Assembly: GCF_004341945.1 (NCBI RefSeq)
Contig: NZ_SMBP01000026.1
Coordinates: 1-35,238 of the forward strand
Direction: 5' to 3'
Origin: Longicatena caecimuris
GTDB lineage: Bacteria > Bacillota_I > Bacilli_A > Erysipelotrichales > Erysipelotrichaceae
DNA length: 35,238 nt
Below the pieces are notes generated by a model, which saw only the letters and a program-made list of their open reading frames with translations, was not told the origin of the DNA and did no database searches. The first letter of the stretch is position 1. The number at the start of each line of letters is the position of its first letter. This document shows, in pieces, positions 1-35,238 of this stretch. The translations under genes were made by a program, and so were the position numbers.

Positions 1-9
1 ATATGAAAC

Positions 10-114
10 TTGCAAGTCGCTCTTGGGTTCGTCGATAACTACGCCCCGAGGGATTTTCACCCTAGATATGTGGCATGCCCGCCACACATGAAAAAAGACA
101 TCTATGTGTCTTTT
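10..114 (+). ncRNA. Possible 3' end of an unidentified structured RNA
   Basis: Four consecutive hairpins can be drawn on the plus strand: CTTGGG with CCCGAG around a loop, GGG-ATTTTCA-CCC, TGTGGC-ATGCCC-GCCACA, and AAAAGACA-TCTATG-TGTCTTTT followed by a T-rich tail. The last has the form of an intrinsic terminator. The stretch is richer in GC than the repeats to its right. No open frame with a ribosome site explains it, and I do not recognise tmRNA, RNase P, SRP or 6S signatures. The 5' part lies outside the window. It could also be a leader read on the minus strand towards a gene to the left. Low confidence. Confidence 0.3.
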
Positions 115-130
115 ATGTGCCTTTTTAATA

Positions 131-301
131 CTATATATAGAATAAAACAATTGCTTATCTATGAAACACCCTATATATATTATCAAACGATAGATTACTA
201 TCTATGCAACTTTCTGTATATATGATAAAAATGATAGGTTACTATCTATGAAACTTCCTGTATATATTATCAAATGATAGGTTACTTATCTATTAAGCTT
301 C
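131..301. repeat. Imperfect tandem repeat, unit about 44 bp, about 3-4 copies
   Basis: Units start at about 131, 171, 214 and 258. Each has a CTRTATATAT head, an ATGATAGRTTACT middle and a TATCTATGAAACTTC tail; the first copy is the most diverged. The array lies downstream of the membrane protein gene at 320-1648 and is very AT-rich, with no credible reading frame. Fragments of the same words (CTGTATATGAAACTAC) recur upstream of that gene at about 1715-1730. Function unknown. Confidence 0.75.
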
Positions 302-319
302 TACATAGTTCAATCAACT

Positions 320-1648
320 TCATTTATGATCTACTTTTCTTTCTTTGAATGCTTCCGCATCTTTTTTCCGATATAAACGACGAGAAATTACAAAACCTTT
401 ATGGCTCTTAAATTGCTTGTTTAGAAAATCATAATACGCTCCCGGTGAGATGATACCACTTAAATCAAATAAATTTAAACCAATGACACTTAATATATTC
501 GCCATAAAGAAGACACAATTACTGGAAACAACAAAAAATGTTTTCAGCTTTCCTTCTTTAATTTTATAAAACTTTGCACCTGGGGATGTTCGTGTTACCC
601 GGCTGATATAATCATCACAAGGACCCTGATAAGGCAATCCCTTGCGTTTTAAATCTTCATCACTGTAAAAATCTTCAAAGGTCCCAAAAACCTCTAACAA
701 ACGATCATTTAAACGTTTTTTCTGCTCTTCGTCTAAAGCAATGCCAAAGCTGATCAGCGTCTTATTTTCATTTTTTAAACAATTATAAATATATGGATTA
801 CGATCAGCCATTAAAACAACGCCATCCCCCATCGTGCCAAAGAGATGACGGTTATGGGGATCATAACAACCATACGATATCACAAAGCCACGATAGATTA
901 AATCCGCATGTCCTAACATAGCAGGTCCACTAGGTGCCAGATGAATAAGCACTTCCATATCTACAGGAATATCTTCCTTTATCTCATCAAATTGTTCTTT
1001 GATCTGATCCTCTTTGTCTTTATTCAACAAAGTCCTCATAAGATGAGGCGGAATGATGACCGACATGAATGGCGGTACTGCTAATCGTAGCTTTTGATCC
1101 AGCTTTTCACCACTTCCCTGTGGAATAATCTCGCGCACCATATCCAACAAGGTATTTCCCCCATAAATTAAAAAATACAGACCGGTAACCACATTGATAA
1201 TGTCGTTATGATGAAAAGGATTACCAATCAAATAAAAGCTCATGCATAAATCACCTAACAAAAACAGAATGCGAAAGAAGGATATGGTTAAATGATCTTT
1301 GATACGAATGTATAAAACAATGATCTTAACAATGGCATGCAATAAGATCCAACTGCCCACAATACGTGGCAGAATGGAATAAAATGCCCGTGGCAGTGCT
1401 AATGAGAAAATGATGGCAATACACCAAGTGATAATATCTAAAAGCTGAGAGAAGCGTTTTTCAATACGGCGAAAGTTGATTAGCAAGTTGATTAATTTCA
1501 AGATGGCTACTGCGGATATACCAATAACTAAGGTTGTATACAGCCAATTCCATACGGTCAAAGATTCGACAACAAAAGAGCATCCAAGCACGCAGAAAAA
1601 GACTCCTGTTAATGCCATTGTTACATAATTGAACTGCTTTTTCAACAT
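320..1648 (-). CDS. Membrane protein with possible permuted papain-like (NlpC/P60-type) C-terminal domain
   Basis: This 442-residue protein is not one I can name. Residues about 10-170 hold five or six hydrophobic segments, loosely like the HdeD/DUF308 type of small helical repeats. Residues about 228-420 look like a soluble domain containing an IHLAPSGPAMLGHAD stretch (H236, H247), VISYGCYD, GTMGDGVV and, much later, VSSNCVFF (N377, C378). A histidine block first and an Asn-Cys motif late is the order seen in circularly permuted papain-like hydrolases (YiiX and DUF4105 types), so a membrane-tethered cysteine hydrolase or acyltransferase is a reasonable guess, not a firm call. The start is set by GGGAGG seven to eight bases upstream of the ATG. 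It appears to be a single-gene unit with its own promoter. Confidence 0.8.
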   Translation of the reverse strand: MLKKQFNYVTMALTGVFFCVLGCSFVVESLTVWNWLYTTLVIGISAVAILKLINLLINFRRIEKRFSQLLDIITWCIAIIFSLALPRAFYSILPRIVGSWILLHAIVKIIVLYIRIKDHLTISFFRILFLLGDLCMSFYLIGNPFHHNDIINVVTGLYFLIYGGNTLLDMVREIIPQGSGEKLDQKLRLAVPPFMSVIIPPHLMRTLLNKDKEDQIKEQFDEIKEDIPVDMEVLIHLAPSGPAMLGHADLIYRGFVISYGCYDPHNRHLFGTMGDGVVLMADRNPYIYNCLKNENKTLISFGIALDEEQKKRLNDRLLEVFGTFEDFYSDEDLKRKGLPYQGPCDDYISRVTRTSPGAKFYKIKEGKLKTFFVVSSNCVFFMANILSVIGLNLFDLSGIISPGAYYDFLNKQFKSHKGFVISRRLYRKKDAEAFKERKVDHK

Positions 1649-1673
1649 GCCTTTTACCTCCCTATATTTTTTA

Positions 1674-1702
1674 ATTATAACAAGAACTATTGTTTTCGTA
1701 AA
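1674..1702 (-). promoter_or_regulatory. Promoter for the 320-1648 membrane protein
   Basis: On the minus strand TTTACG (1697-1702) and TATAAT (1674-1679) are separated by 17 bases, 25 bases upstream of the start codon. The perfect -10 box and spacing fit a housekeeping sigma-A promoter. Confidence 0.65.
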
Positions 1703-1867
1703 CTGCCTTTCTTTCTGTATATGAAACTACCTTTTTTTCCATATATGAAAATGACTATTGTATCAGCGACTTTGTTTACCGTATAAAAGCCATTCCATTC
1801 ACCAGATAAAGCTTTGAAATTATTGCGTCTTTTATAATACAGCCTTAGGATATCTGGATACTGAAAG

Positions 1868-1903
1868 TAAAAAAGATACGAATGATCGATTATCAGACGT
1901 ATC
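1868..1903 (-). terminator. Terminator after the EAL gene
   Basis: On the minus strand GATACG (1898-1903) pairs with CGTATC (1875-1880), an inner TGAT/ATCA pairing extends the stem, and a run of Ts follows at once. It lies just beyond the stop codon at 1913. Confidence 0.7.
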
Positions 1904-1912
1904 CTTTACGTA

Positions 1913-4171
1913 TTATACACTCATCATTTCAGGATCATCCTGTACGAGTGTTTCAAATTGATCCACTGGAACCGGTTTAGAGAATACATATCCTTGAATA
2001 GCATCAGATTCCATACTTTTTAACAACTCTACCTGTGGTATCGTTTCTATCCCTTCGGCAATTGTTTCCATTCCTAATTTCTTAGCTAAACTGATAACTG
2101 TTTCAACAATGTCTTCTCCACGTTTATCATTTTCACTACTGAAGAAAACACGATCAAGTTTTAGAATATCCACAGGAATCTCTTTGAGTACATTTAAGGA
2201 TGAATAGCCACTGCCAAAATCATCCATAGAACATTTATAGCCATATTTATGAATTTCATCTATAATGGTTTTTAACATTTCCAAATTCTCAAATACAACT
2301 GTCTCTGTCAATTCTATTTCAATATACTGATCCGGCATTTCATATTTTTGTTGTATCTTTCGATATTCTTCTAAAAAGTTTGGATGATGAATATGATTTC
2401 TTGATAAATTTACTGATATCGGATGAGCGATTTTCCCTTCATCGATCCATTTACGTAAGATCTTACATACAACTTCAAAAACATACATATCAAGTTTAAT
2501 AATAAAATCATTTTTCTCAAAGAAAGGGATAAAGTCATCTGGTGGAATCAAGCCTTTTTCTGGACTGTCCCATCTTACTAAAGCCTCTGAGCCAATAATC
2601 TTACCCGTCTTTAAACTAACCTTAGGTTGTAGATATATGATAAATTCTTCTTCATCCAGAGCCTTTTCCATCATGTTTTCCATTTCTTTTTCTTTCAGCA
2701 ATATCTGATGTTCCAAGTCATTATAGAAAACAATATTACATAGATAATAGTTTGGAATATTTTTATTTGTCTTACGCGCTATATTGGCCTTATCACGTAC
2801 GACGATTAATTCCTGTGCATCATCTTTTACAATATAACAGCCACAAGATAATGGAATATAATAAGGAAGCTGACGCTCTTGATTATATTTATTAATCTCA
2901 TCCGCGATGCTGTGTAAACGTTCCTTAATCTTCCCTTCATCAATCGTATGCAAATAAATATTAAAGTTATCCGCATTGACGCGGGTAACAAATTCATCCT
3001 TAGCTAAATGTTTCTTGATACACACATATACATGTCGTAATACTTTATCGCCATTTTCACTGCCAAAGCTGGCATTAATTAATTTAAATTTACGCAAATC
3101 TAAGGATATAAAAGTATATGGTACAAAGTCTTTCGCTCGATCTAAGAGTTCTTTTTCGAACCGTACTTGCGTAAATCCTTGTGTGATAGGATCAATATAG
3201 GCGATATTTGTTATTTCTTTATTCTTTTTATTCGATGTGTACAGTAAAAACGCAATGAAGATAAAGAATACAACCGCTATGCCTAAAGCGAGAACGGCGA
3301 TTGCAAGACTGATGAAATTTTGAATATTCTGACTATACATCGTAGAAGGTACGATGGATAAAAGATACCAATCACAATTATCTAATGGAGTATAAGTGAG
3401 TGTTCGCATATTATCGCCATTTACCTTAAACGTAATGGTACCTTTTTTACGATTAGCAATATCTTGACAAAACTTTTGGAATGTCATTGAAGATGTAATT
3501 TCAGCTTTTTGCTGGAAGATGTTCAAAAAGTTATCACCATCAATTAATGCATTTTTATTTTTGGAATGTAAAATATAATCACCATTTTTCGCTATGATAT
3601 GTGAAAACCCGGTACCTGAAAATGATTCTGTATTCAGCAATAATTTCATGGTTTCAGGTGGTATCCATCCTACGATTGCGCTAATATTATTATCCTTTCC
3701 TTTATAAGGTACTGCATAAACAGCCCCTTTTTCATCAAAAATTTTCAACAGCTTATCGCTTACACTCGCTTGCCCATGCATAGCTTTTGCTACACAAGTT
3801 AGTTGAGATACATCTTTTAAAGGATGGTTCTTCACCTTTAGCATTCCCTTATGATCAACAGTGCCAATCCATTCAAAAGCTCCACCTTCATAAGCATCAT
3901 AAAGATACGCTTCATAAGCGGATTCATCCAGATATGCTAAAGAGTTCGATAGCGTTGCTAAGTAAGAAAAATTTGTTTCGACACGTTGCGTCACTTTGTA
4001 AGAAGTTTGTTGTGATATTTCATGGAGATAATTATTAACTTCTGTGTTTACGATATCTTTTCCTTTTTGCGTAAGTAAAAAAGATAAACTAATGATAAAA
4101 ACGATAATTACTACTGTCGAAAAGCCCATCATCTTTCTTTGCTTCTTATTCATCCATATATTTTTTAGCAT
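1913..4171 (-). CDS. Membrane-anchored c-di-GMP phosphodiesterase: extracellular sensor, degenerate GGDEF, EAL
   Basis: This 752-residue protein probably hydrolyses cyclic di-GMP in response to an outside signal. A first membrane helix at about 16-34 and a second at about 287-312 bracket an extracytoplasmic region of about 250 residues with the look of a Cache sensor. Residues about 318-480 are a GGDEF fold whose signature has decayed to NADNF (399-403), so it should not make c-di-GMP. Residues about 500-740 are an EAL domain with its key residues present: EALVRW (E529), N588, the ELTET glutamate (E620), DDFGSGYSSL (D650, D651), K671, E706 and QGYVFSKP. Catalysis is therefore expected. GAAGGA precedes the ATG. 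The gene stands alone between a promoter and a terminator. The degenerate GGDEF may serve as a GTP-sensing regulatory module, as known in some relatives. Confidence 0.95.
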   Translation of the reverse strand: MLKNIWMNKKQRKMMGFSTVVIIVFIISLSFLLTQKGKDIVNTEVNNYLHEISQQTSYKVTQRVETNFSYLATLSNSLAYLDESAYEAYLYDAYEGGAFEWIGTVDHKGMLKVKNHPLKDVSQLTCVAKAMHGQASVSDKLLKIFDEKGAVYAVPYKGKDNNISAIVGWIPPETMKLLLNTESFSGTGFSHIIAKNGDYILHSKNKNALIDGDNFLNIFQQKAEITSSMTFQKFCQDIANRKKGTITFKVNGDNMRTLTYTPLDNCDWYLLSIVPSTMYSQNIQNFISLAIAVLALGIAVVFFIFIAFLLYTSNKKNKEITNIAYIDPITQGFTQVRFEKELLDRAKDFVPYTFISLDLRKFKLINASFGSENGDKVLRHVYVCIKKHLAKDEFVTRVNADNFNIYLHTIDEGKIKERLHSIADEINKYNQERQLPYYIPLSCGCYIVKDDAQELIVVRDKANIARKTNKNIPNYYLCNIVFYNDLEHQILLKEKEMENMMEKALDEEEFIIYLQPKVSLKTGKIIGSEALVRWDSPEKGLIPPDDFIPFFEKNDFIIKLDMYVFEVVCKILRKWIDEGKIAHPISVNLSRNHIHHPNFLEEYRKIQQKYEMPDQYIEIELTETVVFENLEMLKTIIDEIHKYGYKCSMDDFGSGYSSLNVLKEIPVDILKLDRVFFSSENDKRGEDIVETVISLAKKLGMETIAEGIETIPQVELLKSMESDAIQGYVFSKPVPVDQFETLVQDDPEMMSV

Positions 4172-4201
4172 ATTTTTCCTTCAATAACCACACTATTTTT
4201 C

Positions 4202-4231
4202 AGTATACCATAGCAAAAGCAGAAATGTAAA
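4202..4231 (-). promoter_or_regulatory. Promoter for the EAL gene
   Basis: TTTACA (4226-4231) and TATACT (4202-4207) are separated by 18 bases on the minus strand, about 30 bases upstream of the start codon at 4171. Together with the terminator at 4493-4539 this accounts for the 390-base gap between genes. I see nothing convincing in the remaining AT-rich part, about 4232-4490, apart from scattered short inverted repeats. Confidence 0.6.
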
Positions 4232-4492
4232 AAATATAACACTTTTTATAACCACTTTTAATCCAAAACTATAAAATATCGTTAAAATATTAAGAATCAT
4301 TTGGTTATCTTTTTGATTTATGTATACGTAAATACCCTTTGCATAAAGAATGATACTATTCTAAATATATCAAGGTTCCATAGTGTCATTGTATAGAAGA
4401 ATACTAATCGATTATTCCATAGGAACGTACAGTTTAACTATAAAACCATTTATTATGCATATTCATCTTCCATAGTTATAAAATATACAGAA

Positions 4493-4539
4493 AAAAAGTC
4501 TTAATCCTATTCTATTAATAAATGGGATTAAGACTTTTT
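4493..4539 (-). terminator. Strong, probably bidirectional terminator
   Basis: AAAAGTCTTAATCC (from 4494) pairs with GGATTAAGACTTTT (ending at about 4539) across a loop of about 17 bases. The stem has A- and T-runs at its edges, so it can act in both directions. It lies just downstream of the stop codon at 4564 of the acidic membrane protein. Confidence 0.85.
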
Positions 4540-4563
4540 CATACATTTACGCTTATCAGCTTT

Positions 4564-5202
4564 TTAATATACGGCCTTGCTCTGCCATCCTTTATAAACA
4601 CCTTGATAAGCTGTGGCAACATCTGCCAGATAATAAACATTGGACATCAGTTTTACCTTATCCATCGGTGTGATATGAAGAACGATCAATTCAAATTCTT
4701 CACTACCTCTGGTAATAACATATCCACGATTTATCACAACGCTTTTAAACTGGTTCATGCTCTCTTCATCTTGAAATTTTACGACATGCTGTACAGGGCG
4801 TTCATGATCATGGACATCCCCTTTTTGCTCCAGTGCTTCCATTCGTGCATCGGTATCTTCTTTCAATAATGCCATTTCTGCTCTGGTCAGATGCGTAAAC
4901 ATTTCATCATACTCTTCTTGTGTTTCCTCTTTTGCTTCATCATCCGATGTGCTTTGCACATCTTCAAATTCATCCAGACTTTCATGAGCCTCTTCAAATG
5001 CTTCATTCACTTCTTCACAACAATGTTGTGGATCACTGATCGGTGCTTCTTCAGCTGCATCTTCATTATCTTCAGGCTCATCATCGTACAGCAAACCCTG
5101 ATCTAAATCAATAATTTGTTTTTCTTCTTCTTTTTTCATTTTGTAAGCAATAAGAGCTGCTGCGCTCCCTAAAACAGCTAAAATTGGAAATATCTTTTTC
5201 AT
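4564..5202 (-). CDS. Membrane-anchored acidic protein with RraB-like C-terminal domain
   Basis: This 212-residue protein has one N-terminal hydrophobic helix (about 3-20) followed by a short basic stop, KMKKEEEK, so it is probably anchored with the rest in the cytoplasm. Residues about 30-105 are a highly acidic, Glu/Asp-rich linker, likely disordered. Residues about 110-205 carry the pattern of a small alpha/beta domain: HVVKFQDEESMNQFK, then GYVITRGSEEFELIVLH, and YQGVYKGW near the end. That arrangement resembles the RNase E inhibitor RraB family, whose members end in a similar Y-x-G-W. The resemblance is by eye only; the role in this organism is unknown. GTGGTGAT lies upstream of the ATG. 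The gene has its own promoter and terminator. Confidence 0.75.
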   Translation of the reverse strand: MKKIFPILAVLGSAAALIAYKMKKEEEKQIIDLDQGLLYDDEPEDNEDAAEEAPISDPQHCCEEVNEAFEEAHESLDEFEDVQSTSDDEAKEETQEEYDEMFTHLTRAEMALLKEDTDARMEALEQKGDVHDHERPVQHVVKFQDEESMNQFKSVVINRGYVITRGSEEFELIVLHITPMDKVKLMSNVYYLADVATAYQGVYKGWQSKAVY

Positions 5203-5225
5203 TTTATCACCACTTTCATGTTTCT

Positions 5226-5231
5226 ATTGTA
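5226..5231 (-). promoter_or_regulatory. Extended -10 promoter for the acidic membrane protein
   Basis: On the minus strand TGATACAAT, an extended -10 box with core 5226-5231, lies 23 bases before the ATG at 5202. No good -35 box is visible, as is usual for extended -10 promoters. The same TGATACAAT word serves the Ig-like protein at 6545-6550. Confidence 0.5.
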
Positions 5232-5261
5232 TCACACTTCAAAGAAAAAAATACATAGAAA

Positions 5262-5840
5262 CTACTTTTTTCTGCTGATCCCTACACCATCTCCAAAATC
5301 ATAAAATGTCGTATCATAATCCTCACGCTTTTTTAAATACTCAACAAATCGACTGATTTTGGTGACAAGCTGTCGCAGATTCCGATTTTTAATCCGTTCC
5401 TGATGTTCGACATACCCATGGAACTTAAGATTATCAGTAATGACATAACCATCTTTTATAAGATTCTTCTCATAGCGTTCAAAAAACTTTATATATTGCG
5501 CCTTTGCAGCATCGATAAACAACATATCAAATGATCCTTCCACGGTGGTTTCTAAAGCATCTCCATAAAGCAGTGTGATACGTTCTTCTAAATGTGCTTT
5601 GCGTACGTTTTCAACCGCTTTTTGATAGCGTTCCTTATCGCGTTCAATCGTCACGACGTGTATTTGTTCATCCAACAAAGCCATACGAATAGCAGAATAT
5701 CCAATAGCACTGCCAATTTCAAGAATGTTCGTTAAATGGTGTTGCTGTATAAACGCACATAGAAAAGCAATTCCTTCCGGCTGCATGATTGGGACATTGT
5801 ATGTTTTCGCATAGTCCTCCATCTCTTCAATTAGTTCCAT
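5262..5840 (-). CDS. trmR: SAM-dependent O-methyltransferase, TrmR (YrrM)-like
   Basis: A class I SAM-dependent methyltransferase of 192 residues. It shows the SAM-binding EIGSAIGYSAIRMAL motif, an acidic ribose-contact strand VVTIERDKERY, GDALE, and the metal-type O-methyltransferase signature DMLFIDAAKAQY followed by VITDNLKFHGYV. The closest known group is B. subtilis YrrM/TrmR, which methylates 5-hydroxyuridine at the wobble position of tRNAs; the symbol rests on that family resemblance. It is slightly shorter than typical members. It starts 13 bases after the Ig-like gene and GAGGTGAG precedes the ATG, so the two are co-transcribed. No strong terminator is seen before the next promoter. 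Confidence 0.88.
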   Translation of the reverse strand: MELIEEMEDYAKTYNVPIMQPEGIAFLCAFIQQHHLTNILEIGSAIGYSAIRMALLDEQIHVVTIERDKERYQKAVENVRKAHLEERITLLYGDALETTVEGSFDMLFIDAAKAQYIKFFERYEKNLIKDGYVITDNLKFHGYVEHQERIKNRNLRQLVTKISRFVEYLKKREDYDTTFYDFGDGVGISRKK

Positions 5841-5853
5841 GATCTCACCTCAC

Positions 5854-6507
5854 TCAATTAGTTTTCGCTGTTGTCTTTTTATCCTCTGTTTTCTTTTTAT
5901 CCTTATCTTTATCATTAAGATTGACTGGTTTTTTACCCACATGAACTTTAAAGGTTCGTACACTGCGATTTCCACTTTTATCTTTCGCGATAACGCGTAT
6001 TTTATGATCGCCAGATTTTTTTGTATCCACATTGCCTTCAATACGATAATAATTATTTTGTAAATCCGTTGCTATAGTATAAAGCAATGGTCCATCAACC
6101 GGATCGCTGACACTGATAATATTATCTTTGATATCAAATGTACCATTATACGGTATTGCTATACGTTCTTTTTTGAGAATGATTTCCGGTTTTTGTGTAT
6201 CCTTCACAGTTACCTTTAAATGAATGTTTGTTTTCTCTCCATCTGCGACCACCGCATAAACAAGATCCTGTTCCCCGCATGCATGTACATTTAATATAGG
6301 ATAGGTAACGATGACGCCATCTGTATTTTTTACTAAGGCTTTACTCGTGATTGTGGTATTCCCATATTCCACTTCTGTAGCATTTTCAATAAAGTTTATC
6401 TTTGATGAAGACTTATGATACTTCTCAAAAAGGATAATTCCAATGAGCACCCCTGCCACAAATAGCATTATAAAAAATTTCTTTTTGTTCGTACTATTTT
6501 TGATCAT
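5854..6507 (-). CDS. Membrane-anchored extracytoplasmic protein with Ig-like (DUF5011-type) domain
   Basis: A 217-residue protein with a basic N-terminus (NKKK) and one membrane helix at about residues 11-26; no lipobox is seen. A strand-rich exterior follows. The part beginning VKDTQKPEII and running through DPVDGPL to VIAKDKSGNRSVRTFKVHV matches the DUF5011/bacterial Ig-like pattern (D-T-x-x-P start, D-x-x-D-G centre, D-x-S/x-G-N end). The C-terminus is a Lys/Asp/Thr-rich low-complexity tail that could contact the wall. I chose the ATG at 6507 over an in-frame ATG nine codons upstream because AGAAGG sits six bases before it. It is the first gene of the unit with the TrmR-like enzyme. Its ligand is unknown. 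Confidence 0.8.
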   Translation of the reverse strand: MIKNSTNKKKFFIMLFVAGVLIGIILFEKYHKSSSKINFIENATEVEYGNTTITSKALVKNTDGVIVTYPILNVHACGEQDLVYAVVADGEKTNIHLKVTVKDTQKPEIILKKERIAIPYNGTFDIKDNIISVSDPVDGPLLYTIATDLQNNYYRIEGNVDTKKSGDHKIRVIAKDKSGNRSVRTFKVHVGKKPVNLNDKDKDKKKTEDKKTTAKTN

Positions 6508-6544
6508 TGTGTACCTTCTTTCATTTTCATTCATTTCATCTCAA

Positions 6545-6573
6545 ATTGTATCATGGTTTTTTGCGGGAAACAA
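6545..6573 (-). promoter_or_regulatory. Promoter for the Ig-like protein / methyltransferase unit
   Basis: TTGTTT (6568-6573) and TACAAT (6545-6550) are separated by 17 bases on the minus strand, with TG one base before the -10 box (extended -10). It lies about 38 bases before the start at 6507, just after the rplQ terminator. Confidence 0.65.
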
Positions 6574-6585
6574 CTTAATAGTGCT

Positions 6586-6622
6586 TAAGAAAACGACACC
6601 ATGTCTCCATGATGTCGTTAGC
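6586..6622 (-). terminator. Terminator of the S10-spc-alpha supercluster
   Basis: On the minus strand AACGACATCATG (6608-6619) pairs with CATGGTGTCGTT (6592-6603) around GAGA, with one G-U pair, followed by TTTTCTT. It lies seven bases past the rplQ stop and ends the 14-kb ribosomal transcription unit. Confidence 0.85.
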
Positions 6623-6626
6623 TTTT

Positions 6627-6992
6627 TTATTTTACGAGTTCAATGATTGCCATAGGAGCAGCGTCACCACGACGTACTCTTGTTTTCACAACTCTTGTGT
6701 ACCCACCATTACGATCTTTGTAAGCAGGTCCGATTTCGTTGAACAGTTTCTGTAAAGCTGTCTGACCTGTTTTTTCGTCTACAACAACGTCGCGAACGAA
6801 TTTAGCAGCCTGACGGCGAGCATGTAAATCACCGCGTTTTGCTAAAGTAATCAGCTCATCAACAACAGAACGCAGTTCTTTTGCTTTCATTTCAGTTGTT
6901 TCAATCTGACCATAAGCGATCACTGATGTAGCCATGTTACGTAATAAAGCTTTACGGTGGTCAGCTTTACGTCCTAATTTACGATTCCACAT
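6627..6992 (-). CDS. rplQ: 50S ribosomal protein L17
   Basis: L17 is a large-subunit protein near the exit of the peptide tunnel. The 121-residue product has the family start [20 protein letters not shown] and the later [25 protein letters not shown] end, close to the 120 residues of B. subtilis. It is the last gene of the alpha operon, 28 bases after rpoA, with AAAGGAGG ten bases before the ATG, and is followed directly by a strong terminator. Unlike in many Firmicutes, no cobalt-type ECF transporter genes follow. Confidence 0.98.
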
Positions 6993-7020
6993 TGGTTGTT
7001 AGCCTCCTTTGCGAATAATA

Positions 7021-7980
7021 TTATTCGTATGATTTAAAGTTTAAGCCTAAATCATACAATTTATCTTTAACTTCTTTGAGTGATTTCTTACCTAAGTTAC
7101 GTACTCTCATCATTTCATCTTCTGTACGCTGTGTTAATTCTTCGACGGTCTGAATACCAGCGCGTTTCAAACAGTTGTAAGAACGTACAGACAGATCGAG
7201 ATCTTCGATCATCATGACAAGACCCTTGTTCTGCACTTCACCCTGAGCTTCCTTCATGACAGATTCCATATCATTGACAGCTTCATCTACGTTTGTCAGC
7301 AGTTCCAAATGATCAATCAGAATCTTTGCTGATAATGCTAATGATTCCGCAGGACTGATGGAGGAATCACTCCATACTTCCAAAGTCACTTTATCATAAT
7401 TGGCATTCTGACCAACACGTGTAGGATCTACAGAGTAAGAAACCTTTTCAATTGGTGTATAGATAGAATCCGTATAAATGATTCCTAAAGGCTGATTTGG
7501 AGTCTGATACAGCTGTTTGTTTGTGTCAGCATTTACATATCCGCGGCCAACACGCGCCTGCAGTTCCATTTCCAACATTCCGCCTTCTTCCAGAGTACAG
7601 ATGTGCAAATCCTTGCTCAGCACTTCTACGCCTTCTGGACAGTAGATATCTGCACCGGTAACTTCTCCAGGACCTTGTTTTGAAATACGCAATGTATAGA
7701 TCTCATCATCCTGAATTTTCATGACCAGTGTCTTGATATTCAGGATCATGGTCGTTACATCCTCAACGATTCCTGGAATAGATGTAAACTCGTGGTAAAC
7801 CCCGTCAACTTTAATTGAAAATACGGCAGCTCCCGGTAAAGAGGAGAGCAAAACACGTCTTAGTGCATTCCCAATAGTTGTTCCGAAACCTCTCTCTAAA
7901 GGTTCAAATACAAACTTACCGTAGTGTTTAGATTCATCGTATTCTTTAACTTCAAAATGTGCACGTTCGAATTTTTGCAT
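7021..7980 (-). CDS. rpoA: DNA-directed RNA polymerase subunit alpha
   Basis: The alpha subunit nucleates polymerase assembly and contacts UP elements and activators. The N-terminal assembly domain covers about residues 1-230, with GFGTTIGNALRRVLLSSLPGAAV near 30-52. The C-terminal helix-hairpin-helix domain covers about 250-319, with LDLSVRSYNCLKRAGI and VRNLGKKSLKEVKDKL. Its 319 residues match the usual length. I start it at the ATG at 7980, preceded by GAGGAGG at six bases; a longer in-frame reading from an upstream TTG would run through that ribosome site. It lies between rpsK and rplQ in the alpha operon. Confidence 0.98.
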   Translation of the reverse strand: MQKFERAHFEVKEYDESKHYGKFVFEPLERGFGTTIGNALRRVLLSSLPGAAVFSIKVDGVYHEFTSIPGIVEDVTTMILNIKTLVMKIQDDEIYTLRISKQGPGEVTGADIYCPEGVEVLSKDLHICTLEEGGMLEMELQARVGRGYVNADTNKQLYQTPNQPLGIIYTDSIYTPIEKVSYSVDPTRVGQNANYDKVTLEVWSDSSISPAESLALSAKILIDHLELLTNVDEAVNDMESVMKEAQGEVQNKGLVMMIEDLDLSVRSYNCLKRAGIQTVEELTQRTEDEMMRVRNLGKKSLKEVKDKLYDLGLNFKSYE

Positions 7981-8007
7981 AGTATACCTCCTCAATTAAG
8001 CTTATGA

Positions 8008-8403
8008 TTAACCACGTGGTCGTTTAGGTGGACGACAACCGTTGTGTGGAATAGGAGTTACATCGTTGATCATTGTAATTTCTAATCCCGCAACCTGTAA
8101 AGCTCTTACAGCTGCTTCACGTCCAGGTCCTGGACCTTTAACGTTTACTGATACTGTTTTCATACCATTTTCTATTGCTGCTTTACCTGCAGCTTCTCCA
8201 GCCATCTGTGCAGCAAATGGAGTGGATTTACGTGAACCCTTGAACCCCAGTGCTCCAGCGCTGGACCATGCTACAGCGTTTCCATTTTCGTCAGTAATAG
8301 TAACGATGGTATTGTTAAAAGTTGAATGAATATGAGCACATCCACGAGCAATATTCTTGCGTGCTTTACGTTTACGTGCGCCCGCTTTTACGTTTTTTGC
8401 CAT
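8008..8403 (-). CDS. rpsK: 30S ribosomal protein S11
   Basis: S11 is a platform protein of the small subunit contacting the 3' major domain of 16S rRNA. The 131-residue sequence has the family hallmarks [33 protein letters not shown] and the very conserved C-terminus [13 protein letters not shown]. The N-terminus is basic. It follows rpsM by 20 bases and precedes rpoA by 27, with AGGAGG before the ATG, as in the classical alpha operon. There are no oddities. Confidence 0.99.
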
Positions 8404-8423
8404 TTTAATTTCCTCCTATCGTC

Positions 8424-8789
8424 CTATTTCTTTTTGTTTGCTACTGTACGAACTGGACCTTTACGCGTACGAGCATTTGTTTTTGTTCTCTGTCCGCGAA
8501 CCGGTAAACCTTTACGGTGACGGATTCCGCGGTAGCATCCGATTTCCATCAGACGCTTAATGTTTAATGCAACCTCACGACGCAAATCACCTTCTACTTT
8601 GATAGAATCTACTTCGTTACGGATGGCATTAATCTGTTCGTCAGTTAAATCTTTTACACGGATATCTTCGCTGATTCCCGTTTTTGCCAGAATCTGTTCC
8701 GCAGTTGGGCGGCCGATTCCGTAAATGTACGTTAATGATACTACTACGCGCTTGTCGCGTGGTAAGTCAACACCTGCAATACGAGCCAT
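8424..8789 (-). CDS. rpsM: 30S ribosomal protein S13
   Basis: S13 sits in the head of the small subunit and forms bridges to the large subunit and the P-site tRNA. The 121 residues begin [25 protein letters not shown], have the helix-two-turn-helix part [14 protein letters not shown], and end in the basic tail [20 protein letters not shown]. This is a typical length. It follows rpmJ by 17 bases in the alpha operon. Confidence 0.99.
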
Positions 8790-8806
8790 TTTACATTACA
8801 CCTCCA

Positions 8807-8923
8807 TTAGTTTCCTTGTCTTTGTTTGTGTTTTGGGTTTTCGCAAATGACCATGACACGGCCTTTACGTTTGATAATGCGGCACTTATCGCATATTGGT
8901 TTGACAGATGGTCTTACTTTCAT
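8807..8923 (-). CDS. rpmJ: 50S ribosomal protein L36 (zinc-binding form)
   Basis: A 38-codon gene translating as [14 protein letters not shown] followed by [13 protein letters not shown] and [11 protein letters not shown]. It contains the complete zinc ribbon ligands Cys-x2-Cys, Cys and His of the C+ form of L36, a small large-subunit protein. AAGGAGG lies seven bases before the ATG. It sits between infA and rpsM, its normal position. The zinc form implies no special low-zinc replacement at this locus. Confidence 0.97.
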
Positions 8924-8946
8924 GCGTCTTCCTCCTTATTCACGAC

Positions 8947-9165
8947 TTATTTGTGTCGGAATGTAATTCGCCCACGTGTTAAATCATAAGGTGAAATTTC
9001 AACGGTTACACGGTCCCCTGGTAAAATGCGGATGTAGTGCATGCGGATTTTACCAGAAACGTGAGCCAGTATTTCGTGTCCGTTTCCCAATTTCACTTTG
9101 AACATTGCGTTTGGTAAAGTATCAATTACTTCGCCATCCATTTCAATAACATCTTGCTTACCCAT
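8947..9165 (-). CDS. infA: Translation initiation factor IF-1
   Basis: IF-1 binds the ribosomal A site during initiation. The 72 residues form a single S1-like OB fold with the family motifs [37 protein letters not shown] and [15 protein letters not shown]; length and sequence are standard. Its ATG lies inside the end of map, overlapping by eight bases, with GAGGAGG upstream within the map coding region, so translation is probably coupled. Confidence 0.99.
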
Positions 9166-9931
9166 TACTTGGATGTTCCTCCTCTTTTATCTCTGTGAGT
9201 ATTTCATACCCTTTTTCTGTGATCACGATCGTATGCTCGTAGTGAGCTGCCAAGCCACCATCTTTGGTGACGACACCCCAACCATCCGCAAGTGTTCGTG
9301 TATGTGGCCTGCCTGCTAAAACCAACGGTTCGATTGCAAGCGTCATGCCTTCTTTAAGCAGAATGCCATGACCTGCCGGGCCGAAATTTGGAACTGTCGG
9401 ATCTTCATGGACGGAAGTTCCAATACCATGTCCTGCATAATCTCGTGGCAAAGAAAAGCCATGCCCAAAGACATACTCTCCGATTGCATGAGATATATCA
9501 GTTAGATGATTCCCAGCCTTTGCCATTTTTAAACCTTCATATAAAGATTCTTCGCTAATTCTCAGAAAGGCTTTTGTTTCCTCGCTGATATTACCGACAG
9601 CATATGTCCATGCTGAGTCACCATGATACCCTTGATAACAGGCACCGATATCTACTGAAACAATGTCCCCGTCATGTAACATCGTATCATCTGGGACACC
9701 ATGTACCATGACAGAATTTACAGATATACATGCAGCAGCTGGAAACCCGTATAAACCCTTAAATGACGGTATCCCGCCATGTTTTCGTATCGTGTTTTCC
9801 ACGATTTCATTGATTTTTTTCGTAGTGATTCCAGGCTGTATAACTGTTTGCGCTGCACGATGTGCAAGCGCAACAATTATACCTGCTTTTTTCATGAATG
9901 TCAACTCCTGATTTGACTTCGGAATGACCAT
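9158..9931 (-). CDS. map: Methionine aminopeptidase, type I
   Basis: This enzyme removes the initiator methionine from new proteins. The 257 residues carry the five metal ligands of the pita-bread fold: the Asp in [16 protein letters not shown] (two aspartates), the His in [12 protein letters not shown], the Glu in [10 protein letters not shown] and the Glu in HYEHTIVI. It has no N-terminal zinc-finger extension. It starts two bases after the adk stop (TAAAATG) and overlaps infA by eight, the normal spc-operon arrangement. Confidence 0.98.
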
Positions 9932-9932
9932 T

Positions 9933-10580
9933 TTAGTCCTCCAACGCTTTCAGGACATCGCTCCAGACGTTTTCGATTGGTTGATCGGCATTGATTCTTG
10001 CGACAATTCCTTTCTGCTCATAGTAATCCAGAACAGGAGCTGTCTGTTTGCTGTATTCATCCAGTCGTACGGTAAGACTTTCTACCGTATCGTCTTTTCG
10101 CTGATATAGATCTCCACCACATACATCACATTTACCTTCTACCATAGGAGGTTTGGATTGTAAGTGATAGATCTCTCCGCACTCTTTACAGAGACGGCGG
10201 CCGGTGATTCTGCCAGCCAGAACATCAAAGAGAATATCCATGGCAATGACTTTGTCGATGGATAATGCCCCATCGCCAGCCAATGCATCAAAGGCCTTTG
10301 CCTGTTCTAAAGTTCTTGGATAGCCATCTAGAAGAAAGCCGTTTTTCTTATCTTCCAGTTTATCCAGATAGCTTTTCACCATATTGTTTACCAGTTCATC
10401 AGGGACGAGCAGTCCTTTGTCCATATAGCTTTTCGCTTCAAGACCAAGTTCTGTACCATTCCCGATTTCACTGCGGAAAATATCTCCTGTTGAAATATGA
10501 TTCACATTAAATTTTTCAACGATTTTTGCGGACATCGTACCTTTACCGGCACCAGGACCGCCCATAATCAAGATATTCAT
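9933..10580 (-). CDS. adk: Adenylate kinase, zinc-lid form
   Basis: Converts AMP and ATP to two ADP. The 215 residues begin with the P-loop GGPGAGKGT, followed by the AMP-binding STGDIFR and LDGYPRTLEQA. The lid (about 125-160) contains two Cys-x2-Cys pairs, CKEC and CDVC, so it binds structural zinc as in many Gram-positive enzymes. It lies 11 bases after secY and two bases before map in the spc operon. Confidence 0.98.
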   Translation of the reverse strand: MNILIMGGPGAGKGTMSAKIVEKFNVNHISTGDIFRSEIGNGTELGLEAKSYMDKGLLVPDELVNNMVKSYLDKLEDKKNGFLLDGYPRTLEQAKAFDALAGDGALSIDKVIAMDILFDVLAGRITGRRLCKECGEIYHLQSKPPMVEGKCDVCGGDLYQRKDDTVESLTVRLDEYSKQTAPVLDYYEQKGIVARINADQPIENVWSDVLKALED

Positions 10581-10591
10581 AGGTTCACCTT

Positions 10592-11881
10592 CTATCTCTG
10601 AAGAAATCCACGGTAGGACTTCTGCGTCAGACGACCTTCGATCTGTTTCACGGTTTCCATTGCAACACCTACGACGATGATGATACCAGTACCGCCGATA
10701 CCCATAGAGCTAGGCAGATTTGTAAATAATGGAAGAGCATGAGGCAGAACTGCGATGAAAGCCAGTCCAATTGCGCCTAATACCGTGATTCTGTTTAATA
10801 CCTTGTTAATGTAATCTTTGGTTTCCGTACCAGGACGGATACCAGGAATATATGTTCCTGATTTACCTAAGTTCTCGGCAATCTTTTCCGGATCTACCTG
10901 TAACTTCGTATAGAAGAAGGTAAATAACAGAATCAATACCACATAGATAACCAGGCTCACTGGTGTTTGCATACCCAGGTAATACTCTACGGTACTTACC
11001 CATTCAGCAGCCGTTACCATCTTAATGATGGAAAGTGGCGCCACCATGATAGCAGAAGCAAAGATAACAGGAATTACACTGGCTGAATTGATTTTCAGCG
11101 GCAGGTATGTCATGTCTTTCTTGCGTGTTGTTACCGTGCTGGATGTATACTGAATTGGAATCTTACGTTCCGCTGTCTGCATGAAGACAACAAAGATGAT
11201 GATCAGCAGATAGCATAACAGGAAGCCGCCAAAGCTCAAGATTCCATTAAAGGTTGCAGAACTGCTGGATGTATCGACAAGCGTTCCCCAAGCTGTTGCG
11301 AACTGATGTGGAAGTCTTGCGATAATGCCAGCGGCGATGATCATAGATACCCCATTGCCAACACCCTTCATCGTAATACGGTCACCGATCCACAAGATGA
11401 ACATGCTGCCACCTGTTAAGATCGTTGCAATATAAAGGATGCTTGACCAACCATTGCCATTGACCAGTAAATCCGGATAGCTTCTTGAAAAGCCATATAT
11501 TAGCGTTGAAGCCTGGAAGAAGCTCAAGACAACTGCCAGGTAACGTGTATAACGATCAATTTGTTTTTTACCGGATGCGCCGCCTTTGGCAAGTTCTGTC
11601 AAAGCCGGAATAACATCCATGGATAATAACTGAATAATAATAGATGCGGTGATGTAAGGGCCGACTCCCATAGCAAAAATGGACATCTGTTCCAGACCTC
11701 CACCACCAAGCAGGTTGATCATATCAAGCAGTGAATTGCTGGATTTCGTCAGCGATGTCGTATCTACGCCCGGTACAGTGATTGCTGTACCAAAGCGGAA
11801 GATAAACAACATGGCAAGAGTAAAGAATATTCGATTACGAATATCTTTATTCTTGAACATGCTGGTAATCGTGCTAAGCAT
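10592..11881 (-). CDS. secY: Protein translocase subunit SecY
   Basis: SecY is the channel of the Sec translocon. The 429 residues show about ten hydrophobic helices and family motifs such as FRFGTAITVPGVD near the start, SIFAMGVGPYITASIIIQLL, the cytosolic loop TRKKDMTYLPLKIN and ENLGKSGTYIPGIRPG. The end is ETVKQIEGRLTQKSYRGFLQR. It follows rplO directly with one base between stop and start, and precedes adk. Length is typical. Confidence 0.99.
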   Translation of the reverse strand: MLSTITSMFKNKDIRNRIFFTLAMLFIFRFGTAITVPGVDTTSLTKSSNSLLDMINLLGGGGLEQMSIFAMGVGPYITASIIIQLLSMDVIPALTELAKGGASGKKQIDRYTRYLAVVLSFFQASTLIYGFSRSYPDLLVNGNGWSSILYIATILTGGSMFILWIGDRITMKGVGNGVSMIIAAGIIARLPHQFATAWGTLVDTSSSSATFNGILSFGGFLLCYLLIIIFVVFMQTAERKIPIQYTSSTVTTRKKDMTYLPLKINSASVIPVIFASAIMVAPLSIIKMVTAAEWVSTVEYYLGMQTPVSLVIYVVLILLFTFFYTKLQVDPEKIAENLGKSGTYIPGIRPGTETKDYINKVLNRITVLGAIGLAFIAVLPHALPLFTNLPSSMGIGGTGIIIVVGVAMETVKQIEGRLTQKSYRGFLQR

Positions 11882-11882
11882 A

Positions 11883-12323
11883 CTAGATAACCTCTGCTTT
11901 TCCGCCTGCTTGCTCGATTATCGTTAAAGCTGATTTAGAGAACTTGTTAGCTTTCACTGTCAGTTTCTTTTCTAATTCACCTTCGCCTAAGATCTTGATT
12001 CCATCTAATTCTTTTCTTACCAGACCGCATTCAATCAACAGTTCTGGAGTTACTTCCGTACCATCTTCAAAACGATTTAAAGATGCTACATTTACGATTG
12101 CATACTCTTTACGAGTAAAGTTTGTAAAACCACGTTTAGGCAAACGTCTTGCTAATGGTGTCTGTCCACCTTCAAAACCTAAGCGAACGCCTCCGCCAGA
12201 TCTTGCTTTCTGACCTTTATGTCCTTTACCAGCAGTTTTACCGTTACCAGAAGCATGACCGCGTCCTACACGGTAGCTTGCTTTTCTGGCACCTTCTGTA
12301 TATGTCATTTCATGTAATTTCAT
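11883..12323 (-). CDS. rplO: 50S ribosomal protein L15
   Basis: L15 binds the core of 23S rRNA late in assembly. The 146 residues have the basic glycine-rich N-terminus typical of the family ([36 protein letters not shown]) and the C-terminal alpha/beta part ending [12 protein letters not shown]. It follows rpsE by only 16 bases, so rpmD (L30), normally between the two, is absent here. It abuts secY. Confidence 0.99.
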
Positions 12324-12339
12324 GTTCTAATTCCTCCTG

Positions 12340-12852
12340 TTAACCGCGAATTTCTTCTGGTTTTTTACCACGGAGACGAGCAACATCTTCAATCGTTTTC
12401 AGATCTTTTAATGCTGCAATCGTAGCACGAACCATGTTGATTGGCGTACGGCTTCCCAGACATTTAGACAGGATATCGTTGATACCAGCCAGTTCCAATA
12501 CGGCACGTACAGGACCACCAGCGATAACTCCGGTACCTTCTGTAGCAGGGCGCAGGAAGATTTCTCCAGCTCCGTAACGTCCAGTGATTTCGTGAGGAAT
12601 GGTAGTTCCTACGATAGGTACGTTGAATACGTTTTTCTTAGCGTCTTCAACAGCCTTTTTAATAGCATCAGGAACTTCGTTTGCTTTTCCTGTACCAAAG
12701 CCGACACGGCCTTTTTTGTCACCGATGACAACCAATGCAGCAAAACGGAAGCGGCGTCCACCCTTTACTACTTTAGTTACACGGTTGATGGTAACGACGC
12801 GTTCTTCAAATTCTTTTTCAACGTCGCGATTTCTTCTTGGTTTACGTTCCAT
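12340..12852 (-). CDS. rpsE: 30S ribosomal protein S5
   Basis: S5 shapes the mRNA entry channel and decoding accuracy. The double-stranded RNA-binding fold starts at [23 protein letters not shown], with later [13 protein letters not shown] and [19 protein letters not shown] chose the second ATG (12852, 170 residues) because it lies eight bases after AGGAGG, while the first ATG at 12858 is only two bases away. That ribosome site overlaps the rplR stop codon, suggesting coupling. Length is normal. Confidence 0.98.
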
Positions 12853-12864
12853 TCGCATAACCTC

Positions 12865-13221
12865 CTAAAATTTCAAGCCGGCTTCTCTAGCCGCTTCAGC
12901 CAAAGCTTTAACTCGACCGGTGTAAACATATCCACCACGGTCAAATACAACATTTGTGATATTCTTTTCAAGTGCGCGTTTCGCAACCTCAGCGCCAACG
13001 GTTTTGGCAGCTTCAACGTTACCACCGTTTTCCAGTTTCATTTCAACACTGCTAGCGGCTACTAATGTAGTACCGTTAACATCATCAATGATCTGCGCGT
13101 GAATGTGGCTGTTTGAACGGAAAACGTTCAGGCGGGGACATTCAGGAGTACCGCTGATTTTGGTACGAACACGCAAGTGACGGCGTAAACGCTCATCATT
13201 TCTAGATACTTTCTTAAGCAT
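12865..13221 (-). CDS. rplR: 50S ribosomal protein L18
   Basis: L18 binds 5S rRNA in the central protuberance. The 118 residues contain [35 protein letters not shown] and the conserved end [28 protein letters not shown]. It lies between rplF and rpsE; its stop codon overlaps the ribosome site of rpsE. No oddities. Confidence 0.99.
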
Positions 13222-13242
13222 TGTTCAATTTCTCCTTTCCCA

Positions 13243-13788
13243 CTATTTCTTACCTGCTGTTTTACCTTCCTTACGACGAACATATTCACCTTTGTAGCGA
13301 ATACCTTTGCCTTTGTAAGGTTCTGGTTTTCTTACAGCACGAACATTTGCAGCGAATTCACCGACACGCTGTTTATCAATTCCGGACACTTTAATAGCTG
13401 TCGCAGAAGTACATTCTACGCTCAATCCTTCTTCGATAGCAAATTCAATTGGGTGGGAGTAACCAACATTCAGTGTCAGTTTCTTACCGCTTACGGCAGC
13501 ACGGAAACCGATACCAACCAATTCCAGTTCTTTGGAATATCCGTTAGTAACACCTTCAACCATGTTAGCCAGCAGAGCACGTGTAGTACCATGCAGCTGT
13601 TTTGTGTGTTTCTGTTCGTTTGGACGTGTTACGCTCAAAACGTTTTCTTCAATTTTAATACCCAATTCCGGGTTAAACTGACGAGTTAAAGTTCCCTTAG
13701 GTCCTTTAACAGTCACCTCATTCCCAGCAGCGATGTTTACTTCAACGCCAGCAGGAATGGTAATCGCTTTATTACCGATACGTGACAT
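13243..13788 (-). CDS. rplF: 50S ribosomal protein L6
   Basis: L6 supports the sarcin-ricin region and GTPase centre of the large subunit. The 181 residues make two related domains: [25 protein letters not shown], and in the second half [25 protein letters not shown] followed by [28 protein letters not shown]. It follows rpsH by 21 bases and precedes rplR by 21. Standard length. Confidence 0.99.
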
Positions 13789-13809
13789 TCTTCTTTACCT
13801 CCGTCTAGA

Positions 13810-14208
13810 TTACCACACGTAGGCGATAACTTCGCCACCAACGTGTTTAGCTCTAGCTTCTTTATCTGTCATTAAACCATGAGATGTAGAGATGATTGCA
13901 ATACCCAGACCGTTCAATACGCGAGGAACTTCGTCCACTTTTGCGTAAGCACGTAAACCAGGTTTAGAAACTCTCCGTATTCCATTGATTACTTTTTCGT
14001 TGTTAGGTCCATATTTCAGTGTAACATTGATGGTTTTCTTAACGTCACCTTCAACGTTGTAATCTGTAATAAAACCTTCTTCTTTTAAAATCTTTGCGAT
14101 TTCGATCTTTTCTTTATTTGCAGGTACTTCTACAACTTCGTGACGAGCCTGAACTCCATTACGAATTCTAGTCAGCATATCTGCAATCGGATCTGTCATT
14201 ATCATCAT
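13810..14208 (-). CDS. rpsH: 30S ribosomal protein S8
   Basis: S8 is a primary 16S rRNA-binding protein, and in E. coli it represses the spc operon. The 132-residue frame has [15 protein letters not shown] at the start and the RNA-binding end [31 protein letters not shown]. Several ATGs are stacked at the start; those at 14208 and 14205 lie nine and twelve bases after AGGAGG, so the exact first residue is uncertain by one. It lies between rpsN and rplF. Confidence 0.98.
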
Positions 14209-14229
14209 GACTGTATTCCTCCTATCTGA

Positions 14230-14415
14230 TTACCAGCTCGCCTTTTTTACACCCGGAATCTGACCCTTGTAAGCCAGCTCGCGGAAGCAAATACGGCAGA
14301 GTTTGTATTTACGTAAAACTGAGTGAGGACGGCCACAACGTTCACAACGTGTGTACTCACGCACCTGGAACTTCTGAGGACGTTTTGATTTATTAACCAT
14401 TGCTTTTTTTGCCAT
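14230..14415 (-). CDS. rpsN: 30S ribosomal protein S14, type Z (zinc)
   Basis: The short 61-residue zinc-binding form of S14, a head protein of the small subunit. It has the two pairs CERC and CRIC that bind zinc, and the conserved end [18 protein letters not shown]. It follows rplE by 13 bases and precedes rpsH by 21. As with L36, this cluster carries the zinc-dependent paralogue. Confidence 0.99.
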
Positions 14416-14428
14416 ACTGTAAGTCCTC

Positions 14429-14968
14429 CTATTTCTTGAAAGGCATGCCTAATTCTTCAAGCAGCGCCTTTGCTTCTTCGTTTGTTTTTGCAGTAGTAAC
14501 GATAACGATATCCATACCACGTACTTTGTTAACCTTATCGTAGTTGATTTCTGGGAAGATCAGCTGTTCTTTAACACCCAGTGTGTAGTTTCCACGGCCA
14601 TCGAAAGATGTTGTAGAAACACCACGGAAGTCACGCACGCGTGGCAATGAGATGTTCATCAGCTTATCCATGAAATCATACATCTTCTCTTTACGTAAAG
14701 TTACCTTACATCCGATAGGCATACCTTCACGCAATTTGAAGTTTGCGATAGATTTCTTTGCTCTTGTGATAACTGGAGCCTGTCCAGTGATCTGTGCCAA
14801 TTCAGCTACGGCTTCGTCCAATACCTTTGGATTCGCGATTGCTTCACCGATACCCATGTTGATAACGATCTTATCTACATAAGGAACTTCCATAACTGAC
14901 TTGTAGTTAAACTTTTTCATTAAGTTAGGCACAACTACATCTGTATATTTCTGATTTAGGCGGTTCAT
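14429..14968 (-). CDS. rplE: 50S ribosomal protein L5
   Basis: L5 binds 5S rRNA and contacts the P-site tRNA. The 179 residues include [49 protein letters not shown] and [30 protein letters not shown]. It is in standard position between rplX (13 bases) and rpsN, with a GGAGG-type ribosome site. Confidence 0.99.
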
Positions 14969-14981
14969 CCTTTAACCTCCC

Positions 14982-15305
14982 CTACTTAATTTCAGCGCCG
15001 GTTTTTTTATAGACGCGAACCTTTGTTTGATTGCCTTTTTTGTCTTCTTTGATTTCAAATCCAACACGGCTGGCTTTCTTAGCCTTGCTATCGTAAGCCA
15101 TAACATTGCTAACATGGATTGGCATTTCTTTTTCAATAATGCCGCCATCTGGATTAGCCTGAGATGGTTTCAAGTGTTTTTTTACAACATTTACACCTTC
15201 AACGATAACTTTGTTTTCCTTAGGGAAAACTTTGGTTACTTCTGCAACAGTGCCCTTGTAAGCACCTGTAATAACCTGAACCTTATCACCTTTTTTGATT
15301 TTCAC
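14982..15305 (-). CDS. rplX: 50S ribosomal protein L24
   Basis: L24 initiates large-subunit assembly and sits near the tunnel exit. The 107 residues begin with the KOW motif [20 protein letters not shown] and continue [37 protein letters not shown], all characteristic. It lies between rplN (12 bases) and rplE. Confidence 0.99.
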
Positions 15306-15317
15306 AAAGACACCTCC

Positions 15318-15686
15318 TTACAGCACTTCTGGTGCCAAAGACACAATTTTCATAAAGTCTTTGTCACGCAGTTCTCTTGCTACTGGCCCGAAAATACGAG
15401 TTCCACGAGGTGTGTTATCGTCTTTGATCAGGACAACAGCGTTGTCATCAAATTTGATGTATGTTCCGTTGTCACGGCGAACGCCACGTTTTGTACGTAC
15501 GATTACACCTTTGACTACGTCACCTTTTTTTACAGTTCCACCAGGAGCAGCCTGCTTAACAGCACAGACAACGATATCCCCGATGTTTGAAAACTTACGA
15601 ACGCTTCCACCTAAACAGCGGATAACCAATACTTCTTTGGCACCTGTGTTGTCAGCGACGCGTAATCTACTTTCATTCTGGATCAT
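15318..15686 (-). CDS. rplN: 50S ribosomal protein L14
   Basis: L14 is a beta-barrel large-subunit protein forming an intersubunit bridge and the RsfS docking site. The 122 residues start [19 protein letters not shown] and include [52 protein letters not shown]. It marks the classical start of the spc part, but there is no gap or promoter here: it follows rpsQ by 20 bases in one unit. Confidence 0.99.
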
Positions 15687-15706
15687 GAATGTCTACCTCC
15701 TAGCGC

Positions 15707-15967
15707 CTACAGCTGTACAGCTTTTTCGACGATTTCAACCAAACGGAAACGTTTTGTAGCAGACAATGGACGAGTTTCCATAATAACTACCTTATCTCCG
15801 ATTTTCGCTTCATTGTTTTCGTCATGAGCTTTAAACTTCTTAGAATATTTTACACGTTTTCCATATAATGGATGTGTTTTCTTTGTTTCAACGACTACAG
15901 TAATCGTTTTATCCATCTTATCGGAAACAACTGTTCCACGATATACTTTACGGTTAGATCTTTCCAT
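15707..15967 (-). CDS. rpsQ: 30S ribosomal protein S17
   Basis: S17 is a primary 16S rRNA-binding OB-fold protein. The 86 residues contain [43 protein letters not shown] and [24 protein letters not shown], all family-typical. It follows rpmC by 16 bases. Confidence 0.99.
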
Positions 15968-15983
15968 AACTTAGTGATCCTCC

Positions 15984-16184
15984 TTAATCCTGATTGCTAA
16001 GCTCGCGCTCAGTCAATACGGTTTTCATACGGGCAATGTCTTTCTTCACGGTTTTTAAGCGTGCAGTGTTCGTCAACTGTCCGGTTGCTTGTTGGAAACG
16101 AAGATTAAAAAGTTCATCTTTAAGCGTTTCGATCTGTTGTGCAATTTCAGTGTTACTTAACTCTCTGATCTCTTTCGCTGTCAT
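15984..16184 (-). CDS. rpmC: 50S ribosomal protein L29
   Basis: L29 is a small two-helix protein at the tunnel exit, part of the docking site for SRP and trigger factor. The 66 residues have [34 protein letters not shown] and the end [18 protein letters not shown]. Its ATG overlaps the rplP stop by one base, so translation is likely coupled. Confidence 0.98.
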
Positions 16185-16600
16185 TATTTCTCTTCTCCTT
16201 TTCTAACAAATTTCGTCTTCACTGGCAGTTTGTGAGAAGCCAGACGGAATGCTTCACGTGCAACTTCTTCTGGAACACCAGCAATTTCAAACATCATACG
16301 TCCTGGTTTTACAACTGCTACCCATCCTTCAGGTGCACCTTTACCAGAACCCATACGTACTTCAAGAGGTTTTTTCGTTCTTGCCAAGTGAGGGAAGATA
16401 CGAATCCAAACTTTACCACCACGTTTCATATAACGTGTCATGGCAATACGGGCAGCCTCGATCTGGCGGTTACTTACATAAGCACCAGTGTCAGCCATCA
16501 GACCATATTCACCAAAAGATACTTCACGACCGGCTTTCGCACGTCCTTCGTAGCTTAAACGGTGAGGTCTTCTATATTTTGTTCTCTTAGGCATCAACAT
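16184..16600 (-). CDS. rplP: 50S ribosomal protein L16
   Basis: L16 organises the A-site tRNA region of the large subunit. The 138 residues have [46 protein letters not shown], and [19 protein letters not shown]. The ATG at 16600 is ten bases from AAGGAGG; an ATG two codons later would be further than usual. It lies three bases after rpsC and overlaps rpmC by one. Confidence 0.98.
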
Positions 16601-16603
16601 AAT

Positions 16604-17398
16604 TTAGTTTCCTCCTTCCGCTTTCTTAGGAGCATTTCCAGCAGCGTTGTTTCTCTGGCTGTTGTTGCGGTTACGGTTGTCGTTACGATTTCCGCCACGG
16701 TTGTTGCGACGGTTACGACGACGATCGTTCATATTGTTCTTAGGAGCTTCTGGTTCCTGAACCATCTGTCCTGGCAATACTTCACCACGGCAGATCCATA
16801 CTTTAACACCTAAACGGCCATACTGAGTAGAAGCTTCTTCCCAAGCATAGTCGATGTCAGCACGCAATGTATGCAGAGGTACAACACCTTCGCTATAACC
16901 TTCAGTACGTGCCATATCAGCTCCGCCTAAACGTCCAGATACAGCAGTCTTGATACCTTTGGCACCAGCACGCATTGTTCTCTGGATAGCTTTTTTCTGA
17001 GCTGTACGGAAGCTTGCACGCTGTTCCAACTGGTCAGCAATGCTTCTAGCAACCAAACGAGCATCCAAATCTGGATTAGCGATTTCCAGAACTTTTACAT
17101 AGATGTTCTTTCCACTGGTTAATTTTTCCAGTTTCTTCTTCAAGTTTTCAATGTTTTCACCGTTTGTTCCGATGATCACACCAGGACGAGCTGTACGGAT
17201 CATGATCTCAACACGGTTTTTAGAACGTTCAATTTCAATTCTTGATACGGAAGCTGCCTTCAGTTCAGAGAATAAGAATTCACGAATTTTAACATCTTCC
17301 AGTAAAAGATCGGCATAATCTTTGTCAGCATACCATCTGGATTCCCAGTCACGGATAACACCGACACGCATTCCGATCGGACTAACTTTCTGTCCCAT
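16604..17398 (-). CDS. rpsC: 30S ribosomal protein S3 with long Asn/Arg-rich C-terminal tail
   Basis: S3 lines the mRNA entry channel. The first part of about 215 residues is standard: [19 protein letters not shown], a KH domain with the GxxG loop in [22 protein letters not shown], and [18 protein letters not shown] then [24 protein letters not shown]. After [10 protein letters not shown] the protein continues for about 45 residues rich in Asn, Arg and Gly with a small Lys/Ala/Glu end, giving 264 residues against about 218 in B. subtilis. The tail is low complexity and presumably disordered, near the mRNA entry side. It follows rplV by 11 bases. Confidence 0.98.
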
Positions 17399-17409
17399 GA
17401 GCTACCTCC

Positions 17410-17745
17410 TTAATCACGCTCGTCAACCACAACAGTGATGTGGCTGGTGCGTTTGTGGATCGCACTTGCAGATCCTTTTGCACGTGGCATGAAGCGTTTC
17501 AAAGTTACACCTTCGTTTGCATAACATGCTTTCACGTATAATTTTTCTTCATTCATATCGTTGTTGTTAACGGCATTTGCTACCGCTGACTTCAACACTT
17601 TTCCTACAGCTTCCGCAGCTACGTTTGGTGTAAACTTTAAGATTGCGGCAGCTTCTTCAACGTCTTTCCCACGAATCAGATCGATTACAAGGCGAGCTTT
17701 TCTAGGTGGGATACGTAATGTCTTTGCGCATGCTTTAACTTCCAT
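17410..17745 (-). CDS. rplV: 50S ribosomal protein L22
   Basis: L22 lines the peptide exit tunnel with its extended hairpin. The 111 residues include [48 protein letters not shown] and the hairpin [24 protein letters not shown]. No insertions are seen in the hairpin region associated with macrolide resistance. It lies between rpsS (14 bases) and rpsC. Confidence 0.99.
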
Positions 17746-17759
17746 TCTACGTTTCCTCC

Positions 17760-18038
17760 TTATCTCTTAGCTTTCTTGTCATCAGCGCCGTGTCCAGCAT
17801 ATTTGCGGGTTGGCACGAATTCACCAAGCTTGTGTCCTACCATATCTTCTGTAACATAAACAGGCAGATGTTCTTTTCCGTTGTAAACGGCAAATGTATG
17901 TTCCACAAACTGAGGGAAAATCGTTGAACGACGTGACCAGGTTTTAATAACTTGTTTTTTACCGGCAGCATTCAGTGCTTCTACCTTCTTCATCAGATGG
18001 TCATCACAGAATGGGCCTTTTTTCAAACTACGACTCAT
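17760..18038 (-). CDS. rpsS: 30S ribosomal protein S19
   Basis: S19 is a head protein contacting A-site tRNA and S13. The 92 residues begin [20 protein letters not shown] and include [42 protein letters not shown] and PTRKYAGHG, family-typical. It lies 19 bases after rplB. Confidence 0.99.
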
Positions 18039-18057
18039 TTTTCATTTCCTCCTTTGC

Positions 18058-18891
18058 CTATTTGCCATTACGACGACGAACGATTAATTTCGTTGACGCT
18101 TGTTTTGCTTTACGTGTTTTCACACCCATAGCTTTCTTGCCCCAAGGAGTCATTGGTGATTTACGTCCTACTGGAGTACGTCCTTCACCACCACCATGAG
18201 GGTGATCGTTAGGGTTCATAACAGAACCACGAACTGTTGGGCGGATACCTCTCCAACGGTTACGTCCGGCTTTACCGTAGTTAACCAGACTGTGGTCTTC
18301 GTTTCCGACAGAACCGATGGTTGCGCGGCAGTTAGACAAAATTTTACGAACTTCTCCAGATACCAAACGAACAGTAGCATACTTTTCTTCGATACCTAAG
18401 ATCTGTGCAGATGCACCAGCGGAACGAGCCAGCTGACCACCTTTACCAGGTTTTAATTCGATGTTGTGGATGAAAGTTCCTTCTGGGATATCTTTCAGTT
18501 CCAATGTGTTACCAACTTTGATGTCGGCACCTTCTCCAGAAACAACTGTCATTCCAACAGTTAATCCTTTAGGAGCAATGATGTAACGCTTTTCACCATC
18601 TGCATAGTTTAACAGAGCGATGTTAGCGGAACGGTTTGGATCGTATTCAATTGTTGCAACACGAGCAGGGATACCGTCTTTATTACGTTTAAAGTCGATG
18701 ATACGGTAAGCACGTTTGTGTCCGCCACCCTGATGACGTGTTGTAATACGTCCGTTGTTATTACGTCCACCTTTACTATTTAAAGGGGCAAGTAATGATT
18801 TTTCTGGTTTGTTTGCTGTAATCTCTTCACGAGATAAGCTGGTCATACCACGGCGACCTGGAGTGGTCGGCTTATACTTCTTAATTGGCAT
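18058..18891 (-). CDS. rplB: 50S ribosomal protein L2
   Basis: L2 is needed for subunit association and the peptidyl transferase centre. The 277 residues include [19 protein letters not shown], the RNA-binding core [21 protein letters not shown], and [21 protein letters not shown] containing the conserved functional histidine region. Normal length. A 58-base gap separates it from rplW; I see no clear promoter or terminator there. Confidence 0.99.
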
Positions 18892-18949
18892 GTGTCAATT
18901 TCCTCCTTACGCAATATTTATTCAGGAAATAGCGTTCTTCTTCCTGAGC

Positions 18950-19249
18950 TTATTTAGCTTCTTCTTCGCCAAACAAGTTGATGTCCTGACCTTCTGCAAT
19001 TTTTACATAGGCTTTGCGGACAGCTTTTGTTTTACCAACGTATTTACCCATTCTTTTTGTTTTAGGCTTTACGTTAACAACATTAACAGCAACTACATCA
19101 ACACCGAAGATGCTTTCAACAGCTTGTTTTACCAGTGTCTTGTTAGCGCCTTTTCTAACCTCGAAGGTTACCTTGTTGTCTTCGTCCATGTATCTCATCG
19201 TTTTTTCTGTGATGATTGGACGGATAATAATGTCTTTATAGTTATCCAT
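18950..19249 (-). CDS. rplW: 50S ribosomal protein L23
   Basis: L23 is the trigger factor and SRP docking protein at the tunnel exit. The 99 residues show DIIIRPIITEKTMRYMDEDNKVTFEVRKGANKTLVKQAVE and VVAVNVVNVKPKTKRMGKYVGKTKAVRKAYVKI. Its ATG shares a base with the rplD stop (TAATG), indicating coupled translation. Confidence 0.99.
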   Translation of the reverse strand: MDNYKDIIIRPIITEKTMRYMDEDNKVTFEVRKGANKTLVKQAVESIFGVDVVAVNVVNVKPKTKRMGKYVGKTKAVRKAYVKIAEGQDINLFGEEEAK

Positions 19250-19878
19250 TATGCAAGTGCCTCCTCAACATCTTTCACAGCAGCTTCTGTAAAGACGATT
19301 TTGTTAGCATTTACGATATCGTAAACATTCAATCCATCAGCAGTCAGCATCATCATGCTAGGGATGTTGCGCATGCTCAGGAATGCATTTTCAAAATCTT
19401 CACCTTCAGATACTACAAACAATGTTTTTCTTGGAGCGTTCAGGTTTGCGATGATTTCATTGAAAGCTTTTGTCTTAGGTGCTTCCAATTCAAACTTATC
19501 AACCACGCTCATAGCGTTTTCTGCCACTTTTTCAGATAATACTGATTTCAGTGCCAGACGGCGAACTTTTTTGTTCAGCTTGTATGCATAGCTTCTTGGT
19601 GTAGGACCAAATACCGTTCCGCCACCTCTCCACTGTGTAGCACGGATGGAACCCTGACGCGCACGTCCTGTTCCCTTCTGACGCCAAGGCTTACGACCGC
19701 CACCGCGAACTTCTGTACGGTTTTTGGTGTCGTGTGTTCCCTGACGCATGCTTGCACGCTGCATCACAATGGCATCAAAGATACATTGCTGATTTGGCTC
19801 GATGCCAAATACTGTATCGGCAAGAGTAATTTCGTGAAGCTCTTTACCAGCTTGGCTTAATACGACCATCTTAGGCAT
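19249..19878 (-). CDS. rplD: 50S ribosomal protein L4
   Basis: L4 lines the exit tunnel with its long loop; in E. coli it also represses the S10 operon, which matters for the leader described upstream here. The 209 residues include [42 protein letters not shown] (the tunnel loop) and [28 protein letters not shown]. It lies three bases after rplC. Confidence 0.99.
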
Positions 19879-19881
19879 CTT

Positions 19882-20565
19882 TTATTCCTCCTCTTTCGTG
19901 TAATCTACCAAAGTCACAGGAGCTTTATCGCCCTTAGAACATTTAGCAGTGCGTACCATTACTAATCCACGTTTAGGTCCAGGCACGTTACCTTTAATTA
20001 ATAAGTAGTTGTTTTCAACATCAACTTTAACAATTGTCAGGTTCTGGTTTGTTGTTCTGTAACCACCTTCCTGACCAGCCATGATTGTTCCTTTCAGAAT
20101 CTTACCCTGGCGAGATGTAATACCGTTGGTAGCCAAAGAACCAATGTGTCTGTGGTGTCCTGAACCATGGCTCTTAGGACCGATCTTCGCATTGTTACGA
20201 ACGATCGTACCGTTATATCCTTTACCCTTGCTAGTTCCGATTACATCAACCGTTTCACCAGCAGCGAAGATATCAACTTTAACCTCGTCACCAAGATTTA
20301 CATCTAATTCGCAATCGCGGATTTCCTGAGCGAAACGCTTAGGAGCCGTGTTAGCTTTTGCAGCATGTCCCTTGCTAGGTTTTGTGCTGCGTGTTTCTTT
20401 TACATCTTCAAATCCTAACTGTACAGCTTCGTATCCATCGTTTTCCACTGTCTTTTTCTGTAATACTACGTTTGGTGTAGCTTCAACAACAGTAACCGGA
20501 ATCAGTGTTCCTTCTTCCGTAAATACCTGTGTCATTCCAAGTTTACGTCCAAGTATACCTTTCAT
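19882..20565 (-). CDS. rplC: 50S ribosomal protein L3
   Basis: L3 reaches the peptidyl transferase centre and starts large-subunit assembly. I start it at the ATG at 20565, preceded by GGAGGTGACATC, giving 227 residues beginning [29 protein letters not shown]; a longer reading would overlap the ribosome site. The central loop [12 protein letters not shown] is followed by [23 protein letters not shown] and [14 protein letters not shown]. It is somewhat longer than the roughly 209-residue B. subtilis protein, with a short charged extension at the end. Confidence 0.98.
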
Positions 20566-20578
20566 GATGTCACCTCCA

Positions 20579-20890
20579 TTACAGCTTAATTTCGATGTCA
20601 ACACCACTTGGCAGTTCCAGACGGCTCAATGAGTCGATTGTTTCTGCTGTAGGTCCGACGATCTCAATTAAACGTTTGTGCGTTCTGATCTCGAATTGTT
20701 CGCGAGAATCTTTGTATTTGTGTACCGCACGCAGGACTGTTACAACCTGCTTTTCAGTTGGAAGAGGTACTGGTCCAACAATCTTTTTTGCACCGTGAGC
20801 TTGTGCTGCCTGAACAATCTTTTCTGCAGAAGCATCCAAGATTCTGTGTTCGTAGGCCTTTAAGCGAATTCTTACGCTATTTTTTGCCAT
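20579..20890 (-). CDS. rpsJ: 30S ribosomal protein S10
   Basis: S10 is a head protein and, as NusE, a partner of NusB in antitermination. The 103 residues include [60 protein letters not shown] and [16 protein letters not shown]. It is the first gene of the supercluster, behind a leader of about 120 nt; AAAGGAG lies eight bases before the ATG. Confidence 0.99.
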
Positions 20891-21008
20891 GAATATGTCT
20901 CCTTTCGTCTATATCGACTATAGACTCGCTCGATGCGAATTCCCTGACCTCGCCGTCCATGACAACGTTTCTCAGTGGGTCAGCAACCTCGCATGTCATT
21001 GCGGTCGT
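20891..21008 (-). promoter_or_regulatory. Structured 5' leader of the S10 operon, candidate autoregulatory RNA
   Basis: The RNA between the inferred transcription start near 21008 and rpsJ can fold. ATGCGA (20989-20994) pairs with TCGCAT (20933-20938) and encloses CTGACC (20978-20983) paired with GGTCAG (20944-20949). ATGACA (20994-20999) can pair with TGTCAT (20959-20964), which crosses both stems, so it forms a pseudoknot or an alternative state. A separate 7-bp hairpin, GTCTATA-GTCGA-TATAGAC (20907-20925), sits just before the ribosome site. There is no terminator in the leader, so control would be at translation or RNA stability. Ligand unknown; L4 or another S10-operon protein is the obvious candidate by analogy. 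Confidence 0.6.
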
Positions 21009-21014
21009 GAGAAT

Positions 21015-21043
21015 ATTCTAACACAGTTGAATAGTGAATACAA
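21015..21043 (-). promoter_or_regulatory. Main promoter of the S10-spc-alpha supercluster
   Basis: TTGTAT (21038-21043) and TAGAAT (21015-21020) are separated by 17 bases on the minus strand, about 125 bases upstream of rpsJ. AT-rich DNA upstream (21044-21080) could serve as an UP element. No promoter of similar quality was found within the cluster. Confidence 0.7.
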
Positions 21044-21371
21044 GCCTTATTTACCGTATTTTTTAACTTTTTTTCAAGGTTTTTTATCATCTTACTTCAC
21101 ATGGTTGCGAGATACAAAATGATAGCGTTTACATGAATTTTCATCCATAAAAGACGGCTATTTTATGATAATTCATGATCAAAATCGGTAAAAAAAACAA
21201 AAAAATCTCCTCCTCTAGAAGCCGCTGTGCCTCTTGAAAAGAAGATTCGATATATTCCTGTAAGATGAAATCGTGTTTTTATGTGCACGAAGGCTTTCTA
21301 TGCAATGCCTTATCCAAAGCTTCCTGTTTATGCCGATGGCACACATCGTAAGTGAAGTACTTCTTTATTCT
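21044..21371. other. Intergenic region between TatD gene and S10 promoter
   Basis: About 330 bases. On the minus strand, an AGAGGC/GCTTCT hairpin at about 21218-21235 followed after eleven bases by T-runs may end the thiamine operon, but the spacing is poor for a terminator. In the frame of the TatD gene, after its stop, the DNA stays open for long stretches, with one TAA near 21272. No ribosome site and start pair is visible, so I call no gene. Confidence 0.4.
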
Positions 21372-22100
21372 TTATACAGATAATTCGCATTTATTTAAGA
21401 AATGGTGATAATTATCCATCAACTGTGCAGCTAAAGATGCTTCTGCTATCTGACGAAGAGCCGCAATCCGCGTTATGCTGCGTGTAAGATACGTACGATA
21501 GGCAGCAAGCGGTACCTCCTTCTGCTCACACCAGCGTATCGCATCAATGCCATCACTTTCTATTAGCATATGTTGTAAAGAAATCTTACGGGCTACTTTG
21601 GTAACGGCAGGATCATCACCAACCGATGGTCCAATGGTAAACCAGCAATCCAATGCCATATAGTCTTCCAAATAATCATCGCAGGAATACCAATGCACAA
21701 GATACGTATTCGGATATTTTCGCAGCAATGGTAATGCTTCTTTTTCCATGCCTTTTAGATGTAACAAGATGGGCTTGTGTAATTGCTGTCCCAACTGCAG
21801 TTGTTTTTCAAAAACTTCCTTCTGCTTTTCCATCGGCGTTTTACACCATACCGCATCCAAACCGATTTCCCCAAGGATCACTGCTTCTTGCAGAATCGGT
21901 AACATTGCTTCCCAAGCTATCGTGTCCGCCTGCCATGGATGAATCCCGGCACTGATTCTAAGCTTTGGATATTGTGCTTGCAGTTCTTTTAGAAAGTGAT
22001 ATTCCTGTGGCGATGCCGCATTTGCTATACCCTCTATCTGATGTTTTTGCATTTCCTTAAAGAACGCTATATCGCTGATATGCAGGTGTGCATCATGCAT
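21372..22100 (-). CDS. TatD-family metal-dependent hydrolase in the thiamine operon
   Basis: A 242-residue TIM-barrel hydrolase of the TatD family. It has HLH (H5, H7), the metal glutamate in LGEIGLD (E78), H114 in LLHLKG, H136 in VHWY and the aspartate in ESDG (D183), so the metal site is complete. TatD relatives include DNases and deacylases; sequence alone does not give the substrate. It overlaps the end of the ATPase gene by eight bases and has GGGGGGAG five bases before its ATG, so it is the last gene of the TPP-riboswitch operon. That context suggests a part in processing imported thiamine precursors, which is inference. Confidence 0.9.
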   Translation of the reverse strand: MHDAHLHISDIAFFKEMQKHQIEGIANAASPQEYHFLKELQAQYPKLRISAGIHPWQADTIAWEAMLPILQEAVILGEIGLDAVWCKTPMEKQKEVFEKQLQLGQQLHKPILLHLKGMEKEALPLLRKYPNTYLVHWYSCDDYLEDYMALDCWFTIGPSVGDDPAVTKVARKISLQHMLIESDGIDAIRWCEQKEVPLAAYRTYLTRSITRIAALRQIAEASLAAQLMDNYHHFLNKCELSV

Positions 22101-22830
22101 GCGACTCCCCCCTTAATAACGAATAAATTTCTTTTCGCTGTTCGCCTTGGGTAAACAGCCAATCTCGACTTTTGACTACTTCATGTAAATTGATTTCCTT
22201 GACGATAGATGCCGGTGAACCGCCTAAGATCAAGATACGATCTGCCAGATATAAAGCCTCATCAATATCATGCGTTACAAGCAAGGTCGTCTTCTGCAAT
22301 TCTTTTCGCATCGTTAACAGCCAATCCTGCATATCATTACGCGTAATGACATCCAAAGCGCCAAAAGGCTCATCTAACAACAGGATATCTGCACTGCAAA
22401 GCGCTGTTCGCAAGAATGCTGCTCGTTGTCGCATACCACCGGATAATTCTTTCGGATAGGCATGTTCATAACCAGCCAAACCAAAAGTCGCAAATTCTTT
22501 TAACGCTTGTTGCTGCGCTTGCTTTTTGGCATGGTGCAAGCGTCCATACAAGGTAACATTTTCTAAAATCGTATGCCAAGGGAGCAGTAAATCGCTTTGT
22601 GGCATATAAGCAAAGTGGGAGGATATGCCTTCTACTTTTTCATCATCTACATAGAAACAGCCTTCTGCAGCTTGTAAAACCCCAGCCAAAATATTTAACA
22701 GAGTTGATTTCCCACAGCCGCTAGGTCCTATCAATGCCACAAATTCACCTTCTGCCACCTGTAAGCTGACATGTTCCAGTATTTTTTTATTTTCAAAGGC
22801 AATTGCCATATCCTCCACACGCAGTTTCAT
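22093..22830 (-). CDS. thiZ: ABC transporter ATPase for thiamine pyrimidine precursor (ThiZ-like)
   Basis: The 245-residue ATPase energises the importer encoded just upstream. It has Walker A GPSGCGKST, the Q-loop in YMPQSDLLLPW, signature LSGGMRQR, Walker B ILLLDEPFGALD and the switch histidine in LLVTHDIDEAL. It belongs to the nitrate/sulfonate/taurine-type ATPases, which also serve ThiXYZ. It lies nine bases after the binding protein and overlaps the TatD gene. The symbol rests on the riboswitch and partner genes. Confidence 0.9.
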   Translation of the reverse strand: MKLRVEDMAIAFENKKILEHVSLQVAEGEFVALIGPSGCGKSTLLNILAGVLQAAEGCFYVDDEKVEGISSHFAYMPQSDLLLPWHTILENVTLYGRLHHAKKQAQQQALKEFATFGLAGYEHAYPKELSGGMRQRAAFLRTALCSADILLLDEPFGALDVITRNDMQDWLLTMRKELQKTTLLVTHDIDEALYLADRILILGGSPASIVKEINLHEVVKSRDWLFTQGEQRKEIYSLLRGESHA

Positions 22831-22839
22831 AAGCTCTCC

Positions 22840-23829
22840 TTATTTTACAAATTCATTTGTATATTGTTCACTAGCTTTGATCTTTTTATCAATCAGTTTA
22901 TACTCATACATAAAATCGGTGTAATTATCCCACACTTCATCTTTCATGACACCCCATGTTTTGGCATCCTTACGATATTCTGCACTTAAATACTTCTGGC
23001 TTTCTTTTAAGAATGCGAAATCAGTATCCGGTAAGATCTTCTTCATGATTTTGGCAGATTCTTCAGGATGATCAATGGCATATTCATATCCTTTTTTCAC
23101 TGCGTTCATAAATTTCTGTACCGTTTCTGGATTTTCCTTCAACATCTTTTCATTTGTGATAATGACCGGTGTATAATAATCCAAACGCTTATCTAAGTCC
23201 TTTAATGGCATGTAGTTGACATCATAGCCATCCATGCGACCCTTGATTACTGCCCAGCCTTCAAATTCCCATTGAATATCCACTTTTTTACCTAATGCCG
23301 CAAATCCGCTGCCATCAGCTCCTACCATGGTAAGCTTTTTGAAGTCTGCATTTGCTTTTTTCATGACCGCTTTAATAACCGCTTCCTCACTTGGTGCCTG
23401 CCAGCCGGCATACACCTTTCCTTCAAAATCCTTTGGCGATTTGATATTTTCTTTCTTTAAAGAAACAAACCCACTGGTATTATGCTGGATAATGGTCGCA
23501 ATGGCTTTGATTGGCAACACTTCCTCAGCCGTTCTGGCATAGGTGACATCTTCCTGATAGCTGACACCAAATTCACCTTTATTAGCGGCAACCAATACTG
23601 CACTTGTTGAATCATCTCCAGGTTCTATGATGTTGACCTTTAGACCTTCCTCTTTAAAATAACCCTTTTCCTGTGCTACATAAAAGCCAGTGTGATTTGT
23701 GTTTGGTACATAGTCCAATACTAAAGTAACTTCTTTTAACTCTTTTTTTGCGTTATCTTTTGCAGATCCACAGCCCGCAAGAGATGTAACCATCAACGCA
23801 GATAAAGCAAGCAATCCAATCTTTTTCAT
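22840..23829 (-). CDS. thiY: Substrate-binding lipoprotein for thiamine pyrimidine precursor (ThiY-like)
   Basis: A 329-residue secreted lipoprotein: signal [22 protein letters not shown] with lipobox LAGC. The start at 23829 is chosen because GGGAGG lies eight bases upstream and it begins the signal peptide; a longer in-frame reading adds 16 residues. The mature part fits the NMT1/THI5-like family: [37 protein letters not shown], and a late YKLIDKKI. ThiY relatives bind formylaminopyrimidine or related thiamine breakdown products. It lies 16 bases after the permease in the TPP-controlled operon. Confidence 0.9.
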
Positions 23830-23845
23830 GTTGTTTTCCTCCCTT

Positions 23846-24592
23846 CTAGCGTTTATAGGGAAATACGATTCGCTCAAGCAACGTCACTGCCAAATGTAAT
23901 AACAGACTCCAGAAGATGATAACGATGACACAGGCAAACACTTTATCTAACATATAACCGTTCTTTACCCGAATCATATAATAACCAAGACCTGCTGATG
24001 CACTCAGCCATTCCCCGACGATAGCTCCGCCGATACAATAGGTCGCTGACACCTTTAACCCAGAGAAAAGGGCTGTTGCGGCTGCCGGTATCTTGACATA
24101 CGCATAAACTTGCCACTTTTTCGCGCCAAAGCTTTTCAACAGGTTGATCTGGTTAACATCCACTTGTGCCAATGCATCACAAAAGGCAATTACGATAGGA
24201 AAGAAGCACATAAACACGACCATCAATACCTTAGGTGCCATGCCAAAGCCTAGCCAGATGGTAAACAGCGGTCCTAAGACCATCACCGGCACTGTCTGTG
24301 TGACAACCAAATGAGGGAAAATGCTATGCTTAAAGTTCTTTGACAGATCCATGCCAATGGCAATCAAGATAGCAGCCACTGTCGCAATCATCAGACCTGT
24401 AACAGCTTCCTGCAATGTCACCATGGAATGCATCCATAATACATCCGCATTCGCAAGCATCGCTTCAACAATCTTACTAGGAGCAGGCAATATGTATAAA
24501 TCTACATCAAAGATTCTTACACATGCTTCCCAAATACCAAGCGTTGCGAAAAGGGTTATGGCTGGCATTATGTATTTACGATAACGTTTCAT
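23846..24592 (-). CDS. thiX: ABC transporter permease for thiamine pyrimidine precursor (ThiX-like)
   Basis: A 248-residue permease of the binding-protein-dependent family, with about six hydrophobic helices and the cytoplasmic coupling loop around [28 protein letters not shown] (an EAA-type loop). [26 protein letters not shown] is typical of the SsuC/TauC/ThiX group. It is the first gene after the TPP riboswitch terminator, 20 bases downstream, and is followed by the binding protein. Confidence 0.92.
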
Positions 24593-24612
24593 CTTGCGCC
24601 TTCCTTCCTACA

Positions 24613-24638
24613 AATAAAAAACACCTCAAATGAGGCGT
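24613..24638 (-). terminator. Riboswitch-controlled terminator
   Basis: On the minus strand ACGCCTC-ATTT-GAGGTGT followed by six Ts, between the TPP aptamer and the permease start. It is the likely expression platform: ligand-bound aptamer lets it form and stops transcription. Confidence 0.85.
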
Positions 24639-24670
24639 AAGCGAACCAATCTAGTATTTCTTTCTTAGAT

Positions 24671-24755
24671 ATGACTCCCTACGCTAGCATTAACTAGATC
24701 AGGTCATAAGGGACCATCCATAAGGATATCTCAGCCGTAAAGGCGCCCCTGTCAT
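24671..24755 (-). promoter_or_regulatory. TPP riboswitch (thi box)
   Basis: On the minus strand the conserved TPP aptamer words are present in order: GGGGCGCC, GGCTGAGAT, then CCCTTATGACCTGATC and TTAATGCTAGCGTAGGGA. ATGAC (24751-24755) and GTCAT (24671-24675) close the P1 stem. The aptamer binds thiamine pyrophosphate and shuts off the downstream transporter operon through the terminator at 24613-24638. This makes the operon a thiamine or precursor uptake operon with good certainty. Confidence 0.96.
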
Positions 24756-24764
24756 GACAGTATT

Positions 24765-24792
24765 ATTATACTCTATTCTAAGCGAAATGCAA
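24765..24792 (-). promoter_or_regulatory. Promoter of the thiamine transport operon
   Basis: TTGCAT (24787-24792) and TATAAT (24765-24770) are separated by 16 bases on the minus strand and lie directly upstream of the TPP aptamer. Confidence 0.7.
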
Positions 24793-24906
24793 TGCCATCG
24801 AAATATTTACCTAAATTTATAAGATGAGACAACTTTTTAATCTTTCCAACTTTTTAATCTTTCATTGTATGTTTTTAATATTATCTATATCACTTAGGGA
24901 TATCAT

Positions 24907-25032
24907 CGCTATTGTAAAGAGGTTCGTGTGTATTGGCAAAGATAATACCGCTATTGTAAAGCGATTCATGTGTATTGGCAAAGATTATATCGCTATTGTA
25001 AAGAAATCCATGTATATCCCCAATAAAAATTA
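24907..25032. repeat. 42-bp tandem repeat, three copies
   Basis: Three units start at 24907, 24949 and 24991, each opening CGCTATTGTAAAG and the first two sharing TGTGTATTGGCAAAGAT. Copies one and two differ at only about six positions; the third is more diverged in its second half. The period is a multiple of three, and a plus-strand frame through it would repeat a 14-residue block (AIVKRFxCIGKD), but no good ribosome site supports that frame and it runs antisense into the YbjQ gene. It lies in a gene-free stretch, about 24793-25138, between the thiamine promoter and that gene. Confidence 0.85.
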
Positions 25033-25044
25033 TCTACATTACCA

Positions 25045-25131
25045 AAGAAAAAAGCATTTGTTAGTAAGTGAGCGACTGCATCAAGAACTTTTTCCATCTG
25101 CATCTATCAGCTTTCCTAAAACAAATGCCTT
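25045..25131 (-). terminator. Possible terminator after the YbjQ-family gene
   Basis: On the minus strand GCATTTGTT (about 25120-25128) pairs with AACAAATGC (about 25054-25062), followed by TTTTTT. The loop is long (about 57 bases), so this is less certain than the others in the window. It lies just past the stop at 25139. Confidence 0.45.
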
Positions 25132-25138
25132 TTTGCTA

Positions 25139-25459
25139 CTACTTAAATTTTACTGCGGTGCCATAAGCAATAACTTCTGCAGCACCACCCATAATGGCAC
25201 TGGAAGCATAGCGAACATTCACTACAGCATCTGCGCCTAAGTTTTCAGCCTCTTCAACCATACGCTTTGTCGCAAGCGCACGTGCTTCATTCATCATCTC
25301 ATTGTATGCCTTCAATTCACCGCCAACCAAAGTTTTAAAACTCTGTGAGATGTCCTTGCCGATGTTTTTGGTTTGGATGGTACTTCCTTTTACCAATCCT
25401 AACATGTCGAGTTCTTTTCCTGTAATGTAATCAGTATTTACTAAGATCATCTTCTTCAT
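25139..25459 (-). CDS. YbjQ/DUF74 family protein
   Basis: A 106-residue protein of the YbjQ family (UPF0145, PF01906, labelled a putative heavy-metal-binding domain). It shows VNTDYITGKELDMLGLVKGSTIQ, KNIGKDISQSFKTLVGGELKAYNEMMNEAR and AEEAENLGADAVVNVRYASSAIMGGAAEVIAYGTAV in the usual order. These proteins form small ring oligomers of unknown function. Two starts are possible: 25459, only two bases after AAGGAG, or 25450, eleven bases after it; the second gives MILVNTDY. It overlaps the end of the preceding small membrane protein gene, so they are coupled. Confidence 0.92.
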   Translation of the reverse strand: MKKMILVNTDYITGKELDMLGLVKGSTIQTKNIGKDISQSFKTLVGGELKAYNEMMNEARALATKRMVEEAENLGADAVVNVRYASSAIMGGAAEVIAYGTAVKFK

Positions 25460-25649
25460 TGCTCCTTATCTCATGGATGCGTTCCATGACTACATGAATC
25501 CATAAAAACAACAGTGCCAGCATAGGAATCCCAATGAGCAGCAGTATTGGCAGTGGTGCTTGTCCCCAAAATAAAAGACATATCCACATGATCATGTAAA
25601 AGCAGCCAATGATACCAATGATGATAGGGGCCGCCATTTTCTTTCCCAT
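25431..25649 (-). CDS. Small two-helix membrane protein
   Basis: A 72-residue hypothetical protein with two hydrophobic segments (about 6-27 and 31-52) and a charged C-terminus, EIRSNEEDDLSKY. No family recognised. AGGTGATATT precedes the ATG, and a promoter lies 24 bases upstream, which supports real expression. Its 3' end overlaps the start of the YbjQ-family gene, so the two proteins probably act together; that membrane pairing is the only clue to a function. Confidence 0.8.
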   Translation of the reverse strand: MGKKMAAPIIIGIIGCFYMIMWICLLFWGQAPLPILLLIGIPMLALLFLWIHVVMERIHEIRSNEEDDLSKY

Positions 25650-25672
25650 AATATCACCTAGTTTCTAACTTT

Positions 25673-25701
25673 ATTATGAAACAGATAAAGAGAAAAAGCA
25701 A
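25673..25701 (-). promoter_or_regulatory. Promoter for the small membrane protein / YbjQ unit
   Basis: TTGCTT (25696-25701) and CATAAT (25673-25678) are separated by 17 bases on the minus strand, 24 bases upstream of the start at 25649 and just after the tuf terminator. Confidence 0.6.
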
Positions 25702-25756
25702 GAGGGGATAACTATTGAGCAAAGAATTTACAGCTAGGTTGCAAAAGGAAATAGAC

Positions 25757-25784
25757 TAAAAAAAGAGTGCCGAAGCACTCTTTA
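25757..25784 (-). terminator. Terminator of the str operon (after tuf)
   Basis: On the minus strand AAAGAGTGC-TTCG-GCACTCTTT with a UUCG tetraloop followed by Ts (25762-25783). It is a compact, strong intrinsic terminator about 18 bases past the tuf stop. Confidence 0.95.
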
Positions 25785-25801
25785 TCGTTTATAAATTCTG
25801 A

Positions 25802-26986
<1,185 letters not shown>

Positions 26987-27021
26987 TTTAATTTCCTCCT
27001 AAATTTATAGATTTCATGTAT

Positions 27022-27050
27022 ATTCTAATTCAAAGTTTTTATAAAAGCAA
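27022..27050 (-). promoter_or_regulatory. Internal promoter for tuf
   Basis: TTGCTT (27045-27050) and TAGAAT (27022-27027) are separated by 17 bases on the minus strand within the fusA-tuf gap, 35 bases before tuf. An extra tuf promoter would fit the higher demand for EF-Tu than for EF-G. Confidence 0.65.
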
Positions 27051-27053
27051 CAA

Positions 27054-29132
27054 TTAATTTTCAGAACTGTTGTTTTTAACGATTTTTTCCGCAATGCTCT
27101 TAGGAACTTCGCTGTAATGGTCGAATTTCATGGAATAATTTCCACGACCCTGAGTGAAAGAACGAAGATCCGTTACATAACCAAACATTTCAGACAATGG
27201 GATATGTGCCTTAACGATGATCGCATTTCCTCTTTCTTCCTGGTCAACGATTGCCCCACGACGTGAGCTAACATCACCCATAACGCTACCTAAGTATTCG
27301 TTTGGTGCAGTAACTTCTACCATCATGATTGGTTCCAGAATAACTGGTTTACACTTCTTAGCAGCTGCTTTCAGTGCCATAGAAGCGGCAATCTTATATG
27401 CCATTTCACTTGAATCGACATCATGGTAAGAACCATCGAACAATGTTGCTTTGATATCAATTACAGGATACCCTGCAATAATACCGTTTTCTAATGCATC
27501 ACGCAGACCTTCTTCAGTAGGTTTGATGTATTCACGAGGAACGCTTCCACCAACGGTAGCGTCAACGAATTCAAATCCTTTGCCTTCTTCCTGAGGCTCA
27601 AATTTGATCCATACGTGACCATACTGTCCACGACCACCGGACTGTTTGATGTATTTACCTTCACAATCAGCTGTTTCGCGAATTGTTTCACGGTAAGCAA
27701 CCATTGGCTGACCAACATTTGCTTCTACCTTGAATTCACGACGCAGACGGTCAACGATGATATCCAGGTGAAGTTCACCAACACCGGCGATAATCGTCTG
27801 TCCTGTTTCCTGATCTGTATAAGTTTTGAATGTAGGGTCTTCTTCAGCAAGTTTTGCCAATGCTAAGCCCATCTTATCCTGGTCAGCTTTAGTTTTAGGT
27901 TCCAGACTCAATTCGATAACTGGTTCTGGGAATTCCATACTTTCCAAAACGACTGGATCATTTTCAGCACACAGAGAGTCACCTGTTGTCGTTACTTTCA
28001 AACCAACGGCAGCAGCGATGTCACCTGCATAAACTTCTTCGATTTCTTTACGAGAGTTTGCATGCATCTGAACGATACGTCCGAAACGCTCTCTCTTACC
28101 TTTGGTAGAGTTCAATACATAGCTTCCCGATTTTGCTGTACCGGAGTATACACGGAAGTAAGATAACTTACCTACGAATGGGTCCGTAGCAATCTTAAAT
28201 GCTAATGCAGAGAATGGTTCATCATCACTTGCGTGACGCTCTACTTCACTACCATCTTCCAATGTACCCTTGATAGCAGGGATATCTAATGGAGAAGGCA
28301 GATAATCAACAACTGCATCCAGAACCATCTGAACACCTTTGTTCTTATATGCAGAACCACACAATACTGGGAAGAAGTCACCCTTACATACCGCAATACG
28401 CAGTACACGTTTGATTTCTTCAACGCTTGGTTCTTCACCTTCCAGAACCTGCATCATGAATTCTTCATCGTAATCAGCCAGATATTCCAGCAATTTTGCA
28501 CGATATTCTTCTGTCAGATCTTTCAGATCTTCAGGAATTTCTTCAATCTTGATGTCAGTTCCTAAGTCGTTTGTATAAATTTCAGCTTTACGTTCGATGA
28601 TATCTACGATTCCAGAGAATGTAGATTCAGCACCGATTGGCAGCTGGATTGGGCAAGATTTTGCCCCTAAACGATCAACGATCGTCTTACAGGACATCAA
28701 GAAGTCAGCTCCTGTTGCGTCCATTTTGTTACAGAATACGATTCTTGGTACGCCATAAGTCGTTGCCTGACGCCAAACGGTTTCCGTCTGAGGTTCTACA
28801 CCGGCTTTTGCATCCAATACTGTTACCGCACCATCAAGTACACGCAATGAACGTTCAACTTCAACTGTGAAGTCTACGTGGCCCGGAGTGTCAATGATGT
28901 TAATACGGTGACCCTTCCATGCTGCTGTTGTGGCAGCGGAAGTAATGGTGATACCACGTTCCTGTTCCTGTGCCATCCAGTCCATCGTTGAAGCACCATC
29001 GTGGGTTTCACCGATTTTATGGTTAACACCTGTATAATACAGGATACGTTCTGTTGTTGTAGTTTTACCAGCATCGATATGAGCCATGATACCAATGTTA
29101 CGAGTCTTTTCTAATGAATACTGACGTGGCAT
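27054..29132 (-). CDS. fusA: Translation elongation factor G
   Basis: EF-G drives translocation. The 692 residues include the G motifs [23 protein letters not shown] and [10 protein letters not shown], followed by domains II-V, with [23 protein letters not shown] and the C-terminal [24 protein letters not shown]. Length is that of canonical EF-G1 acting in elongation. It follows rpsG by 14 bases in the str operon. Confidence 0.99.
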
Positions 29133-29146
29133 AATGAACTCCTTTC

Positions 29147-29632
<486 letters not shown>

Positions 29633-29642
29633 TCACAATTGA

Positions 29643-30068
29643 CTATTTCTTTTTCGCTTCTTTTGGTTTTTTAGCACCATACAGAGAACGGCTCTGGTTA
29701 CGGTTAGCAACACCGGCACAGTCCAAAGTACCACGAATGATGTGATAACGAACACCTGGTAAGTCCTTAACACGACCTCCACGGATCATTACAACACTAT
29801 GCTCCTGTAAGTTATGTCCGATTCCTGGGATGTAAGCTGTAACTTCCATACCGTTGCTCAGACGAACACGGGCATATTTACGCAACGCAGAGTTTGGTTT
29901 CTTAGGTGTCATGGTACCAACACGGGTACATACACCACGTTTCTGAGGTGCGCTCAGGTTAGTAGGACGTCTTTTCAATGAGTTATATCCTCTATTCAGA
30001 GCAGGTGACTTAGAAACGTTCACGCTCTGTTCACGACCTTTACGAATTAATTGGTTAATTGTTGGCAT
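29643..30068 (-). CDS. rpsL: 30S ribosomal protein S12
   Basis: S12 controls decoding accuracy. The 141 residues from the ATG at 30068 (preceded by AAAGGAGG at seven bases) begin [15 protein letters not shown]. The decoding loops [11 protein letters not shown] and [13 protein letters not shown] have the usual lysines, so no streptomycin-resistance substitution is seen at these classical sites. A longer reading by eight residues would overlap the ribosome site. It is the first gene of the str operon; rpoBC are not upstream in this window. Confidence 0.98.
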
Positions 30069-30167
30069 AATATCCTCCTTTCGCAAACACACATTTCCGG
30101 GTGTGTCATTTTGAAGTGTAAATTTAGTTCCCGCTGTTGGGGAACCCTAAAAATCCACTTGCCTATC
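30069..30167 (-). promoter_or_regulatory. 5' leader of the str operon with two hairpins
   Basis: The leader holds a hairpin of GTTCCC (30140-30145 on the complement) with GGGAAC (30127-30132), extended by TTA/TAA pairs past a GG bulge, and a second hairpin of ACACAC/GTGTGT (30087-30092 with 30101-30106) ending a few bases before the ribosome site. Neither is followed by a T-run, so they could regulate translation rather than terminate. A protein ligand such as S7 or S12 is possible but unproven. Confidence 0.45.
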
Positions 30168-30168
30168 T

Positions 30169-30197
30169 ATCTTAAATCAACTGAAATCGGATGTCAA
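30169..30197 (-). promoter_or_regulatory. Strong promoter of the str operon
   Basis: TTGACA (30192-30197) and TAAGAT (30169-30174) are separated by 17 bases on the minus strand. The perfect -35 box and A/T-rich upstream tract fit a high-expression promoter. Confidence 0.85.
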
Positions 30198-30216
30198 CAC
30201 CTTTTTTCTATTTTCT

Positions 30217-30245
30217 TTGAAAAATGCCCATTCTTTTAGTATAAT
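30217..30245 (+). promoter_or_regulatory. Promoter of the HAD phosphatase gene
   Basis: TTGAAA (30217-30222) and TATAAT (30240-30245) are separated by 17 bases on the plus strand. Its -35 box lies 20 bases from the -35 box of the divergent str promoter, so the two share upstream AT-rich DNA. Confidence 0.8.
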
Positions 30246-30286
30246 GACAACGGTATGATTACATACAGGAAAGAGGAAGTTTATTT

Positions 30287-31090
30287 ATGGCTTACAAAAT
30301 CGCTTTTTTTGACATGGATGGGACCATGTATCAAACAGAAAACGACATTATTCAACAGGCAAATCTGGATGCACTGCGCAAGTTAAAAGAACAAGGCGTG
30401 CTGGTATGTGCAGCTACCGGAAGACCTTTGAATCAGATGCACCTGATCTTAGAACGCATCCCCTATTTTGATTATATGGTATTGATCAATGGCGGTTATG
30501 TGTTGGATGCACAACAAAATCTGTTATTTGAAAATCCCTTAGCAAGGGAAACCACACAGGATATCGTTGACTGGTGCGAGGAACAACAGAATGGCTTGAT
30601 GTTTCATTTTGGCGATGCATCGTATATTTACGACAGCTTTTATCCATTATACGACTTTTGCAGAGATCATCATGTATTGGATTATTTATTCTATGATGAA
30701 AACCGCAGTTATCACAAACGTCATAATGCATATAATTCTGTCATTATGACAAAGAATCAGCGTGCATTGGATACTTTCTTAAAGCAGCACCCGATGCTGC
30801 GCAGTGATCTGATTGAAGTAGCTGAAGATCATTTCTGTTACGATGTCTTCAATGCAAATAATGATAAATTTGTTGGCATTTCTCAGGTATTGCGAAAAGA
30901 GAACCTCACTTGGGAGGAATGCGTCTGCTTTGGTGATAGTACAAATGATATTAAGATGCTAGAAATGGCAGGGATGGGCGTTGCCATGGGTACTGCCAGT
31001 GACTATGTGAAATCCTTCGCGGATATGGTTACCGCTTCTGTCTATGAGGAAGGCGTTGCCAAAGGGTTAACGAAAATTTTTCAATTCTAA
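30287..31090 (+). CDS. Cof-type HAD-superfamily phosphatase
   Basis: A 267-residue HAD hydrolase of the Cof (IIB) group, usually phosphatases of sugar phosphates, flavin or pyridoxal cofactors. It has the nucleophile motif FFDMDGT (D9, D11), the motif II ATGRPL, and motif IV CFGDSTNDIKMLEMAG followed by VAMGTASDYVKSFADMVT. The cap between is typical. The substrate cannot be told from sequence. It is the only clearly expressed plus-strand gene in the window, monocistronic, with AAGAGGAAG before the ATG and a terminator after it. Confidence 0.95.
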   Translation: MAYKIAFFDMDGTMYQTENDIIQQANLDALRKLKEQGVLVCAATGRPLNQMHLILERIPYFDYMVLINGGYVLDAQQNLLFENPLARETTQDIVDWCEEQQNGLMFHFGDASYIYDSFYPLYDFCRDHHVLDYLFYDENRSYHKRHNAYNSVIMTKNQRALDTFLKQHPMLRSDLIEVAEDHFCYDVFNANNDKFVGISQVLRKENLTWEECVCFGDSTNDIKMLEMAGMGVAMGTASDYVKSFADMVTASVYEEGVAKGLTKIFQF

Positions 31091-31168
31091 GACACTGCCT
31101 TATATTGATGCAGTTGGCACAACTTGTATTATCGCAAACACTTGCTGTTACCATTAAGAAAGCTTATG

Positions 31169-31213
31169 AAAAGGATAGCGCCAGATGCGTATTGTCGGGC
31201 ACTATCCTTTTTT
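31169..31213 (+). terminator. Terminator after the HAD gene, probably bidirectional
   Basis: AAAAGGATAG (31169-31178) pairs with CTATCCTTTT (31202-31211), followed by more Ts on the plus strand. A-runs on the other side allow it to end the converging brnQ transcript as well. Confidence 0.85.
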
Positions 31214-31321
31214 ATTCAGTAAGATGTCATTACTTATTGCTTTGGAAAATATAAATAGAGGAAGAAAAGCAACTGTATGATGTATGATGATTTTAATATA
31301 GGTTATGCATTAGAATAAGCG

Positions 31322-32665
31322 TTATTCCTGTACGGCAGCAGCACTAGCTGCTGTTTTATTTAGGAAAGGCAAAGCACCAAGAATACTGCCAATTGCTCCG
31401 GGAAGTACCCAACCTAAGCCCAACTCATAAAATGGCAATTCTCTTACCCAAACACTCACACTGCCTAAAGATAAACCGGCTGTGTCTAAGCCATATAAAA
31501 ATGCAACAATAAAGGTAAATCCCATGCCAACGATATAAACACTTTTACGATGTTTAATAAAGCGGCGCATAAAAGATAACAAAATCAGCGTAACCGTAAC
31601 AGGATAAATAATTAATAATATTGGTAATGCGATTTTAATAAGCTGACTCAAACCGACATTCGATATCACAAAACTGAATAAACAGACAAAAGCAGCAATT
31701 TTCTTATAAGAAACACGTGGCAATAATGTCTGAAAATAATCAGAAAAGGAAGTTGTCAAACCTATGGCAGTGGTAAGACAGGCAAATAAAACAGCAATTC
31801 CCAAAATGATACCTCCAACACTGCCAAATAAATGATTAGTCACTGCATGCAGCAAGCTACCACCATTTTCAAATGGTGTAATCGTCACAGCTCCCACATA
31901 GGTCAGCATAAAATAAACGACACCTAAAAAAGCCGCAGCACCTAATCCACATAAAATGGTATATTTCGCAATTGCTTTTTTATCACTGACACCATATCCA
32001 CGAACTGCTGTTATTACTAAGATAGCAAAGGCCAGCCCTGCCGGTCCATCTAATGCATTATATCCCTCAATCATACCTTGAAAAAATGGTATATCCACAT
32101 AAGCTCCCTTCGCTTGTGTCATCGTTCCAAAAGCTAAGGGTTCTTGTGATTGCGGATACAATAAGGTTGCGATAAAGATAGCGAAGATACTGATCAGTAA
32201 TACAGGCGTCAAATATTTTCCAACGACATCGACGATTTTACTAGGATTAGAACTTAAATAATAGGTCAATCCAAAAAATATCGCCGTAAACAAAAAGGAA
32301 AACAGCATTCGATTACTATTTCCAAGATAAGGCAATGCCGCTATCTCAAAAGATACACTTCCTGTTCTTGGTAAGGCAAATAAAGGGCCTATTAACATAT
32401 ACACACAGATAGACAAAAATAATGCAAATTTAGGGCTTACCAATTTACCTAAGTCACTCATAGAATTACCAACCAGGACAACAGCAGTAACTCCTAATAT
32501 GGCAATTCCAGCATCGGTCAGAATAAAACCAGCCAAAGCCGCAAGATAGCTTGTTCCTGCTAATTGTCCCATGGCAGGTGGAAAAATCATATTGCCAGCT
32601 CCAAAGAATATGGCAAACAGCATCATAGATACCGTTATTATTTGACGAAAAGTTAATGTTTTCAT
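31322..32665 (-). CDS. brnQ: Branched-chain amino acid:cation symporter BrnQ family
   Basis: A 447-residue carrier that imports leucine, isoleucine and valine with sodium or protons. It starts MKTLTFRQIITVSMMLFAIFFGAGNMIFPP, the hallmark of the family, and has about twelve hydrophobic helices, with ALDGPAGLAFAILVITAVRGYGV in the middle. The ATG at 32665 is chosen because AAGGAG lies seven bases before it; a longer frame adds 19 unlikely residues. It converges with the HAD gene and has its own promoter. Confidence 0.96.
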   Translation of the reverse strand: MKTLTFRQIITVSMMLFAIFFGAGNMIFPPAMGQLAGTSYLAALAGFILTDAGIAILGVTAVVLVGNSMSDLGKLVSPKFALFLSICVYMLIGPLFALPRTGSVSFEIAALPYLGNSNRMLFSFLFTAIFFGLTYYLSSNPSKIVDVVGKYLTPVLLISIFAIFIATLLYPQSQEPLAFGTMTQAKGAYVDIPFFQGMIEGYNALDGPAGLAFAILVITAVRGYGVSDKKAIAKYTILCGLGAAAFLGVVYFMLTYVGAVTITPFENGGSLLHAVTNHLFGSVGGIILGIAVLFACLTTAIGLTTSFSDYFQTLLPRVSYKKIAAFVCLFSFVISNVGLSQLIKIALPILLIIYPVTVTLILLSFMRRFIKHRKSVYIVGMGFTFIVAFLYGLDTAGLSLGSVSVWVRELPFYELGLGWVLPGAIGSILGALPFLNKTAASAAAVQE

Positions 32666-32693
32666 AATTCTTCTCCTTATGACATGCCTATAC

Positions 32694-32722
32694 ATGATAA
32701 CGAAACCAAGTACAATTTGCAA
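32694..32722 (-). promoter_or_regulatory. Promoter of brnQ
   Basis: TTGCAA (32717-32722) and TATCAT (32694-32699) are separated by 17 bases on the minus strand, 28 bases upstream of the start codon. No T-box or other riboswitch is visible in the short leader. Confidence 0.55.
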
Positions 32723-32921
32723 TCCCTACATGTAAAAAGATGCGTGATCGTAACTATCTTTTGCATTCTATTGCAAAAATAATTACAAATACACACATCT
32801 ATTATCTTCTAACAGCATTTCAAAATAGATTTCATACGGTAATCTACATGAGTATTCTTATGTTCCTCTTTCTGTGCTTACCATCTGAATCACAGTCTGT
32901 TGTCTATAAGGATTATTTCAG

Positions 32922-34907
32922 TTATTCTCCATATATACGAAAACCATGGCGCCCATTTCGTTTTCTTGCATACATTGCTTCATCTGCTTTTTGATATAGT
33001 GTCATAAAATTATCGCCATGTTCCGGCGCCAAACAAGCACCCAAACTGGCACTGATCGTTATGCCATCTACATTAAAACTAAGAGCATCACTTAATTGTT
33101 GAAGTTTTTTACGCAAAGCTTCTCGATTGCAAATATCCTTTAAAAATAAGATATATTCATCACCGCCAATACGTGCACACAAGTCATGTGAACGCATTAA
33201 GCCACGTAAGATTTGCGCTACATCACGTAATACTTCATCTCCCTGCATATGCCCCAATTTATCATTTAGCTGTTTGAAATTATCCAGATCCAACATGATC
33301 AAAGCATGCAGTTCCTCCTCCTGTTCCTGCAAGATATAATCTACTTTTTCTGCAATTGTCTTACGATTTAACAATCCTGTCAGTGAATCACTCTCTAACT
33401 CCAACTGCACTTCTAATTCTCGACACTTGATTTTATCAATATCTTGAATCAAAACGAATGCCTTAATATGCTTTGTATAAGGATCTTCCATTAATTGTAT
33501 TTCCGCTTTAGCCCAATAAATATGTTTTTTTACATCATAACGGCGATGCTCGCAAGTCACGACAAACTTTTTTTGATAGTAACAAGATAACAGATATTGG
33601 CGATCAAAGATGGTGAGGTATTTTTTGCGATCTTTTGCATAAACAAAGTTATTTGCCGCATATTGCGCGACAAAAGTAAAAGAACGACGTTTCGCAAATG
33701 GAATTTCAGGTATCACCGTGCTTTCCATCACCTCAAGCTGATCTTTGGTAATATCATATTCATAATAAGCAATCGCATTTGCCTTTTGATTTTCAAATAT
33801 CTGTATCCATCGTTGGTAAGACAACTTCTGATCATATTCTTCCGTATAATCTTCATATGAAATGATAGATGTAACCGGATGTTTTTCCTTATCATATGTT
33901 AAAAAGTAATGTGCTTTTATCCATGCATAATCGTCTCTGTCTTTTACACGCAATTTAAACATAGCACTTCCTTGTGGCACACCTTCCAGCATTGCATGAT
34001 AGAACCGCATATATTCCTCTAAGCTTTCCTTTGCGACTAAATTCATGTTTTGCACACATTCCGGGACATTTTTAACTTCTGTATAATCCCCCAATACACG
34101 ATCATCTGGGTCTCCCATAGACAATGTCTTTGTAGGAATATGATACCGCAACAATGTCTTATTCAACTGTTTCATCGCAATTCGATATTCCTGTTCACTG
34201 ATACGTAATCTATCCTCAATCAGTTTGCGATCCGTGATATCAAAAACAGCTCCAAAGATATCATTACCTTCATATGCATAACGACATAACACCCATATAA
34301 TAGAGCCATCTTTCTTAATACAACGATTTTCCTCCTCAAAATAATACGTATCAGAAACGGTAATTTTATGACTTCTTATATCTTTTAGAAGTTGCATAAA
34401 TTCATCAGGTAATACAATCTGTTGAATGTCTGAAATAGCATCCGTAGGATCATATACAAAAGTCTTATTAAAATAAAGATTATGATAAAGTAGTGTCATA
34501 CTCTCATCCAATGCCGCCTTAAATAAGCCACAAGGGATATTATTCGTTAATTTTTTATTTTGTAGACGATCATAGTTTTGTTTCATTTCAATGGCGAGGA
34601 TATCATCAATATTCGTCATCAGAAACATTTGCCCAGTAGTTGTGGTCGATATCTTTTGTAGACGATAATATGCATGATGATTTGTTGTTTTTACCAACTG
34701 CAAATCAAAAGCTGTTTGTTTTGTATGTGACCAATCACAGAACTGCGAATAATTCACCACAACGTTCTTCATCCTGTTGGTAGAGGGTAATCCTGTTTCA
34801 CGTTGCATGTAAGATGATAAATATAATATTTCATTTTCTCTATCTACAGCACCCGCATACTTCAGAATTTCCATTTGATGCAATATATCTGTTGAAATTG
34901 ACATCAT
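32922..34907 (-). CDS. PAS-domain diguanylate cyclase (GGDEF)
   Basis: A 661-residue cytoplasmic sensor enzyme expected to make cyclic di-GMP. No membrane helix is seen. Residues about 110-240 contain at least one PAS domain ending IFGAVFDITDRKLIEDRL, and another PAS-like block runs at about 250-370; a third may precede the cyclase. The GGDEF domain covers about 505-660: SLTGLLNRKT, LDLDNFKQLNDKLGHMQGDEVL, and the active site GGDEY at about 580-585 with RSHD five residues before it, an intact RxxD inhibitory site. F to Y at the last position is tolerated in the family. The start at 34907 follows GAAGGG by eight bases; an upstream GTG is less likely. No good terminator was found after it. Confidence 0.94.
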   Translation of the reverse strand: MMSISTDILHQMEILKYAGAVDRENEILYLSSYMQRETGLPSTNRMKNVVVNYSQFCDWSHTKQTAFDLQLVKTTNHHAYYRLQKISTTTTGQMFLMTNIDDILAIEMKQNYDRLQNKKLTNNIPCGLFKAALDESMTLLYHNLYFNKTFVYDPTDAISDIQQIVLPDEFMQLLKDIRSHKITVSDTYYFEEENRCIKKDGSIIWVLCRYAYEGNDIFGAVFDITDRKLIEDRLRISEQEYRIAMKQLNKTLLRYHIPTKTLSMGDPDDRVLGDYTEVKNVPECVQNMNLVAKESLEEYMRFYHAMLEGVPQGSAMFKLRVKDRDDYAWIKAHYFLTYDKEKHPVTSIISYEDYTEEYDQKLSYQRWIQIFENQKANAIAYYEYDITKDQLEVMESTVIPEIPFAKRRSFTFVAQYAANNFVYAKDRKKYLTIFDRQYLLSCYYQKKFVVTCEHRRYDVKKHIYWAKAEIQLMEDPYTKHIKAFVLIQDIDKIKCRELEVQLELESDSLTGLLNRKTIAEKVDYILQEQEEELHALIMLDLDNFKQLNDKLGHMQGDEVLRDVAQILRGLMRSHDLCARIGGDEYILFLKDICNREALRKKLQQLSDALSFNVDGITISASLGACLAPEHGDNFMTLYQKADEAMYARKRNGRHGFRIYGE

Positions 34908-34934
34908 TGGCACTTCCCTTCATATAACTTGTGC

Positions 34935-34940
34935 ATTATA
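34935..34940 (-). promoter_or_regulatory. Promoter -10 box for the GGDEF gene
   Basis: TATAAT on the minus strand, 27 bases before the chosen start, preceded by TGTGT, with no convincing -35 box. Confidence 0.5.
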
Positions 34941-35152
34941 ACACATTAAAAATAGAAAAAGGAATTTCTAAAACGATTTCTGTATAAGATAAAATGATGA
35001 TATGTAATCACGACTGTTCATCTTGTTTTTTTAATGCTTCATACAAAATATTAGAAATATCGAATTGTCAATAACGGCCTTGTACTACGTTTTCCTCAAA
35101 ATGGAAAGGAGGCCTTTTATGAGGGATATTTTTGGCTTTCTACCTCTATATA

Positions 35153-35182
35153 GAAAAAAACCTGTCCTTCTCAGAACAGGTC
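35153..35182 (-). terminator. Terminator of the rRNA operon
   Basis: On the minus strand ACCTGT (35176-35181) and ACAGGT (35160-35165) form a hairpin with a partly paired loop, followed by seven Ts, directly after the 5S rRNA end. A second hairpin, CCTCA/TGAGG with an inner AAAGG/CCTTT, lies about 35 bases further on (about 35095-35125). Confidence 0.85.
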
Positions 35183-35186
35183 TTCC

Positions 35187-35238
35187 TACCTGGCAACGTG
35201 CTATCTTTACTGGAGCTCGTCCAGCTATTGTCGCCGCT
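35187..35238 (-). rRNA. rrf: 5S ribosomal RNA, 3' part (runs off the right edge)
   Basis: The minus strand from the window edge reads AGCGGCGACAATAGCTGGA and ends AAGATAGCACGTTGCCAGG. This matches the 3' third of bacterial 5S rRNA, with its GCCGATGGTAG-like, GAGAGTAGG-like and TGCCAGG segments in the right order. A terminator follows at once. Some positions differ from B. subtilis, as expected for a distant Firmicute. The 5' two thirds, and presumably 23S and 16S, lie outside the window to the right. Confidence 0.88.

Follow-up and report, generated by a model that had tools for sequence, protein, structure and literature searches.

The pairings studied here lie on the minus strand of the window (the whole 35,238-nt stretch of DNA that was analysed), in the 5' leader of rpsJ, with which the S10 cluster begins; the genome is of Erysipelotrichaceae type. 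The best named matches of an independent scan are from Erysipelotrichaceae. The features of the leader are listed in Table 1. Read on the minus strand, the leader is flanked by rpsJ and by a TatD-family gene (22100-21372). Farther away a TPP riboswitch (24659-24760, minus strand; 77.5 bits for a cut-off of 54.3) precedes a set of genes coding for an ABC permease, an NMT1/THI5-like binding protein and an ATPase (24592-22093), which probably form a transporter of a thiamine precursor placed between the genes of EF-G and EF-Tu and the S10 operon. The EF-G and EF-Tu genes (29132-25802, minus strand) are about 5 kb from the operon, the interval being occupied by the transporter set and the TatD-family gene. 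TPP riboswitches near rpsJ are found also in 3 of the 20 loci of relatives. A 138-aa ORF of the plus strand (24824-25240) has no Pfam or NCBIfam match and may not be a gene, since it overlaps a YbjQ-like ORF (25459-25139, minus strand). The ribosomal cluster is flanked by genes of a dCache-GGDEF-EAL protein and of a PAS/GGDEF protein (1913-4171 and 32922-34913, both minus strand).

Table 1. Features of the rpsJ leader, in the order in which they are read on the minus strand (positions in the window)
Feature	Position	Strand	Basis
-10-like hexamer TAGAAT, ending 11 nt before the P1 core	21015..21020	-	predicted from sequence
S10 r-leader domain P1-P2-P3a (span of model R1)	20924..21008	-	95.9 bits to R1, by construction
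P1 5' strand CGC, pairs with 20929-20927	21001..21003	-	98.4% of cells paired; outer pair CG in 48, UA in 14
Crossing-stem 5' strand, partner 20964-20959	20994..20999	-	complement present, pairing unsupported
P2 5' strand, pairs with 20939-20933	20988..20994	-	96.4% paired in 64 rows
P3a 5' strand, pairs with 20949-20944	20978..20983	-	first five pairs 92.5% paired
Apical loop CGUUGUCA	20960..20967	-	7 of 8 positions identical in 64/64 rows, themselves picked on this word; fixed 15-nt spacing from GAGGUUGC
P3a 3' strand	20944..20949	-	pairs with 20978-20983
P2 3' strand	20933..20939	-	pairs with 20988-20994
P1 3' strand	20927..20929	-	pairs with 21001-21003
P4, 7-bp hairpin ending 3 nt before the Shine-Dalgarno site	20907..20925	-	stem of at least 4 bp here in 64/64
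Shine-Dalgarno AGGAG	20899..20903	-	sequence
rpsJ (S10), first gene downstream of the leader	20579..20890	-	NCBIfam PRK00596.1, 145.8 bits, cut-off 85

Three six-base complements had been claimed for this leader in an earlier note, and all are exactly present on the minus strand, in Watson-Crick form: AUGACA (20999-20994) with 20964-20959, AUGCGA (20994-20989) with 20938-20933, and CUGACC (20983-20978) with 20949-20944. A search for all 6-mer complements between 21008 and 20891 returns these stems and no others. The last two nest and the first crosses both. Base 20994 is needed by the crossing stem as well as by the outer nested stem, so that the full six pairs of each cannot coexist. Taken as a single sequence, the leader is only weakly above chance: when the 85-nt domain is shuffled 2000 times with its dinucleotides kept, 190 shuffles have three or more six-base complements and 88 have one or more crossing pairs, and the fold energy has a z-score of -2.06, with 6 of 200 shuffles equally good. 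It is the comparative data that decide.

Of 272 genomes of the family of the window, 222 gave a match in a search for the S10 protein, and 150 stretches upstream of rpsJ were collected from this family and from other Bacillota. An anchor regular expression matched 74 of them. The 64 distinct leaders among these were aligned with MAFFT (alignment A1) and served to build R1, a covariance model of the window's group. The 76 remaining stretches were scanned with R1, which matches 74; the misses are a stretch taken from the wrong side of rpsJ (L133) and the region upstream of Clostridioides difficile rpsJ (L080, 1-490), the latter giving no match to the Rfam model RF03136 either. A wider set (alignment A2), composed of the 76 loci minus these two, plus the window's own locus, provided 75 matches, 74 of them distinct, fitted to R1.

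The nested fold, composed of stems P1, P2 and P3a, is paired in 95.5% of the 960 cells of the 64-row alignment, and 70 cells are changed on both sides versus 21.4 after shuffling, a number reached by none of 500 shuffles. Pairing falls to 25-44% when the partners are slid by 1-3 columns in the same rows, and RNAalifold, unaided, yields the same helices. The wider set is paired to 89.7%, with 127 both-side changes versus 33.7 in shuffled alignments (0/500). The nested stems read in the single sequence correspond to P2, which has one extra G-U pair, and to P3a. Both covary among the 64 distinct relatives. P3a exchanges UA (32 rows) for CG (26) and AU (38) for GC (16) in the 64-row alignment, while P2 is 99.0% paired in the wider set, where one of its pairs is UA in 37 rows and CG in 35. 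The closing stem P1 was absent from the earlier note; its C-G pair is replaced by U-A in 14 of the 64 leaders, and it is weaker beyond the window's group (73.4% paired in the wider set). Within the domain, P1 and P2 are separated by an internal loop that contains a conserved GA, and P2 and P3a by an internal loop GGUU/GGKAA; P3a bears an extended apical loop, and hairpin P4 and then the Shine-Dalgarno site follow.

Transcription probably starts near 21008, as suggested by the position of the -10-like hexamer just before P1. The distance from the end of the best such hexamer to P1 is 7-19 nt (mode 11) in the 64 leaders, a count that carries no chance estimate. A start downstream of the pairing segments had been envisaged as the fact that would speak against a structured leader; as far as the sequence tells, with a -10-like hexamer preceding P1 in 64/64 leaders, the start lies on their upstream side. 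At the other end of the leader, the 7-bp hairpin that had been reported ahead of the ribosome site is present (20925-20919/20913-20907, before AGGAG) and is a real conserved element, found as a P4 stem of at least 4 bp in each of the 64 leaders. Its arms vary together, the mean pairing score being 14.1, against 8.7 after an exchange of halves among the leaders.

Crossing pairs had led to the proposal of a pseudoknot or of a two-state switch, in which 20999-20994 would pair with 20964-20959 in competition with P2. The six-base complements of this stem exist, none of the 64 leaders departs from its central G-C and A-U, and at its outer end AUG faces a complementary CAU in 59, 67 and 67 (one figure for each of the three pairs) of the 68 scorable rows of the wider set. 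However, the near-constancy of AUG/CAU is untestable by covariation, and these pairs are mostly absent from the window's own group, where the outer pairs of the stem form in just 26 and 17 of the 64 leaders. Over these 64 rows 72.1% of the cells of the crossing stem are paired versus 71.3% after shuffling, and its covariation is 0.098 versus 0.096; the loop strand is nearly invariant and the partner strand drifts. In the middle of the stem the base opposite an A is other than U, almost always C, giving an A-C clash in 66 of the 68 scorable rows of the wider set. No pair of the crossing stem is listed by an unbiased scan for covarying column pairs, and base 20994 is used by P2. The pseudoknot was rejected on these grounds: it is highly improbable, the S10 leader does not require it, and the comparative data close the idea.

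Two other readings concern what lies between the promoter and rpsJ. Control could be exerted by attenuation of transcription at an intrinsic terminator, which is one of the two arms by which L4 acts in E. coli (PMC10931766). A run of five U is found in none of the 64 leaders (TTTTT in 0/64) and the minus strand has no terminator-like site between 20500 and 21500, which bears out the absence of a terminator noticed earlier and makes attenuation at such a site quite unlikely. The AUG that follows the apical loop in 44 of the 64 leaders could be the start of a leader peptide, but it is missing in the other 20, its frames relative to rpsJ cover all three, and they meet a stop after 2-20 codons in 29 leaders and stay open to rpsJ in 15. 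The absence of the AUG, the spread of frames and the early stops led to rejection of the leader peptide, whose probability appears negligible.

R1 matches are found in 220 of 266 genomes of the family and in 103 of 195 genomes of the phylum, one per genome. The distance from the motif to rpsJ, downstream of it and on the same strand, is 28-53 nt in 90/90 matches with a listed S10 gene, the 13 further phylum matches having no S10 place listed. The non-matching phylum genomes among those listed (n=20) are small, 0.7-1.3 Mb. An Rfam scan of the window at gathering thresholds reports the TPP riboswitch only. A relaxed threshold brings in a match of 26.1 bits to RF03136, the S10-Clostridia ribosomal protein leader, over positions 21007-20905 (E 0.0011 for 211 bases); it stays under the curated cut-off of this family, 35.1 bits. 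Close relatives have an RF03136 match at the same place in 7 of 20 cases, with E up to 1 and none above cut-off, and of 20 loci that are mostly from other Bacillota 18 have one, above cut-off in 11. The phylum sample gives RF03136 matches in 59 of 195 genomes. The two models fall at the same place in 45 of the 45 genomes that have both; 14 of the 59 RF03136 matches are without an R1 match, and 12 of the 16 genomes with RF03136 above cut-off also have R1 matches. Among 14 control genomes RF03136 is found in two, B. subtilis and L. lactis.

The coincidence of R1 and RF03136 indicates that they describe one family, of which the window has a divergent member. The leader shares with RF03136 its place before rpsJ, the P2-P3 core stems, the words GAGGUUGC and GAGCG, and a hairpin that separates the core from the Shine-Dalgarno site. 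The leader is set apart by a 22-nt insertion relative to the consensus and by its apical CGUUGUCAUG loop, and its covarying P1 is left unpaired in the RF03136 structure line. Divergence together with the apical insertion would fit the score below cut-off, and what we propose is homology to the RF03136 family, not a formal Rfam match. The assignment to an S10-operon leader made in the earlier note holds, given the motif 28-53 nt upstream of rpsJ in 90/90 and its coincidence with RF03136 in 45/45. What the window has is a divergent form of a known leader, the Firmicutes S10 r-leader, and not a new element, as Rfam already has the family; the finding is real but ordinary in its class, its less-described part being a Bacilli-type apical loop. 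The family bears the name of the Clostridia, but the Erysipelotrichaceae and a large part of the Bacilli come under it with a single architecture.

RF03136 and the Firmicutes S10 r-leader are treated by Eckert and Weinberg 2020 (PMC7247131), who cite Yao et al. 2007 for this r-leader. The passages on the motif describe the Firmicutes S10 r-leader as previously established and mention numerous Clostridia examples found by the authors (PMC7247131). The same passages present a different candidate leader, the Archaeoglobi L4 r-leader, for an operon with rplC and rplD (PMC7247131); this family is unreported in the Rfam scan of the window.

We hold with high confidence that the window carries the 5' untranslated leader of the S10 operon, a Firmicutes S10 r-leader (RF03136) presumably acting by translational feedback of a ribosomal protein and without need of a pseudoknot. 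The leader most likely binds a candidate ligand, a ribosomal protein encoded in the operon, to repress translation. Transcription would begin just before P1; the operon-encoded protein, when in excess over rRNA, would bind the P1-P3 domain, and the bound protein, together with P4 beside the Shine-Dalgarno site, would block initiation on rpsJ and lower expression of the whole operon. L4 may be the first candidate ligand, with about even chances against the other proteins of the operon, a choice made by analogy with E. coli only. The E. coli S10 leader is described as controlled by L4 in the relevant passages of PMC10931766. It is the leader of the same operon, and feedback by a ribosomal protein is transposed from it by analogy, but it has no RF03136 match, and its L4 mechanism has an attenuator, none being seen in the window's leader. 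The S10 r-leader literature, in the portions consulted, holds no direct test of a ribosomal protein controlling the Firmicutes S10 operon.

In the window the apical extension consists of GAGGUUGC, then 15 nt, then CGUUGUCA. Most Bacilli rows have a UUUGCCAUGG-type loop as counterpart of the apical loop and a CCCGGCCGCUUUGCCAUGG-type sequence at the apical extension. The full apical module is found in 65 of the 74 rows of the wider set; it is shortened or altered in L143, L150 and L081 and missing in four Clostridia rows (L060, L066, L068 and L078), and the Rfam RF03136 consensus shows it as an insertion. A three-pair apical stem UGA/UCA is paired to 88.0% but was rejected, its covariation being matched by 500/500 shuffles. 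The minimum free energy fold has a 7-bp apical helix CGUUGUC/GACGGCG, with no conservation of its downstream strand. The conserved segments were turned into weight matrices and scanned against E. coli 16S and 23S rRNA and four 23S loci of relatives; this sequence-level test, which structural mimicry would escape, gave nothing convincing as rRNA mimicry. The rRNAs of relatives and of E. coli were used because no 23S gene was found in the window's own genome, an assembly of 45 contigs.

The invariant CGUUGUCAUG loop and the conserved GA of the internal loop could meet in a short tertiary contact or act jointly as a protein site, with no six-base stem. This reading, compatible with the S10 r-leader explanation, is somewhat doubtful. 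Both of them hardly vary, keep a fixed spacing and exceed the stems in conservation, but the A1 rows were picked by a regular expression on the CGUUGUCA and GAGGUUGC words, so that their invariance is partly due to selection, and invariance leaves no covariation as test. Moreover, the position of CGUUGUCAUG is taken by UUUGCCAUGG in most Bacilli rows and is missing in the four Clostridia rows. We tentatively suggest, as a possibility, that the S10 r-leader of Bacilli and Erysipelotrichia carries a separately recognised apical module, with a fixed spacing and a CGUUGUCAUG or UUUGCCAUGG loop that hardly varies, and lacking in Clostridia, which would be a second site for protein binding or tertiary contact. 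If so, the module would change which ribosomal protein controls the operon, or how strongly; as a protein site, it would offer a defined test of the ribosomal protein controlling the largest ribosomal operon of Firmicutes.
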